Assembly: GCF_000378045.1 (NCBI RefSeq)
Contig: NZ_KB899102.1
Coordinates: 1-64,000 of the forward strand
Length of the DNA: 64,000 nt
Direction of reading: 5' to 3'
From: Marinobacterium rhizophilum DSM 18822
GTDB lineage: Bacteria; Pseudomonadota; Gammaproteobacteria; Pseudomonadales; Balneatricaceae
This document shows positions 1 through 64,000 of the stretch, one piece after another. A model generated the notes under the pieces. The model was given only the letters and a program-made list of their open reading frames with translations, ran no database searches and was not told the DNA's origin. The translations under genes and the position numbers were made by a program. How positions within the stretch are numbered: the stretch's first letter is position 1; every line of letters starts with the position of its first letter.

Positions 1-209
1 AACGCGATCGGCAAGAAAGACGGGGATGGCGACGGTTGCCGCGACGCTCGGATCCATTTATGGACCAGGTTGGCGTTGAGTCCGTGGTCCAGGGCAATCC
101 GGGCGACCGATGCCCCTGGTTGCTGGCAATCCGCCACGATCCCGGCTTTAAACTCGGCAGTGAAGCGGCGACGCTTATGTGGGGCTTCCGGTGGTCTTAG
201 CAGTGTCAT
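1..209 (-). CDS. tnpA: IS66-family transposase accessory protein TnpA (partial, runs off the left edge)
   Basis: The first 69 codons of a protein starting with ATG at 209 and continuing beyond base 1. After a basic stretch (KRRRFTAEFKAGIV, about residues 12-25) comes a helix-turn-helix ending in LNANLVHKWIR (about residues 44-54), then FLPIA. This pattern is typical of the small TnpA protein encoded first in IS66-family elements. The start codon lies about 30 bases inside a palindromic terminus (215-240), the spacing expected at the left end of such an element. The rest of the element (TnpB, TnpC) would lie outside the window. This is a motif-based family call; an IS3-type OrfA is the less likely alternative. 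Confidence 0.8.
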   Translation of the reverse strand, partial: MTLLRPPEAPHKRRRFTAEFKAGIVADCQQPGASVARIALDHGLNANLVHKWIRASRQPSPSPSFLPIA

Positions 210-214
210 ATTAG

Positions 215-240
215 GTGTCCACTTATGAATAGGTGGACAC
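215..240. repeat. Palindromic terminus of the IS66-type element
   Basis: GTGTCCAC at 215-222 and GTGGACAC at 233-240 form a perfect 8-base inverted repeat around a 10-base spacer. It sits just upstream of tnpA, so 240 is the probable outer boundary of the element. The flanking target duplication cannot be checked because the other end is outside the window. Confidence 0.55.
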
Positions 241-548
241 TATCGCCAGCGGCCGGCCGGGGGCTCAAGACGGGTTCGCCGGACGCTTACGCAGAACCCG
301 ACGTAAAAAAGTCACCTGATCCCATCCGTGCGAGTAATGCACCAGGCATTTAATGGCGCAACGCTGACGTTTCTGTCGCTGCATTTTTGTATCTGGCGTC
401 AAAGCAGCATTATTTCGCGTTACTTTCAGTGCTTTATTTTTGTACTTGTCCTGAAAAACTATAGTTAAATACCATCTCAAGCTTTGCCATTGGGCCTGAA
501 CGTGCTAAAACGCCTGCATCTTTCACATGAATGGTATTGAGAGTCTTT
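241..548. other. Intergenic region between the IS end and sdhE
   Basis: About 300 bases with no convincing gene. A 71-codon minus-strand frame at 265-480 has basic, low-information sequence and no recognisable domain. The sdhE promoter is presumably near the AT-rich stretch around 430-475, but no clear -35/-10 pair stands out. Confidence 0.4.
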
Positions 549-803
549 ATGTATAGTGATGAAGATATTAGGCGCCTGAGATGGCAAAGCCGTCGGGGCA
601 TGCTTGAACTCGACGTGCTGCTGGTGCCTTTTGTTGATGAGGCATTCAGGCAGCTGTCGCTGGAAGATCAGGCAAGCTTTGAGAAGCTGCTTGCGTGTGA
701 GGACCAGGATCTGTTCGTCTGGTTCATGCAGCGGGAGCTTGCTTCGGATCCTGAAATTGCGCGCATGGTGAAGATGATACTGGATCGTGTTCAGCCCGCT
801 TGA
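549..803 (+). CDS. sdhE: FAD assembly factor SdhE (YgfY family)
   Basis: An 84-residue protein, the usual size for SdhE, which promotes covalent attachment of FAD to the flavoprotein subunit of succinate dehydrogenase and fumarate reductase. The diagnostic motif RRGMLELD lies near residues 13-20, containing the conserved RGxxE residues. A frame upstream adds six residues from 531, but ATG 549 fits the family N-terminus ([12 protein letters not shown]). The next gene, ygfX, overlaps its end by 17 bases, the pairing common in gammaproteobacteria. The nearby nadB product is another flavoprotein, which may or may not be relevant. Confidence 0.93.
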
Positions 804-1230
804 GGTTGAGATTAAGCCTTCCCATATGCTTTGGTGGCTGCAGCTATTGAGCCACTTGGGCTTCGTTGTACTGCTCGTTCAGTCTGTATTTCCAGCGCCT
901 GTTATCCTGTGTCTGATCGCTGTTTCGGGCCTCAGCCTCGTTATTGGCTATCGTCAGCGGGCGGCTGGTGTTCAGGGGCTGCGCTGGGATGCAGATTTGC
1001 AGAGTGTCGCTCTTTTGGAGCCTGGGCAGGGCTGGGTGGCGGCAGAATCGCTGGAATCGATACTGGCCTGGCGTTGGCTGCTTGTATTGCGGATTCGTGC
1101 AGGCGGCCGGCACAGGCGACTGGTGCTTTTACCCGATAGCGTAACAATTGCCGCGTTCCGGCGCCTGAGCGTGATAGCCAGGCTTGCGCCAATGAAGCTC
1201 AATGCACCTGATCAGGCCACTCATAATTGA
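787..1230 (+). CDS. ygfX: YgfX/CptA family small membrane protein
   Basis: A 147-residue protein starting with GTG at 787 inside the end of sdhE. Two hydrophobic segments near residues 15-55 (around [16 protein letters not shown] and [16 protein letters not shown]) are followed by a soluble part with WRW and RLVLLPDS, the layout of YgfX. In E. coli the YgfX/YgfY pair has been described both as a toxin-antitoxin-like pair affecting cytoskeletal proteins and, for YgfY, as the SdhE assembly factor. The overlap with sdhE implies translational coupling. Its 3' end overlaps the end of the convergent nadB by 32 bases. Confidence 0.8.
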
Positions 1231-2809
1231 TGGGTGTGAGAATGGTATCGCGTGCCTCGGGCGCAAGGCCAGGGTAGTCGAGAGTGTAATGCAGGCCCCG
1301 GCTTTCAGTGCGCTGCATGGCTGAGCGAATAATCAGGTCGGATACCAGTGCAAGGTTGCGCAGCTCCAGCAGGTCCCGGGTGATGCGATAGTTGCTGTAG
1401 TACTCCGTGATTTCCTGTTGTAGCAGGTCTACCCGGTGTTTGGCGCGCTGCAGGCGCTTGTTGGTTCTGACGATTCCAACATAGTCCCACATGAAACGGC
1501 GCAGCTCTTCCCAGTTGTGGGAAATGATGACGTCCTCGTCCGAGTCGGTGACCTGGGATGAGTCCCAGGCAGGGATGCTGATGCTGCTGTCCGGAGACAC
1601 TGTCTGGTTGGCGGCTATGTCGGTCGCGACCGCATTGGCAAATACCAGGCATTCCAGTAAGGAGTTGGACGCCAGGCGGTTTGCGCCATGCAGGCCGGTA
1701 AAGGCGGTTTCTCCGATGGCATAGAGGCCTGGTATATCGGTGCGTCCATGAATATCGGTAATGATGCCGCCACAGGTGTAGTGCGCCGCCGGCACTATGG
1801 GAATGGGGTGGCGTGTTATGTCGATGCCGAGCTCCAGGCACTTCTTGTAAATGGTCGGGAAGTGGCTCTTGATAAAGTCAGCGGGCTTGTGGGATATGTC
1901 GAGATACAGGCAGTCGCAGCCCAGGCGTTTCATTTCGTGGTCGATGGCTCTGGCGACGATATCACGGGGCGCCAGCTCGCCGCGTTCATCAAAACGTAGC
2001 ATGAAACGTTCGCCGTCCGGCAGTAGCAGGTGCCCGCCTTCTCCACGCACGGCCTCGGATACAAGGAACGACTTGGCCTGCGGATGGTACAGGCAGGTCG
2101 GGTGGAACTGGTTGAATTCCATGTTGGCAACCCGGGCGCCTGATCGCCAGGCCATGGCAATACCATCTCCCGAGGCACCATCCGAGTTGCTGGTGTAAAG
2201 GTAGGCCTTGGAGGCTCCACCGGTGGCGAGTACGACCTGGCCGGCTCGGAAAAGCTGGACCTCGCCGGATTTGCTGTCCAGTACATAGGCGCCGACGCAA
2301 CGCTTGTTGGGCAGGCGCAGCTTGTCACGGGTAATCAGGTCAACGGCAATACAGTTTTCGAACAGGGTGATGTTGCTGGCAGACTGGGCCTGCTGAATCA
2401 ATGTTTCCTGAACGGCTTTCCCGGTCGCGTCGGCAGCATGGATAATACGTCGGTGAGAATGACCACCTTCCTGCGTCAGGTGCAGGTGGCTGTTTTCGCG
2501 AGTAAAGGGCACTCCCTGCTCAATCAGCCACTGGATGCTGCGATTACCCTGGGTCACGGTGTACTCGACCGCTTGTGGGCGGCTCAGGTCTGCCCCGGCA
2601 GTCATGGTGTCAATGTAGTGGGCCTCGGGTGTGTCCCCCTCATCCAGCACCGCCGCAATGCCACCCTGGGCGAGCCAAGTCGAGCCGCTGGTGAGCTGTC
2701 CCTTGCTTAAAACTGCGACGCGTAACTCCGCGGGAAGCTGCAGGGCCAGCGTAAGGCCGGCAGCTCCGCTACCGATGATCAAAACGTCATGTATATGTTC
2801 GCTGGCCAT
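1199..2809 (-). CDS. nadB: L-aspartate oxidase
   Basis: A 536-residue FAD enzyme that oxidises L-aspartate to iminoaspartate, the first step of de novo NAD synthesis; its product is passed to quinolinate synthase (NadA, not in this window). The FAD-binding motif GSGAAGL is near residue 14. The family signatures HPTCLYHP and RGEGGHL and the C-terminal helical domain ([14 protein letters not shown]) are all present. ATG 2809 is preferred over the in-frame TTG at 2815 because an AAGG sequence precedes it. It is divergent from rpoE, the classical nadB-rpoE arrangement of gammaproteobacteria. Confidence 0.96.
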
Positions 2810-2920
2810 GCTCAACCTTGAAAACTTTAGTGCGGGATGCCTAAAGGTAATTATGCAATGCAGGGGCGGTGGGCGTGAACCTTTTGTGTCAGTTCGCGGG
2901 ATATTTTTGATAATTGGCCG

Positions 2921-2947
2921 GAACTAACCATTCACGCACGGTTCATA
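2921..2947 (+). promoter_or_regulatory. Sigma-E/AlgU-type promoter upstream of rpoE
   Basis: GAACTA at 2921-2926 and TCATA at 2943-2947 are separated by exactly 16 bases. This matches the GAACTT-N16/17-TCnnA consensus used by RpoE/AlgU sigma factors, with one mismatch in the -35 element. It lies about 120 bases upstream of the rpoE start, so the operon is probably autoregulated, as in E. coli and Pseudomonas. Confidence 0.65.
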
Positions 2948-3068
2948 TTGAGTAGCTTGCGATACCCGGCTCTTGAGAGGTTGCAATGACGTAGTCGCCA
3001 CAGCCATACTCTCGTCATTAAATCCCCTGCTTTAAGGGGAGTAGTACCTTGGAACATAAGGATCTGGA

Positions 3069-3656
3069 GTGTCAAACGAGAGTCAGAGCGCGATTGACGG
3101 GCAGCTGGTGAAACGTGTGCAGGCGGGTGATAGTCGAGCCTATGATTTGCTGGTGAAAAAGTACCAGCACAAGATTATCGGCTTGATTGGGCGTTATGTG
3201 TATGACCAGCATGAAGCACTTGACGTGGCCCAGGAAGCTTTCATAAAGGCGTATCGAGCCTTGCCGAAATTCCGTGGCGACAGTGCTTTTTATACGTGGT
3301 TGTACCGAATTGCGATTAACACGGCTAAAAACCACCTGGTTGCGAAAGGGCGCCGCCCGCCGGATGTCGATGTGACGGTCGAGGATGCACATTATTTCGG
3401 CGGAGACAGTGAGCTCAAGGATATTGAAAGTCCCGAGAACAATCTTTACAGGGACGAACTGGAAGCCATCGTTAAGCGTGTGCTCGATAAGTTGCCCGAG
3501 GATCTTCGGGTGGCGCTGACGTTACGTGAGTTCGATGGTTTGAGTTACGAAGATATCGCCAATGTCATGGATTGCCCGGTGGGGACAGTACGTTCCCGTA
3601 TTTTCAGGGCGCGAGAGGCGATCGATAAAGAGATAGTGCCTTTTCTTGCGGATTAA
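3069..3656 (+). CDS. rpoE: ECF sigma factor RpoE/AlgU (envelope stress sigma-E)
   Basis: A 195-residue group IV sigma factor. Region 2 includes DVAQEAFIKAYRALPKF and TWLYRIAINTAKN (about residues 50-90), used for core binding and -10 recognition. Region 4 includes LSYEDIANVMDCPVGTVRSR (about residues 155-178), the helix-turn-helix for the -35 element. The C-terminus IDKEIVPF matches RpoE and AlgU. The start is GTG at 3069 with AAGGA upstream. The anti-sigma gene follows 43 bases downstream. In related bacteria it directs repair of outer-membrane stress and, in Pseudomonas, alginate synthesis. Confidence 0.96.
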   Translation: MSNESQSAIDGQLVKRVQAGDSRAYDLLVKKYQHKIIGLIGRYVYDQHEALDVAQEAFIKAYRALPKFRGDSAFYTWLYRIAINTAKNHLVAKGRRPPDVDVTVEDAHYFGGDSELKDIESPENNLYRDELEAIVKRVLDKLPEDLRVALTLREFDGLSYEDIANVMDCPVGTVRSRIFRAREAIDKEIVPFLAD

Positions 3657-3699
3657 CGGACATCCGCCGGGAACATGAGAATGTGTTTGAGGGATAACC

Positions 3700-4554
3700 A
3701 TGAGTGATCAGTTCAACGATACCCTGTCGGCGCTTGTGGACGGAGAGGCCAGTGACTTTGAGATGCGCCGACTGTTATCTACTCTGGATGAGCAGCCGGC
3801 ACTGGGTGAAAAGTGGCGCCGCTACCATCTGACGCGGTCGGCCCTGAAAGGTGAACGGGATACGGTATTTGCCGATATCAGCGCGGGCATTATGGCTCAG
3901 ATTGACAGTGCAGCTGTAGAGCCCGAGCCTGCGGCTGATACCGGCAGGCAGGATGAACAGGGAGTGGTCGCTCCTCGCAAGGTCGACAGCGGGCGCTATT
4001 GGAAGCCGCTGATAAGCATGGCTACAGCAGCCTCGGTTACCGCTGCGGTAATTCTTGGCGTGCAGGGCTTTAATGCGGAACCGGTAAACACGGTTGCGAG
4101 CAATCAGCCACAGTACGTGTTGCCCTCGCTCGGCAGTTCCGAAGATTTCGTACGTGCCCGCTACGGGCATGAAAGCAGTTACGCCACTCAGGGCGTACCG
4201 CAGGCGGACGTGATACGACTGTCTCGTGGGCTTGAACGCTATATCAACCAGCATCAGCACATGCTCGGCGCCAGGCAGCCCGGTTGGCGCGCCCAGTGGC
4301 TGCCGGATGGCTTCACCAAAGTGCGGCACGAAGTGATGCCTGATGCCGAGGTGATGCTGTTTTCCGACGGACGTCACTCTGTCTCTGTCTGTATCGAACC
4401 GTTCGGACGTCAGACGGTCGCAGCCGGTGCTGCTCAGTCAAAAGACATGATTGCGGTCGGCAAGCGTCGTGGGGACGATTTTGTTACGGTGGTGGGTGAT
4501 GTGCCATTGATGGTCGCTGATCGCATTGCCGCCTCGGTTCAGGCGCGCAATTAA
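3700..4554 (+). CDS. Fused anti-sigma-E factor: MucA/RseA N-terminal part joined to a MucB/RseB C-terminal domain
   Basis: A 284-residue inner-membrane protein that appears to combine two normally separate regulators. Residues 1-60 (LSALVDGEASDFEMRRLL, EKWRRYHLTRSALKGE) match the anti-sigma domain of MucA/RseA. A membrane helix lies near 103-123. Residues 171-192 (RLSRGLERYINQHQ) resemble the periplasmic RseB-binding tail of MucA. Residues 195-281 (GWRAQWLPDGF, MLFSDGRHSVSVCIEPF, FVTVVGDVPLMVADRIA) match the C-terminal domain of MucB/RseB. The large lipid-binding N-terminal domain of RseB is absent, and no separate rseB gene follows; rseC begins immediately after the stop. MucA is usually near 195 residues, MucB near 315. 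I infer that the protein binds RpoE in the cytoplasm and shields its own periplasmic cleavage site. Confidence 0.85.
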   Translation: MSDQFNDTLSALVDGEASDFEMRRLLSTLDEQPALGEKWRRYHLTRSALKGERDTVFADISAGIMAQIDSAAVEPEPAADTGRQDEQGVVAPRKVDSGRYWKPLISMATAASVTAAVILGVQGFNAEPVNTVASNQPQYVLPSLGSSEDFVRARYGHESSYATQGVPQADVIRLSRGLERYINQHQHMLGARQPGWRAQWLPDGFTKVRHEVMPDAEVMLFSDGRHSVSVCIEPFGRQTVAAGAAQSKDMIAVGKRRGDDFVTVVGDVPLMVADRIAASVQARN

Positions 4555-4989
4555 ATGATGGAAGAAGAGGCGATTGTTGTCGCGGTGGATGCCGGGGGTA
4601 TCTGGGTTGAGTCTGACCGGACTGGCGCTTGTCAGAGCTGCAGCGCCAGCAAAGGTTGCGGTCAGCGTGCATTGGCGGAATACGCCAGTAAACGCAGTGA
4701 GCGCCTGCTGATTGATAATCCCCACGGCCTTGTGGCGAGGGTCGGTGACAGGGTCAGGGTTGGCATTGAAGAAGGCAGCTTCCTGCAAGCCTCCATTCTG
4801 TTGTACACCCTGCCGCTGGTCTTGCTTTTTCTGGGTGGTTATCTGGGCTCTTTTTATGGCACGTCTGAGCTGCCCTCTGTTGTAGCTAGTTTCGCTGGCT
4901 TGGCTGCAGGGTTGTGGCTAGCCAGAAGTGCCGGACAGCGTCTGGCGCGCTCCTGTCGTTACCAGCCTGTACTGATGAATATTATCTAG
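4555..4989 (+). CDS. rseC: RseC/MucC family membrane regulator
   Basis: A 144-residue protein beginning directly after the anti-sigma stop codon, so probably translated by coupling. It has the RseC_MucC layout: an N-terminal domain with four cysteines (CQSCSASKGC), then two membrane helices near residues 80-100 and 105-125. RseC/MucC is encoded in sigma-E operons; in E. coli RseC was linked to SoxR reduction and is a mild positive modulator of sigma-E. A second ATG at 4558 is an equally good start. Confidence 0.92.
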   Translation: MMEEEAIVVAVDAGGIWVESDRTGACQSCSASKGCGQRALAEYASKRSERLLIDNPHGLVARVGDRVRVGIEEGSFLQASILLYTLPLVLLFLGGYLGSFYGTSELPSVVASFAGLAAGLWLARSAGQRLARSCRYQPVLMNII

Positions 4990-5012
4990 TGTGCCCTCAA
5001 AGGTTTGAATCC

Positions 5013-6413
5013 ATGCAGTCGATAAAAATAGTATTCAGTATTTTGTTGTGCCTGGTGTGGTTTCCTGCGCATGCGGAATTGCCTGATTTTAAAAGTCTGG
5101 TAAAGGAAGCAGCGCCCGCAGTGGTCAATATCAGTACGGTACCTAAAGAGAAGAGCGGTCAGGGGTCTGCCCTGAACCCTTTTGAAGGGCCTGATGCTGA
5201 ACAGATTCCGGAGATGTTCAGGCATTTTTTTAAGCAGTTTCCGGAGCTGGGAGATCAGCCACGTCCTGCGCCGCGTTCGCTAGGTTCCGGATTTGTCATT
5301 AGTGATGATGGTTACATCCTTACCAATCATCATGTGGTCAAGGGCGCGGGGAAAGTGCTGGTTCGCCTCAGTGACAGGCGTGAGCTTGAGGCACAGGTGA
5401 TTGGTTCCGATGAGCGCTCCGATGTGGCTGTGCTGAAGATTGATGCGACTGATTTGCCGAGTGTACGCATAGGTTCCTCTGAAGCACTGGAAGCGGGGGA
5501 GTGGGTTCTGGCGATCGGGTCGCCGTTTGGATTTGACCATTCGGTGACCGCCGGAATTGTCAGTGCTACCGAGCGAGCATTGGCCAACGAGACCTATGTC
5601 CCCTTTATCCAGACCGATGTGGCGATCAATCCGGGTAACTCCGGTGGTCCGCTATTTAACCTGAATGGTGAAGTTGTCGGTATAAATTCACAGATTTACA
5701 CCCGTTCGGGCGGCTTTATGGGGTTGTCCTTCGCTATTCCAATCGATGTCGCGATAGATGTTGCCGAACAGCTCAAGAGCCAGGGGCATGTTACACGCGG
5801 CTGGCTGGGCGTAATTATTCAGGAAGTGAGCCGTGATCTGGCTGAATCTTTCGGACTGGATAAACCTGCCGGTGCCTTGATTGCAAAGGTGCTGCCTGGA
5901 AGCCCGGCTGAGAAGGCAGGCTTTATGGAAGGGGATGTGATTTACCGTTTTGATGGCAGGGATATCGATTTGTCCTCAGACCTCCCGCCTCAGGTGGGCC
6001 GCGTCAAACCCGGCGAGTCCGTCTCAATTGATATTGTGCGTAACGGCAAGCATGAAGAGCTTGATGTCACTATTGAGGCACTGCCTGAGAATAGCGATCA
6101 GCTTGCAGCCTCCGGCCATACCGGTGAGTACAAGAGCAACCGACTTAACCTGGTGGTTGGCGAGCTGGATCATGAACGCAAGGAAAAGTGGAACCTGCGC
6201 TCAGGGGTTGTTATCCGCGCGGTAAATCCGGGGGCTGGCGCTGATGCAGGGCTCGTGGCCGAGGATGTGATTACCATGGTCAACGGTGAAGTTATTGAGA
6301 GTGTGAAACAGTTCGAACAGGCGCTGGAAGACCTCCCCGTGGATCGGCCGGTGCCACTGCGCATTGTGCGTCGCGGCAGTCCGATGTTTATTCCCCTCAA
6401 GCTCGAGCAATGA
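5013..6413 (+). CDS. mucD: Periplasmic serine endoprotease MucD (DegP/DegQ family)
   Basis: A 466-residue HtrA-type protease. The start at 5013 gives a clear Sec signal peptide ending AHA-E near residue 22; an upstream in-frame extension would bury it. The catalytic triad is visible as His in TNHHVV, Asp in RSDVAVLK and Ser in GNSGGPL. Two PDZ domains follow, near residues 255-355 and 365-455. MucD degrades or refolds damaged periplasmic proteins and in Pseudomonas restrains activation of AlgU. It is the last gene of the sigma-E operon, 23 bases after rseC and followed by a terminator. Confidence 0.95.
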   Translation: MQSIKIVFSILLCLVWFPAHAELPDFKSLVKEAAPAVVNISTVPKEKSGQGSALNPFEGPDAEQIPEMFRHFFKQFPELGDQPRPAPRSLGSGFVISDDGYILTNHHVVKGAGKVLVRLSDRRELEAQVIGSDERSDVAVLKIDATDLPSVRIGSSEALEAGEWVLAIGSPFGFDHSVTAGIVSATERALANETYVPFIQTDVAINPGNSGGPLFNLNGEVVGINSQIYTRSGGFMGLSFAIPIDVAIDVAEQLKSQGHVTRGWLGVIIQEVSRDLAESFGLDKPAGALIAKVLPGSPAEKAGFMEGDVIYRFDGRDIDLSSDLPPQVGRVKPGESVSIDIVRNGKHEELDVTIEALPENSDQLAASGHTGEYKSNRLNLVVGELDHERKEKWNLRSGVVIRAVNPGAGADAGLVAEDVITMVNGEVIESVKQFEQALEDLPVDRPVPLRIVRRGSPMFIPLKLEQ

Positions 6414-6417
6414 CAGA

Positions 6418-6448
6418 CAGGGGCCTGCCGGGCCCCTGCTTCGTTTTG
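6418..6448 (+). terminator. Rho-independent terminator after mucD
   Basis: CAGGGGCC (6418-6425) pairs perfectly with GGCCCCTG (6431-6438) around a five-base loop and is followed by CTTCGTTTT. It starts four bases after the mucD stop and closes the sigma-E operon. Confidence 0.85.
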
Positions 6449-6605
6449 GTTGTCGTCAGTTGTCAGTTTTGACCGAATCCGTCCAGCGCAGAGGTCTTGC
6501 AGGCCGCATGCATTCGATAGCCGAGCTGCGGTAAATACGGTAAACTTCGTCGCTTTGAATTATCGCCCTAACATCCAGGGTCTGCTGATCCCGAGTATCC
6601 TACAC

Positions 6606-8405
6606 GTGAGCAATCTCGATCATATTCGCAACTTCTCCATCATCGCCCATATCGACCACGGTAAATCGACCCTGGCCGACCGCTTCATTCAGACCTGTGG
6701 TGGTCTGGCTGAGCGGGAAATGGCCGCTCAGGTTCTGGACTCGATGGAGCTGGAACGCGAGCGTGGCATCACGATCAAGGCCCAGAGTGTAACGCTCAAA
6801 TACACGGCCAAGAATGGAGAAACCTATCAGCTGAACTTCATCGACACCCCCGGGCACGTCGATTTCTCCTATGAGGTGTCTCGTTCTCTTGCCGCCTGCG
6901 AAGGTGCATTACTGGTGGTGGATGCCGCTCAGGGCGTAGAAGCCCAGTCAGTCGCCAACTGTTACACGGCCCTGGAACAGGGACTGGAAGTGCTGCCCAT
7001 CCTGAACAAGATGGACCTGCCCCAGGCTGAACCTGAACGCGTGCGTGAAGAGATCGAAGAAGTTATCGGTATCGACGCCAGTAACGCTGTTGCCTGCTCA
7101 GCCAAGAGTGGCATGGGGGTTGGCGATGTGCTGGAGGCGCTGATTGAACACATTCCGGCGCCGGTTGGCGACCTGGATGGGCCGCTGCAGGCGCTGATTA
7201 TCGATTCCTGGTTCGACAAGTATCAGGGGGTTGTCTCTCTGGTACGGGTTAAGCACGGTGTTTTGCGTCGCAAGGAAAAGGTTCTGGTGAAATCCACCGG
7301 GCTGTCCTATCCCGTTGATCAGGTGGGTATCTTTACGCCCAAGCAGACGCCGACCAATGAACTCAAGGCGGGGGAGGTCGGCTACATAATCGCCGGCATC
7401 AAGGATATTCACGGCGCCCCGGTCGGGGATACCCTGACCCACGCCAAGACGCCCGATACGCCCACGCTGCCGGGCTTTCAAAAGGTCCAGCCGCAGGTGT
7501 ATGCCGGGTTGTTTCCGACCGACGCGGATGACTACCAGGATTTTCGTGACGCTCTGGACAAACTGACGCTTAACGATGCGTCGCTGTTTTTCGAGCCTGA
7601 AACTTCTGATGCGCTGGGCTTTGGTTTCCGCTGTGGCTTTCTGGGCATGCTGCACATGGAAATCATCCAGGAGCGGCTGGAGCGTGAGTACGATCTGGAC
7701 CTTGTGACGACGGCCCCCACCGTTGTCTATGAGCTTGAGCTCAACAGCGGCGAAGTGGTACACATCGACAGCCCGTCCAAACTGCCGGACCCTGGGGCGG
7801 TGCGCGAAATGCGCGAGCCCATCGTGGAGGCCAATATACTGGTGCCGCAGGAGTTCCTGGGGCAGGTAATTGGCCTGTGCGTTGAAAAACGAGGCGTTCA
7901 GAAAAACATGCACTATGTCGGGCGACAAGTGCAGGTGAAGTATGAGCTGCCCATGGCCGAGGTTGTACTCGACTTTTTTGACCGGCTTAAGTCTGTCAGT
8001 CGCGGCTATGCATCACTGGAATACAACTTTATCCGTTTCGAAGCGGCCCGCCTGGTGCGCATGGATATCCTCATTAACGGCGAGAAGGTCGATGCCCTGG
8101 CGGTCATCCTGCACAAGGATAATGCCGAATACCGTGGCCGCCAGTTGTGCGAAAAGATGAAGGAGTTGATTCCGCGTCAGATGTTCGACGTGGCGATTCA
8201 GGCGGCGCTCGGTGGCAAGGTTATAGCCCGTACCACAGTGAAGGCGCTGCGCAAGAACGTGCTGGCCAAGTGCTATGGCGGTGACGTAAGCCGCAAGAAA
8301 AAATTGCTCTCCAAGCAGAAAGAAGGCAAGAAGCGCATGAAACAGGTCGGTCGGGTCGAAATTCCGCAGGATGCTTTCCTCGCCGTACTGAAAGTTGACA
8401 GTTAA
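6606..8405 (+). CDS. lepA: Elongation factor 4 (LepA), ribosomal back-translocase GTPase
   Basis: A 599-residue translational GTPase of normal length. GTG at 6606 is chosen because the following [20 protein letters not shown] is the canonical LepA N-terminus; the open frame runs 52 codons further upstream without family similarity. G1 is AHIDHGKS, G3 DTPGHVDF and G4 NKMD. The LepA-specific C-terminal domain ends with [15 protein letters not shown]. It acts on stalled or mis-translocated ribosomes. lepB follows nine bases later, the usual lepAB operon. Confidence 0.97.
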
Positions 8406-8414
8406 GGACAGACG

Positions 8415-9227
8415 ATGAATTTCGATTTTGCTTTGGTACTCGTGGTTGCGACCTTCCTGGCCGCAATCGGCTGGTGTGTTGATAAATTCTGGTTGGCGCC
8501 GGCCCGCAGTGCCCGAGTTCAGAAGGCCGAGCTGCAGCTGGCCGGAGGCCTCTCGCAGGATGCGCTTAGCAAGCTTAACCACGTGCCCGGCTGGATCGAT
8601 TTTTCCCGTTCCCTCTTTCCTGTGCTCTTCGTGGTGCTGATGCTGCGCTCCTTTCTGGTTGAGCCATTTCAGATCCCGTCGGGTTCCATGCTGCCGACCC
8701 TGAACATTGGTGACTTTATTCTGGTGAATAAATACCACTATGGTTTGCGCCTGCCCGTGCTGAATACAAAAGTCGTCGAGCTTAACGACCCCAAGGCCGG
8801 GGATGTCGTTGTGTTCAAGTACCCGCGTGACCCTTCGATCAATTACATCAAGCGCGTCATCGGCCTGCCGGGGGATCGAATCCGCTATCAGAACAAGATG
8901 CTGTTCGTGAACGGTAAGCCGCAGGCACAGCAGCTCTTGGCGCAACTTCCGCCGCTTAAGCCAGAGCAGTTGCTGCTGACGGAGAATCTGGACGGCATCC
9001 AGCACCAGGTCTACCATGACGTTGCCAGTAGCGGAATCGTCGGAGAGTGGGTGGTGCCGCAAGGGCAGTACTTTGTCATGGGTGACAACCGTGACAACAG
9101 CAATGACAGCCGTTACTGGGGCTTCGTACCGGACGAGCTGCTGGTAGGCAAGGCTTTCGCCGTCTGGATGCACTGGGAAACCTTTTTCAGTCTTCCGTCG
9201 TTCGGTGATGTGCGTCTGATCAAGTAA
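8415..9227 (+). CDS. lepB: Signal peptidase I
   Basis: A 270-residue inner-membrane serine protease that removes Sec and Tat signal peptides. One membrane helix is at the N-terminus and a second at residues 73-90 (FPVLFVVLMLRSF). The catalytic serine is in IPSGSMLPTL, the catalytic lysine in NYIKRVIGLPGD, and the family box GDNRDNSNDSRYWG is near residue 222. It is co-transcribed with lepA. Confidence 0.97.
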   Translation: MNFDFALVLVVATFLAAIGWCVDKFWLAPARSARVQKAELQLAGGLSQDALSKLNHVPGWIDFSRSLFPVLFVVLMLRSFLVEPFQIPSGSMLPTLNIGDFILVNKYHYGLRLPVLNTKVVELNDPKAGDVVVFKYPRDPSINYIKRVIGLPGDRIRYQNKMLFVNGKPQAQQLLAQLPPLKPEQLLLTENLDGIQHQVYHDVASSGIVGEWVVPQGQYFVMGDNRDNSNDSRYWGFVPDELLVGKAFAVWMHWETFFSLPSFGDVRLIK

Positions 9228-9259
9228 TTGTGTATCAGCCTGATGAATAGGGGATTGTT

Positions 9260-9643
9260 ATGATCAAGGCAGCGAAGAGGGAACAGGGTGCGTCGTTTGT
9301 CTCTATCCTGATAGTGATGATCATGGTCGGCGTATTTCTGGCCGTTGGGTTTAAGCTGTTTACGCCATACAAGGATCACGCCACCGTTAAATCCATTCTC
9401 GAGAATGTGATCTACGATCCTGATCTTGTGGGCAGGGATTCACGTTCAATTCGAAGTACCATCAGTAGCCGGGCTACTATTAACCAAGTCCGTACAGACC
9501 TTTCGCGCGAAGACTTCCTGAAGATTGAAAATATAGACGGCAAGATTCATTTTGATCTTGTCTACGAAGAGCGGGTTCCGATGTTTTATAACGTGGATGC
9601 CGTGGTTAAATTTAATGAGCATTACGAAGTTATAAAACCTTGA
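9260..9643 (+). CDS. DUF4845 family membrane protein
   Basis: A 127-residue protein with a single N-terminal membrane helix ([19 protein letters not shown], residues 13-31), preceded by an EQGAS segment that resembles a type IV pilin-like leader. The remainder matches the small DUF4845 family regularly found between lepB and rnc in gammaproteobacteria. Function is unknown; the position suggests a link to secretion or envelope processing. Its stop overlaps the TTG start of rnc by four bases. Confidence 0.85.
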
Positions 9644-10329
9644 TCAAACCGACCACAGATCTTAGCCGGCGCCTGGGCTATACCTTTAACGATCCGTCCC
9701 TGCTGGAACTCGCACTCACCCACCGCAGCTGCGGCAAGCGCAACAATGAGCGGCTCGAGTTTCTTGGCGATTCCATTGTCAATTTTGTCATCGCAGATGC
9801 ACTGTTCAGGCAGTTTCCGCAGGCGCGCGAAGGCCAGCTGAGCCGGCTTCGGGCGCGGTTGGTCAAGGGTGAAACCCTGGCCGAGATTGCCCGTGAACTG
9901 AACCTGGGCGATTACCTGCGCCTGGGTTCCGGTGAGCTGAAAAGCGGTGGCTTTCGACGCGATTCCATCCTGGCCGATGCTACCGAGGCCGTGATGGGCG
10001 CCATCTATCTGGATAGCGACCTGGAAACCTGCCGAGGCTTTATTCATCGCTGGTTTGAGGAACGGCTGCATGAGCTCGATCTGAACGAATCGCTGAAAGA
10101 TGCCAAGACACGTCTGCAGGAGCACCTGCAGTCGAGACGCCTTGCCCTGCCTGATTATGAGCTGGTGGCTGTTGATGGCGAAGCGCACTCCCAGACGTTT
10201 TTTATACGTTGCCATGTGACCGGTTTGAGCGCTCCCAGCGAAGGTGTCGGCAACAGTCGCCGGCAGGCGGAGCAGGAGGCTGCGAGACTTGCTCTGGTGG
10301 GACTGCAGGTGGAGAAGGCGCATGAGTGA
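9640..10329 (+). CDS. rnc: Ribonuclease III
   Basis: A 229-residue double-strand-specific endoribonuclease (E. coli form 226). The catalytic signature [10 protein letters not shown] is at residues 37-46, with the second acidic patch in [11 protein letters not shown]. The C-terminal double-stranded RNA-binding domain covers about residues 155-225 ([25 protein letters not shown]). The start is TTG at 9640 within a TTGA overlap with the preceding gene. It matures rRNA precursors and many mRNAs. era overlaps its end by eight bases. Confidence 0.96.
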
Positions 10330-11254
10330 CGACTTTGAAATGCCAGAAGGCGAGTCTTACGACGGTGACCAGCGCTGCGGCTTCGTTGCAATCGTTGGAC
10401 GACCCAATGTAGGCAAGTCGACGCTGCTAAACCATATTCTTGGCCAGAAACTGAGTATTACCTCGCGTAAGCCTCAGACCACGCGGCACCAGATTCTGGG
10501 TATCAAGACGGAAGATGACCTGCAGGTCATTTACGTTGACACGCCGGGCCTGCACCGGGATCAGGGCAAGGCGTTGAACCGCTACATGAACAAGACCGCC
10601 GCGGATGCAGTACGCGATGTCGACCTGGTGATATTTCTGGTTGATCGTACCGCCTGGACCGATGAAGACGATCTGGTGCTGGAGAAGCTCACCTGGGTAC
10701 GCTGCCCGGTAGTGCTGGTGGTTAACAAGGTTGATCAGCTCAAGGACAAGGCGGAGCTTTTGCCGCACCTGGAGATGATCACTGCCAAACGGGAATTTGC
10801 TGAAGTCATCCCCATCTCCGCCAAGAACGGACACAACGTGCCGCGCCTGGAAACGCTGGTCGAGCAGCATATGCCTGCCGGCGAGCATTACTATCCAGAG
10901 GATCAGATTACTAACCGCAGCTCGCGCTTTGTCGCCGCCGAGCTGGTGCGCGAAAAGCTGATGCGTAACCTGGGGGAGGAAATTCCCTACGGCACGACGG
11001 TCGAGATTGAGCAGTTTGTCCAGGACGAGTACGGCCTGCTGACGATCAGCGCGCTGATTCTGGTCGAGCGGGAAGGGCAAAAACGTATCGTGATTGGCGA
11101 CAAGGGTGCGCGCATGAAGACCATCGGGCGGGATGCCCGGCTGGACATGGAGCGCATGTTTGACAGCAAGGTCATGCTTAATCTCTGGGTCAAGGTACGC
11201 AAGGGCTGGGCCGATGACGACCGGGCGTTGCGCAGCCTGGGTTATGACGACTAA
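10322..11254 (+). CDS. era: GTPase Era
   Basis: A 310-residue GTPase for 16S rRNA maturation and 30S assembly. Walker A is [10 protein letters not shown]3 DTPG and G4 NKVD. A KH RNA-binding domain lies near residues 220-300 ([15 protein letters not shown]). ATG 10322 overlaps the rnc stop by eight bases, indicating translational coupling; an upstream in-frame ATG inside rnc lacks family similarity. The N-terminus is slightly longer than in E. coli because of an acidic extension ([14 protein letters not shown]). Confidence 0.97.
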
Positions 11255-11352
11255 GCATGTAGCCTGCAGAGCGCCCCGGCGGCGATCTGTACCGTTATCG
11301 ATGGCCTGCATGCTCCACGTTCGAGCCTTGTCATGAATACTGAGCACTGCTG

Positions 11353-12078
11353 ATGGACTATCGCCTCGACGGGCAGGCCGCTTATGTGCTGCATGCCCGT
11401 CCCTACCGTGATACCAGCTTGCTGGTAGACTGCTTTACGCTGGAGTACGGCAAGGTCAGTCTCGTTGCCCGCGGTGCACGTCGCCCGGGCTCCCGGTCCC
11501 GTGCCAGTATTCAGTCTTTCGTTCCGCTGCAGCTGGGCTGGTCCGGGCGCAGCGAGCTGAAGACTCTCAGCCAGGCCGAGGCCGTTGCGCCACCGGTGTT
11601 TCTGCAGGGGCGGGCCCTGTTGTGCGGGCTCTATCTCAACGAGTTGTTGCAGCGCCTGCTGCAGCCGATCGACCCCCATCCCAGACTTTACGTCTACTAC
11701 CAGTATGCGCTTAACGAGCTGCTCTCAGGGCAGGACATCGAGGGAGCACTGCGTACCTTCGAGCGGCATTTGCTGAGCGAGCTGGGTTATGCGCTGGAAC
11801 TGAGTGGTCTTGACGCCCGAGCATTATACGTTTTAAGACCCGAAGGCGGGCTGCAGACTGTTGTCGCACCCACCGATACCGAGCGGCAGCGTTGTTTTGT
11901 CGGTGAGCAGTTGCTGGCCATTGGCGAAGATGACTATAGCGAGCCGCATACTCGCCGGGCGGCCAAAAGGCTGATGCGTCTGGCACTTGATCAGATGCTG
12001 GGCGGCAAGGCATTGAGAAGCCGTGAACTTTTTCAGCGTCCTGCCGAGCCTGCGGGCATTGGCGCAGGGCACTCTTGA
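11353..12078 (+). CDS. recO: DNA repair protein RecO
   Basis: A 241-residue RecF-pathway mediator that anneals single strands and loads RecA through RecR. The N-terminal OB-fold is visible (AYVLHARPYRDTSLLVDCFT, then VSLVARGARRP). A helical C-terminal domain follows with LCGLYLNELLQRLL and FERHLLSELGYAL. Zinc-cluster cysteines are lacking, as usual in gammaproteobacteria. It continues the rnc-era-recO-pdxJ-acpS order after a 98-base gap. Confidence 0.94.
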   Translation: MDYRLDGQAAYVLHARPYRDTSLLVDCFTLEYGKVSLVARGARRPGSRSRASIQSFVPLQLGWSGRSELKTLSQAEAVAPPVFLQGRALLCGLYLNELLQRLLQPIDPHPRLYVYYQYALNELLSGQDIEGALRTFERHLLSELGYALELSGLDARALYVLRPEGGLQTVVAPTDTERQRCFVGEQLLAIGEDDYSEPHTRRAAKRLMRLALDQMLGGKALRSRELFQRPAEPAGIGAGHS

Positions 12079-12094
12079 ATGAAAGGAGATAAAT

Positions 12095-12868
12095 GTGATT
12101 GAGCCAAGCCGCTTGCTGCTGGGAGTCAACATCGATCATATCGCTACCCTGCGCCAAGCTCGGGGCACCCGCTATCCGGACCCCGTGCAGGCTGCGCTGC
12201 TGGCCGAAGAGGCTGGTGCCGACGGCATTACGGTGCATTTGCGTGAGGACCGGCGTCACATTCAGGAGCGAGATATTCGCCTCTTGAAGGAAACCCTGCA
12301 GACCCGTATGAATCTGGAAATGGCCGTCACCGACGAAATGCTGGCTTTTGCGGAAGAGATTCGTCCGGCGCACAGCTGCCTGGTACCGGAAAAGCGCGAA
12401 GAACTGACCACCGAAGGTGGCCTCGATGTCGCTGGGCAGGAAAGCAAGATGAAGGCTGCCTGCGACCGCCTTGCGGCAGCCGGTATCGAGGTTTCGCTGT
12501 TTATCGATCCCGATCGCGCGCAGATTGATGCGACAGTGCGCTGCGGTGCTCCGGTTATCGAACTGCACACCGGCGCCTATGCCGATGCGACGACGTCAAA
12601 GGCGCAGCGGGCGGAGCTTGCACGCATTCGTGATGCCGCCCGCTATGCGTGGGAGCAGGGTCTGATCGTGAATGCGGGGCATGGCCTGCACTATCACAAT
12701 GTCGAGCAGATTGCTGAAATTCCCGAGCTGAACGAGCTTAATATTGGTCATGGCCTGATTGCCCGCGCGCTCTTTGTCGGCCTCAAGGATGCGGTTGCGG
12801 AGATGCGCAGGCTGATGCTGGAAACCCAGGTGCGGGTGCAGTCGCAGCGGGATGCGCTGAGCCGATGA
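12095..12868 (+). CDS. pdxJ: Pyridoxine 5'-phosphate synthase
   Basis: A 257-residue TIM-barrel enzyme that condenses 1-deoxyxylulose 5-phosphate with 3-amino-2-oxopropyl phosphate to make pyridoxine 5'-phosphate, the last ring-forming step of vitamin B6 synthesis. Conserved segments include [46 protein letters not shown] and [10 protein letters not shown]. The start is GTG at 12095 behind a strong AAAGGAG. The gene overlaps acpS by four bases. Confidence 0.97.
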
Positions 12869-13245
12869 TCGCCGGTATCGGTACCGATCTGGTACAGATT
12901 GACCGCATAGCCAAGGCCCTTGCCCGTACCCCCGGCCTGGCGGAACGGATCCTGAGGCCGCAGGAGCTGGCAGGGTTCACCACCAGCAGGGACCAGGCGC
13001 GGTATCTGGCCAAGCGTTTTGCGGCCAAGGAGGCGGCAGTCAAGGCGCTGGGTACGGGTATTGGTCGTGGTGTGAGCTGGCAGCACCTTGAAATCGGACA
13101 CGATGCCCTGGGCAAGCCCTGTTTGCATCTCACGGGGGGCGCCGAGGCCCGTGCGCTCGAGCTGGGGGTGAGTCGCCTGCACCTGTCCTACAGCGATGAG
13201 CAGCAGCTCATAGTCGCTTTTGTGGTCGCCGAGCAGAATGCCTGA
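12865..13245 (+). CDS. acpS: Holo-acyl carrier protein synthase
   Basis: A 126-residue phosphopantetheinyl transferase that activates the fatty-acid acyl carrier protein using CoA. The Mg-binding motif [12 protein letters not shown] is at the N-terminus and the second signature [14 protein letters not shown] is near residues 49-62. Its ATG overlaps the pdxJ stop (ATGA), the usual pdxJ-acpS coupling. Confidence 0.97.
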
Positions 13246-13320
13246 GCCTAACGGGTGCTCAGTTCGCCGATCGGGTCACCCTGTTTCGTCAATTTACGTA
13301 TTTAGTCACCGGTGATAGAC

Positions 13321-14220
13321 ATGACTTCAGAATTCCCAACCATTGAACACTATGTCGGCAAAACGCCCCTGGTGCGGTTGCAGCGCCTGCCGGGCGATAC
13401 CTCGAATATTATTCTGTGCAAGCTTGAGGGCAATAACCCGGCGGGCTCGGTCAAGGACCGTCCGGCTCTGAGCATGATTCAGCAAGCAGAATCTCGCGGT
13501 GATATTCGTCCGGGGGATACGCTCATTGAGGCCACTTCGGGCAATACGGGGATCGCGCTCGCCATGGCGGCAGCCATCAAGGGTTACAAGCTGATTCTGA
13601 TCATGCCGGACAACGCCAGTGCCGAGCGCAAGTCGTCCATGACGGCCTACGGTGCAGAGCTCATTACGGTTACGCCGGAACAGGGTATGGAAGGAGCGCG
13701 TGACCTGGCGGAACAAATGGAAGCGGCCGGCAAAGGACGGGTGCTGGACCAGTTCGCCAATCTGGACAATCCGGATTCGCATTACCTGGGGACCGGTCCG
13801 GAAATCTGGCAGCAGACCCATGGCCGCGTGACCCATTTTGTGTCTTCCATGGGTACCACGGGCACCATTATGGGGACGTCCCGTTACCTGAAAGAGCAGA
13901 ATCCGAATATCCAGGTGATCGGGTTGCAACCCAGCGACGGTTCGCAGATTCCGGGCATACGGCGCTGGCCCCAGGCTTACCTGCCCAAGATCTTCGACCC
14001 GGCGCGGGTGGATCAGGTGCTGGACATCGAGCAGCGCGAAGCTGAAGACTGTATGCGTGCGCTGGCACGCCAGGAAGGTATCTTTTGCGGCGTCTCGTCG
14101 GGCGGGGCCGTTGCCGGCGCCTTGCGCCTGTCGGCTCAACTGGAGAATGCGGTGATCGTCTGCATTATCTGTGACCGGGGTGATCGTTATCTGTCGACCG
14201 GTGTCTACAGTCAGGCATAG
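13321..14220 (+). CDS. cysM: Cysteine synthase B (O-acetylserine sulfhydrylase, CysM)
   Basis: A 299-residue PLP enzyme forming cysteine from O-acetylserine and sulfide; CysM can also use thiosulfate. The PLP lysine lies in NNPAGSVKDR, the substrate loop is EATSGNTGIAL, and SSMGTTGTIMG binds the phosphate. The sequence follows E. coli CysM closely (IPGIRRWP, FCGVSSGGAVAGALR), which separates it from CysK. ATG 13321 has GGTGA eight bases upstream; GTG 13312 is a possible alternative. In Pseudomonas rlmD commonly sits between cysM and relA; here that gene is missing. Confidence 0.95.
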   Translation: MTSEFPTIEHYVGKTPLVRLQRLPGDTSNIILCKLEGNNPAGSVKDRPALSMIQQAESRGDIRPGDTLIEATSGNTGIALAMAAAIKGYKLILIMPDNASAERKSSMTAYGAELITVTPEQGMEGARDLAEQMEAAGKGRVLDQFANLDNPDSHYLGTGPEIWQQTHGRVTHFVSSMGTTGTIMGTSRYLKEQNPNIQVIGLQPSDGSQIPGIRRWPQAYLPKIFDPARVDQVLDIEQREAEDCMRALARQEGIFCGVSSGGAVAGALRLSAQLENAVIVCIICDRGDRYLSTGVYSQA

Positions 14221-14255
14221 ACCTTGCTAGCGAGCGCACCGTGCTGGGACGTCAC

Positions 14256-14279
14256 ACTGACATTCGTGTGAATGTCAGT
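14256..14279. repeat. Perfect hairpin or palindrome between cysM and relA
   Basis: ACTGACATTC and GAATGTCAGT form a perfect 10-base stem around GTGT. No T-run follows, so it is a poor intrinsic terminator; it may be an operator or an mRNA structure. It lies 36 bases after the cysM stop and 227 bases before relA. Confidence 0.6.
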
Positions 14280-14505
14280 CCGGGGGGTTAGCCGTACATT
14301 GAACTTGCTCGCGAACACAGGTCATAACGACTAGAATGTGCCGCTTGTTGGCAGGGGCCATTTTTTTCTAGGTATTGTCAGGTGTACTTGGCCCCGAAGA
14401 AAAATAAATAGCAGAGATTCATGGCAAGCCGACGCGATGGGACCGGGCTCAGGTTGTTCCCCGGATTCCCGTCAACGGCTTCCAGACTATAGGAGTGGCT
14501 CTGCC

Positions 14506-16779
14506 ATGGTGAAAGTCAGAGAAGATCATCCCATTCGAGAGGATGGCACCGTGGATCTGGACCTGTGGCTGCTAAATCTGCAGCGGCAGGTCGACATTAC
14601 CGATATCAGTCAGATCCGCCAGGCCTGCGAGATGGCCAAGGCCGCTGAGCAGCGCGCGCATGCGGTAAACGAAGATGATATGTGGTCAAAGACCAGCCTT
14701 GGCAGTTACCGCACGGGCCTGGACATGGCCAACATCCTGGCCGAGTTGCAGCAGGATTCGGTGACCCTGGTGGCGGCCATTCTGTACCGCGCGGTGCGCG
14801 AGAACAAACTTTCTCTCAAGCAGGTTAGCGACAAATTCGGTGCCGAGGCGGCACAGCTCATTGACGGCGTGCTGCAGATGGCGGCGATCGGTACCCGCAA
14901 AAACCCCCGCTTTGAAGAAGGCGTTCTGGGCACGGGCTCGAACCAGGTCGATAACGTCCGCAAGATGCTGGTGGCGATGATCGACGATGTGCGGGTCGCG
15001 CTGATCAAGATTGCCGAGCGCACCTGCGCCATTCGCGGCGTAAAGACCGGTACTCGTCGCAAACGCTATCTTGTCGCGCGTGAAGTCTTCGACATCTATG
15101 CACCGCTGGCGCACCGGCTGGGTATCGGGCATATCAAGTGGGAACTTGAAGATCTGTCGTTCCGTTATCTCAAGCCTAATGACTACAAGGACATCGCCAC
15201 GCTGCTGGATGAGAAGCGGCTGGATCGGCAGGAATTCATCAATACCGTTGTCGCCAAGCTCAAGCAGGATCTGAAAGCCGTTAACATTGACGGTCAGGTG
15301 ATGGGGCGAGCAAAGCATATCTACAGCATCTGGCGCAAAATGCAGCGCAAGAACATCGAGTTCAGTCAGGTCTACGATGTGCGGGCGGTACGTATTCTGG
15401 TGCCGGAAACCCGCGACTGCTATACCGCGCTTGGCATCGTTCACGGCCTGTGGCGCAATATTCCGCATGAATTCGATGACTACATCGCCTCGCCCAAGCC
15501 CAACGGATACCGCTCTCTGCATACCGCGGTGATCGGCCCGGAAGGCAAGGTGCTGGAAATTCAGATTCGCACCCATGCGATGCATGAAGAAGCGGAACTC
15601 GGTGTCTGTGCGCACCATCTCTACAAGGGGACCGATCTTAATAGTCGCAGTTCGTCCTATGAGGACAAGATCGCCTGGCTGCGTCAGGTTCTGGAATGGC
15701 ACGATGACCTGGGCCAAAGCGAAGCTTTCGGCGACATGTTGCGTGGCGATGTGACGCAGGATCGAGTCTATGTCTTCACGCCCGAGGGCCACGTGCTGGA
15801 TCTGCCCCATGGTGCCACGGCGTTGGACTTCGCCTACCGTGTCCATACCGAGATCGGACATCGCTGTCGCGGCGCCAAGGTTAACGGGCGCATCATTCCC
15901 CTGACCCGCCCCCTGAAAACGGGCGATCAGGTTGAAATCATGACCGCGAACGAAGAGCGACCGCGACGGGACTGGCTCAACACCAACCTGGGCTATGTGA
16001 CCACGTCCAGAGCAAGGGCCAAGATTGCGCACTGGTTCAAGGAACAGGCGCGGGATCAGAACGCGGAAGCTGGCCGGCATATTGTCGAGCGCGAGTTCAA
16101 GCGCCTGGCGCTGGATATCAGGGAAATCAATCTGGAACGGATTGCCCATGAGCTGAGTTATCGTCAGGCTGAAGACATGTTTGCCGGGCTGGGCGCGGGG
16201 GATTTGCGTCTGTCGCAGATCATCAATGCGGCCCAGCGACAGGTTGAAGTTGAGCACACCGACGAGCAGCTGGATCTGGCACTGCCGGCGATCAGCACTG
16301 CCAAGGTCAAGGGTGACGACCGCATTCGGATTCGCGGCGTGGGCAACCTGCTCACGACGATGGCATCCTGCTGCAAGCCGGTACCGGGGGACCAGATTGT
16401 CGGTTATATAACCCAGGGTCGAGGGGTGTCGGTCCACCGCGAAGACTGCAGTAACGCCTTGGCGCTGCGCGAGCATGAAAGGGAGCGCATGATCGAGGTC
16501 GACTGGGGCGAAGAGGGTGAGGCAACCTACCCGGTGGATATCTTCATCGAGGCCTACGACCGCTCTGGGTTGCTGCGTGACATCATGATGGAACTGGCCA
16601 ACAGCAACCTCAATGTGCTGGCCGCCAATACCCTGACGGATTCCAAAAGCAATGTGGCGCGGCTGTCGATCACGGTGGAGATTTCCCGCCTTGAGATGCT
16701 TGGCCGCATCATGGACAAGATAAACCAGATACCCAACGTCATTGACGTGCACCGTCAACGCAGCGGCTTCACTACCTGA
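14506..16779 (+). CDS. relA: GTP pyrophosphokinase RelA (ppGpp synthetase I)
   Basis: A 757-residue ribosome-associated alarmone synthetase. It has an N-terminal degenerate hydrolase-like domain, in which the HD residues of SpoT-type proteins are not evident. A synthetase domain follows near residues 240-390 (YDVRAVRIL, ASPKPNGYRSLHT). A TGS domain is at about 410-475 (VYVFTPEGHVLDLP), then a zinc-finger domain (MASCCKPVPGDQIVGY) and a C-terminal ACT domain. AGGAG precedes ATG 14506, so the 56-codon upstream extension is rejected. It produces (p)ppGpp in response to uncharged tRNA. mazG follows, as in E. coli and Pseudomonas. Confidence 0.96.
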   Translation: MVKVREDHPIREDGTVDLDLWLLNLQRQVDITDISQIRQACEMAKAAEQRAHAVNEDDMWSKTSLGSYRTGLDMANILAELQQDSVTLVAAILYRAVRENKLSLKQVSDKFGAEAAQLIDGVLQMAAIGTRKNPRFEEGVLGTGSNQVDNVRKMLVAMIDDVRVALIKIAERTCAIRGVKTGTRRKRYLVAREVFDIYAPLAHRLGIGHIKWELEDLSFRYLKPNDYKDIATLLDEKRLDRQEFINTVVAKLKQDLKAVNIDGQVMGRAKHIYSIWRKMQRKNIEFSQVYDVRAVRILVPETRDCYTALGIVHGLWRNIPHEFDDYIASPKPNGYRSLHTAVIGPEGKVLEIQIRTHAMHEEAELGVCAHHLYKGTDLNSRSSSYEDKIAWLRQVLEWHDDLGQSEAFGDMLRGDVTQDRVYVFTPEGHVLDLPHGATALDFAYRVHTEIGHRCRGAKVNGRIIPLTRPLKTGDQVEIMTANEERPRRDWLNTNLGYVTTSRARAKIAHWFKEQARDQNAEAGRHIVEREFKRLALDIREINLERIAHELSYRQAEDMFAGLGAGDLRLSQIINAAQRQVEVEHTDEQLDLALPAISTAKVKGDDRIRIRGVGNLLTTMASCCKPVPGDQIVGYITQGRGVSVHREDCSNALALREHERERMIEVDWGEEGEATYPVDIFIEAYDRSGLLRDIMMELANSNLNVLAANTLTDSKSNVARLSITVEISRLEMLGRIMDKINQIPNVIDVHRQRSGFTT

Positions 16780-16792
16780 CAGGAGCGACCTG

Positions 16793-16825
16793 ATGAGCCC
16801 CTCTACAGAGAATGCCAATGGCTGA
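16793..16825 (+). CDS. Possible 10-codon leader peptide overlapping the mazG start
   Basis: ATG at 16793 has AGGAG eight bases upstream and opens a ten-codon frame (MSPSTENANG) whose TGA at 16823 overlaps the first codons of mazG. The mazG starts at 16812 and 16818 have no good ribosome-binding site of their own. Translation of mazG may therefore depend on ribosomes ending on this short frame. There is no homology support for such a short peptide. Confidence 0.3.
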   Translation: MSPSTENANG

Positions 16826-17627
16826 GTACAACCTGGACGATTTGCTTACCCTGATGGCGCGCCTGCGTGACCCCGAGGATGGCTGTCCCTGGGATCTCAA
16901 GCAGAACTTTGCCAGCATCGTGCGCCATACACTGGAAGAAGCCTATGAGGTGGCAGACACCATCGAGCGGCAGGACTGGCCTCATCTCAAGGACGAGCTT
17001 GGTGATTTGCTGTTCCAGGTGATTTTTTACGCCAGGCTCGGCGATGAGAGCGGTCATTTCGACTTTTCCGATATTGTCGATAATCTCGTTCGAAAGCTGC
17101 TGCGCCGTCATCCCCATGTGTTTCCGGCCGGCACCTTGGCATCCCGTGCCGGCGACATGCAGCGCAGCGAACAGCAGGTCAGCGAAACCTGGGAGCTGAT
17201 CAAGCAGGAAGAGCGTGAAGGCAAGGCCAGCCTGGGTGTTCTGGATGATATACCGGCGGCGCTGCCGGGCCTGAGCCGCGCGGTTAAACTGCAAAAGAGA
17301 GCGTCCGGGGTCGGGTTTGACTGGAATGACCCGTTGCTGGTGCTCGACAAGATCGAAGAGGAAATCAGCGAGCTGCGTGAAGCCATCGCCCGCGGCGCGC
17401 AGGATGAAATCACCGATGAAATGGGGGACCTGCTGTTTGCTCAGGTCAACCTTGCGCGCCATCTGGGGGTTGATCCCGAAACGGCTGTGCGTAGCACCAA
17501 TGCCAAGTTTGTGCGCCGCTTCGGGTATATCGAAAGTGTCGTAAAGGCCTCGGGGCGTGACTGGGACAGCTTTAGTCTCGATGAGCTCGATTCGTTCTGG
17601 AATCAAGCCAAGGTGCGCGGTCTCTAG
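16818..17627 (+). CDS. mazG: Nucleoside triphosphate pyrophosphohydrolase MazG
   Basis: A 269-residue enzyme hydrolysing NTPs and dNTPs to monophosphates. It contains two MazG repeats: the first at about residues 20-105 (CPWDLKQNFASI, EEAYEVADTI, DELGDLLFQV) and the second at about 155-250 (EEEISELREAI, DEMGDLLFAQVNLAR). The EExxE/ExxD metal-binding pattern is intact in both. In E. coli MazG lowers ppGpp and tempers MazEF effects; it sits next to relA here too. The start could also be ATG 16812. Confidence 0.95.
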   Translation: MAEYNLDDLLTLMARLRDPEDGCPWDLKQNFASIVRHTLEEAYEVADTIERQDWPHLKDELGDLLFQVIFYARLGDESGHFDFSDIVDNLVRKLLRRHPHVFPAGTLASRAGDMQRSEQQVSETWELIKQEEREGKASLGVLDDIPAALPGLSRAVKLQKRASGVGFDWNDPLLVLDKIEEEISELREAIARGAQDEITDEMGDLLFAQVNLARHLGVDPETAVRSTNAKFVRRFGYIESVVKASGRDWDSFSLDELDSFWNQAKVRGL

Positions 17628-17918
17628 GACGGCGCCAGGCGCGCAGGTTCCCCGTTTTTGTGTGCTCCTTTTTGCGCCCTCTATTGCACCAGACCGGTGC
17701 GTTTGAGGCACGTCTTCTCCCGCCTGTTCGCGCTGTTGCGAGTGATACGTTGTCCCTGACCGGCGCAGCCCTGCGTCGGTTTGTAAAATCTACCAAAAAC
17801 TGCGATCTTCTATATTTTCCGTTTACCTTATCGGCTGCGAATCCATTATGCTCGAAGGGCAGATGCGACTGGGCCCGGGCGTTAAACCCGGCTGATTTTC
17901 ATCAAAGGGAGAGATTGG
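17628..17918. other. Intergenic region between mazG and ppc
   Basis: About 290 bases without a convincing gene. A frame at 17660-17926 has no recognisable domain and ends inside ppc. The AT-rich segment near 17785-17830 is the most likely place for the ppc promoter, but no strong match is claimed. Confidence 0.4.
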
Positions 17919-20522
17919 ATGGCTGATCTGCATGAAGCGTTGCGTGATGATGTTCGCATGTTGGGGGATTGCCTTGGGCAGACCATTGAGAACCAGCTTG
18001 GCGAGGCTTTTCTGCAAAAGGTAGAGCGCATTCGCAAGCTGGCCAAGGCCGGGCGCCTTGAAGACAACAGTGAATACGCTGAGCTCCTCAGCGCCCTGAA
18101 GGAACTGAGCGAAGATGAGGTACTGCCGGTCGCGCGGGCCTTTACCCAGTTTCTAAATCTGGCCAATATTGCCGAAGAGCACCACCGGGTGCGCCGGCGC
18201 CTGGAGGACAAGGGCAAAGACGCCCCCGAGTCGCTGGCTCAACTGTTTAACCGCCTGAGTGACCGTGGCTTCAGCGTGCGCGAGATTGCCGATGGCCTTG
18301 GCAAGCTGAGCGTAGACCTGGTGCTGACCGCGCATCCGACCGAAGTTAACCGCCGTACGCTGATTCAGAAGTTCGATGATATTGCCGACTGCCTCAAACG
18401 TCTCGATCGGGGTGAAAAGGTGCAGCATCGCCTGCGCGAACTTGTCAGTGAGATCTGGCACACCGACGAAATTCGTCAGCAGCGCCCAACGCCGGTGGAC
18501 GAAGCCAAATGGGGCTTCGCCGTGATTGAAAACTCTCTCTGGAAGGCCGTACCCAAGTTCCTGCGTGCCCTTGATGAGCAGCTGCAGGAAGTGCTGGGTG
18601 AAGGCCTGCCGCTGGATTGCTGCCCGGTGCGTTATTCATCCTGGATGGGCGGGGATCGTGATGGCAACCCCAATGTGACCGCCAGCGTCACCCGTGAAGT
18701 ACTGCTCGTATCGCGCTGGATGGCTGCGGATCTGTATTACCGGGATATCGATCAGCTGCGGGCCGAACTCTCGATGAACCAGTGCAACGCCGAAATGCGG
18801 GCGCGGGTCGGGGACGCATCCGAACCCTACCGTAAACTGCTGGGTCAGGTGCGGGCCGCACTGGGTCGCACTAAAGTCTGGCTCAAGGCGCAACTTGATG
18901 GTAAACCGGTGCCCGCCGGGGATGTGCTGTTGCACGAACAGGATCTGTTGCAGCCGCTATTATTGTGCCACCAATCGTTGCAGGACTGTGGCATGCAGAT
19001 TATCGCCCAGGGCCGGCTGCAGGATGTGATCAGACGCATTGCCTGTTTCGGAATGACACTGGTCAAACTGGATATTCGCCAGAATGCCGATCGCCATGCG
19101 GGCGTGTTTGATGAACTGACCGACTTCTACGGTCTGGGCTGCTACAGCGACTGGGATGAGGCGAAGCGCCAGCAGTTTCTGTTGACCGAACTGAACAGTC
19201 GGCGTCCTTTGCTCCCCAGGGCCTGGCAACCCTCCGCGCTGGTGCAGGAAGTGCTGGACACGTGCAAGGTGGTGGCGGCCTCCGAGGTGAACTCGCTGGG
19301 CAGCTATGTGATCTCCATGGCCAGTCAGCCCTCCGACGTACTCGGTGTGATCCTGCTGCTGCAGGAGGCGGGCATCGGGCACAACATGCGCGTGGTGCCG
19401 CTGTTTGAAACCCTGTCGGACCTTCAGGGGGCGCATGGTTGTATTGATGCGTTACTGTCGCTGGACTGGTACCAGGATTACATTCAGGGCCACCAGGAAG
19501 TCATGATCGGCTATTCTGACTCCGCCAAGGATGCCGGTCAGCTGGCGGCCGCCTGGGGGCAGTTCCAGGCTCAGGAAGAGCTCACTGCCGTGTGCCGCAA
19601 GCATCAGGTTCAGCTGACCCTGTTTCACGGCCGTGGTGGTACTGTGGCCCGTGGTGGTGGCCCGAGCCATACCGCCATTCTGGCTCAGCCACCGGGGTCG
19701 GTGGACCATGGTTTGCGGGTTACCGAGCAGGGCGAGATGATTCGCTTCAAATTCGGGATTCCGGAAATCGCTATCCGCAACATGGAGCTGTATACCGCGG
19801 CCGTACTGCAGGCAACGCTGGACCCGGCGCCGGGTCCGCAGCCGCAATGGCGCAGTCAGATGGAGCGCATGGCAAAGCGCGGACTGAAGGAATACCGTGC
19901 TGTGGTGCGCGAGGATGAGCATTTTGTGCAGTACTTCCGATGCGCGACACCGGAGCAGGAACTGGCCAAGCTGCCGCTGGGTTCGCGTCCCGCCAAACGA
20001 CGCACAGACGGTGGTATCGAGAGTCTGCGCGCAATACCCTGGATCTTTGCCTGGACACAGACTCGCCTGATGCTTCCGGCCTGGCTGGGGTCGGACAGTG
20101 CGTTGCAGGAGGCGGTAGCGGATCAGCTGCCCTTGCTGCACACCATGTATCGTGACTGGCCGTTTTTTCGTGCCAATATCGACATGCTGGAAATGGTGCT
20201 GGCCAAAAGTGATCCGGACATTTCGGCTTACTACGATGCACGCCTGGTATCCGAAGAGCTGCGGGTGCTCGGTTCGAGTCTGCGCAGTCGCCTGCGCAAC
20301 AGTGTCGAACTGGTGAAGCAGGTCAGGCAGCAGACGCAGTTATTGGCCGAAAATCCGGTGATTCGTCAGTCGATCGAAGTTCGTAATCCCTATATCGATC
20401 CGCTGCACTTTCTGCAGGCTGAGTTGCTGTTGCGTGATCGTACTCAGCCTGACAGTCGGCTGGAGCGGGCTCTGATGGTGAGCATGTCAGGTATCTCGGC
20501 GGGTATGCGCAATACGGGCTGA
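17919..20522 (+). CDS. ppc: Phosphoenolpyruvate carboxylase
   Basis: An 867-residue enzyme (E. coli 883) that carboxylates PEP to oxaloacetate, refilling the TCA cycle. The catalytic histidine motif [13 protein letters not shown] is near residue 135, the bicarbonate/PEP motif [10 protein letters not shown] near 530 and the glycine-rich [14 protein letters not shown] near 570. The C-terminus ends in MRNTG as in the family. GAGAG precedes the ATG, and the gene stands alone with its own terminator. Confidence 0.97.
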
Positions 20523-20541
20523 TTTTTGGTCAGGACCACTG

Positions 20542-20567
20542 GCGGGGTTGATGACGACCCCGCTTTT
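20542..20567 (+). terminator. Terminator after ppc
   Basis: GCGGGGT (20542-20548) pairs with ACCCCGC (20557-20563) around an eight-base loop and is followed by TTTT. It starts 20 bases after the ppc stop. Confidence 0.8.
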
Positions 20568-21501
<934 letters not shown>

Positions 21502-21523
21502 TTCTTCGCGTCGCCGAGCCAAG

Positions 21524-21548
21524 GGCCGCTGATCTCAGCGGCCTTTTT
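21524..21548 (+). terminator. Rho-independent terminator after adk
   Basis: GGCCGCTGA and TCAGCGGCC form a perfect nine-base stem with a two-base loop, followed by TTTTT. It is one of the strongest terminators in the window. Confidence 0.92.
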
Positions 21549-21658
21549 GTCTCTGGCCTGAATACAGGCCGTTGTCGCAAAGGCTGCCTCAATCCGGGCT
21601 TTAAGGTATTCTCGCCGTGATGTCAGGGGGTGAGAATCACAGAGCAGGGAGTCTTTGC

Positions 21659-22129
21659 ATGCGACGTCGAGTGTTTGTTGGGCGGTTGGGTGTTGTTATG
21701 TCGGCGCTGGTGCTGGTGCCGCTGCGTGCATTGGCCAACTGGAACGCGCATGCGTTTGACAGTGCGGGCATGGATGCAGCGCTCACCGCGGCCTTTGGTC
21801 GCAGCGATACGGTGACCGCGCTGGAGATCGAATTGAAGCTACCCACCACGGCTCATCAGGGGGGGCTGGTCCCGGTTATGGTGCAGACCCACTTGCCCAA
21901 TGTATCCCGCCTTGCCCTGTTGGTGCACGAAAACCCGCGGCCGCTGGCGGCATTGTTCGAGTTCGGACCTAATACCCTGCCCGAGATCGCGGCCCGTATT
22001 CGTTTAGCCAGATCCAGCGAGGTCTCGGTGGTGGTGGAGTCCAATGGTCAGCTGTTCAGAAACAGTCAGCCGGTGCGAGTTGTTCTTGATGGCTGTACAG
22101 GCGGGCTAAACGACGAGGGTGCACAGTGA
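21659..22129 (+). CDS. soxY: SoxY-like sulfur carrier subunit with Tat signal and atypical C-terminal arm
   Basis: A 156-residue exported protein. The N-terminus MRRRVFVGRLG followed by a hydrophobic stretch ending ALA-N is a twin-arginine signal, as in SoxY. The body resembles SoxY (HLPNVSRLALLVHENPRP, ARIRLARSSEVSVVVES). In SoxY the substrate cysteine sits in a C-terminal GGCGG arm. Here the arm reads DGCTGG and is followed by seven more residues (LNDEGAQ), so the cysteine is not next to the C-terminus. GGGAG precedes ATG 21659. soxZ overlaps by four bases. No other sox gene (soxA, soxX, soxB, soxCD) is in the window, so the partners are unknown. Confidence 0.75.
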   Translation: MRRRVFVGRLGVVMSALVLVPLRALANWNAHAFDSAGMDAALTAAFGRSDTVTALEIELKLPTTAHQGGLVPVMVQTHLPNVSRLALLVHENPRPLAALFEFGPNTLPEIAARIRLARSSEVSVVVESNGQLFRNSQPVRVVLDGCTGGLNDEGAQ

Positions 22130-22416
22130 GAATCGAGACCACGATCAGTGGGGACATCGTCACTGTTCGCCTGTTTCTGGAGCACGCAATGGCGGCTCAA
22201 TCTGGCTGTATGGCTGATGCAGCGCAGGCTGTGTTTATTCGTATGCTCAATGTGCGTTACCGGGGCGAGAAGGTGTTTGGCGCCGAACTCTCTCCGGCGG
22301 TGTCGCAGGACCCCTTTCTGCGCTTTCGCTTTCGGGGTACAGCTGGCGGTACCCTGGTTATCAGCTGGAGCGACAGTCAGGGAGCAAATGGTTCTCACAG
22401 CCACGAGATTACCTAA
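22126..22416 (+). CDS. soxZ: SoxZ-like partner of the sulfur carrier
   Basis: A 96-residue protein starting with GTG inside the soxY stop (GTGA). The pattern PAVSQDPFLRFRFRGTAGGTLVISWSDSQG matches the SoxZ core (SkNPylsFrfkG, followed by WvDNkG). The usual HPMETGQRKD segment is strongly changed (EHAMAAQSGCMAD), so this is a divergent SoxZ. In characterised systems SoxY and SoxZ form a periplasmic heterodimer carrying thiosulfate-derived sulfur on the SoxY cysteine; SoxZ is exported with SoxY because it lacks its own signal, as here. Confidence 0.75.
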   Translation: MRIETTISGDIVTVRLFLEHAMAAQSGCMADAAQAVFIRMLNVRYRGEKVFGAELSPAVSQDPFLRFRFRGTAGGTLVISWSDSQGANGSHSHEIT

Positions 22417-22862
22417 CAGCCTGGTGGGCCTTTGGGCACTCATTCAGTGTTAAGTCCGACAGGCTTATCGCAGATGCCAACCCCGGCTGGCAGGCTTGCG
22501 TCTCGCTCCAGCATCCTCGATCAGACCGCTTAAACGGCGTCCTGATGGCTTTAGTCGTCGAGGCTGGCGCTGGCCTTCACTCAGGGGCAGTCTTAGCCAT
22601 CATCAGACGTCGTCAGGCGCTGGGTTTTTTGCCCCGAGTTGGGGATAATACGCGCCCTATAATGCACCCCTGACAACATCTCAGGCCGTTGCCGTGTTCG
22701 CTGGTGCGTCATGCCAGGGGATGAGGCCGCAGATCAACGTGGCGGCAGGCATGCGAAATCACTGCGCGTGGCCACAGTACGTGCAAACACGATTAACCCG
22801 AGCGGGATCTGGAATCCTGGCCCGGCATCCCGGTACTCAAGCCGGGTACAGGAGCAACTCCA
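22417..22862. other. Intergenic region between soxZ and rlmB
   Basis: About 445 bases. I find no tRNA and no convincing protein gene. It holds a T-run at 22625-22630 and, just after, a perfect -10 hexamer TATAAT at 22658-22663 that is the best candidate for the rlmB promoter. Segments at 22543-22551 (CTGATGGCT) and 22595-22606 (AGCCATCATCAG) could pair imperfectly. rnr, which often precedes rlmB, is absent. Confidence 0.45.
22658..22663 (+). promoter_or_regulatory. Consensus -10 element upstream of rlmB
   Basis: A perfect TATAAT. No good -35 hexamer is found at 16-18 bases upstream (CGAGTT at 17), so the call rests on the -10 only. A transcript from here would carry a leader of roughly 190 bases before rlmB. 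Confidence 0.4.
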
Positions 22863-23606
22863 ATGGAAGACGAAATTCTGTTCGGCCAGCATGCGGTACG
22901 TACGGCGCTGAAACGGGACTCCAAACGTATCAAGCGCCTGCTGGTGCAGCAGGGGCGCAATGACGAGCGTATCCAGCAGGTGATTGACCTGGCGGCACCG
23001 GTGCATGTGCGGCCCGAGCGCGTCAGCCGTCAGGAGCTGGACCGTCTGTCGGACGGCGGTGTGCATCAGGGTGTGCTCGTGCTCTGCGATCCCATTTTGT
23101 CCAAGGATGAAGGCTTTCTGGATCAGTTACTGGATGGGCTGGAGGCAGCACCCTTTCTGCTGATTCTGGATGGCGTCACGGATCCGCACAACCTGGGCGC
23201 CTGTCTGCGCACGGCAGATGCGGCCGGCGTGCAGGCGGTGATCGCGCCAAAGGACAAGTCGGCGCCGTTGAACTCCACTGTTTCCAAGGTGGCCTGCGGT
23301 GCTGCCGAGGTTGTGCCCTATGTGCAGGTAACCAACCTCGCGCGCACGTTGCAGATGCTACAGCAGCGCGGTATCTGGATTACCGGTACGGCGGGGGAGG
23401 CCGAGCAGATGGTCTATGATGCCAGCCTGACCGGGCCCATGGCGCTGATCATGGGCGCAGAAGGCAAGGGAATGAGGCGCCTGACCCGTGAAAACTGCGA
23501 TCACCTGGTCAAGATTCCGATGTCCGGTGAGGTCAGCAGTCTGAACGTATCAGTGGCCGCAGGCGTGTGCCTGTTTGAAGCGGTGCGTCAGCGTCGAGAG
23601 GCCTGA
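22863..23606 (+). CDS. rlmB: 23S rRNA (guanosine-2'-O-)-methyltransferase RlmB
   Basis: A 247-residue SPOUT-class enzyme methylating G2251 in the peptidyl-transferase region of 23S rRNA. The N-terminal substrate-binding domain includes LFGQHAVRTAL. The trefoil-knot motifs follow: LDGVTDPHNLGACLRTADAAG (motif 1), IMGAEGKGMRRL (motif 2) and IPMSGEVSSLNVSVAAGV (motif 3). It is usually co-transcribed with rnr; here it stands alone. Confidence 0.95.
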   Translation: MEDEILFGQHAVRTALKRDSKRIKRLLVQQGRNDERIQQVIDLAAPVHVRPERVSRQELDRLSDGGVHQGVLVLCDPILSKDEGFLDQLLDGLEAAPFLLILDGVTDPHNLGACLRTADAAGVQAVIAPKDKSAPLNSTVSKVACGAAEVVPYVQVTNLARTLQMLQQRGIWITGTAGEAEQMVYDASLTGPMALIMGAEGKGMRRLTRENCDHLVKIPMSGEVSSLNVSVAAGVCLFEAVRQRREA

Positions 23607-23656
23607 TACGACCGCGGTCGTGCATGTTGCACCTGGATGAAGATACCCCTGCTCGG

Positions 23657-23683
23657 CTGCGGAGCCTGCCCCGGGTTCCGCAG
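23657..23683. terminator. Hairpin between convergent rlmB and ackA
   Basis: CTGCGGA and TCCGCAG form a seven-base stem, with possible further pairing inside (GCC with GGT). It lies midway between the two convergent stop codons but lacks a T-run on either side. Confidence 0.4.
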
Positions 23684-23724
23684 TTCGCGGTTAATCAGGC
23701 ACGGATGCCGGGTTGGCTGACAGG

Positions 23725-24918
23725 TTAACGGCACCCGTTGCTGTACAGCAGTTCATGGCAGTGCTGGGCGATCATCGCCCCTTCGTGTGTGGGGATCACC
23801 AGCACATCGACCTGGCTATCAGGCCCGCTGATCAGCGTTGAGCCGGCGGCATTGGCTGCGGGATCCACCGTTACACCGAGCCATTTCAGGCGCTTGAGAA
23901 TGCGGGCGCGGACATCCGCATCATTTTCGCCCACACCGCCGGTGAAGACCACGCGATCAAGGCCTTCCATGGCTGCACTGAGACGCCCGGCCTCCAGCGC
24001 AGCGCGATAGCAGAACATGTCGATAGCGGCCTCGGCTGCCGGTGTGCCACTGGCATGCAGCTCGAGCATATCCGAACTGACCCCCGATACGCCCAGCCAG
24101 CCGCTTTGCTTGTTCAAAATCTGCTCCAGGGCATCGATATCCAGTGCATAGTGGCGCATCAGGTAGAGCAGTACGCCCGGGTCAATGTTGCCGCAGCGGC
24201 TGCCCATGGGCAGGCCATCGAGGGCGGTAAACCCCATGCTGGAGGCAACCGAAAGGCTGTCGCGTACGGCACACATGCTGGCGCCGGAGCCGAAGTGGCA
24301 GATCAGGCTGCGCCCCAGGCCCCGGCGCTGTGTTTCAAGCTGGCGCTGGATGTACTGATAGGACAGGCCATGAAAGCCATAGCGGTGAATACCATCCTGG
24401 GTATAGCGGGCCGGGATGGCGTAATAACGTTCCAGTTCGGATTGACCGACATGAAACATGGTGTCAAAGCAGGCGACCTGCGGTATCCCCGGTAAATATT
24501 TCTGGCAGGCTCGAATCAGCGCAATATTGTACGGCTGGTGCAGCGGTGCCAGTGAGCTGAGCTGGTGCAGGCTTTCGATCAGGGTATCGTCAACCAGGGT
24601 GGGGGCGGAAAACTGCTCGCCGCCGTGCACAACACGGTGTCCCGCTGCCTGGATCTCGATCTCGGGCAAGTGTGTTGCGATCCAGTCAAGCACCAGTTTC
24701 AGCTCGCTTAGGTGACGCTGGCTGGAGGGAACCTGGCTGAAGTCGGGATTTAGCTGTGCGAGCTGGTGGCCCTGACCGTCAGTAATCGCCAGACTCGGCG
24801 TACCCAGTGCATCACTGAGCTTGAAGCGATAGCGCAGCTTCGATACACCCTTGCCGGGTTCGTAAAGGCCGCACTTCAGGCTGGAAGAGCCGCCATTGAC
24901 CGCCAAAATACACTTCAT
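23725..24918 (-). CDS. ackA: Acetate kinase
   Basis: A 397-residue ASKHA-fold kinase interconverting acetyl phosphate plus ADP with acetate plus ATP. Motifs include the N-terminal LAVNGGSSSLKCGLY, AAGHRVVHGGEQF, FDTMFH, YGFHGLSYQYI, HFGSGASMCAV and, near the C-terminus, VFTGGVGENDADVR. It is 30 bases downstream of the phosphotransacetylase gene, so the two form a substrate-level phosphorylation operon. Confidence 0.96.
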   Translation of the reverse strand: MKCILAVNGGSSSLKCGLYEPGKGVSKLRYRFKLSDALGTPSLAITDGQGHQLAQLNPDFSQVPSSQRHLSELKLVLDWIATHLPEIEIQAAGHRVVHGGEQFSAPTLVDDTLIESLHQLSSLAPLHQPYNIALIRACQKYLPGIPQVACFDTMFHVGQSELERYYAIPARYTQDGIHRYGFHGLSYQYIQRQLETQRRGLGRSLICHFGSGASMCAVRDSLSVASSMGFTALDGLPMGSRCGNIDPGVLLYLMRHYALDIDALEQILNKQSGWLGVSGVSSDMLELHASGTPAAEAAIDMFCYRAALEAGRLSAAMEGLDRVVFTGGVGENDADVRARILKRLKWLGVTVDPAANAAGSTLISGPDSQVDVLVIPTHEGAMIAQHCHELLYSNGCR

Positions 24919-24948
24919 GCTTGAGATGATCCTTATTCAAGTAGGGAG

Positions 24949-25896
24949 TCAGGGAACCCTTATGGTTTCACGTTCGTGCACAATATGAGAGGCGAGGGCG
25001 CAGGAGGCCAGGCGTGTCAGTGTGTTGTCGGACCGGCTGGTCAGGATGATCGGTACCCGGGCCCCCAGGGCGATTCCGGCTGACTCGGCATTGGCAAGGT
25101 AGACCAGCTGCTTGGCAATCATATTGGCGGACTCGAGATCGGGCGCCAGCAGGATATCGGCTTCGCCTGATACCTGCGACTCTATGTGCTTGTCGAGCGC
25201 GGCCTGGCGGGAAATGGCATTATCAAATGCCAGCGGGCCATCCAGGATGCCCCCCGTGATCTGACCCCGGTCCGACATCTTGCACAGCGCGGCTGCATCC
25301 AGCGTACTTTGCATACTCGGAACTATTTTCTCGACCGCAGCAAGGATGGCAACGCGCGGCCTTTCAATGCCCAGGACCTGGCAGAACTCGATGGCATTTT
25401 GCACGATGTCCCGTTTGACCGACAGATCGGGTGCCACGTTGATGGCGGCATCGGTAATCACCAGCGGCTTGTGATAGTTGGGTATATCAAATACAAACAC
25501 ATGACTCAGCCGTCTTTCGGTTCTGATGCCCAGTGTCTTGTGAAGCACCGCGCTTAACAGTTCCGACGTGGCCAGAGCGCCTTTCATGAGTGCCTCGACG
25601 CTGCCTTCGCGTACCAGGTCGCAGGCTTTTTCCGCCGCTGCATGGCTATGGGGCACATCGATGATTTCAATGTTAGCCAGCACCAGCTGTTCCCTGTCGG
25701 CGAGGTCCTGAATACGATGCTGCGGGCCAATCAGAACCGGTTCGATCAGACCCTGATCGGCGGCGCTCAGCGCGCCGGCCAGAGCGTTGTGATCAACTGG
25801 ATGCACCACAGCGGTACGGATGGGACGCGCCTGACGGGCCTGGCGGATAAAAAACTCGAGCTGTTGCTGTGCGGGCGGTTTTTCAATGGTTAGCAT
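24949..25896 (-). CDS. Short phosphate acetyl/butyryltransferase (Pta/Ptb family)
   Basis: A 315-residue PTA_PTB-domain enzyme transferring an acyl group between CoA and phosphate. It lacks the long N-terminal regulatory domains of E. coli Pta (714 residues) and resembles the short phosphate butyryltransferase-like proteins. Signatures include VREGSVEALMKGALAT, NYHKPLVITDAAINVAPD and GGILDGPLAFDNAIS. GGAGC precedes the ATG. With the ackA neighbour, acetyl-CoA to acetyl phosphate to acetate is the likely route. Acetyl and butyryl specificity cannot be separated from sequence alone. A possible Anr/Fnr box lies 50 bases upstream. Confidence 0.88.
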   Translation of the reverse strand: MLTIEKPPAQQQLEFFIRQARQARPIRTAVVHPVDHNALAGALSAADQGLIEPVLIGPQHRIQDLADREQLVLANIEIIDVPHSHAAAEKACDLVREGSVEALMKGALATSELLSAVLHKTLGIRTERRLSHVFVFDIPNYHKPLVITDAAINVAPDLSVKRDIVQNAIEFCQVLGIERPRVAILAAVEKIVPSMQSTLDAAALCKMSDRGQITGGILDGPLAFDNAISRQAALDKHIESQVSGEADILLAPDLESANMIAKQLVYLANAESAGIALGARVPIILTSRSDNTLTRLASCALASHIVHERETIRVP

Positions 25897-25945
25897 GCGT
25901 CAACGCTCCTGTCGGCTTTTCCAGAGACACGATGATCTCATTATT

Positions 25946-25959
25946 ATGATGCAGTTCAA
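25946..25959 (-). promoter_or_regulatory. Possible Anr/Fnr box upstream of the phosphotransacetylase gene
   Basis: On the minus strand the sequence reads TTGAA-CTGC-ATCAT, eight of ten positions of the FNR/ANR consensus TTGAT-N4-ATCAA, with symmetrical mismatches. It is centred about 55 bases upstream of the ATG. Oxygen-limited expression of an acetate-forming pathway would make sense, but no experimental support is available here. Confidence 0.35.
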
Positions 25960-25977
25960 AAAAGCCGGGACTGATCT

Positions 25978-25989
25978 GGATCATGATCC
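25978..25989. repeat. Perfect 12-base palindrome upstream of pta-ackA
   Basis: GGATCATGATCC, located about 85 bases upstream of the phosphotransacetylase start and within the 234-base gap to argP. It is a candidate operator; the binding factor is unknown. Confidence 0.35.
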
Positions 25990-26130
25990 CTGCCTGAGCA
26001 GGCTGCTGGACATTTACCTGCGGTGCCGAATGCAGTGTTAAAAGCAGGCTCAAAGTGCTCATTTAGCTCACTAAACCCAGCTGTTTTTGTCGCAGCCTCG
26101 GCTGCCTTGATGACGCTTTTCAACACCCGG

Positions 26131-27051
26131 TTAGGGGTGCGTAAGGACAGGGTGCGCGGAAAAGGGGTCGAGCAGCTTTTGCGCACCGCGTAACAGGGTA
26201 TCAGTGAGGCGCCGTGCCAGCGGGGTCTTCAGGTTCCAGACGTGCCAGTACAGCGGAACGGCGAGGTAGTTGCCGGGGGCCAGATCCACCACCAGGCCTT
26301 TGGCCAGAAAGCTGCTGCTTTGTTGGTCCGGCACCATGCCAGCGCCAAAGCCCCGTACGATCAGGTCAATAAATGCGTCGGGCGAGGGAACGCGGTGACG
26401 CGGGAAGTCGCCGGCCGCCAGTCCGTAAAAGCGTTCCAGGTAGCGACAATGCAGCGCATCTTTGTGGTTATATTCCACTGCCGGAGCCCTGCGCAGGCCT
26501 TCGGCCGTCACCGTGCCACCCAGATAATTTTCTATGTAGGACGGCGATACCAGGCAGCGGTAAGGGGTGACGCCCAGTGGAATGCAGTTGCAGCCCTGCA
26601 TTGCCTGCGGGCTGGCGGTGATGCAGCCGATAACCTCACCGGTGCGCAGCAGATGGTGGGTCTGATCCTGGTCATCGACTTTTAAATCCAGCAGAATTTT
26701 TTCCGTCTCCAGCAAAGGTTGCAGTGCCGGCAAAAACCAGCTGCTCAGGCTGTCGGCATTGAGTCCCAGGGAGAGGCGGGTAAAGCTGTTGTCTTCGGCG
26801 TTATAGACTTCTTTGAGCAATTCCTTTTGCAGCAGGCTGACCTGGCGGTAGTGTTTTAGCACCTGTTGGCCTGCTGACGTTACCCGCACCGGGCTGGAGC
26901 GCACCACCAGCGCCTGGCCGAGTCGTTCTTCGAGTTGCTTGAGGCGCTGTGATACGGCCGATTGGGTGATATGCAACGAGGCCGCGGCGCGCTCAAAACT
27001 CTGCTCTTCAATCACGGCGGCCAGCGCCTGAATCTGTCGATAATCCAGCAT
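26131..27051 (-). CDS. argP: LysR-family regulator ArgP (LysG)
   Basis: A 306-residue LysR-type regulator. The winged helix-turn-helix is at residues 17-40 (SFERAAASLHITQSAVSQRL) and the effector domain occupies about 90-295. Its sequence and its divergent pairing with an ArgO/LysE exporter point to ArgP, which activates export in response to arginine and is blocked by lysine in E. coli. The intergenic region has a T-N11-A box immediately upstream of its ATG. Confidence 0.9.
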   Translation of the reverse strand: MLDYRQIQALAAVIEEQSFERAAASLHITQSAVSQRLKQLEERLGQALVVRSSPVRVTSAGQQVLKHYRQVSLLQKELLKEVYNAEDNSFTRLSLGLNADSLSSWFLPALQPLLETEKILLDLKVDDQDQTHHLLRTGEVIGCITASPQAMQGCNCIPLGVTPYRCLVSPSYIENYLGGTVTAEGLRRAPAVEYNHKDALHCRYLERFYGLAAGDFPRHRVPSPDAFIDLIVRGFGAGMVPDQQSSSFLAKGLVVDLAPGNYLAVPLYWHVWNLKTPLARRLTDTLLRGAQKLLDPFSAHPVLTHP

Positions 27052-27053
27052 TA

Positions 27054-27066
27054 TTAGTTCTGCTAA
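27054..27066. promoter_or_regulatory. LysR-type T-N11-A box in the argP-argO intergenic region
   Basis: TTAG-N5-CTAA, with T at 27054 and A at 27066, is the dyad expected for a LysR-type regulator. It directly abuts the argP start, so it could serve both argP autoregulation and argO activation. Confidence 0.5.
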
Positions 27067-27175
27067 TTTGTTATCAGAAATATCAGTTTTACTTACTTTG
27101 TCGTGGTGGTCAATATTGCGCGCATCTTCACTCTCTCGCCCGAAAGGGGCGGGTTTCGATTACGGGAAATACTTG

Positions 27176-27790
27176 ATGAATACTGCACTTCAGTCCAGCG
27201 TCCTGTTGCAGGGGTTTGTTACGGGGGGCGGCCTGATCATTGCCATCGGCGCACAGAATGCCTTTCTGCTGGCACAGGGAGTACGACGCCAGTATCACTG
27301 GCCCATCGCTCTGCTGTGCAGTTGCAGCGATACGCTGCTGATCTGCCTGGGGATTTTGGGCATGGGTGTGTTGATCAGCGAATCGCCGCTATTGCTGGAA
27401 TTGGCGCGTATGCTTGGTGCGCTCTTTTTGTTCTACTACGGTTACCGGGCGTTACGCAGTGCGCTGCAGCCGGCGGGCCTGGAGATGACGGGGCACGGTG
27501 CCGGGTCCCTCAAGTCGGCCCTGCTAACGACGCTGGCAGTCAGTCTGCTGAATCCTCATGCCTATCTGGATACGGTTGTGCTGCTTGGCGGTGTCGCGAC
27601 CCAGTACGGCGACAGCCTGCGCTACTGGTTTGGTGGCGGTGCCGTTCTGGCATCCTTTACATGGTTTTTGATGTTGGGCCTGGGCGCTCCGAAGCTGGCG
27701 CCGCTGTTTCGCAACCCTCGTGCCTGGCGGGTGCTCGACAGCTTCGTGTGTCTGATGATGTGGAGTATTGCACTGAGCCTGGTGCTTTAG
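27176..27790 (+). CDS. argO: Arginine/lysine exporter ArgO (LysE family)
   Basis: A 204-residue inner-membrane exporter with about six membrane segments. The LysE signature IAIGAQNAFLLAQGV is at residues 20-35, and NPHAYLDTVVLLGG matches ArgO. ATG 27176 is the correct start; an upstream in-frame extension from 27068 covers the regulatory region. Exports arginine or lysine under ArgP control, preventing toxic build-up. Confidence 0.92.
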   Translation: MNTALQSSVLLQGFVTGGGLIIAIGAQNAFLLAQGVRRQYHWPIALLCSCSDTLLICLGILGMGVLISESPLLLELARMLGALFLFYYGYRALRSALQPAGLEMTGHGAGSLKSALLTTLAVSLLNPHAYLDTVVLLGGVATQYGDSLRYWFGGGAVLASFTWFLMLGLGAPKLAPLFRNPRAWRVLDSFVCLMMWSIALSLVL

Positions 27791-27843
27791 TCGGGGCGCT
27801 CCTGGCTGCTACTATTCAGGGAGTCAGACAGGGCAGGATACGC

Positions 27844-28260
27844 ATGATTCACATACGGGATATCGACCACCTGGTGTTGCGGGTGAAGCAGCTCGAGCCG
27901 ATGCTGGACTTTTACTGTCGAGTGCTTGGCTGCACGCTTGAGCGGGCAAAGGCGGATTTGGGGCTTTATCAGCTGCGTGCCGGGCGTGTACTGATTGACC
28001 TGATTACGGTTGATGGGGAGCTGGGGGCGGCGGGTGGCAGAGCCGCGGGTGTCGAGGGCCGTAATATGGATCACTTTTGTCTGCGGCTAGAGCCTTTTGA
28101 TGCTCAGGCTATTCGCGCGTACCTCGTGGCCGAGAATATTGACGTCAGTCCCATTGAGTCGCGTTACGGTGCCGAGGGTGCCGGGCCCTCGTTCTATATC
28201 AAGGATCCGGAGGGCAATACACTGGAACTGAAAGGGCCTGTCCAGATGGGTGGGGACTAA
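27844..28260 (+). CDS. VOC (glyoxalase/dioxygenase superfamily) protein
   Basis: A 138-residue single-domain vicinal oxygen chelate protein. It has two beta-alpha-beta-beta-beta modules, with DHLVLRV near the start, MDHFCLRLEP in the middle and PSFYIKDPEGNTLELKGP at the end. The metal ligands His and Glu typical of glyoxalase-type proteins are visible at DHL, DHF and LEL. The substrate cannot be told. It follows argO by 53 bases and may share its transcript. Confidence 0.85.
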   Translation: MIHIRDIDHLVLRVKQLEPMLDFYCRVLGCTLERAKADLGLYQLRAGRVLIDLITVDGELGAAGGRAAGVEGRNMDHFCLRLEPFDAQAIRAYLVAENIDVSPIESRYGAEGAGPSFYIKDPEGNTLELKGPVQMGGD

Positions 28261-28389
28261 CCCACTTTCCGTCACATCTACATCGCAAAAGTTCTTACAC
28301 CGGGCTGAACGGCAATGGGGTTGTGTTGTCGGTTAGAAAGATAGCGGCTGCCGGTGGGGTAGGCGGTGGCTCAAACAGGGAGACGATGT

Positions 28390-31074
28390 ATGAACAACAG
28401 CTTTGGTGCGCGCGATACGCTCGATCTGGGTGACAAGACCTATGAAATCTACAGGCTGGACGTGCTGGAGGCTCAGTATGGTATCAGTCGGTTACCCTAC
28501 AGCCTCAAAATTCTCCTGGAAAATCTGCTGCGCCTGGAAGATGGACTGAACGTGCGGCCGTCCGATATAGAGGCGTTGTGCCGCTGGCAAGCGGGAGCTG
28601 AGGCCAGCGATCAGATTGCCTTTACACCGTCGCGTGTCGTGCTGCAGGATTTCACCGGCGTGCCGGTGGTGGTGGATCTTGCCGCCATGCGGGACGCAAT
28701 GGTCAATCTAGGCGGTGACCCTGAGTTGATCAATCCGCTGCAGCCGGTGGATCTGGTGATCGATCATTCGGTCATGGTGGATCATTACGGCTCTGATCAG
28801 GCGCTGGATTTGAATACCCGTATTGAGTTTGAACGTAATGCCGAACGCTATCAGTTTCTGCGCTGGGGCCAAACGGCGTTTGCCAATTTCCGCGTCGTTC
28901 CGCCCGGCACCGGTATCGTGCATCAGGTTAACCTGGAATACCTCGCCCAGGTCGTGATGACTCAGGAACGTGACGGCGTGCTGCAGGCCTATCCCGATAC
29001 CCTGGTTGGTACAGACTCTCACACAACCATGATTAATGGCCTGGGTGTGCTGGGCTGGGGCGTCGGCGGTATTGAGGCGGAAGCCGCGATGCTGGGGCAG
29101 CCCGTCACGATGCTGTTGCCAAGCGTCGTGGGCGTGCGATTGCAAGGGCGCCTGTCGCAAGGCGCTACGGCGACCGATCTGGTGCTACGCGTGACAGAAA
29201 TGCTGCGCAGTCATGGCGTAGTCGGCAAGTTTGTCGAATTTTTTGGCGATGGCCTGGGCGAACTGCCGCTGGCAGACCGTGCCACCATTGCCAACATGGC
29301 GCCCGAGTACGGTGCGACCTGTGGCATCTTTCCGATCGACAGCGAAACCCTGCGTTACCTGGAGTTATCCGGCCGCAGCGCCGAGCAGCGCAGATTGGTG
29401 GAAACCTATGCACGGGAACAGCAGCTCTGGCACGACAGCTCCAGCGCGCAGGCTGAGTACAGCGAAGTGCTGGAGCTCGATTTGGCGTCAGTAGTGCCCA
29501 GCATTGCGGGCCCCAGACGGCCTCAGGACCGCATTGACCTGACTAATGCCAAGCGAGCGTTTGTCAGCGCGCTGCGGGAGGAGAACGGCACGGTCGATCC
29601 AAAAGTCCCGATGCAGGATGGCGGTGTTGCCTGTGAACTCGATGGTGAACAGCACCTGTTGCGCCACGGTGATGTGGTCATCGCGGCCATTACATCCTGT
29701 ACCAACACGTCCAATCCTGCAGTGATGCTGGCAGCCGGCCTGGTGGCCAAAAAGGCCCATGAGCTGGGGCTGAAAACCAAGCCCTGGGTCAAAACCTCGC
29801 TGGCGCCGGGTTCCCAGGTGGTAAGCGCCTACCTGGAGTCCGCCGGACTGATGAAGCCATTGGCCGCGCTGGGATTCAACCTGGTGGGCTTTGGTTGCAC
29901 CACCTGTATCGGCAACTCGGGGCCGCTGCGGCCACAGATCAGCCGGGCGATTGCCGACGGAAACCTGATGGTGTCGTCGGTACTGTCGGGCAACCGCAAT
30001 TTTGAGGGACGGATTCATCCCGAGGTCAAAACCAACTATCTGGCATCACCACCGCTGGTGGTGGCCTATGCACTGGCCGGCAGCATGACGGTGGACCTGT
30101 ATCAGGATCCACTGGGGCAGGATTCGAAAGGCAAGCCCGTCTATCTGAAAGACATCTGGCCCGAGCAGCAGGAAATACAGGCGCTGTTGCATAAATGCAT
30201 CAATGCGGACATGTTTCAGCGCCGTTATGCCGATGTTTTTGAAGGGCCTGAATTCTGGCGGGCGCTGCCGCTGCCCCAGGGCACAACGTATCAATGGCCT
30301 GATTCCAGCTACATCAAACATCCACCGTATTTTGACGGCATGAGTGCACAGCCGGTGCCGCCAAAGGCGGTGCAGGGGGCGCGCTGCCTGGTGCGTGTGG
30401 GCGATTCCATTACCACTGACCATATCTCGCCAGCAGGCGCCATCAGCGCAGACAGCCCGGCGGGCCAGTATCTGCAGCAGCTGGGTGTTCAGCCGGCCGA
30501 TTTCAACAGCTATGGTTCCAGGCGGGGCAACCACGAAGTGATGATGCGCGGTACCTTTGCCAATATACGGCTCAGAAACCAGCTGGCACCTGGCACCGAG
30601 GGCGGCTGGACTACACACTTTCCCTCCGGTGAGCAGCTCAGCATCTTTGATGCGGCAATGCGCTATCAGCAGGAGGCTGTCCCCCTGGTTGTGCTGGCGG
30701 GCAAAGAATATGGCACGGGCTCCAGTCGTGACTGGGCGGCGAAGGGGACGCGGCTGCTGGGTATTGGAGCCGTTATTGCCGAGAGTTTCGAACGTATCCA
30801 TCGCTCCAACCTGGTGGGCTTTGGCGTACTTGCCCTGCAGTTCAAGGAGGGTGAGTCTGCCGAGAGCCTGGGGCTGCACGCCCAGGCGCTGTTTGACATT
30901 GGCCCGGTCGACGATGAACCGGCCGAGATCGAGGTCAGGGCCACGGCGCCGGATGGCAGCCAGTGCCGTTTCCAGGTCAGGGTACGCATCGATACGCCAG
31001 TTGAGTGGGAATACTATCGCCACGGCGGCATTTTGCAGTATGTGCTGCGCAACCTGGCCGGCGCCGCACACTGA
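28390..31074 (+). CDS. acnA: Aconitate hydratase A
   Basis: An 894-residue iron-sulfur enzyme converting citrate to isocitrate. Cluster cysteines are in [10 protein letters not shown] and [12 protein letters not shown]. Substrate motifs include [50 protein letters not shown] and [17 protein letters not shown]. Length and domain order (domain 4 at the C-terminus) match AcnA/IRP1 rather than AcnB. ATG 28390 follows AGGGAG. It is monocistronic with a large stem-loop after it. Confidence 0.96.
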
Positions 31075-31085
31075 TCATTGTTAAC

Positions 31086-31124
31086 GTGGCGGACAAGCAG
31101 GCTCCCTGCCTATTTGTCCGCCAC
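31086..31124. terminator. Large stem-loop after acnA
   Basis: GTGGCGGACAA (31086-31096) pairs perfectly with TTGTCCGCCAC (31114-31124); inside, GCAGG can pair with CCTGC. There is no strong T-run, so it could stabilise the mRNA 3' end as well as terminate. Confidence 0.7.
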
Positions 31125-31208
31125 CCCTGATGCTCTTTAACCCGAAAGCGTGGGTGCAAGTGGGTGAACGTGCTGGATTCTTAGAAGCGGAAGAGGTGGG
31201 GTTCGCAT

Positions 31209-31236
31209 TGGGCCATCTTTTTCAAAAGAAGGCCCA
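31209..31236. repeat. Hairpin between acnA and the convergent MFS gene
   Basis: TGGGCC-A-TCTTTT and AAAAGA-A-GGCCCA form two six-base stems separated by one A/A mismatch, closed by a two-base loop. A second small hairpin (TAACCC, GGGTTA) is at 31264-31278. Together they probably mark the 3' end of the minus-strand transcript from 32520. Confidence 0.55.
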
Positions 31237-31293
31237 GTGATGAAACATACCTGCTTCATGTAGTAACCCGCAGGGTTAATAGCAAGAAGCCTG

Positions 31294-32520
31294 TCAGGCT
31301 GCCTTGATGGAGGTATCAGCCTGTACATCCGTCTCGACAGGATCTGGCGCGGGGGGTTGGCCGGCTGCCAGGAAGGAGACAACGGCCAGGATTCCGCACG
31401 CGGCCATGACCAGGGTCATCGGCACCGAAGTACCGTTGTGGAGCAGCCCGACAGCTGCTCCACCCAGCGACCCAACACCAAAACGCAGTGAGCCACCCAG
31501 CGCCGAGGTGCTGCCCGATATAGTGGAAAAGCGATTCATGACCTCCGACAAAGTGTGCGCACTAATGATGCCGAAGGTGCCGATAAAGAATACACAGGCC
31601 AGCACAATCAGCGCCAGCGCGGGTTCTGTAAGGACACTGAGCACGATCAACAGCGTGCTCACCAGTGTGATTAGCACAAAGGTCAGCTGCAATAAGCGTT
31701 TTGAACCCAGGTGTGTAAAGCGGTTAGCCAGCATTGTGAGCGCCATCAGGGCGATGACATTCAGGCTGAACAATAACCCATAGTGCTCTGCGGCAACGCC
31801 AAACAGTTCGATATAGACAAAGGGAGATGCTGCAACGAAGGCCATCATGCCGGCAAACATGAAGCCTGCACTGAGCATGTGGCCCAGCGCGTGGCGATCA
31901 CGCAGCAGGATGCCGTAGTTGTGAATCAGGACGGCCGGGCGCAGTGGTGTGCGCTTTTCTGGCGCCAGCGTTTCGTCGACATGGCAGTAAAATAGCGTCA
32001 GCCCGATGGCCGCAACCAGCACAAGCACCCAGAAAATCATGCGCCAGCTTGCGAGATAGAGTACCAGTGCTCCCAGCATGGGGGCGATCAGCGGAGCGAC
32101 CGCCATGACCATCATGATAACGCTCATGGTGCGGGCAAAATCCGCCCCCTTGAAACGGTCCCTGACCAGTGCCGGCACTGTTACGGCCATGGCTGCAGCG
32201 CCAGTCGCCTGCAGCGCACGGGCTATCAATAGCCCGTTTATATCCGTGGCGAGGGCGCACAGAACACTGCCCAGGATAAACAGCAGTACGCCGGCAATAA
32301 TGACGAAGCGCCGCCCCAGGGCATCGGACAGTGGGCCAAAAAAGAGTTGCGGCAGAGAAAATCCAATCAGGAAGACGGTCAGGCTCTGCTGTACCGCTTC
32401 GGTGGAGGCGTCAAGCCCGCTGGCGATGGTCGGCATGCTGGGCAGGTACATGTCGATTGCCAGCGGTGTGAGCCCGATCAGCAGGCCGAGGATGACGATA
32501 AAGGTTTTGTTGCTGCTCAT
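31294..32520 (-). CDS. Bcr/CflA-family drug efflux MFS transporter
   Basis: A 408-residue transporter with about twelve membrane helices. The family signature TPLAIDMYLPSMPTIA is at residues 18-33 and the MFS motif GPLSDALGRRFVII lies in the first cytoplasmic loop (about 62-75). This matches the DHA1 group that includes Bcr (bicyclomycin, sulfonamide) and related exporters. The actual substrate is unknown. It is a single-gene unit. Confidence 0.88.
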   Translation of the reverse strand: MSSNKTFIVILGLLIGLTPLAIDMYLPSMPTIASGLDASTEAVQQSLTVFLIGFSLPQLFFGPLSDALGRRFVIIAGVLLFILGSVLCALATDINGLLIARALQATGAAAMAVTVPALVRDRFKGADFARTMSVIMMVMAVAPLIAPMLGALVLYLASWRMIFWVLVLVAAIGLTLFYCHVDETLAPEKRTPLRPAVLIHNYGILLRDRHALGHMLSAGFMFAGMMAFVAASPFVYIELFGVAAEHYGLLFSLNVIALMALTMLANRFTHLGSKRLLQLTFVLITLVSTLLIVLSVLTEPALALIVLACVFFIGTFGIISAHTLSEVMNRFSTISGSTSALGGSLRFGVGSLGGAAVGLLHNGTSVPMTLVMAACGILAVVSFLAAGQPPAPDPVETDVQADTSIKAA

Positions 32521-32809
32521 AGTTACGTTATCTGCAGTGTAAAGGGGGACTATCTAGACGTGAGATACCGTGACGATAACGTCAGAAAACTGAATCGATC
32601 CGTCGCATACGGGTTCTGGTGCTGCTGGGTCAGTGAAGCTGGTAATCACACAAACTGAAAAAGTGACGCCAGTCGGACTAAACTGGGTAATGAGAAGCAT
32701 TCTATCACCCCGCGGGTGATATTGCCGGCGGTGTTTTGCGAACTGACTGTTGCAGTATTTGCGCTAATGTCGGTTTGTTCTGATCCAATAAATGTACAGA
32801 GGAACGGAC
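32521..32809. other. Divergent intergenic region between the MFS gene and the phosphodiesterase gene
   Basis: About 290 bases expected to hold promoters for both divergent genes. AGAGGAA at 32799 is the ribosome-binding site of the right-hand gene. No other clear site or gene is seen. Confidence 0.4.
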
Positions 32810-33571
32810 ATGATGGACATTCCATGGTCAGATCGTCTGGTTGCACATCGCGGTTATGCCGCCCGTTATCCCGAAAACACACTGCTGGCGGTGCGAGAAG
32901 CCCTCAATGCCGGTGCGCAGTTTGTGGAAGTCGATATACAGCTCAGTGCTGATCGTGTTGTGGTGGTCTTCCACGACGATGACACGCAGCGTCTGTGTGG
33001 GCGCGGCGGTACCGTTCAGGCGCTGCATCGCGCCGAGCTGTCGGCGCTTTCCTGCCATTATCCGTCTCGCTTTGGAGAGGCCTTTGAGGGGGAGTCCCTG
33101 GCAACCCTGTCCGGTCTGCGTCTGCTGATGCAGCAGTTTCCCGACGTGGTTTTTTTCATCGAGCTCAAGCGTGGATCCATTGAGCATTTTGGACGGCGCG
33201 AATTTTTACAGGCAGCGGCATCAGGGCTCGCCGCGGTGATGGATCAGGTCGTGTTGATCAGTTACGACCGCGAGATTCTGCAGCAGGCAGCTGCGCTGGG
33301 GTGGCGTATCGGCGTTGTGCAGGATCAGTGGCCCGAGGCCGACGATCAGCAGTTACAGCAGCTTATGCCAGAGTTCCTGTTTCTTGAGGTCAGCGCGTTG
33401 CCGGAAGGTCCGCTGGCGTGGCAGCAAGCCCGGTTGGCCGTGTTTGAGGTCGCCCAGGCGGGAATGGCGCAGGCACTGATGCAAAGAGGGATCGAACTGG
33501 TGGAAACCTTCGACATCGGAGAGATGCGTTATGCACTGAACTGCGAGCAGGAAGCGCGCGATGCGCACTAG
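32810..33571 (+). CDS. Glycerophosphodiester phosphodiesterase family protein
   Basis: A 253-residue GDPD enzyme, cytoplasmic because no signal peptide is visible; such proteins (UgpQ-like) release glycerol 3-phosphate from deacylated phospholipids. The catalytic core reads VAHRGYAARYPENTL, then FVEVDIQLSAD and VVVFHDDD; the histidines and acidic metal ligands are present. The C-terminal part is somewhat divergent. ATG 32810 is preceded by AGAGGAA. Confidence 0.88.
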   Translation: MMDIPWSDRLVAHRGYAARYPENTLLAVREALNAGAQFVEVDIQLSADRVVVVFHDDDTQRLCGRGGTVQALHRAELSALSCHYPSRFGEAFEGESLATLSGLRLLMQQFPDVVFFIELKRGSIEHFGRREFLQAAASGLAAVMDQVVLISYDREILQQAAALGWRIGVVQDQWPEADDQQLQQLMPEFLFLEVSALPEGPLAWQQARLAVFEVAQAGMAQALMQRGIELVETFDIGEMRYALNCEQEARDAH

Positions 33572-33607
33572 TGGCTGCCTTGGCCGGTCTTATTAACCGG
33601 GCTATGA

Positions 33608-33637
33608 CCCTGCAACAGTACAGTGACTGTCGCAGGG
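33608..33637. terminator. Hairpin between the convergent phosphodiesterase and HIT genes
   Basis: CCCTGC-A-ACAGT pairs with ACTGT-C-GCAGGG with one internal mismatch. It lies between two convergent genes but lacks a T-run. Confidence 0.45.
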
Positions 33638-33660
33638 CCGGTGCTGGTGTTCAACAGCCG

Positions 33661-34023
33661 TTATAGCGTCTTGAGTTTTGCCTGGTAGGGTGGCCACCCC
33701 ATGGCCTTGCCACCCAGCACATGCAGGTGAATATGGAAGACCGTCTGGCCACCATGCTCGTTGCAGTTAAGAACCGTGCGGTAGCCATCACCGGCAAAGC
33801 CCTGTTGTTCGGCGAGCTTTGCGGCCACCATGATCATGTGGCCTACAAGCTCGCGATCCGGTTCAGTAATATCGTTTAGCGTCCTGATGTGCTGGCGTGG
33901 AATAACCAACGCATGAAAGGGCGCCTGCGGATTGATATCGTTGAATGCAATCACTTTTTCGTCTTCGTAAATGATCGCGGCCGGAATTTCCTCTTGTATT
34001 ATTTTGCAGAACAAACAGTCCAT
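33661..34023 (-). CDS. hinT: HIT-family nucleotide hydrolase (HinT type)
   Basis: A 120-residue histidine-triad protein. The HxHxH motif reads HIHLHVLGG (about residues 102-110) and is followed by the C-terminal GWPP found in HinT. The N-terminus CLFCKIIQEEIPA is also typical. Such enzymes hydrolyse purine nucleoside phosphoramidates and aminoacyl adenylates. Confidence 0.93.
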   Translation of the reverse strand: MDCLFCKIIQEEIPAAIIYEDEKVIAFNDINPQAPFHALVIPRQHIRTLNDITEPDRELVGHMIMVAAKLAEQQGFAGDGYRTVLNCNEHGGQTVFHIHLHVLGGKAMGWPPYQAKLKTL

Positions 34024-34068
34024 ATCAGCCCTCTTGGCGCCAGAATTGAGTTGGCCGCCGCCAAGGTA

Positions 34069-35595
34069 TCATAGCGTTTCGAGCACTTCGCGCGGCGGAC
34101 AATGATATTGCGCACAGACGGTATCGTCGGCCTTGACGGATTCGAGGTGGACGTCAAAACCCCAGAGCCTGTGCAGATGCCGCAGGACTTCTTCCGAACT
34201 TTCCCCCAGCGGCTGATTATTATACATGTAGTGGCGCAGGGTCAGGGAGCGGTCTCCGCGAACATCGACGTTATAAACCTGAATGTTGGGTTCCCGGTTG
34301 CCCAGGTTGTACTGGGCCGAGAGGTCCTCGCGAATACGCTGGTAGCCTGCTTCATTATGGATAGCCGACACCTTGAGTGTGGGACTTTCGGCATCGTCGT
34401 AAATTTCAAATAGTTTGAGTTCCCGAATCAGGGCCGGTGAGAGGTATTGCTGGATGAAGCTCTCATCCTTGAAGTTCTGCATGGCGTAATGGACGGCATC
34501 AAGCCAGTCGGTGCCGGCCAGCTGTGGGAACCATTCGCGGTCTTCGTCCGTGGGATGCTCACAGATACGGCGAATGTCCTGCATCATGTTGTAGCCCAGG
34601 GTGTACGGATTGATACCATTAAAATAGGGTGAGTCAAACGGCGGTTGGTAGACCACGCTGGAGTGGCTGTGCAGAAACTCCATCATGAAGCCGTCGGTCA
34701 CCAGCCCCTCGTCGTACAGGCCATAGAGCAGGTTGTAGTGCCAGAAGCAGGCCCAGCCCTCGTTCATGACCTGGGTTTGCTTCTGCGGATAAAAGTACTG
34801 CGAGATCTTGCGCACAATGCGCACGATTTCCCGTTGCCAGGGTTCCAGCAGCGGTGCATTTTTCTCGATGAAATAGAGGATGTTTTCCTCAGGATCCTTG
34901 GGAAAGTGTGAAACCCGGTGAGTTTCCTGTTCTTCCTTCTGCGGGATCGTGTTCCAGAGGTCGTTCAGGTGGCGCTGGATGTATTCTTCCCGGTCGCGCT
35001 GGCGCTGGCGCTCTTCCTCTGCGGTCAGCGGCTGGGGCCGTTTGTAGCGGTTAACGCCGTAATTCATCAGGGCGTGGCAAGAGTCCAGCAGTTCCTCCAC
35101 CGCTTCTGCTCCGTAGCGTTCCTCACAGTCGGCAATATATTTCTTGGCGAACAGCAGATAGTCGATGATGGCGGAGGCATCCGTCCAGGTTCGGAACAGG
35201 TAGTTGCCCTTGAAAAAAGAGTTATGGCCGTAGCAGGCATGGGCAATGACCAGAGCCTGCATGGTCATGGTGTTCTCTTCCATCAGGTAGGCAATGCTGG
35301 GGTTGGAATTGATGACGATTTCATACGCCAGCCCCATTTGCCCACGCTTGTAGCGTTGTTCGGTTTCAACGAACTGCTTGCCAAAGGACCAGTGGTTGTA
35401 GTTCAGCGGCATGCCGATGGAAGAGTATGCATCCATCATCTGTTCAGACGTAATGATCTCTATCTGGTTGGGGTAGGTGTCCAGGCGAAACCCCTTCGCC
35501 AGACGGGCAATTTCCCGGTCATAGGCCTCTATTAGCTCAAAGGTCCATTCTGAGCCGGTGGATAGCGGTTGTTTTTTCTTTGCCGGACGACTCAT
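34069..35595 (-). CDS. SpoVR family protein (YcgB)
   Basis: A 508-residue member of the SpoVR family, named for a Bacillus cortex protein but widespread in proteobacteria with unknown biochemistry. Conserved stretches include [57 protein letters not shown] and [13 protein letters not shown]; several His/Glu residues suggest metal binding. Its ATG overlaps the stop of the upstream DUF444 gene by four bases, so the three genes prkA, yeaH and this one form one stress-related operon, as in many proteobacteria. Confidence 0.93.
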
Positions 35596-36878
35596 GCGGC
35601 ACCTTCCATTTTCCGTGCAAACAATTTTCGAAAGACTGGGTAAATGTCGGACGCTTCCTCGATCTGGTGCATCGCAAAGGTTTCCGGGTAGGCTTCGCGT
35701 ACCCGCTCGTATTCCAGCCAGAGGTTCTGGTGCGGCCCGGTGGTGATTTCGACGTAGGCATAATACTGCACGTACGGCAGTACCCGGTTGATCAGTATCT
35801 GGCGGCAGGCATCGGAGTCGCCATCCCAGTTATCGCCATCGGAGGCCTGGGCGACATAGATGTTCCAGTCGCCCGCCGGGTAGCGGTCTCGAATGACATC
35901 GCCGGTCAGTGTCAGGGCGCTGGACACGATAGTGCCGCCGGTTTCCCGAGAGTAAAAGAATTCTTCTTCGTCCACTTCCTTGGCGTGGGTATGGTGGCGA
36001 ATAAAGACCACTTCAATCTGTTTGTAGTTCCGGGTCAGGAACAGGTAGAGCAGGATAAAGAACCGTTTGGCCATGTCCTTAATGGCCTGTGTCATGGAGC
36101 CGGACACGTCCATGACACAGAACATGACCGCCTTGCTGGACGGTACCGGCACCCGCACCAGGTTGGTGAATTTCAGATCAAAATCATCGATAAAGGGCAG
36201 CTTGCGGATTTTCTTTTCGAGTGCGTCGATTTCCGCCCGCAGCAGCTCGCGGCGTTTGGTATTTTCAGGGTCTGTAGGCGCGTCTTCGAGCTTCCATAGT
36301 TCTTTCTTCAGCTCACGTACCTGGCGCCGCTCTTTGCCAGACAGCGCAATACGCCGTGCATGTGCGGCCCGCAGGGAACGAACGATATGGAGCTTTTCCG
36401 GCGATCCCGAAGTGGTAAAACCCGCCCGTCGTGTTTCGGTCTGGGTGGCATCGCGCAGCTTCTTTTTGACCATGTAAGGCAGCTCAAGACCTTCAAACAG
36501 GAAGTCGAGAAATTCTTCCTGGTTGATGTTGAAGGTAAAGTCATCCATCCCTTCGCCCTGGTTGCTGGCTTTCCCCTTGCCACTCCCGCTTCCGCCTCCA
36601 CCCTGGGGCCGTCGAAATTCATCACCCTCCATGTACTCCTTGTTACCCGGGTAAATCCGTTGCCGCTGGCCTCCGTCACCGTGGTGAAAGATGGGCTCAG
36701 AGATGTCTCGACTGGGAATCGTGACCTGGCCACCCTGTTCTATATCCCTGATTGAACGTTGATTGACCGCTTCTTCTACCGCCCGTTTAATATGCTTGCG
36801 ATAGCGACGCAGGAAGCGCTGCCGGTTTACGGTGCTCTTCTTTTTTGCGTTAAGGCGGCGATCAATAATGTAACTCAT
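35592..36878 (-). CDS. yeaH: DUF444 (YeaH) family protein with a von Willebrand-like domain
   Basis: A 428-residue protein matching YeaH/YhbH. The basic N-terminus ([17 protein letters not shown]) is followed by a glycine-rich linker (residues 90-106). The C-terminal half has a vWA/MIDAS-like signature, [13 protein letters not shown], near residue 250. It is encoded between the PrkA kinase and SpoVR; in E. coli YeaG and YeaH cooperate in adaptation to nitrogen and other stress. The biochemical role is unknown. Confidence 0.93.
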
Positions 36879-36986
36879 ACCCTGCTCCTTAGCCGACGTC
36901 CCCCGCTACACCGGCCGATGCGGCGTAACAGGGGACATCGAGCCCGTGTTGGGGGCGACAGCAACCAGTGACAGGCAAGATGCCGT

Positions 36987-38909
36987 TTACTGGGACTTAC
37001 GTACGCGAATGTACCATTCACTCAGCAGGCGTACCTGTTTCTCGGTGTATCCACGATCGATCATGCGTTTGACAAACTCGCCATGCTTGCGCTGATCGTC
37101 CGACGAGGCCTTGGCATTGAAAGAGATGACCGGCAGAAGATCCTCGGTATTGGAGAACATCTTCTTCTCGATCACGGTGCGCATTTTCTCGTAACTCATC
37201 CAGGTCGGATTATTGCCGTTGTTGTTGGCCCGGGCGCGCAGCACAAAGTTGACCACTTCGTGGCGGAAGTCCTTTGGATTGCTGATGCCCGCCGGTTTCT
37301 CGATTTTCTCCAGTTCCTCATTGATGGCCTGGCGGTCCAGAATGTCGCCGGTTTCGGGGTCGCGGTATTCCTGGTCCTGAATCCAGAAATCGGCGTAGGT
37401 GCAGTAGCGATCAAAAATATTCTGGCCGTATTCCGAATAGGATTCGAGGTAAGCCGTCTGAACTTCCTTGCCGAGGAATTCGATGTACTTGGGTGCAACA
37501 AACTCTTTCAGAAAACCAATGTAGCGCTCCTGGGTTTCAGTCGGGAACTGCTGCTGTTCGATTTCCTTTTCCAGCACGTAAAGCAGGTGCACCGGGTTGG
37601 CGGCAACCTCGGTCGGATCGAAGTTGAATACCTTGGACAGAATCTTGAAAGCAAAACGGGTTGAAAGCCCGGTCATGCCTTCATCGACACCGGCGGCATC
37701 CTTGTACTCCTGCAGCGACTTGGCCTTGGGATCGGTGTCTTTCAGGTTCTCGCCGTCATAAATGCGCATTTTCGAGTAGACGCTGGAGTTTTCCGGATCC
37801 TTGATGCGGGACAGCGTGGTGAACTGCGCCAGCATGTTCAAGGTATCGGGCGCGCAGGGCGCTTCGCTGAGCGAGCTGTTTTCCAGCAGTTTCTCGTAAA
37901 TGCGGACCTCCTCGGAAACCCGGGTGCAGTAGGGCACCTTGACGATGTAAACACGGTCAATGAAGGCTTCGTTGGTCTTGTTGTTCTTGAATGACTGCCA
38001 TTCCGATTCGTTGGAGTGGGCCATGACTATGCCGTCATAGGGTATGGCACCCATCCCTTCGGTGCTGTTGTAGTTGCTTTCCTGGGTGGCCGTGAGCAGC
38101 GGGTGCAGCACCTTGATTGGTGCCTTGAACATCTCGACGAACTCCATCATGCCCTGGTTGGCGCGGCATAGCGCGCCAGAGAAACTGTAGGCATCCGGGT
38201 CGTGCTGCGGAAATTCTTCCAGCTTGCGGATATCAACCTTGCCGACCAGGCTGGAAATATCCTGGTTGTTTTCATCGCCTGGCTCGGTTTTGGCCAGGGC
38301 GATCTGGTTCAGGATCGAGGGGTAGAGTTTGACGACCCGGAACTGGCTGATATCGCCACCGAACTCCTTCAGTCGCTTGACGGCCCAGGGAGACATGATG
38401 CCCTTGATGTAGCGTCGCGGTATGCCGAACTCCTGCTCCAGGATTTCGCCATCCTCTTCGGGGTTAAAGAGCCCCAGCGGTGATTCAAATACCGGTGAAC
38501 CCTTGATGGCGTAAAAGTGAACGTGCTCCATCAGGTGCTTGAGTTTTTCGGCCAGGGACGACTTGCCGCCGCCAACAGGGCCGAGCAGGTAGAGAATCTG
38601 TTTGCGCTCTTCCAGTCCCTGGGCAGCGTGCTTGAAGTAAGAGACGATATTTTCGATCGCTTCTTCCATGCCATAAAATTCGCTGAAGGCTGGATAGCGC
38701 TTTATAACCTTGTTGGAAAAGATGCGGCTTAAACGCGAGTCTCGGGAGGTATCTACTGATTCTGGGCTGCCGATGGCCTGGAGCATGCGTTCGGCCGCAC
38801 TGGCGTAGGCCATTGGATCTTCCTTGCACAGAGCAAGGTACTCCTGCAGGCTCATTTCTTCCTGCTGCGTCGAAGAATAACGCGCTTTGAAGTGCTCAAA
38901 AATACTCAT
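36987..38909 (-). CDS. yeaG: PrkA family serine protein kinase (YeaG)
   Basis: A 640-residue protein with an N-terminal AAA-type domain; Walker A reads GPVGGGKSSLAEKL near residues 107-121. Conserved sequences GIMSPWAVKRLKEF and DGIVMAHSNESEW follow, and the C-terminus is the PrkA kinase domain. It is the first gene of the operon with yeaH and the SpoVR gene. In enterobacteria this operon is induced by starvation through RpoS or NtrC; here no sigma-54 promoter is visible upstream. An inverted repeat (38933-38950) lies just before the start codon. Confidence 0.94.
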   Translation of the reverse strand: MSIFEHFKARYSSTQQEEMSLQEYLALCKEDPMAYASAAERMLQAIGSPESVDTSRDSRLSRIFSNKVIKRYPAFSEFYGMEEAIENIVSYFKHAAQGLEERKQILYLLGPVGGGKSSLAEKLKHLMEHVHFYAIKGSPVFESPLGLFNPEEDGEILEQEFGIPRRYIKGIMSPWAVKRLKEFGGDISQFRVVKLYPSILNQIALAKTEPGDENNQDISSLVGKVDIRKLEEFPQHDPDAYSFSGALCRANQGMMEFVEMFKAPIKVLHPLLTATQESNYNSTEGMGAIPYDGIVMAHSNESEWQSFKNNKTNEAFIDRVYIVKVPYCTRVSEEVRIYEKLLENSSLSEAPCAPDTLNMLAQFTTLSRIKDPENSSVYSKMRIYDGENLKDTDPKAKSLQEYKDAAGVDEGMTGLSTRFAFKILSKVFNFDPTEVAANPVHLLYVLEKEIEQQQFPTETQERYIGFLKEFVAPKYIEFLGKEVQTAYLESYSEYGQNIFDRYCTYADFWIQDQEYRDPETGDILDRQAINEELEKIEKPAGISNPKDFRHEVVNFVLRARANNNGNNPTWMSYEKMRTVIEKKMFSNTEDLLPVISFNAKASSDDQRKHGEFVKRMIDRGYTEKQVRLLSEWYIRVRKSQ

Positions 38910-38932
38910 AATCGGCTACCTTCTCTGTCTCA

Positions 38933-38950
38933 TTACCACTTGATTGGTAA
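38933..38950. repeat. Inverted repeat just upstream of yeaG
   Basis: TTACCA and TGGTAA form perfect six-base arms around CTTGAT. It ends 23 bases from the yeaG ATG, suiting either an operator or a small leader hairpin. No known factor is assigned. Confidence 0.35.
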
Positions 38951-39111
38951 AGTTTTTAGTCTCTTAGACCTGTCCTTTTAGCCCGCTGTTGATTCAAGTG
39001 TAGCCCACCTTTGGTGTGCCGGTGGATGTTCGCACCAATTTTGCCAGAAGCATTTCCGTCACCCCTTTGATAGCGCCAAAGGGAGCAAGTTCAGGCCCTG
39101 AGCAAAACCTT

Positions 39112-40221
39112 TTAAAGGCGAAGCGCCTCCATCATTCCCTGCAGGAATCGGGCCGCTTCACCACCAGTCGCGGCCCGGTGGTCAAATGTTATCGACAGCG
39201 GCAATATTCGGTGGCCCTGAATGCTGTCACCGACCATAACCGGTTCACGTCGTATCGCACCGGCGCCGATAATGGCGACCTGGGGTGGCACGACGACAGG
39301 TGTGGCATAGCGACCGCACAAAGTGCCAAAGTTACTGAGCGTGATACTGGCCCCCTGTAGCTCGGCGGGAGGGATGGTGCGTGCCTTCACGTCGCCGCGC
39401 AGCCGGTTCAGGCCTTCGCGAAGGTCGTCGCTGCTGCGATTGCCGATATCGCGCAGGACCGGCACAAAAAGCCCGTGCTCCGTATCGACCGCTACACCCA
39501 GGTGTACGGCTTTTTGCAGGCGCCGGTTCAGGTGCTGGCCGTCAAACCAGGCATTGAGTGCGGGCTCGAGGGCGCAGGCGGCGGCAATGGCCTGAACCAG
39601 CCGCATGCTGATATCGGTTCCCGCGGGCCAGTGCTCAATATCGACGTCATCAAATAGGCTGACGGGAACGACCTGAGCGTGGGCCAGGGCCATGGTACGC
39701 GCCATTTGCTTGCGTACACCGCGCAGCGGCTCCGGAGCGCCGAGGCTGCGATTCTGGCTGGCAGCCTGCTCCACATCCTGAGTGCTGACCTGTCCATGAC
39801 GCCCTGTGCCGCTGATACTTTCAAGATCGACGCCCAGGCGCTGGGCCAGGTTGCGTACCGCGGGCGTTGCCCGCGCAGCCTGGTGCGCCAGTGTGCTGGG
39901 GGAAGCACCGATAATAAAGTCGTCATGGCTACTGTCACCTTGGGCGGTCTGTATCTGTCCGACCACGGTTGTGCTGTCATCACTGTCGCTGCTTTCGAAT
40001 TCAATCAGGGGTTCGCCCGTGTGAATGGTGTCCCCTGGCGCACCAAACAGGTGCGCTATCACGCCATCTTGGGGCGACGGAACCTCGACAATGGCTTTGG
40101 CCGTTTCAACCGATACCAGGACCTGATCGACACTGACGCTGTCACCTTCCTTTATATGCCACTGCACTATTTCAGCTTCTGGCAGGCCTTCGCCAAGATC
40201 TGGCAGCTTGAAATATTTCAT
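39112..40221 (-). CDS. Branched-chain 2-oxoacid dehydrogenase E2 (dihydrolipoamide acyltransferase)
   Basis: A 369-residue E2 with one lipoyl domain (residues 2-76; lipoylated lysine in VETAKAIVEVPSP), a short linker, an E3/E1-binding peripheral domain near 112-147 (ATPAVRNLAQRLGVDLESISGTG) and a catalytic domain. The active-site histidine is in SITFDHRAATGGEA; the usual DHRxxDG has threonine in place of the aspartate. ATG 40221 overlaps the E1 beta stop (ATGA), rejecting a 70-codon upstream extension. It is the last gene of the leucine dehydrogenase/BCKDH operon. Confidence 0.9.
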   Translation of the reverse strand: MKYFKLPDLGEGLPEAEIVQWHIKEGDSVSVDQVLVSVETAKAIVEVPSPQDGVIAHLFGAPGDTIHTGEPLIEFESSDSDDSTTVVGQIQTAQGDSSHDDFIIGASPSTLAHQAARATPAVRNLAQRLGVDLESISGTGRHGQVSTQDVEQAASQNRSLGAPEPLRGVRKQMARTMALAHAQVVPVSLFDDVDIEHWPAGTDISMRLVQAIAAACALEPALNAWFDGQHLNRRLQKAVHLGVAVDTEHGLFVPVLRDIGNRSSDDLREGLNRLRGDVKARTIPPAELQGASITLSNFGTLCGRYATPVVVPPQVAIIGAGAIRREPVMVGDSIQGHRILPLSITFDHRAATGGEAARFLQGMMEALRL

Positions 40222-41201
40222 ACGAACTCCAAAGTTTGTCTGGCCGCCTCGACAATGTCTGCGCTGTTGGGCAGGTACTGATTTTCGAGCCTGTAGTAGG
40301 GCATTATGGTGTCGAATCCGGTCACGCGAGCCACGGGTGCCTTGAGGTCGAGGAGGCCGCGCTCGGCAAGGGTCGCGGAGATTTCTGCGCCCATGCCACC
40401 ATGGTGGGGCGCCTCGTGCACTATTACGCACCGACCGGTTTTGCTGACCGAAGCCAGCAGCGTAGCGTGATCGAGCAGATTCAGGGTGGCGACATCGATA
40501 ACTTCGCAGCTGATACCGTCCTGCGCGAGCTGGTCGGCGGCTTCCAGGGTTTCCTTGATCATGGCACCCCAGCTGATCAGGGTAATGTCGTTGCCTTCGC
40601 GCAGCGTAAAGCAGGTGTCCAGCGGCAGGGCGATGCCGTTGTCGCTCACCGGTTGCTTGACGGCGCGATAGATCCGTTTGGGTTCCAGAAAGATGACCGG
40701 GTCAGGGCAGCGAATGGCCGCCAGCAAGAGGCCATAGGCGCGTGCGGGGGAAGACGGAATCACTACCCGCAGGCCGGGTATGTGGGCTAACAGGGCTTCG
40801 GTGCTTTCTGAATGATGCTCGGGGGCATGGATGCCGCCGCCAAAAGGGGCTCGAATGACCAGTGGACAGCTGAGTCGCCCGCGTGTGCGGTTTCGCATGC
40901 GCGCGCCATGGGCGATAAGCTGTTCCATGGTGGGGAAAATGAACCCCATGAACTGAATTTCCGCCACGGGCTTCAGCCCCTGGCTCGCCATACCAATGGC
41001 CAGCCCCGCTATGAGGTTTTCCGCCAGCGGTGTATCCATGATGCGGTGCGGTCCGAAACGCTCAAGCAGACCGGCAGTGGCGCGAAAAACGCCCCCGTTT
41101 ACGCCGATGTCCTCGCCGAGCAGTACTACATCGGTATCCTGTTCCAGCTCATGGGCCAGGGCCAGATTCACCGCATCGACCATTGTCATGCTTTCACTCA
41201 T
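40218..41201 (-). CDS. Branched-chain 2-oxoacid dehydrogenase E1 beta subunit
   Basis: A 327-residue transketolase-like beta subunit. Conserved parts are LLGEDIGVNGGVFRATAGL, DTPLAENLIAGLAIGMA, EIQFMGFIFP, and the C-terminal domain (EGNDITLISWGAMI, VIVHEAPHHGGMGAEIS). It pairs with E1 alpha encoded 48 bases upstream to form the thiamine diphosphate-dependent decarboxylase. The adjoining leucine dehydrogenase gene favours branched-chain oxoacids over pyruvate or acetoin as substrate. Confidence 0.92.
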   Translation of the reverse strand: MSESMTMVDAVNLALAHELEQDTDVVLLGEDIGVNGGVFRATAGLLERFGPHRIMDTPLAENLIAGLAIGMASQGLKPVAEIQFMGFIFPTMEQLIAHGARMRNRTRGRLSCPLVIRAPFGGGIHAPEHHSESTEALLAHIPGLRVVIPSSPARAYGLLLAAIRCPDPVIFLEPKRIYRAVKQPVSDNGIALPLDTCFTLREGNDITLISWGAMIKETLEAADQLAQDGISCEVIDVATLNLLDHATLLASVSKTGRCVIVHEAPHHGGMGAEISATLAERGLLDLKAPVARVTGFDTIMPYYRLENQYLPNSADIVEAARQTLEFV

Positions 41202-41249
41202 CGGTATTTCCTCCCGGCAAATCGCTCCTTCGGGGCTGGTTGGCCAGAA

Positions 41250-42338
41250 CTACTCATGGTGGCGTCCTCCCGGCTCAGCCTGGCGGATGGCCCGTTCGCG
41301 CTGTTCGGACAGTTGAACGGGCAGCGTGGCATACAGATGATCGAACTGTGCGCCGGCACTGTCCGGCGCGGTGGCCAGGTAATCCTGCACTGCCTGTTGA
41401 ACGCGTGCATTGGCCGTCTGCTGCCACTGGGTTTCGCGGTTTTCATCCCACCAGCCGCGATCGTGCAGATAGTTGCGCAGGCGCTTGATCGGTTCCCTTT
41501 CCCAGGCGGCCTTCAGCTCTTCGTTGCTGCGGTAGCGGGTGGCGTCATCAGCGGTGGTGTGGTCCGACAGCCGATAGCTGATGGCCTCGATCACACTTGG
41601 GCCTTTACCGGCCCGGGCCCGTTCCAGCGCGCGCGATACGGCCTGGTGTACCGCGATCACATCGTTGCCATCCACCTGCTCGCCGCGTAAGCCGGCCCCT
41701 AGGGCTTTCTGGGCCAGGGTCGGGGCACCGCATTGCATGGCGCGGGGAACCGAGATGGCCCACTGGTTGTTGTTGATGATGAATACCAGTGGCAGTTGCC
41801 AGGTGCCGGCGACATTGAGCGCTTCCAGAAAATCACCCTTGGAGGTGGCGCCATCGCCGCACAGTGTCACAGCCACCCGTTTTTCGTCCCGTATTCGAAA
41901 GGCCGCTGCGACGCCGCAGGCATGCAGGCACTGGGTTGCAATCGGTACGCAGTTGGGCAAATCCTGCCCTTGCGCAGGGTTGGCGCTGCCGCGTTCATCT
42001 CCGCCCCAGTAAAGAAGCACGTCGCGCCATTCGATACCGCGCATAACCTGCATGGCATGGTTGCGGTAGTAGGGAATCAGCACATCTTCGGCCTGCATCA
42101 GGGCGGCGGTTGGAATATCGATGGCTTCGCCCCCCAGCATGGACGGGTAGGTACCCAGCTGGCCGGTACGTTGCAGGGCAATGGCCTTGCTGTCGAACAA
42201 ACGGGCCAGTGTCATTTGGCGGTAGTACTCAACCAGCGTATCAGGCTGTTCGGCCCACTCTGGTACGGTGTCAACGGCTTTGCCTGTGGCATCCAGGTAA
42301 CGAGAGAACAGAATTTCACCCTGATACGCGATGGTCAT
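41250..42338 (-). CDS. Branched-chain 2-oxoacid dehydrogenase E1 alpha subunit
   Basis: A 362-residue thiamine diphosphate-binding subunit. The TPP motif runs from CGDGATSKGDFLEALNVAG to IINNNQWAISVP (about residues 160-195). The phosphorylation-loop region reads YRLSDHTTADDATRYR, typical of BCKDH/PDH E1 alpha. GAGGAAAG precedes the ATG, and the gene overlaps the end of the leucine dehydrogenase gene by 23 bases, which argues for translational coupling. A pyruvate or acetoin dehydrogenase role is the main alternative. Confidence 0.92.
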   Translation of the reverse strand: MTIAYQGEILFSRYLDATGKAVDTVPEWAEQPDTLVEYYRQMTLARLFDSKAIALQRTGQLGTYPSMLGGEAIDIPTAALMQAEDVLIPYYRNHAMQVMRGIEWRDVLLYWGGDERGSANPAQGQDLPNCVPIATQCLHACGVAAAFRIRDEKRVAVTLCGDGATSKGDFLEALNVAGTWQLPLVFIINNNQWAISVPRAMQCGAPTLAQKALGAGLRGEQVDGNDVIAVHQAVSRALERARAGKGPSVIEAISYRLSDHTTADDATRYRSNEELKAAWEREPIKRLRNYLHDRGWWDENRETQWQQTANARVQQAVQDYLATAPDSAGAQFDHLYATLPVQLSEQRERAIRQAEPGGRHHE

Positions 42339-43413
42339 TGCTGCTTTCCTCTGTCGATTCTGCGGGCTTCTCGTCGCCTTCAGAGCTGTGTCTGGCGGCC
42401 TCGATAATGGCCTCTGCCCGCCGGTTGGCCAGTACGCTGGTGGGCGTGTTCAGGGCGTCTGCCTGCCTGAACAGGCCTTCGAGCTCAGCGCCGATACTAT
42501 GTATCTTTGCGGTGATTGCCTCGGCGGATGCCCTGGCATGGTTGAGGGCCACAAAAATCAGGCCGCCGGCATTGATAAGGTAATCGGGCGCATAAAGAAT
42601 GCCGCGCTGGTGCAGCATTTCGCCATGGCGCTCTTCGGCCAATTGATTGTTGGCAGAACCCGCGACGATGCTACAGCGTAACTGCGGGATGCTGTCGTCA
42701 TTGAGGATGGCGCCCAGCCCGCAGGGGCTGAAAACATCCGCCTGCACCTGGTAAATGTCGTTGACATCGACACATTGGGCACCGAAGGCCTGCCTTGCCG
42801 CGATGCAACGCCGGTTATTCAGATCGCACACGATCAGTTGGGCGCCAGCTTCATGCAGCAGCCTGGCTACCTCAAAGCCGACATGACCAAGACCCTGCAG
42901 CGCGACCTTGATGCCGCACAGTGAGTGATGTTCGAGCTTGTGGCGCACGGCACAGCCAATCCCTTCAAAGACGCCCAGTGCGGTGGAGGGCGAAGGGTTA
43001 CCGGTGCGGCTGGTGCAGCTGACCCATTGGGTGCGGGTGGCAATGGCATCCATGTCCTCAACCAGAGTGCCGCTGTCCATGGCGGTGATGTAGCGCCCGC
43101 CGAGGTTATTGATAAACTGCCCAAATGCAGCCATCAGGGCGCCGCGATCATAGTCGCCCGGGGGCTGCATGATGACGGCCTTGCCCCCCCCGTGGGGGAG
43201 ACCCGCCAGGGCCGCTTTATAGCTCATGCCCCGGGCGAGGCGAATGGCATCGGTGATGGCCTGTGCATCGCCGGCATAGGGTATGAAGCGGCAGCCACCG
43301 ATAGCGGGTCCGCGAACGGTGGAGTGGATGGCGATAATGGCACGCAACCCGGTATCAGGGTCCGCGGCAAAGTGAAGGTCTTGCAGACCGGTGCTTTCCA
43401 TCTGTTCAAACAT
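42316..43413 (-). CDS. Leucine dehydrogenase (Glu/Leu/Phe/Val dehydrogenase family)
   Basis: A 365-residue NAD-dependent amino acid dehydrogenase. It shows GPAIGGCRFIPYAG, the catalytic region ARGMSYKAALAGLPHGGGKAV with its lysines, and a Rossmann domain (VALQGLGHVGFEVARLLHEAG). Length and motifs fit leucine dehydrogenase rather than glutamate dehydrogenase. It opens an operon with E1 alpha, E1 beta and E2, giving a path from leucine, valine and isoleucine to branched acyl-CoA. A dedicated lipoamide dehydrogenase (E3) is not in the cluster. Confidence 0.92.
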   Translation of the reverse strand: MFEQMESTGLQDLHFAADPDTGLRAIIAIHSTVRGPAIGGCRFIPYAGDAQAITDAIRLARGMSYKAALAGLPHGGGKAVIMQPPGDYDRGALMAAFGQFINNLGGRYITAMDSGTLVEDMDAIATRTQWVSCTSRTGNPSPSTALGVFEGIGCAVRHKLEHHSLCGIKVALQGLGHVGFEVARLLHEAGAQLIVCDLNNRRCIAARQAFGAQCVDVNDIYQVQADVFSPCGLGAILNDDSIPQLRCSIVAGSANNQLAEERHGEMLHQRGILYAPDYLINAGGLIFVALNHARASAEAITAKIHSIGAELEGLFRQADALNTPTSVLANRRAEAIIEAARHSSEGDEKPAESTEESSNDHRVSG

Positions 43414-43822
43414 GACCAGATCCTCCGTGCACAGCCAGGGCGCGGGGGTGCTCTGAGCGGATTTTATGCGCGGGCTGCTACCTTTTGGATAGCACAGGTT
43501 TTACTAAAGTTCAGGCGCTAAATTGAAAATAAGTGTTTGATTTTGCAGGTGCGAAACAGGTGGTTGATAGCGCTGGCGGGGGCTGCGGCGGTATTTGGCC
43601 GAGCGCAAAATAAAACGCGCCTTTCATGGCGGGCGTGACTTCTGCCTGAGCTGGGCAGGCCCATGCACGGGGGGATCACTGTATTTATTTCAGGATGGGG
43701 TGAAGCCTGTCGGGCCTTGGTCCACGACTGCCGGGATGCAGGAGATAGCGCAGCTATGCAGGAAGTAGCACAGCGCTTGGAGCCGTTATCGAGTCGATCC
43801 GTGTTGAGCAGTCGACAGGCAG
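43414..43822. other. Intergenic region upstream of the leucine dehydrogenase operon
   Basis: About 409 bases. The AT-rich stretch 43480-43550 is the likely promoter region for the minus-strand operon. A 61-codon frame at 43663-43848 on the plus strand has no recognisable domain and runs into the end of the next gene. Nothing else is visible. Confidence 0.4.
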
Positions 43823-44911
43823 CTAATGGAACGGTTGCTCAGCGCTGATGAGCCAGTCCGAGTCGATACGGATAAGGCTTAGCACGCGCTGTACGGAGTC
43901 ACCTTCCTCGGGGGGAACCGGGCCTGCCTGCAAGGTTACTTCGACCCAGTCCGACGTCATGATTGCCAGTTCATAGGCCTGCAGTTGCAGGGCGGCGGCC
44001 GGCTGCGCCAGTGATTGCAGCCACTGTGCATGGTTGGTCTTGTTGCTGGGGCGAAAGCCTGGAATGTAGAGCGCGGCGCGTTGTTGGGTTTCCAGCGCCT
44101 GGCTTCGTGCCCAGGCTTCGAGGGCATCTGCGATCTGAGCCGTAATTGCGCGGGCATCGGCGGCATCGAGGCTACTGTCCAGGGTTTCGAGCTGTGGTGC
44201 CGGACGTTTTCGGCGCACACCCAGGGCATTGCTGTAAGTGTTGCCTGCCAGCTCGGCGTAAAGGCTGCGCAGGTTGGCGTGAATCCGGGCGTAATGGGGG
44301 TGCGTTGCCAGGGCCTTCTGGAGCTGGTTGATGGCCTCACTGTACTGGCCTGATTCCGCCAGCATGACGCCAAGGTTGTTGTAGGCTTCGGGACGATCGG
44401 GATAGAGCGCGATCAGCTGCATAAGCTCCGACTGGGCATGCTGAGGAAATCCCTCGCGGTACAGCAACTGTGCTTCATACAGTGTCTGACGGTAGGGCGC
44501 ATCGGCCAGCAGCGTCGGCAGTGGCGGGGGAGGCTCGGGCATGCGTTCCTGCTGCGGTGCAGCGGGGGGCGGAAGCACGATATCGGACTCGTCGCGGCTA
44601 TCCGTGCTGTCTGCATGCTCGACTTTTTCACTGCTGAGCCAGCTTTTTATCCTGGCCAGTTCGGCGTAGAGCGCATCATCTGTCACATTGCCGTTTTCCG
44701 GCTCGGCGTCCTGGCGGAGCGCTTGATGTGTCGGGGCGGTGTCTGCCGGTTCCTGTGCATCGCAGCTGAAGGACTCGACACTGCCGCCGCGCAGGCAATA
44801 GGGAGAGTCGGGCCTTGCGATACTTTCCTGGCGGGTGCTGCAGCCAGCCAGCATGGCTGTCAGCAGGGTGCTGAGCAGCAGGGCTGCTACCGTGCGTCGT
44901 TCCATATGCAT
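43823..44911 (-). CDS. TPR-containing outer-membrane or periplasmic lipoprotein
   Basis: A 362-residue lipoprotein. The signal peptide ends in the lipobox LAGC. A proline-rich, low-complexity segment (around PPPAAPQQERMPEPPPPLP) precedes two tetratricopeptide repeats near residues 150-220 (AYNNLGVMLAESGQYSEAINQLQKAL). The C-terminal 130 residues are not recognised. Two earlier ATGs (44923 and 44965) are in frame; 44911 has GGA at a workable distance. Function unknown; a scaffold for an envelope complex is the usual role of such proteins. Confidence 0.75.
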   Translation of the reverse strand: MHMERRTVAALLLSTLLTAMLAGCSTRQESIARPDSPYCLRGGSVESFSCDAQEPADTAPTHQALRQDAEPENGNVTDDALYAELARIKSWLSSEKVEHADSTDSRDESDIVLPPPAAPQQERMPEPPPPLPTLLADAPYRQTLYEAQLLYREGFPQHAQSELMQLIALYPDRPEAYNNLGVMLAESGQYSEAINQLQKALATHPHYARIHANLRSLYAELAGNTYSNALGVRRKRPAPQLETLDSSLDAADARAITAQIADALEAWARSQALETQQRAALYIPGFRPSNKTNHAQWLQSLAQPAAALQLQAYELAIMTSDWVEVTLQAGPVPPEEGDSVQRVLSLIRIDSDWLISAEQPFH

Positions 44912-45013
44912 AGTGTTATCCATTCCCTGCGGGGCCCTGTATCGGCCGCGGCTGTGCTTCGACAAGCCGCGGAGCGAAACGGTGACAGTCGGTTAGCGGT
45001 CAATAGCCAGTAT

Positions 45014-45628
45014 TCAGTGCTGTGCACCAGACAGAACCAGACCCGCACCTATCAGCGCACTGCCAGTAACCCGGTTCTGCGTTCTGCGTGCTCGAGGGTT
45101 CTGCATCAGGTGGCGCAGCCTTGATGCCAGCAGACTATAGCCGGTCATGACGCACCAGTCGACGGCCACCAGCGTGGTACCGATAATCAGTAGCTGCGGT
45201 GCTTGCGGCTGCGCGGGGTCGAGAAACTGAGGAATCAGTGCGATCAGGAACACCAGCCCCTTAGGGTTGGTGATATTGATCAGCAGGCTCTGGCCAAAGG
45301 CGCGGTGCCAGCCTGACGGACGCCCCTGATCCAGTTCCAGTTCTCCCCGGTCACGCCATTTCTGGATACCGAGCCACACCAGGTAGGTAACCCCCAGCCA
45401 CTTGATGGCGCTGAACAGGGTAACAGACGCTGCGATCAGGCTGCCAAGCCCGACGCCCACGATGATCATCTGGATGCCATAGCCGCAGATCAGGCCGAGG
45501 ATCGCCGGTTGGGCACGGCCCACGCCCTGGCTCAGGCCGTAACTCATGGCTGTCACGGCACCGGCACCCGGTGACAGGCTGATCAGGGTGGCGGCGGCCA
45601 GTAGCGTGAGCCAGATCGTATAAGTCAT
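45014..45628 (-). CDS. RhtB/LysE-family amino acid exporter
   Basis: A 204-residue transporter with about six membrane helices. The motif SPGAGAVTAMSYGLSQG near residues 19-35 and SLLINITNPKGLVFLIALIPQF near 115 are characteristic of RhtB homoserine/threonine exporters. The 28-codon extension upstream of ATG 45628 is not supported. It differs from ArgO at 27176, which belongs to another branch of the superfamily. Confidence 0.9.
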   Translation of the reverse strand: MTYTIWLTLLAAATLISLSPGAGAVTAMSYGLSQGVGRAQPAILGLICGYGIQMIIVGVGLGSLIAASVTLFSAIKWLGVTYLVWLGIQKWRDRGELELDQGRPSGWHRAFGQSLLINITNPKGLVFLIALIPQFLDPAQPQAPQLLIIGTTLVAVDWCVMTGYSLLASRLRHLMQNPRARRTQNRVTGSALIGAGLVLSGAQH

Positions 45629-45711
45629 GCTAGTACCTTGTCGGATGAACGCGTGTCCGGCCTGAGCCGGGGGCGATGCGCGGCTGTGTGGAATCTGCCT
45701 ATCATAAAACA

Positions 45712-45739
45712 AAAACAGCCGCCCGAAGGCAGCTGTTTT
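45712..45739. terminator. Terminator between purD and the RhtB gene
   Basis: AAAACAGCCGCC and GGCAGCTGTTTT form a twelve-base stem with one mismatch around CGAA. In the minus direction it is followed by a T-rich run, so it ends the purH-purD transcript. Confidence 0.85.
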
Positions 45740-45784
45740 GCGCAGTCTTGGTATTCATTACTGCGGCTCAAACGGACGAATGCC

Positions 45785-47074
45785 TTAACTTTCGGCCTGT
45801 TCGCGTGCGATGGCACGGTAAGCGATATCGGTGCGGTAATACGCGCCTTCCCAGCTGACCTGCTGCAGCAGCGCATAGGCCCGCTGCTGGGCATCGGTGA
45901 CGGTATCGCCGAGTGCCGTAACGCATAGAACCCGGCCGCCGGCCGTGACCACCTGACCATCACGCAGGGCGGTGCCGGCATGGAACACCTTGCAACCTTC
46001 CGGTGTCTGCGCAGGCTCGCTGATGACATCGCCCTTGCGGTAGTCGCCGGGATACCCCTCTGCGGCCATGACAACACCCACGGCGGGGCGGGGATCCCAC
46101 TCGATGCTGACCTGATCCAGACGACGCTCTATGGCCGCCATGCACAGATCCGCCAGGCTGGACTTGAGGCGCAGCATGATGGGCTGGGTCTCCGGGTCGC
46201 CAAAGCGGCAGTTGTACTCGATGACCTTGGGCGTGCCATCGGCCATGATCATGAGGCCGGCATACAGGAAACCGGTGTACTCGTTGCCTTCAGCCGCCAT
46301 GCCACGCACCGTCGGCATGATGACTTCGTCCATGGCACGCTGGTGGATTTCGGGTGTCACCACCGGCGCCGGTGAGTAGGCACCCATGCCACCGGTGTTG
46401 GGACCGGTATCGCCATTGCCCACGCGCTTGTGGTCCTGGCTGGTGGCCATGGCCAGAACATGCTCGCCGTCCACCATGACGATGAAGGAGGCTTCTTCGC
46501 CATCAAGGAATTCCTCGATCACCACGCGGCTGCCGGCTTCGCCAAAGGCGTTGCCGGCCAGCATGTCGCGGATGGCGTCTTCGGCTTCTTCGAGGGTCAT
46601 GGCAACGATCACGCCCTTGCCGGCGGCCAGGCCATCGGCCTTGATGACGATGGGGGCACCTTTTTCACGCACATAGGCCAGGGCCGGCTCTATGTCGGTG
46701 AAATTCTGGTATTCCCCCGTCGGGATCTGATGCCGGGCCAGGAAGTCCTTGGTGAAGGCCTTGGAACCTTCAAGCTGCGCGGCGGCAGCGCTGGGACCAA
46801 AGATGGCGAGGCCTTCGGCGCGAAAGCGGTCCACGACACCGGCCACCAGCGGCGCTTCAGGGCCGACAATGGTCAGGTCGATGGCGGCTTTGTGCGCAAA
46901 GGCCACCAGGCCGTCCAGGTCGAGCACGTCGATAGCGACGTTCTCGATCTTGGCTTCCAGGGCCGTGGCGGCATTGCCGGGTGCCACGAAGACTTTCTCG
47001 ACACCGGCGTCGCGTGCTGTACTCCAGGCAAGGGCGTGTTCACGCCCGCCGGAGCCGATGATCAATACTTTCAT
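45785..47074 (-). CDS. purD: Phosphoribosylamine-glycine ligase
   Basis: A 429-residue ATP-grasp enzyme making glycinamide ribonucleotide, the second step of purine synthesis. The N-terminus [42 protein letters not shown] and [13 protein letters not shown] are diagnostic. ATG 47074 is preferred over an upstream in-frame ATG at 47089 because it gives the family N-terminus. purH lies 18 bases upstream. Confidence 0.97.
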
Positions 47075-47092
47075 GGAATCTCCCTGCACGCC

Positions 47093-48682
47093 TTAGTGGC
47101 GGAAGTGACGCATACCGGTGAAGACCATGGCGATACCCGCCTCGTCGGCGGCCTTGATCACTTCGTCGTCGCGCATTGAACCGCCGGGCTGGATCACTGC
47201 AGTGATGCCGGCCTTGGCCGCGTTGTCGATACCGTCGCGGAACGGGAAGAAGGCATCGGATGCCATCACGGCGCCCTCAACCTGCAGCCCTGCGTGTTCA
47301 GCCTTGATGCCGGCAATGCGAGCCGAGTTGACGCGGCTCATCTGGCCGGCGCCCACACCGATGGTCTGGCGGTTCTTGGCGTAGACGATGGCGTTGGATT
47401 TAACGAACTTGGCCACTTTCCAGGCGAAGATCAGATCGTGCACTTCGGCTTCGGTGGGCGCGCGCTGGGTGACGATCTTGAGATCGTCCGCACCGATCAT
47501 GCCGGTATCGCGGCTCTGGACCAGCAGGCCGCCGTTGACGCGCTTGTAGTCCAGGTCGTTAATGCGCTCGGCAGACCACTGGCCGCACTCGAGCAGTCGT
47601 ACGTTTGCCTTGGCGGCAACCACGGCACGGGCTTCCTGGCTGATGCTGGGGGCAATGATGACTTCGACGAACTGGCGATCAACGATGGCCTGCGCCGTGT
47701 CGGCATCCAGTTCACGGTTGAAGGCGATGATGCCGCCAAAGGCCGATTCGGTGTCGGTGGCATAGGCCAGCTCGTAGGCCTGGCGAATGCCGCCTTCCGG
47801 GCTTACACCGACACCGCACGGGTTGGCGTGCTTGACGATGACGCAGGCCGGCTTGACGAAGCTCTTGACGCACTCAAGCGCGGCATCGGTATCGGCAACG
47901 TTGTTGTAGGACAGTTCCTTGCCCTGCAACTGGCGCGCGGTGGCGATGCCGATGTCCGCCGGATTGGCCTCAACGTAGAAGGCCGCTTTCTGGTGCGGGT
48001 TCTCGCCGTAGCGCATGTCCTGAGCCTTGATGAACTGGGTGTTGAAGGTGCGCGGGAATTCGGCCGGCGCCTCTTCGCTGCCATCGACGATGGCGCCCAG
48101 GTAATTGGCAATCATGCCATCGTAGGCGGCGGTGTGCTCAAAGGCCTTTACGGCCAGGTCGAAGCGGGTCTTGTGAGTCAGGCCGCCAGCGTCCTTCAGT
48201 TCGGCCAGAATGGCGTCGTAGTCGCTAGAATTGACGACGATGGCAACATCTTTATGATTTTTGGCAGCGGATCGCACCATGGTGGGGCCACCAATGTCGA
48301 TATTCTCGATTGCCATGGGCAGATCGCAATCCGGGCGAGCGATGGCCTGGGCGAAGGGGTACAGGTTTACCACCACCATATCGATCGGGGCGATGCCATG
48401 ATCCTGCATGATGGCATCATCGATGCCGCGACGGCCCAGAATGCCACCATGGATCTTCGGATGCAGGGTTTTGACGCGCCCGTCCATCATTTCGGGAAAG
48501 CCGGTGTGGTCGGATACTTCAACGGCGTTGATGTTCTGCTCGCGCAGCAGCTTGAAAGTGCCGCCGGTAGAGAGAATTTCGACGCCTTCGGCTGCGAGGG
48601 CCCGTGCAAACTCGACGATGCCTGTCTTGTCCGATACGCTGATCAATGCGCGGCGAACCTGGGTGCTGTGTTGCTCTGCCAT
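47093..48682 (-). CDS. purH: Bifunctional AICAR transformylase/IMP cyclohydrolase
   Basis: A 529-residue enzyme catalysing the last two steps of IMP synthesis. The N-terminal cyclohydrolase domain has [17 protein letters not shown] and [17 protein letters not shown]. The C-terminal transformylase carries the KHANPCGVG motif near residue 270 and [11 protein letters not shown]. It lies 42 bases after fis, continuing the dusB-fis-purHD order of the Pseudomonas lineage. Confidence 0.97.
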
Positions 48683-48724
48683 GGTAGTTCGGGTTTCCGG
48701 TTTCCGGTTAACGAATTGGATCTA

Positions 48725-49066
48725 TTACAGCAGTCCGTACTGCTTCAGCTTCTTGCGCAGGGTACCGCGGTTCAGACCGAGCAGCTGGGAAGCCTTGGTC
48801 TGGTTGTCCTTGGTATAGGCCATGACGGTTTCAAACAGCGGCGCCTCGACTTCTGCCAGAACCATCTGGTAGACGTCGGTGACGGGTTGGCCGTCCAGCT
48901 GCTTGAAGTAGTGCGTCAGAGACTGGTGCACATTGTCACGCAGCGTTTGATTGCGCGTGTCCTGTGGCTGTTGCGTGGCAAGTGTCGGCTGTTTAAGTTC
49001 TTTAATATCCACTTTGGGTGTCTGTCCATTGCCTGTGATCAGGCCGCTGTGCCGCTTTGTGCCCAT
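48725..49066 (-). CDS. fis: DNA-binding protein Fis
   Basis: Fis bends DNA and activates rRNA promoters in fast growth. The C-terminal helix-turn-helix [26 protein letters not shown] is nearly identical to E. coli Fis. The open frame from 49066 gives 113 residues, about 15 more than E. coli, and overlaps dusB by 28 bases without a ribosome-binding site. GTG 49012 would give 95 residues; the start is therefore uncertain. dusB-fis is the standard operon in gammaproteobacteria. Confidence 0.93.
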
Positions 49067-50025
49067 TGGGCAAAAAAGTCGTCAATAGCGGCGAACTGGT
49101 CGTCTGCTGTTTCCAACTGATTGAATGCTTGTCTAAAGCAATTGCCACCCTGTTCGGCCTGCAGGTACCAGCCTACATGCTTGCGTGCAATGCGCACGCC
49201 CATGTAGTCACCGTAAAACTGGTGTAGTCCCTGCACATGCTCGAGCAGAATTCCCTTGATTTCAGCCAGGCTCGGAGCCTTAAGCGTATGCCCGAAACGC
49301 AGATAATGATCTATCTCGCGCAGCACCCAGGGCCTGCCCTGTGCGGCGCGTCCAATCATGACCGCGTCGGCGCCGGTGTAGTCCAGCACCGCGCGGGCCT
49401 GTTCGGGGGTGCGGATGTCGCCGTTGGCGAATACCGGCAGTGATACCGCCTGTTTTATGTCTCTGATGGTGTCGTATTCGACCTCGCCCCTGTAATTGCA
49501 GGCGCGTGTTCTGCCATGCACGGCCAGGGCACTGATACCCGCATCTTCCGCGATCTTCGCCACATTAAGCCCGTTGCGGTTGGAGGTGTTCCAGCCGGTG
49601 CGGATTTTCAGTGTGACGGGTACGTCGACTGCTTCGACCACAGCATGCAGGATGCTGCGTACCAGCGGTTCGTCCTGCAGGAGCGCTGAACCTGCCGCCT
49701 TGTTGCAGACCTTTTTCGCCGGACAGCCCATGTTGATATCGATGATCTGGGCACCGCGCTCCACGTTCATGCGCGCTGCCTGGGCCATCATCTCAGGGTC
49801 GCCACCGGCAATCTGCACTGAACGGGGTTCAGGCTCACCGGCATGGTTCAGACGATTAAGGGATTTTCGGCTATTCCATAGCCTTGTATCGGAGGTCACC
49901 ATTTCGGATACAACCATGCCGGCACCGAGTCGTCGACAGAGCTGACGAAAGGGCCTGTCGGTAACACCTGCCATTGGTGCCAGAATGACCTGACTGTCAA
50001 TGGTGTAGGGGCCGATTTGAAACAT
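49039..50025 (-). CDS. dusB: tRNA-dihydrouridine synthase B
   Basis: A 328-residue FMN enzyme reducing uridine in the D-loop of tRNA. It shows [18 protein letters not shown], the catalytic cysteine in [30 protein letters not shown] and [16 protein letters not shown] 50025 begins the family N-terminus (MFQIGPYTI). It is immediately upstream of fis with overlapping reading frames. Confidence 0.96.
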
Positions 50026-50172
50026 GGAAGACCTTATTTCAGAGAAAAAAACACCGCGAAACCCAAAAGGGTTTCGAACCTGGTTCACTCAAGGAAGGTG
50101 GGCAATGATACCGCTTCAGGCGAACGCGTCCAACCCGTATGTGATGAAAAAATGAACAAAAACGCGCTTGCG

Positions 50173-51552
50173 CTAAAGCCGGGCTGGTGCTAGCTGGACC
50201 TCGTAGCTGACGGCGCGTCGACCCGGGTCCAAAATGGCCAGATTGACCTGGAAGGGCTGTGAATGCTCCATCTTCAGCGGATTGAGGGCGTCGTCGAGAT
50301 AGTCCTGTGGTTGCAGCACGCGGCGGGCAACGGTGCGGCCGCGAATGTCGGAAAAGCTGAGCTCGATGGCGGGGAAGGGCTGGGTAAAGTCCGCCGTGTT
50401 TTCCAGCAGCAGGTCGATACTCAGCGCGTCCTGGAAGCGGGGATGCGCACGCACCACCAGCTGGCGGTTGCGGATAAGTTCAATGGCCTGACGGGGGGGG
50501 ATGGCGCACTCCACCTGGTTACAGAGAATGTCGTAGTATTCGGCCAGTGCCGGTGCTCGGGACCACTCGATGCGGTTGTACCAGGCCAGTTGTGCTGCCA
50601 GCAGCACGCAGGCGGCCAGGCAGCCGAGGCTCCATCCCAGGATGGCGCCGGCCGGTGCGGGGGCAGGCGGGTGCGTGAGCTCCAGTGGCTCGGCGTGCAA
50701 ATCCTGCAGGGCGGCCAGTCCCTGGGGCTTTGGTGTCTCTGCGAGTGGTGCCGCTGTTTGTGGTACCGCTGTTTGTGGTACTTCTGGGGGCGTCGTCTCT
50801 GTCTCGGTCGCGGTTTCTGGCTGCGCTGTCTGCGTTGCATCAGCCATGGGCAGGGCCGATTGTGTGGCGGTTGTATCCTGCGCTGCTGTATCGCGATTGC
50901 GGGCCGGTGTGGCCGTTTCGGCGTCACCCTCGGTGTGCGTACCGGCCTGTTCGTGGCTGGTGGCTTCGCTGGATGGCATCGCGGCGAGTGGTTCAGCCTG
51001 TGGGCGAGCAGGCTGCTGTACAGCGGGTTGTACAGGCTCCTGCTCGTGCTGCTCTGAAGGATCGCGCAGCAAGCCGGCTATCGGGATTGGTCCGGCCGCG
51101 CTCGGTCGGGCCGGGGGCGGCTCCAGCGATGGCGTCCCCACCGAAGGCGGTCCCACCGATCTATCGAGGGCGGTATCGAGCCCTTGTGCCGGCGCTGAGC
51201 CTTGGCCTGCCGCGTGCGGCAGGCTGCTTACTTCAAGCGGGGCATCCGGATCGAACGATTGTGCAGCTGCGTCAGGGGCTAGGGCCTGGGAAGCTGCGGT
51301 TCTGGAAGGCGCATCGGTCTGCGGAGTGTCGGCATGGCGCACATGCAGGGAGTATGTCTGCCCAGGTTTACTCTGTTGAGCACTGCTGTTCGTTTGGACG
51401 CCGTCTTGCGAGTAAGGCTGCTGTGCCCTGGCATCAAACACCCGCAGGCAGGCGCCGCATCGAACCTTGCCATCGGCCAGCTTGAGCTGGCCGTCACTGA
51501 CATTGAAGCGTGTTTCGCACTCCGGACATTCGGTGACGATGCCGTCATTCAT
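50173..51552 (-). CDS. Zinc-ribbon and DUF3426 domain membrane protein
   Basis: A 459-residue protein. The N-terminus has an MJ0042-type zinc ribbon with two CxxC pairs (CPECETRFNVSDG then RCGACLRVF). A long low-complexity linker rich in Pro, Ala, Gln, Thr and Glu covers about residues 45-285, including a short tandem repeat (50746-50775). A membrane helix lies near 301-323, followed by a DUF3426 domain. The same gene occurs next to prmA in many gammaproteobacteria; function unknown. It begins two bases after prmA ends. Confidence 0.88.
   Translation of the reverse strand: MNDGIVTECPECETRFNVSDGQLKLADGKVRCGACLRVFDARAQQPYSQDGVQTNSSAQQSKPGQTYSLHVRHADTPQTDAPSRTAASQALAPDAAAQSFDPDAPLEVSSLPHAAGQGSAPAQGLDTALDRSVGPPSVGTPSLEPPPARPSAAGPIPIAGLLRDPSEQHEQEPVQPAVQQPARPQAEPLAAMPSSEATSHEQAGTHTEGDAETATPARNRDTAAQDTTATQSALPMADATQTAQPETATETETTPPEVPQTAVPQTAAPLAETPKPQGLAALQDLHAEPLELTHPPAPAPAGAILGWSLGCLAACVLLAAQLAWYNRIEWSRAPALAEYYDILCNQVECAIPPRQAIELIRNRQLVVRAHPRFQDALSIDLLLENTADFTQPFPAIELSFSDIRGRTVARRVLQPQDYLDDALNPLKMEHSQPFQVNLAILDPGRRAVSYEVQLAPARL
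50746..50775. repeat. 15-base tandem repeat within the DUF3426 gene linker
   Basis: Two copies of TGGTRCCGCTGTTTG (R is G, then A) stand head to tail and start a third partial copy, keeping the reading frame. They encode the repeated QTAVPQTAAP part of the linker, so copy number could vary without a frameshift. Confidence 0.7.
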
Positions 51553-51556
51553 CACA

Positions 51557-52450
51557 TTAGAGCCTCGTGCCGGAGATCCTTATCCAGCCATCCCGCTCGA
51601 CGACCGGATCCAGCTTGAACCACTGACCATAGGCCGCGCCTATATCGCCGGCCTGGCGTTCCAGCAGGCCCGACAGCGCGATGCGCCCGCCGGTGCGTAC
51701 CCGTTCGGCGAGGGTCGGGGCCAGCTCGACCAGCGGGCCGGCCAGGATGTTGGCGACCAGCAGGTCGGCTTCCAGTGCCGGGGCCTGAGGTGGCAGGCAG
51801 GTGGTCAGGCGGGCGGGGTCGAGCTTGTTGCGCTCCAGGTTGCTGTTGGTGGCCTGTAATGCCTGCGGATCGATATCGACTGCCAGCACGTGGCGTGCTC
51901 CAAGCAGCAGGGCTGCGATGCCCAGGATGCCGGAGCCGCAGCCGTAGTCGATCACCTGCTTGTCCTGCAGCGGTTCGCTGTCGAGCCATTCCAGGCAGAG
52001 CGCCGTGGTGGGGTGGGTGCCGGTGCCAAACGCAAGACCCGGATCCAGCATCATGTTCACCGCTTCAGGCTCGGGCGCTTCACGCCAGCTGGGGCAGACC
52101 CACAGGCGCTGACCAAAGCGCATGGGGTGATAGTTGGCCATCCATTCCCGCTCCCAGTCCTTGTCTTCCAGGATTTCAGCCTTGAGTTCAGGCATGGGCT
52201 TGCCGGCGAACAGCTGTTCATGTGCCTGGCGCACGAACCGGGTGGTTTCATCCAGGTCATGTTCGGTGGCAAACAGGCCGGTAATGGTGGTGTTCGACCA
52301 CAGTGGCGTGGTGCCCAGATCCGGTTCGAAAATGGGTTCGTCGGCCGAGTCCTGGTAGGTGACAGCGGCGCAGCCGGCGGCTAACAGGATGTCCTCATAT
52401 TGCTCGGCGACATCCGGTTCGATGGATAGCTTGATTTGTAACCAGGGCAT
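51557..52450 (-). CDS. prmA: Ribosomal protein L11 methyltransferase
   Basis: A 297-residue SAM-dependent enzyme trimethylating ribosomal protein L11. The SAM motif is [42 protein letters not shown] and [12 protein letters not shown] are family signatures. It sits between accC and the DUF3426 gene, the standard location in Pseudomonas and related bacteria. Confidence 0.96.
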
Positions 52451-52565
52451 GGCGGATCCGTATTCGTAGTGTTATCGCTGAGTATGGCTGATTCGTGCAG
52501 TACAGGAAACCATGCGGCTGTCCCGTGCTACGCGTCTTGGTCAGGGCATAGGCAGCGCAAATACA

Positions 52566-52587
52566 AAAGCCCGCTGCGGCGGGCTTT
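52566..52587. terminator. Terminator downstream of accC
   Basis: AAAGCCCGC and GCGGGCTTT form a perfect nine-base stem around TGCG; read on the minus strand a T-rich tail follows. It separates accBC from prmA. Confidence 0.85.
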
Positions 52588-52595
52588 GTCGGGTG

Positions 52596-52626
52596 CCGCG
52601 GCGGACTCCTGCTGAAGCCGCCGCGG
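52596..52626. repeat. Second GC-rich hairpin downstream of accC
   Basis: CCGCGGCGG pairs perfectly with CCGCCGCGG across a 13-base loop, only eight bases from the terminator and 15 bases after the accC stop on the minus strand. It may protect the accBC mRNA 3' end. Confidence 0.65.
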
Positions 52627-52641
52627 AAGGATTCCAGGCTT

Positions 52642-53982
52642 TTAGAGGCCCAGTTTCTTTTCCAGGTAGTGAATGTTTACACCACCGCGGCCGAAGTTTG
52701 TATCGCGCACAATGTCCTGATGCAGCGGGATGTTGGTGCGAATGCCTTCAACCAGCATTTCGTCCAGCGCATTACGCATGCGGGTCAGGGCGATGTCCCT
52801 GTCATCGCCAAAGGTAATCAGCTTGGCGACCAGTGAATCATAGTGTGGCGGCACGGTGTAGCCGTTGTACAGGTGCGAGTCCACTCGAATGCCGAAACCG
52901 CCAGGCGTGTGAAAGTGCTTCACGGTACCCGGGCTTGGCAGGAAGGTTTTCGGGTCTTCGGCATTGATGCGGCATTCAAAGGCATGGCCGCGCACGACGA
53001 TGTCTTCCTGCTTGTAGAACAGCGGCAGGCCGGAGGCGATGCGCAGTTGTTCCTTGACGATGTCGACGCCGGTGATCATCTCGGTTACCGGATGCTCAAC
53101 CTGAACGCGGGTATTCATCTCGATAAAGTAGAAGTGGCCGTCTTCGTACAGGAACTCGAAGGTACCTGCACCGCGGTAGCCAATCTTAATACAGGCATCG
53201 ACACAGGCTTTCAGTACGCGCTGGCGGGCCTCTTCATCGATATGCGGTGCGGGGGCTTCCTCGACGACCTTCTGATGCCGGCGCTGCATGGAGCAGTCGC
53301 GGTCATACAGGTGGATCGCATTGCCCTGGCCATCGGCCAGAACCTGCACTTCCACATGGCGCGGGTTTTCGAGGAATTTTTCCATGTAAACCGTATCGTC
53401 ACCAAAGGCGGCTGCGGCTTCGGACTGAGTGACATGGATGGAGTTCAGCAGTGCCGCTTCCGTATGGACGACACGCATACCGCGACCGCCGCCACCGGCA
53501 GCGGCCTTGATAATCACCGGGTAGCCGATACGGTGCGCGATGGCATAAATCTCATCGGGATCTTCGGGCAGCGGGCCGTCGGAGCCAGGAACGGTCGGTA
53601 CATCGGCCTTTTTCATCGCCTTGATGGCTGAAACCTTGTCGCCCATCAGGCGAATGGTTTCTGACTTCGGGCCAATGAACGCGAAGCCCGAGCGTTCAAC
53701 CTGCTCGGCGAAGTTGGCGTTTTCCGCCAGGAATCCGTAGCCGGGGTGAATGCCGCCGGCATCGGTCACTTCGGCGGCGCTGATGATCGCCGGAATATTC
53801 AGGTAGCTGTTTTTGGATGGAGCAGGGCCAATGCAGACGGCTTCGTCTGCCAGGCGTACATGCATCAGATCGCGGTCTGCGACAGAATGCACGGCGACGG
53901 TTTTAATGCCCAGCTCTTTACAGGCTCGCAGAATTCGCAGCGCGATTTCGCCTCGGTTGGCGATGACGACTTTTTCAAGCAT
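52642..53982 (-). CDS. accC: Acetyl-CoA carboxylase, biotin carboxylase subunit
   Basis: A 446-residue ATP-grasp enzyme carboxylating biotin on AccB, the first step of malonyl-CoA synthesis. Its N-terminus is [20 protein letters not shown]; it has [30 protein letters not shown] and [21 protein letters not shown] 53982 is the canonical start; a 28-codon upstream extension is rejected. It follows accB by 31 bases. Confidence 0.98.
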
Positions 53983-54013
53983 CGGGTCAATTCCTTGATC
54001 GGGCGAAGAGTCG

Positions 54014-54484
54014 TTAGACGATGGTGACGAGCGGCTGGTCATATTCGACCGGCTGGCCCTCTTCAACCAGAATGGCTTCCACTACACCGGCTTTGTCGGC
54101 TTCAATCTGGTTCATCATTTTCATCGCTTCAACGATGCAGATAACATCACCAACCTTGACGGTCTTGCCCACTTCGATAAAGGCTGGCGAGCTCGGAGAT
54201 GGCGCGCGGTAGAAGGTGCCCACCATTGGCGAGCGCACAACATGCCCGTCTACTTCTGTTGTCGCGGCAGGCTCGGCGGCGGCTACAGCAACCGGCGCGG
54301 CAGCAGGTGCAGGTGCAGGTGCCGCAGTCATCTGGGGATAGCCGGCCGGCATCATCATCTGGGCGGGTACGGACTGAGCCATGCGGCTGATGCGCACAGA
54401 CTCTTCACCCTCTTTGATTTCGATTTCGTTGATGTTGGACTCTTCCAGCAGTTCGATCAGCTTCTTGACTTTGCGGATATCCAT
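54014..54484 (-). CDS. accB: Biotin carboxyl carrier protein
   Basis: A 156-residue carrier. The N-terminal segment [20 protein letters not shown] and an Ala/Pro-rich linker (about residues 50-75) precede the biotinyl domain. The biotinylated lysine is in [14 protein letters not shown], with the N-terminal part [17 protein letters not shown]. It is co-transcribed with accC and lies 82 bases after aroQ. Confidence 0.98.
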
Positions 54485-54566
54485 ATGGGTTCTCTTTGTT
54501 AATGCTTGAAATGGCTAAATAAGTGGGTTCAGGAACCTGTCAGGCGACGATCAGGCCCCGTGTTGA

Positions 54567-55004
54567 TTACGCCAGGCCGTCAATGACGGCCTGCAGTGCA
54601 AAGTTGTACCCCTGGCTGCCAAAGCCGCAGATTACGCCCTTGGCGACATCCGAAAAATACGAATGATGACGGAAGGCCTCGCGAGCATGCACGTTGGACA
54701 AATGGACTTCGTAAAACGGAATATCCACGCCCAGCAGTGCATCGCGCAGAGCGACACTGGTGTGGGTAAACGCCGCCGGATTGATAATGATAAAGGCGAC
54801 GCCTTCATCCCGTGCGGCATGGATACGATCAATCAGTTGAAATTCGGCATTGCTTTGCAGATGGCTCAACTGATGGCCGGCGGCCTGGGCCTGGCTTTCC
54901 AGCGAGCGGTTGATGTCCGCGAGCGTGGCTGCACCGTAAATACCGGGTTCCCGGGTGCCAAGCAGGTTCAGGTTGGGGCCGTGCAGCACCAGTATTTTTG
55001 CCAT
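54567..55004 (-). CDS. aroQ: Type II 3-dehydroquinate dehydratase
   Basis: A 145-residue enzyme converting 3-dehydroquinate to 3-dehydroshikimate in the shikimate pathway. It reads [17 protein letters not shown] at the start (with the catalytic tyrosine in EPGIYG), then [20 protein letters not shown] and [20 protein letters not shown] 55004 replaces an upstream extension. The aroQ-accB-accC order is typical of Pseudomonas and relatives. Confidence 0.97.
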
Positions 55005-55299
55005 CAAAAACGCCTCGAAAATCAACAGACTTACGACATACAGGAGATATGACCGCCTAGTTTGCATGAATCCGGCGGCACTGTCTATCGCAAGTCATAA
55101 TTTGCGGCGTTAGCAGCTATTTCAGCGAAGTTAACCTCGATTTCCTAGTCTGTTGTCTATCATTGATGATCTTTTTTTGTCCAGATGGCGCCTTTGCTGC
55201 ATGGTCGGCCGGTGTGCGCGCCGGGGCGGACGTTGACGCTGTTAGGCAAATCGGAGATAGTGCGTTGCAGCATTAAAGGCACATCCAGGTATAAAGGGA

Positions 55300-56334
55300 A
55301 TGGCATTGGAAAAACTGCAGCGCTGGTGGCTCGACAAGTGGGATCGAATAGCAGCGGGTCCGGGAACATCCGTCTGGCTCAAGGGTGCAGGCGTTTTGCT
55401 TGGCCTCTATCTGCTGGGTGCGCTGCTGGTCGGCATTTACTGGAGCTGGGAGCCGGGACATTTTAATGTCCGCGAAGTCGCCTCCAGGCAAGCGAGCACC
55501 TCTGCAGTCCCCGGTGCCCATACAACCGCTGCGCTGGTCACCATTGTGGAGACGCTGCTGGACAAGCCGGGCGGTTACTTGCGTAACGATCGCCTGCCGC
55601 CGGGTGTCTGGCTCGACAACGTGCCGCGCTGGGAGTTTGGCGTGCTGGTTCAGGCGCGGGATCTGAGCAGCGCCTTGCGCAAGTCATTCAGCCGCTCTCA
55701 GTCGCAGTCGACCGAGGACAAGGATCTGATCGAAGCCGAGCCGCTGCTGCATTTTGACAACAACAGCTGGCTGCTCCCACCGACCGAGCGGGAGTACCGC
55801 AAGGCGCTGACGCATCTTCGTTCCTATCAGGCCCGCCTTACCGATACTAATCAGCCTCAGGCCGAGTTCCATCCCCGGGCCGACAACCTGCACGACTGGC
55901 TGGGAGATGTCTCGACGCGCCTGGGCAGCCTGTCGCAGCGGCTCAGCGCCAGTGTCGGAAAGAATGCTCTGGCAGGCACTTTACTGGAAGGCGAATCGAT
56001 GTCAGCGAACAGCCGGCAAGCCGAAATCCAGACGCCCTGGATGCAGATCGACAATGTTTTTTACGAGGCTCGCGGTACTGCCTGGGCACTGGTGCACATC
56101 CTGAGAGCGGTGGAAATTGACTTTTCCAACACGCTGGACAAAAAGGAAGCACTGGTTAGTTTGCAGCAGATTATTCGGGAGCTTGAGTCGACACAGGGCA
56201 CCATCTGGAGCCCGTTTATCCTCAACGGCACCGAATTCGGACTGGTGGCCAACCACTCCCTGGTGATGGCCTCCTATATTTCCCGGGCCAACGCCGCCAT
56301 TATCGACTTGCGAGCTCTGCTGTCGCAGGGGTGA
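55300..56334 (+). CDS. DUF2333 family inner-membrane protein
   Basis: A 344-residue protein with one N-terminal membrane helix (residues 29-50, GAGVLLGLYLLGALLVGIYW) and a long, mostly helical periplasmic part. It matches the DUF2333 family of gammaproteobacteria, whose function is not known. It sits 22 bases upstream of a ParA-type ATPase, so both are probably co-transcribed. Confidence 0.85.
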   Translation: MALEKLQRWWLDKWDRIAAGPGTSVWLKGAGVLLGLYLLGALLVGIYWSWEPGHFNVREVASRQASTSAVPGAHTTAALVTIVETLLDKPGGYLRNDRLPPGVWLDNVPRWEFGVLVQARDLSSALRKSFSRSQSQSTEDKDLIEAEPLLHFDNNSWLLPPTEREYRKALTHLRSYQARLTDTNQPQAEFHPRADNLHDWLGDVSTRLGSLSQRLSASVGKNALAGTLLEGESMSANSRQAEIQTPWMQIDNVFYEARGTAWALVHILRAVEIDFSNTLDKKEALVSLQQIIRELESTQGTIWSPFILNGTEFGLVANHSLVMASYISRANAAIIDLRALLSQG

Positions 56335-56356
56335 GGCAAGTACGGAGAATAATAAA

Positions 56357-57121
56357 ATGAAGCGTGTTGTATTCAACCAGAAAGGTGGTGTGGGGAAATC
56401 CAGTATCACCACAAACCTGGCGGCCATCAGTGCAGTGCGGGGGCTGAAAACGCTGGTGATCGATCTGGATCCGCAGTGCAACTCGACCCACTATCTGCTG
56501 GGTGAGAATGCGGCCCATACCCAGACGGATATTCGCGATTTTTTTGAGCAGATGCTGAGTTTTCAGCTCAAGTCCTCGGGCCCGGACGAGTTTGTGCATG
56601 AAACGCCCTACGAAAACCTGTTTCTGATTCCGTCCAATCCGGATGTCACGGACCTGCAGGCAAAGCTCGAATCAAAGCACAAGATCTACAAGTTGCGCGA
56701 CGCACTGAAACAGCTGGATGATTACGATGCCATTTACATTGATACGCCACCGGCCTTCAATTTTTTCACGTTGTCGGCACTGGTGGCGGCAGAGCGTTGC
56801 CTGATTCCGTTCGATTGTGACGAATTTGCCCGCCAGGCGCTCTACAGCCTGATGGATAACGTGCGTGAAACCCAGCAGGATCACAACGACCTGTTGCAGG
56901 TCGAGGGCATTGTGGTGAACCAGTTTCAGCCGCGGGCAACACTGCCGCAAAAAATGGTGGCGGATCTGATAGCAGAAAACCTGCCGATGCTTGGCAGCAA
57001 AATTTCATCCTCGGTGAAGATGCGCGAATCCCATAACGAATCGCGTCCGCTGATCCACATGGCACCGAATCACAAATTGACCCAGGAGTTTGTCGCGCTG
57101 TTTGACGAACTGCATCCCTGA
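56357..57121 (+). CDS. Orphan ParA/MinD-family ATPase
   Basis: A 254-residue P-loop ATPase with the deviant Walker A motif NQKGGVGKSSITTNLA at residues 7-22, switch I-like DLDPQCNSTHYLL near 37-49 and Walker B-like YIDTPP near 125. No ParB, SMC or partition-site cluster is nearby, so chromosome segregation is unlikely; such orphan ParA proteins often position membrane or chemotaxis assemblies. The DUF2333 gene directly upstream is the obvious candidate partner. Confidence 0.9.
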   Translation: MKRVVFNQKGGVGKSSITTNLAAISAVRGLKTLVIDLDPQCNSTHYLLGENAAHTQTDIRDFFEQMLSFQLKSSGPDEFVHETPYENLFLIPSNPDVTDLQAKLESKHKIYKLRDALKQLDDYDAIYIDTPPAFNFFTLSALVAAERCLIPFDCDEFARQALYSLMDNVRETQQDHNDLLQVEGIVVNQFQPRATLPQKMVADLIAENLPMLGSKISSSVKMRESHNESRPLIHMAPNHKLTQEFVALFDELHP

Positions 57122-57132
57122 GCAAACACCAT

Positions 57133-57174
57133 AAAAAGCCGACGCCGGTCTAACGAGCCCCGCGTCGGCTTTTT
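57133..57174. terminator. Bidirectional terminator between the ParA gene and hpt
   Basis: AAAAAGCCGACGC and GCGTCGGCTTTTT form a perfect 13-base stem with T-runs in both directions. It serves the two convergent transcripts. Confidence 0.95.
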
Positions 57175-57227
57175 GGTTTCTGTGGCGTCTTGCGTATTTT
57201 TTTGGGCTTTGCCTTAACTAACGGTGC

Positions 57228-57788
57228 TTACATGCCCTTGACGGCGAAGATGCCCGGCGCATTGCGCCAGTAGCCGTGGTAGTCCATGCCAAAACCAAAC
57301 AGGTACCGATCTTCGGCATCAAGGCCGACAAAGTCCGCTTTCAAGCCGGGACGAGCCTTGCGATCGTGCTGCTTGTCGACCAGTACCGCAGTGTAGACTT
57401 CTGCCGCGCCTGCTTGCTTAAAGTAATCGATGATTTCCGCGAGGGTATGCCCCTCGTCCAGAATATCGTCGATGATCAATACCGGGCGACCCTTGAAGTC
57501 CACCATGGGGGGGACTTTCCATTCCAGGCCATAGCCGCGGGTGCTGTTGCGATAGCGGGTCGCGTGCAGGTAGCTGGCCTCCAGCGGGAATTCAAGCCGG
57601 GTCAGGAGCTTGCCTCCGATTACCAGTCCGCCATTCATGATGCTGAACAGTACGGGATTGCGATCGTGCAGGGTCTGGCTGATGGCTAGTGCCATGGTGT
57701 CGATGGCAGCTTCCACCTCGGCGGCGCTGTGCAGCAGGTCCGCTTGGGCGTAAACCTCGCGGATATGATCCAGGTCGGTATTTGGCAT
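57228..57788 (-). CDS. Hypoxanthine-guanine phosphoribosyltransferase
   Basis: A 186-residue purine-salvage enzyme transferring ribose 5-phosphate from PRPP to hypoxanthine or guanine. The PRPP loop reads VLIIDDILDEGHTLAEII near residues 100-117, with SIMNGGLVIGGKLLTRL near 47. Its divergence from E. coli Hpt leaves the base preference open. It is monocistronic, convergent with the ParA gene. Confidence 0.9.
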   Translation of the reverse strand: MPNTDLDHIREVYAQADLLHSAAEVEAAIDTMALAISQTLHDRNPVLFSIMNGGLVIGGKLLTRLEFPLEASYLHATRYRNSTRGYGLEWKVPPMVDFKGRPVLIIDDILDEGHTLAEIIDYFKQAGAAEVYTAVLVDKQHDRKARPGLKADFVGLDAEDRYLFGFGMDYHGYWRNAPGIFAVKGM

Positions 57789-57870
57789 GGGCTTGGGTGT
57801 CAGGGTTTAGGGAACAGTGTTGTGGCGCAGGGTGCAGTGCCCGCGCAGCTAGTCGGCCTCACGATACTGA

Positions 57871-57882
57871 CTGACCGGTCAG
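57871..57882. promoter_or_regulatory. Palindromic operator-like site in the hpt-upp intergenic region
   Basis: CTGACCGGTCAG is a perfect 12-base palindrome preceded by TACTGA. Sites of this shape are common for TetR-family repressors. It lies 83 bases from the hpt ATG and 245 bases from the upp ATG; no cognate regulator is in the window. Confidence 0.4.
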
Positions 57883-58076
57883 ATGGCAAGCGGTTGGGCG
57901 GATGACAAACTCCCGCCTTTTGGCTAGGATGCAGCCACATTTCCTGACCGGCACGACAATTGCTGAGAATTGCTGAGGAAAGAAAGGATGCGGCGGTGCT
58001 ATCCGTTGGGCGCTGCCCGTGTGCCGATGGGGGCTAACCCCACGCTGTCGCCGGTTGGTGTTGCCGGTTTAACATG

Positions 58077-58102
58077 GAGCCCGGTTCGTTAACCGGGTTC
58101 TG
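58077..58102 (+). repeat. Hairpin in the upp leader
   Basis: GAGCCCGGTT and AACCGGGTTC form a ten-base stem (one G-U pair) around a four-base loop, ending about 25 bases before upp. No T-run follows, so it is not a classical terminator; it may influence upp translation or mark a processing site. Confidence 0.5.
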
Positions 58103-58126
58103 AAGGTTGTCAAAAGAGGTTTGTGC

Positions 58127-58750
58127 ATGAGCGTTCATGAAATCCGCCACCCATTGATCCGCCATAAGCTGGGTCTGATGCGGTCTGCCGATCTGAGTAC
58201 CCGCAGTTTCCGGCAGTTGGCGTCGGAAGTGGGTTGTCTGCTGACCTATGAGGCGACCAAGGACCTGGAGCTTGAGCCCTACCAGGTAGACGGCTGGTGC
58301 GGCCCCGTGACGGCGGAGCGCATCAAGGGCAAGAAAATTACTGTGGTGCCGATCCTGCGTGCGGGTATCGGCATGCTGGATGGTGTGCTGGAGTTGGTGC
58401 CCGCCGCCAAAATCTCTGTTGTCGGCCTGTATCGCGACGAAGAAACCCTGGAGCCGGTACCTTATTTCGAAAAACTGGCGAATGATATCGAAGAGCGCAT
58501 GGCGCTGATCATCGATCCGATGCTGGCGACCGGCGGCTCCCTGGTGGCGACCATCGACATGCTGAAGAAGGCCGGCTGCACCAGTATCCGTACCCTGATC
58601 CTGGTTGCGGCGCCGGAAGGCCTCAAAAAGGTGCAGGAAGCCCACCCCGATGTTGATATTTTTACCGCGTCTGTCGACAGCCACCTGAATGAGCATGGCT
58701 ACATTATTCCGGGTCTTGGTGATGCCGGCGACAAGATTTTTGGCACCTGA
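58127..58750 (+). CDS. upp: Uracil phosphoribosyltransferase
   Basis: A 207-residue enzyme forming UMP from uracil and PRPP. Signatures include [36 protein letters not shown], the PRPP loop [18 protein letters not shown] and the uracil-binding C-terminus [22 protein letters not shown] precedes ATG 58127. It forms an operon with uraA 12 bases downstream. Confidence 0.97.
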
Positions 58751-58762
58751 GGGAATTGACCT

Positions 58763-60061
58763 ATGTCTCACCACGGTGAATATCACCTGAGCGGATGGCG
58801 CAGCGCGCTGGCCGGCTCGCAAATGCTGTTTGTTGCCTTCGGTGCCCTGGTGCTGGTGCCGCTGCTGACCGGCCTGAATCCGAGCGTCGCACTCTTTACG
58901 GCCGGTGCAGGCACCTTGCTGTTTCAGGTGGCGACCAAGCGCACGGTACCGGTTTTCCTGGCCTCGTCCTTCGCCTTTATTGCGCCCATCATCTACGGTG
59001 TCCAGACTTGGGGCATTCCCGCCACCATGGGTGGACTCATGGCGGCAGGGCTGCTTTACCTGCTGTTGTCGCTGGCAGTGAAACTTCGCGGCGCGGGCTT
59101 CATCCACAGGCTGATGCCGCCGGTCGTGACAGGCCCCATCATTATGGTGATTGGCCTGGGACTGGCGCCGGTGGCGGTCAATATGGCGATGGGCAAAAGT
59201 GGCGATGGCAGTATCGAGCTGTTCCCGTACGCTGATGCGATGGTCGTGTCCATGGCGGCGCTGGTGTCCACCCTGGTGGTGGCGGTGTTCGCCCATGGCA
59301 TCTTTCGCCTGGTACCCATTCTCTCCGGCGTGCTGGTCGGGTACCTGCTGGCCAACCTGATGGGAATGGTGGACTACGCCGCGGTGCAACAGGCGGCCTG
59401 GTTCTCGGTGCCGGCCTTTGTGAGCCCGGAGTTCCACTGGCAGGCCATTCTGTTCATGCTGCCGGTGGCCATTGCGCCCGCGATCGAGCATGTGGGTGAT
59501 GTGCTGGCCATCAGCAGTGTTACCGGCAAGGACTACCTGAAAAAGCCCGGCCTGCATCGTACGCTGCTGGGAGATGGCCTGGCGACATCCGCCGCGGCGA
59601 TGCTCGGCGGGCCGCCTAACACGACGTACTCCGAAGTGACCGGTGCGGTGATGCTGACACGGGCATTCAACCCGGTGATCATGACCTGGGCGGCGCTGTT
59701 TGCGATTGCGCTGGCCTTTGTCGCCAAGATCGGCATTCTGCTGCAGACCATCCCGACGCCGGTGATGGGCGGTATTCTGATCCTGTTGTTTGGCTCCATC
59801 GCGGCGGTGGGCATGAATACACTGATCAAGGCCCGGGTCGATCTGGGTGAGCAGCGCAATCTGGTGATCGTCGCCACGGTGCTGGTGTTCGGTATCGGTG
59901 GCATGGTTGTCGGGCAGGGTGAAATGAGCCTGCAGGGTGTCGCGCTGAGCGGTTTTGCCGCCATCATCCTTAACCTGATACTGCCGCGCGTGGCGGCGGA
60001 GCCGGACGATCTGGAGGCGGAAAAAGCGGTGGTGGACGACCTGCTGGAGCACAGCCGCTAA
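58763..60061 (+). CDS. uraA: Uracil permease
   Basis: A 432-residue nucleobase/cation symporter-2 protein with about 14 membrane segments that imports uracil. Conserved regions are LVPLLTGLNPSVALFTAG, FIAPIIYG, PVAIAPAIEHVGDVLAIS and GGPPNTTYSEVTGAVMLTR. It directly follows upp, the usual uptake-salvage coupling. Confidence 0.96.
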   Translation: MSHHGEYHLSGWRSALAGSQMLFVAFGALVLVPLLTGLNPSVALFTAGAGTLLFQVATKRTVPVFLASSFAFIAPIIYGVQTWGIPATMGGLMAAGLLYLLLSLAVKLRGAGFIHRLMPPVVTGPIIMVIGLGLAPVAVNMAMGKSGDGSIELFPYADAMVVSMAALVSTLVVAVFAHGIFRLVPILSGVLVGYLLANLMGMVDYAAVQQAAWFSVPAFVSPEFHWQAILFMLPVAIAPAIEHVGDVLAISSVTGKDYLKKPGLHRTLLGDGLATSAAAMLGGPPNTTYSEVTGAVMLTRAFNPVIMTWAALFAIALAFVAKIGILLQTIPTPVMGGILILLFGSIAAVGMNTLIKARVDLGEQRNLVIVATVLVFGIGGMVVGQGEMSLQGVALSGFAAIILNLILPRVAAEPDDLEAEKAVVDDLLEHSR

Positions 60062-60361
60062 CCACTCTTTTCGGTAAATGTGGCGCGCGCGGGCTGGCAG
60101 GCAGGGCTAAGGCGCCGACTTGACGCTATGGGCGCAAGCCGGTAACGTAGCCAGCCGCGCGTTGTGCACATGCAAAAACAGCAGCTCCAGCGTTGGCCGG
60201 GGCCGCTTTTCAGTACGCTTTGTGCCGTGTACAGGTGGCCCTGTTCAGGCCGCAAATCGCAAGCCCCGCCGGCCTGGCCGGTATGTTTGGCGCCCCTCAT
60301 TAATTCTCCGGTAACAGCATAGCGGTGCTGTACCGAAACTCGATGACCTGACGGATAACGG
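60062..60361. other. Intergenic region between uraA and the SulP gene
   Basis: About 300 bases without a gene. The AT-rich part near 60296-60325 is the probable promoter region of the SulP gene. No convincing terminator for upp-uraA is visible. Confidence 0.4.
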
Positions 60362-61840
60362 ATGATTAACTCTTTGCAACGCCACTGGCTCTCCAACACG
60401 CGTGGCGACCTGTTGGCTGGTGCCGTGGTGGCGTTGGCCCTGATTCCCGAGGCGATTGCCTTTTCAATCATTGCCGGTGTGGATCCAAAGGTGGGCCTGT
60501 ACGCCTCCTTCTGCATTGCCGTGGTGATTGCCTTTGTGGGTGGCCGCCCCGGCATGATCTCGGCGGCGACCGGCGCCATGGCGCTGCTGATGGTAACCCT
60601 GGTGCGTGAGCACGGCCTCGAATACCTGCTGGCCGCATCGTTACTGACCGGGGTGCTGCAGATCGGTGCCGGTTACCTGAAACTCGGCAGCCTGATGCGT
60701 TTCGTGTCCCGCTCGGTGGTGACCGGCTTTGTCAATGCGCTGGCGATTCTGATCTTTATGGCGCAGTTGCCGGAGCTGATTGACGTGACCTGGCATGTCT
60801 ATGCCATGACCGCCGCCGGCCTGGGTATCATCTACCTGTTTCCCTATATCACCCGGGCGATACCGTCCCCGCTGGTGTGCATCCTGACGCTGACTGGCGT
60901 CTCGATGTACCTGGGGCTGGATATCCGTACTGTCGGCGACATGGGGGAACTGCCGGATACCCTGCCGGTGTTCCTGTGGCCTGATGTGCCGCTGAATTTT
61001 GAAACCCTGCAGATTATTTTCCCCTATGCGGCCGCCATGGCGGTGGTGGGGCTGCTGGAATCCATGATGACCGCCACCATCGTGGATGACCTGACCGATA
61101 CCTCCAGCGACAAGAATCGCGAGTGCAAGGGGCAGGGCATTTCCAACATTGCCTCCAGCCTGCTCGGCGGCATGGCCGGCTGTGCCATGATCGGCCAGTC
61201 CGTGATCAACGTTAAATCCGGTGGCCGTACTCGCCTGTCGACCCTCACGGCCGGCCTGCTGCTGCTGATCATGGTGGTGTTTCTCGATGAGTGGGTGGCG
61301 CAGATTCCCATGGCGGCCCTGGTCGCGGTGATGATCATGGTATCCATCGGTACCTTCAGCTGGGATTCGATTCGCAATCTGAAACAGCATCCGCTGTCGA
61401 CCAATCTGGTCATGCTGGCGACCGTGGTGGTGGTGGTCTTTACCCACAACCTGGCCTACGGTGTCTTTGTGGGGGTGCTGCTGGCCGCGATGTTCTTCGC
61501 CAGCAAGGTTGGGCATTACATGCGGGTGGATACCCATCTGGACGAAGCCCAGTCGCTGCGCGAGTATCGGGTGTCGGGGCAGGTGTTTTTCGCCTCGGCG
61601 GACAAGTTCATTAGCGCCTTTGATTTCAAGGAAGTGCTGGACAAGGTGGTCATCGACGTCAGCCATGCGCATTTCTGGGATATCACCGCCGTATCCTCGC
61701 TGGACAAGGTGGTGCTCAAGTTCCGTCGCGAAGGGACCGAGGTTGAGGTCCGCGGGCTGAATGAAGCGAGCGCGACCATTGTTGACCGCTTCGGCCAGTA
61801 CGACAAGCCGGGCAATGTGGACGAGCTGATCGGTCACTGA
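60362..61840 (+). CDS. SulP-family anion transporter
   Basis: A 492-residue SLC26/SulP transporter. It has about 10-14 membrane segments (start motif [19 protein letters not shown]) and a C-terminal STAS domain from about residue 400 ([35 protein letters not shown]). Proteins of this family move sulfate, bicarbonate or dicarboxylates; the substrate here is not determined. It is followed after 157 bases by a universal stress protein gene, a recurring neighbour of SulP genes. Confidence 0.93.
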
Positions 61841-61997
61841 TCCCGGGGCCGTGACCGTTCGGCTTGAATGACGTAACAACCAGATAGCGGGGGCTTTTCT
61901 GGCCCCTCAGGCATGTTATGGTTGACCCCTGCGGCCTGCAGGGCGCTGCCAGCGCAGATTGGTCCCGTCTAACGCTGTACAGGGAGAGTGATCGTCC

Positions 61998-62849
61998 ATG
62001 AATAAAGTATTTGCCTGTATTGGCGCCATGCAGTCTTCGGCCGCCGTGTGCGACAGTGCCAGCTGGGCCAGCAAGCGCCTGGACGCGCCGCTGGTGCTGC
62101 TGCATGTGCTGGATCGCAGCGACCATGTGACCGAGGTGGATCTGAGCGGCAACATCGGTCTGGGCAGTCGCGAGCACCTGCTGGACGAGCTGGCCACACT
62201 GGATGAAAAGCGCGGTCGCCTGGCGATCGAGGCTGGCAAGGCCATGCTGGATGCGGCCGCCGAGCGGGCCCGCAACAGTGGCGTCGAAGCGCCCGCACAG
62301 ATGCAGCGCCACGGAGACCTGGCCGAAAGCCTGGGCGAACTGGAGGCGGACATCCGCCTGCTGGTGCTGGGGCTGCACAGTACTCACAGCCATCGTCCCG
62401 GCATGCCGGTGGGGGGGCATGTCGAGAGCGTGATTCGTACCATGCACCGGCCCATTCTGGTGATTCCGGGTGAGTTTCAGCCGCCGCGAAGCCTGATGCT
62501 GGCATTTGATGGCAGCGCCACGACGCTCAAGGGTGTCGAGATGCTGGCGGCCAGCCCGCTGTTTCGGGGCCTGCCTTGCCATCTGGTTATGGTGGGGGCT
62601 GATACGGCAGAACATCGCGCGGCACTGGATGGCGCGCGCAAGACGCTGGAGAAGGCCGGTTTTGATGTGATTGCAGTGTTGAAAAGCGGTGATGTTGAGC
62701 CTGTGCTGCATGCTTACCAGGCAGAAAATGGCATCGATCTGATGGTGATGGGGGCCTACGGTCACTCCCGTATTCGCCAGCTGCTGGTCGGCAGTACGAC
62801 CCGCAATATGCTGAACAATACCCGCACACCGTTACTGTTACTGCGTTAA
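61998..62849 (+). CDS. Tandem-domain universal stress protein
   Basis: A 283-residue protein with two UspA-like domains (about residues 1-155 and 160-283). The second has the ATP-binding signature GAYGHSRIRQLLVGSTTRNML; the first has a degenerate version (GLHSTHSHRPG), so it probably binds no nucleotide. AGGGAG lies upstream. Its proximity to the SulP gene suggests a regulatory link, but this is inferred from context. Confidence 0.9.
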   Translation: MNKVFACIGAMQSSAAVCDSASWASKRLDAPLVLLHVLDRSDHVTEVDLSGNIGLGSREHLLDELATLDEKRGRLAIEAGKAMLDAAAERARNSGVEAPAQMQRHGDLAESLGELEADIRLLVLGLHSTHSHRPGMPVGGHVESVIRTMHRPILVIPGEFQPPRSLMLAFDGSATTLKGVEMLAASPLFRGLPCHLVMVGADTAEHRAALDGARKTLEKAGFDVIAVLKSGDVEPVLHAYQAENGIDLMVMGAYGHSRIRQLLVGSTTRNMLNNTRTPLLLLR

Positions 62850-62871
62850 CGCCTTAATCTGCGGCCTTTCG

Positions 62872-62902
62872 CGCCGGGGTCCTGCAAAGGCCCCGGCGTT
62901 TT
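62872..62902 (+). terminator. Rho-independent terminator after the universal stress protein gene
   Basis: CGCCGGGG (62872-62879) pairs with CCCCGGCG (62891-62898) and is followed by TTTT. It begins 22 bases after the stop. Confidence 0.88.
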
Positions 62903-62928
62903 CAATTGTGTGGCCTGAGACGCTGCGC

Positions 62929-63528
62929 TCAGCTGTCCGTATCCGAGTAGTTCCACAGGTTGATGATCTCCTCATTGGAATATCCGGAGACAAAGTGGTG
63001 CTGTGAGCTGGTGTTCGGGTCGTAGATATGGCGGCTGTGGGTACCGATATTGGTTCCGTAGACGTGGATGCTGATGGAGGGAGCGTCGTTCAAGCCGTTG
63101 GATACGCGATGTATATCGCCGATGCGCGGAGATACGAGATCAATGCTGCCGGGGTGCAGCTCGTGAGTGCCTAGCGCCAGCAGTTTGCCCGTCTGGGGGT
63201 CAGGTGCGAATTCTTCGCAGCGCTCCAGGCCGCGTAGCACGCCAATAATGCCCCAAACGCCGTGATCGTGTATCGGGGTACTTTGGCCGGGGCCCCACAC
63301 AAAGCTCACAATCGAAAAACGCTCAAGTGGATCGCAATGCAACAGGTACTGGCGATATTCGGTGAGCCCTGGCTGACTGTACGCCTCCGGAAGCCAGTCG
63401 TCGTGACGTATCAGGTCGGCGAGCAGCACCTCCCCCGAATCCATGACACGCGCCTGGTCATCGGCGGCTTCATCGATGAGGCGGGTGAAGGCCTGAACAA
63501 AATCACGCAGGCGGGCGATGTTTTGCAT
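62929..63528 (-). CDS. Cysteine dioxygenase-family thiol dioxygenase
   Basis: A 199-residue cupin enzyme. The iron ligands appear as His-x-His in TPIHDHGVWG near residue 80-89 and a later His in GDIHRVSN; the substrate-binding tyrosine region is SIHVYGTNIG. It belongs to the bacterial cysteine or 3-mercaptopropionate dioxygenase group, which oxidises a thiol to a sulfinate; which thiol is used cannot be told. ATG 63528 has GGAG upstream, so the 18-residue extension is rejected. Confidence 0.88.
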   Translation of the reverse strand: MQNIARLRDFVQAFTRLIDEAADDQARVMDSGEVLLADLIRHDDWLPEAYSQPGLTEYRQYLLHCDPLERFSIVSFVWGPGQSTPIHDHGVWGIIGVLRGLERCEEFAPDPQTGKLLALGTHELHPGSIDLVSPRIGDIHRVSNGLNDAPSISIHVYGTNIGTHSRHIYDPNTSSQHHFVSGYSNEEIINLWNYSDTDS

Positions 63529-63697
63529 AGTGGTCTCCTCGAAATTTGCTGACAGCCCTTTAAGCGTATCAGACGCTGCCAACCTTGGCGTATTCGTGCC
63601 GGCGGTTAATTTGCGCTTTCTGCTACCTGCCGGAGCGCCTGTACGCTATCTCAGCGTTGGTGGTGCTGTTGAGCATCGACTTGCGGCCAATCCTGCG

Positions 63698-64000
63698 TTA
63701 GGCCCTGAGGTTTAGAATGATATCGAAGCGGGCATCCAGCTCCCCCAGCGATGAGTCGGGTCTGGGGCGAAAATCCACCAGAACACGCTCGCGCAGTTGA
63801 CGGTCACGGATGCTGTTGAGCACGGCATCCCGGGCGTTGCCGGGCTCGCCCCGGATATAGCACTGTGTGGTCCAGCGTTGCCGGCCCGGGGGCGTAACGG
63901 CGAGATGAATATGGGGTGTCCGACCGGGGTAGGGTACGGGGCGCACGGTGCGAAAGTAATAGTCGCCGCTGGATGACGTCTCGAAGCGGCCGTATCCCTG
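63698..64000 (-). CDS. Intradiol ring-cleavage dioxygenase (partial, N-terminus beyond the right edge)
   Basis: The last 100 residues of a protein running off the window. GYGRFETSSSGDYYFRTVRPVPYPGRTPHIH-type sequence carries the family motif with Tyr and two His iron ligands (YPGRTPHIH). This matches protocatechuate 3,4-dioxygenase and related intradiol dioxygenases. An internal GTG at 63946 is not the true start because the frame continues with homology to the edge. The substrate cannot be assigned. Confidence 0.85.
   Translation of the reverse strand, partial: QGYGRFETSSSGDYYFRTVRPVPYPGRTPHIHLAVTPPGRQRWTTQCYIRGEPGNARDAVLNSIRDRQLRERVLVDFRPRPDSSLGELDARFDIILNLRA

Follow-up and report, generated by a model that had tools for sequence, protein, structure and literature searches.

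The two-signal model of sigma-E activation, in which outer-membrane-protein peptides act on DegS and lipid or LPS acts on RseB, represents the textbook AND gate in envelope stress. The operon of Pseudomonas aeruginosa has the order algU-mucA-mucB-mucC-mucD. In E. coli, RseA and RseB are two proteins. The DegS site of RseA (residues 142-151) is buried in a hydrophobic pocket of RseB, and residues 93-104 of RseB, within the N-terminal domain (25-208), are described as protecting it (PMC7400510). The primary coupling of MucA and MucB is provided by the alpha-I helix of MucA/RseA on the C-terminal domain. MucA residues 145-158 pair with strand betaO of MucB, while alpha-II binds the N-terminal domain, and MucA W158, R162 and H170 are required for MucB binding. 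Lipid A binds MucB and has been placed in the cavity of the N-terminal domain; the isolated N-terminal domain binds less well than whole MucB (PMC7400510). The MucA cleavage site is 134-VLAG-137, and AlgW cleaves MucB at 211-TVAW-214. AlgW of P. aeruginosa responds to lipid and peptide (PMC8545111). Fusions of class I anti-sigma domains with conserved domains have been described in general terms, in passages that do not mention a fusion to an RseB domain (PMC7406223).

Marinobacterium rhizophilum DSM 18822 encodes RseA and the end of RseB in one gene. The window, i.e. the whole stretch of 64,000 nucleotides analysed (contig NZ_KB899102.1, positions 1 to 64,000), contains nadB on the opposite strand, followed by rpoE, the fusion gene, rseC, degP and lepA- and lepB-type genes. 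The names nadB, lepA and lepB are presumed, for nadB from product matches to FAD_binding_2 and Succ_DH_flav_C and for the lep genes from their translations. The order equals that of the P. aeruginosa operon without mucB. As for RseA/MucA anti-sigma-E factors, the gene is located directly 3' of rpoE. Its stop codon TAA (4552-4554) is followed without a gap by the rseC start codon ATG at 4555, as the sequence-only reading had stated. The features are the following.

2921..2947, plus strand: sigma-E/AlgU-like promoter match (GAACTW-N15-17-TCNNA) upstream of rpoE, tentative
3069..3656, plus strand: rpoE, sigma-E/AlgU-type ECF sigma factor (TIGR02939, 306.5 bits, cut-off 236)
3700..4554, plus strand: fused RseA-RseB(C) anti-sigma factor, a single open frame of 284 amino acids
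3715..3936, plus strand: RseA_N domain, predicted to bind sigma, residues 6-79 (PF03872, E 6e-14; 6in7, E 1.5e-19)
4006..4062, plus strand: predicted single transmembrane helix, residues 103-121 (top 19-residue hydropathy 1.85; N side probably cytoplasmic)
4150..4161, plus strand: candidate AlgW/DegS site-1 cleavage region VRAR, residues 151-154, within two alignment columns of the MucA-type VLAG
4210..4224, plus strand: VIRLS strand, residues 171-175, overlapping the counterpart of MucA 145-158; pairing with betaO predicted
4228..4269, plus strand: putative alpha-I docking helix, residues 177-190, from the alignment with two-gene RseAs (H185 opposite MucA H170)
4273..4542, plus strand: MucB/RseB C-terminal domain, residues 192-281 (PF17188, E 2.7e-17 in the genome search; fold match Z 16.2)
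4555..4989, plus strand: rseC/mucC (PF04246, E 1e-31)
5013..6413, plus strand: degP/mucD-type Do-family serine protease (TIGR02037, 491.5 bits, above cut-off)

The presumed sigma-E/AlgU promoter consensus GAACTW-N15-17-TCNNA has four matches in the window against 1.13 expected, a number reached in 3 of 100 shuffles; the three matches besides 2921..2947 lie elsewhere. An autoregulation of rpoE from this site is tentatively suggested, a chance match being possible as well. At 531-1230, an sdhE-like gene overlaps a gene for a CptA-like membrane protein and adjoins nadB and the rpoE operon.

The fusion protein matches two Pfam families above their cut-offs, RseA_N (PF03872, residues 6-79, E 6e-14, 52.8 bits against 24) and MucB_RseB_C (PF17188, residues 192-281, E 5e-17, 62.3 bits against 30.1). 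Up to E 1, no further Pfam family was detected in the protein, including the LolA-like N-terminal domain PF03888. The proposed fusion and the loss of the lipid-sensing RseB domain were thereby confirmed. The NCBIfam RseA model matches residues 7-146, and positions 221-315 of the 319 in the RseB model match residues 194-282; both scores are far under the equivalog cut-offs. Among solved structures, the N-terminal end matches the cytoplasmic domain of MucA (6in7), and residues 175-281 match the C-terminal part of MucB (6in9); use of the family profile improves these E-values, to 1.5e-19 for 6in7. RseB(C) shares one open frame with RseA and is not the separate, exported soluble protein typical of MucB/RseB. 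The predicted membrane helix is preceded by four Lys/Arg and followed by none, consistent with an N-in topology, and the next-best hydropathy window (1.36) lies inside the C-terminal domain. The candidate site VRAR is located some 30 residues past this helix and at least 17 residues ahead of VIRLS. In a fusion alignment of 18 rows (A1), I172, R173, L174 and S175 are invariant, as are Y181 and H185 of alpha-I, which align with the YLxxH of RseA; the relative L003 has P at S175. Three divergent fusions of the family (L046, L047, L052) and the fusion of group f142 are missing the YxxxH helix; the former three retain the RseB C-terminal domain, scoring 15.3 bits in L047 and 22.3 bits in L052, below the Pfam cut-off of 30.1. 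Among the MucA residues W158, R162 and H170, only H170 has an identical counterpart (H185). The C-terminal domain carries Cys231 (window 4390-4392, SVCIE), which is common to many, not all, family members. The MucB region bearing the disulfide C90-C198 is absent from the fusion.

A second RseB was sought in the whole genome. PF17188 matches the fusion gene alone. One PF03888 match was found on another contig, scoring 23.7 bits against a cut-off of 22.3 over positions 103-176 of 178. It was rejected as a second RseB; the protein belongs to DUF1571 (E 1.3e-42). This protein (L001:1477-2232, G000:C9) adjoins an open frame that appears transposase-like by eye. No other recognisable RseB was found in the genome, where a separate full-length rseB would have spoken against the sequence-only reading. 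In the family as a whole, 14 of 116 genomes gave a PF03888 match; each was partial and weak (best E 1.1e-7), and 12 exceeded the Pfam cut-off. Three of the 14 loci were inspected, and none had an RseB-like neighbourhood: one encodes a DUF1571 protein, and the other two have, by eye, RND/ABC-type permeases and beta-barrels as neighbours.

Among named organisms, the closest relatives of the fusion occur in Marinobacterium sedimentorum (87% identity) and M. profundum (86%), followed by Pontibacterium (50%), with five named loci in total. Both genera belong to the Oceanospirillaceae in the NCBI taxonomy. In the family sample, PF17188 was detected in 112 and RseA_N in 113 of 116 genomes. Comparison of open-frame lengths gave equal values for both domain matches in 110 of the 112 (262-410 amino acids, median 286). 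For 30 of these same-frame-length genomes, the window's own and those of 29 relatives, the locus itself was read. Together with the five named loci this makes 35, each of which aligns with the window protein in a single frame. The alignment starts at residue 1-4 in 34 of them and at residue 28 in L014, and it extends to residue 281 or further. Three exceptions are explained by the data: a contig end breaks the gene in G043, with overlapping sequence on both sides; the C-terminal domain of G048 has diverged under the Pfam cut-off, yet forms one 282-residue frame covering positions 6-277 of the fused profile; and a run of Ns separates the RseA and RseB parts in G088. The fusion is thus taken as present in 112 of 113 family genomes with RseA, the remaining one being masked by Ns. 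Neither domain was matched in G012, G044 and G091, with completeness of 72-90%. The same architecture occurs in all 16 genera of the sample. A frameshift inside the fused C-terminal domain was seen in one relative (G017, L051).

Outside the family, A1 was searched against 293 genomes of the order, 267 of which gave a match. In each of the 14 members sampled from the window's family, a single match spans most of the model and ends at position 263-278 of 279, while among the matches listed (to E 1.1e-19) those from other families of the order end at position 189 or earlier. Thirteen outside-family frames of at least 260 amino acids among the listed matches (L056, L083, L085, L118-L127) were read, and none was a fusion. 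A class-wide search of 276 genomes at E 1e-12 or better gave matches in 125. From it, nine listed outside-family RseA-side matches with frames of at least 260 amino acids were fetched; three of them were fusions, two in f129 and one in f142. Further fusions could exist in other genomes of the class. In f129, a gammaproteobacterial group, five of six genomes match, all five with both parts in one frame. The two f129 proteins tested exceed the Pfam cut-offs for both domains (C-terminal domains 61.5 and 62.4 bits). In f142, one genome has the fusion, its C-terminal domain having diverged (27.9 bits against a cut-off of 30.1, E 2.7e-6); the other genus has two genes with frames of 219 and 338 amino acids. 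A scan of viral contigs revealed no relative of the fusion.

A tree built from the RpoE, RseA and RseB C-terminal domain sequences of 28 loci places the fusions of the window's family in one group (support 84/93). The f129 fusions fall outside the sequences of the order (95/95 for the order's branch). The f142 fusion stands beside two-gene members of the class (95/69), a position that is unsure, with L078 (f142), L045 and L073 being long branches. A single origin of all fusions was rejected (AU p 0.008), as was a single origin of the window's family and f129 (AU p 0.026). Because f142 holds both the fused and the two-gene state, a separate event in this group is supported. On the sequences at hand, comparable fusions appear to have arisen separately in the f129 and f142 lineages. 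A further state is found in f41, of the same order. PF03888 was searched again in 63 genomes (61 order genomes with a single A1 match, G480 and G586) and was found in 46 and missing in 17. None of the 13 f41 genomes in this set had a full RseB N-terminal match, eight having none and five a weak partial one. In five of six f41 loci (L080-L084, L087), degP follows rseA without an intervening rseB; the stretch of the sixth contains no degP. The two-gene, fused and f41 states indicate that RseB has been kept, reduced and fused, or apparently lost. The f41 operons resemble the window in having RpoE, RseA and DegP without an RseB N-terminal domain; unlike the window, they showed no RseB domain.

The join point was located by alignment with ten two-gene RseAs. 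The fusion retains RseA sequence through the YxxxH helix (YINQH here, YLxxH in many others), lacks the NTxxGxxPYARV-type tail of separate RseAs and resumes with RseB sequence at the W of WxxxWLPxGF. This entry point corresponds to W214 of MucB, the residue at the end of the AlgW site 211-TVAW-214, so the join lies at the hinge between the MucB domains. MucB numbers were counted across on the 6in9 alignment and MucA numbers derived from the W158-R162-H170 spacing on the Pseudomonas-like RseA L069; both are inferred. The dropped tail is the location of the alpha-II 'plug' of MucA, which binds the N-terminal domain of MucB (PMC7400510). An AF2 model of residues 162-284 reached pTM 0.64 and a mean pLDDT of 66.7, with block means of 61-85 for model residues 31-120. 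All 15 Foldseek matches at E 0.001 or better were RseB/MucB. VIA-align superposed the model on RseB 3m4w_A (Z 16.2, rmsd 2.1, 98 aligned), MucB 6jau_A (Z 16.2, rmsd 3.3, 100 aligned) and 2v42_B (Z 16.2, rmsd 1.3, 91 aligned). The best structure other than RseB/MucB, 4n7s_B with Z 8.8, is taken as a common arrangement. The VIRLS strand and most of alpha-I (model residues 1-18 and 24-30) have pLDDT below 50, and docking in cis was not seen in this model. A full-length AlphaFold model from six sequences was unusable (mean pLDDT 35.6).

An inter-domain motif of RseB is altered in the fusions. The comparison comprised 39 distinct fused and 37 distinct separate-RseB C-terminal domains, with identical sequences removed and domain matches below 12 bits omitted. 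L048 and L049 are interrupted by an N run or a contig end and were assigned manually to the fused domains; three extra f129 loci, the f142 pair and L118-L127 stand outside the comparison. At the column of MucB D247, all 37 separate domains have D against 18 of 39 fused ones (19 N, 2 K), and at L249 all 37 have L, I, V or M against one of 39, where 36 of the 39 fused domains come from one clade and the counts are not independent. In the window protein, the counterpart of D247-G248-L249 is D-G-R at 223-225. G at residue 248 of the window protein declines from 37/37 separate to 15/39 fused, and E at 267 from 33/37 to 4/39 (fused mostly D). F261 (35/39 fused, 2/37 separate) and M271 (29/39 against 1/37) are features of the window's family. 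E217 had seemed newly conserved in a first comparison of 18 with 17 domains and was dropped; in the larger set it occurs in 35/39 fused but also in 16/37 separate domains. Beyond the counts in one family, altered forms of the D-G-hydrophobic motif are met again in separate lineages: f129 fusions have NG[E/D] in four and DGE in one of five, and the f142 fusion has NGI, retaining the hydrophobic third position, against DGL in its two-gene relative. D247 is described as one of the central inter-domain residues of MucB (PMC7400510). L249 is probably part of the same contact.

The proteases of the pathway are encoded in the genome. An AlgW/DegS-type protease (G000:C21:70534-71655) covers DegS positions 3-350 and scores under the equivalog cut-off, as do DegS-type matches in all 30 family genomes searched. 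RseP (G000:C11:150558-151907) is above its cut-off. A second DegP/DegQ-like match (G000:C14:77372-78403) lies outside the window on the window's own contig, about 72 kb from degP.

The reading preferred here, with a probability of about 0.55, is a one-piece anti-sigma switch for sigma-E/AlgU without the RseB lipid gate, which would be released on activation of AlgW/DegS. At sequence level, we regard it as established that the two genes are fused, that the fusion is conserved in the family, that the N-terminal domain is missing, that the protease genes are present and that the interface motif is altered. The gene would have originated by the joining of rseA to the final third of rseB, in the course of which the C-terminal tail of RseA, the signal peptide of RseB and its LolA-like lipid-binding domain disappeared. 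In the product, RpoE would be tethered at the inner membrane by the N-terminal domain. VIRLS and alpha-I probably pack against the RseB C-terminal domain of the same chain, forming a compact cap downstream of the protease site. With the pocket over the cleavage site gone, release would be gated mainly by activation of AlgW/DegS through C-termini of misfolded outer-membrane proteins. A single cut may free the entire cap and leave a short stub for RseP and, subsequently, cytoplasmic proteases, while lipid/LPS sensing via RseB would be lost. The uncut fusion would still be excluded by the proposed size filter of RseP, and the exposed site could be spared basal cleavage if basal AlgW activity is low. 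The steps that we infer are docking within one chain, exposure of the site and control by a single input. The self-capped reading is the simplest since the elements contacting the C-terminal domain are retained in the fusion, and the elements belonging to the N-terminal domain are absent. The single-input switch is weakened by the low confidence of the docking helix, the retention of one in three MucA binding residues and the loss of YxxxH in some fusions. A strictly 'lipid-blind' behaviour is weakened, since AlgW here, if like that of P. aeruginosa, could keep some lipid input.

The main rival is close to the earlier claim of a protease guard tethered in cis, in which the fused C-terminal domain, alpha-I and VIRLS mask the AlgW/DegS site until some signal opens it. 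The invariance of VIRLS and alpha-I residues in the 18 A1 rows agrees with it, and the newly conserved F261 and M271 indicate selection on the domain, in the family of the window at least. In the RseA-RseB complex, however, the site is covered by a strand of the N-terminal domain and the hydrophobic pocket of RseB (PMC7400510); the guarding part has been lost and the docking half is what has been tethered. The candidate site also lies well ahead of VIRLS, and a guard in cis is considered unlikely. The same conserved positions suggest a more specific role than that of a size barrier or stability module, in which the C-terminal domain senses nothing and its bulk keeps the uncut protein from the PDZ filter of RseP. 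Such a filter is in line with the proposal that the RseP PDZ domains exclude full-length RseA by size (PMC10202637). That f41 has RseA without RseB would also make guarding dispensable, but there the periplasmic part of an ordinary RseA is apparently enough, and a mere barrier is quite unlikely.

Lipid sensing in trans, by another LolA-like periplasmic protein docking on the fused domain, could draw on the weak PF03888 proteins of 14 family genomes, that of the window included. Yet 102 of 116 family genomes have no such match, the three loci inspected lack an RseB-like neighbourhood, and the inter-domain motif is altered, which makes a separate sensor highly improbable. The merging of two genes by a frameshift or an assembly error is refuted. 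Nothing in the window speaks for it, and the frameshift in the relative G017 lies inside the domain; against it stand the one frame across the family, with the exceptions accounted for, the 16 genera sharing the architecture and the RseB N-terminal sequence, which is wholly missing and not merely out of frame. The overall interpretation of the sequence-only reading holds for architecture, domain loss and conservation, is not supported for the guard in cis, and has a wider scope than first noted, comprising the whole family and two other groups.

The one-piece switch shares with MucA/MucB of P. aeruginosa the cytoplasmic anti-sigma domain, the membrane helix, alpha-I, the RseB C-terminal fold and AlgW/RseP-type proteases. 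It differs in having mucA and the end of mucB in one gene, in lacking the signal peptide and the lipid-binding N-terminal domain of MucB and the alpha-II tail of MucA, and in the altered D247-G248-L249. RseA_N and the RseB C-terminal domain are homologous to those of E. coli, where two proteins exist and the RseB pocket lies over the DegS site. The fusion is a variant within the RseA/RseB system and not a different kind of system. In titles and beginnings of abstracts of the open-licence PMC articles listed by the searches, which are weak evidence of novelty, no RseA-RseB_C fusion was described.

The chances are about even that the RseB lipid gate was given up on at least two occasions, and probably on three, by like fusions of rseA to the docking domain with the sensor removed. 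Each would leave a self-capped, lipid-blind switch in which the old interface has become intramolecular, and the parallel motif change would mark the RseB residues that serve the N-terminal domain alone. A different circuit would go unnoticed if such proteins were labelled as plain RseA or only after their RseB domain. A family with the lipid input removed and the docking half kept represents a natural experiment. It makes testable whether the RseB lipid gate is optional, which role the C-terminal domain plays on its own, and which contacts serve the inter-domain interface only.
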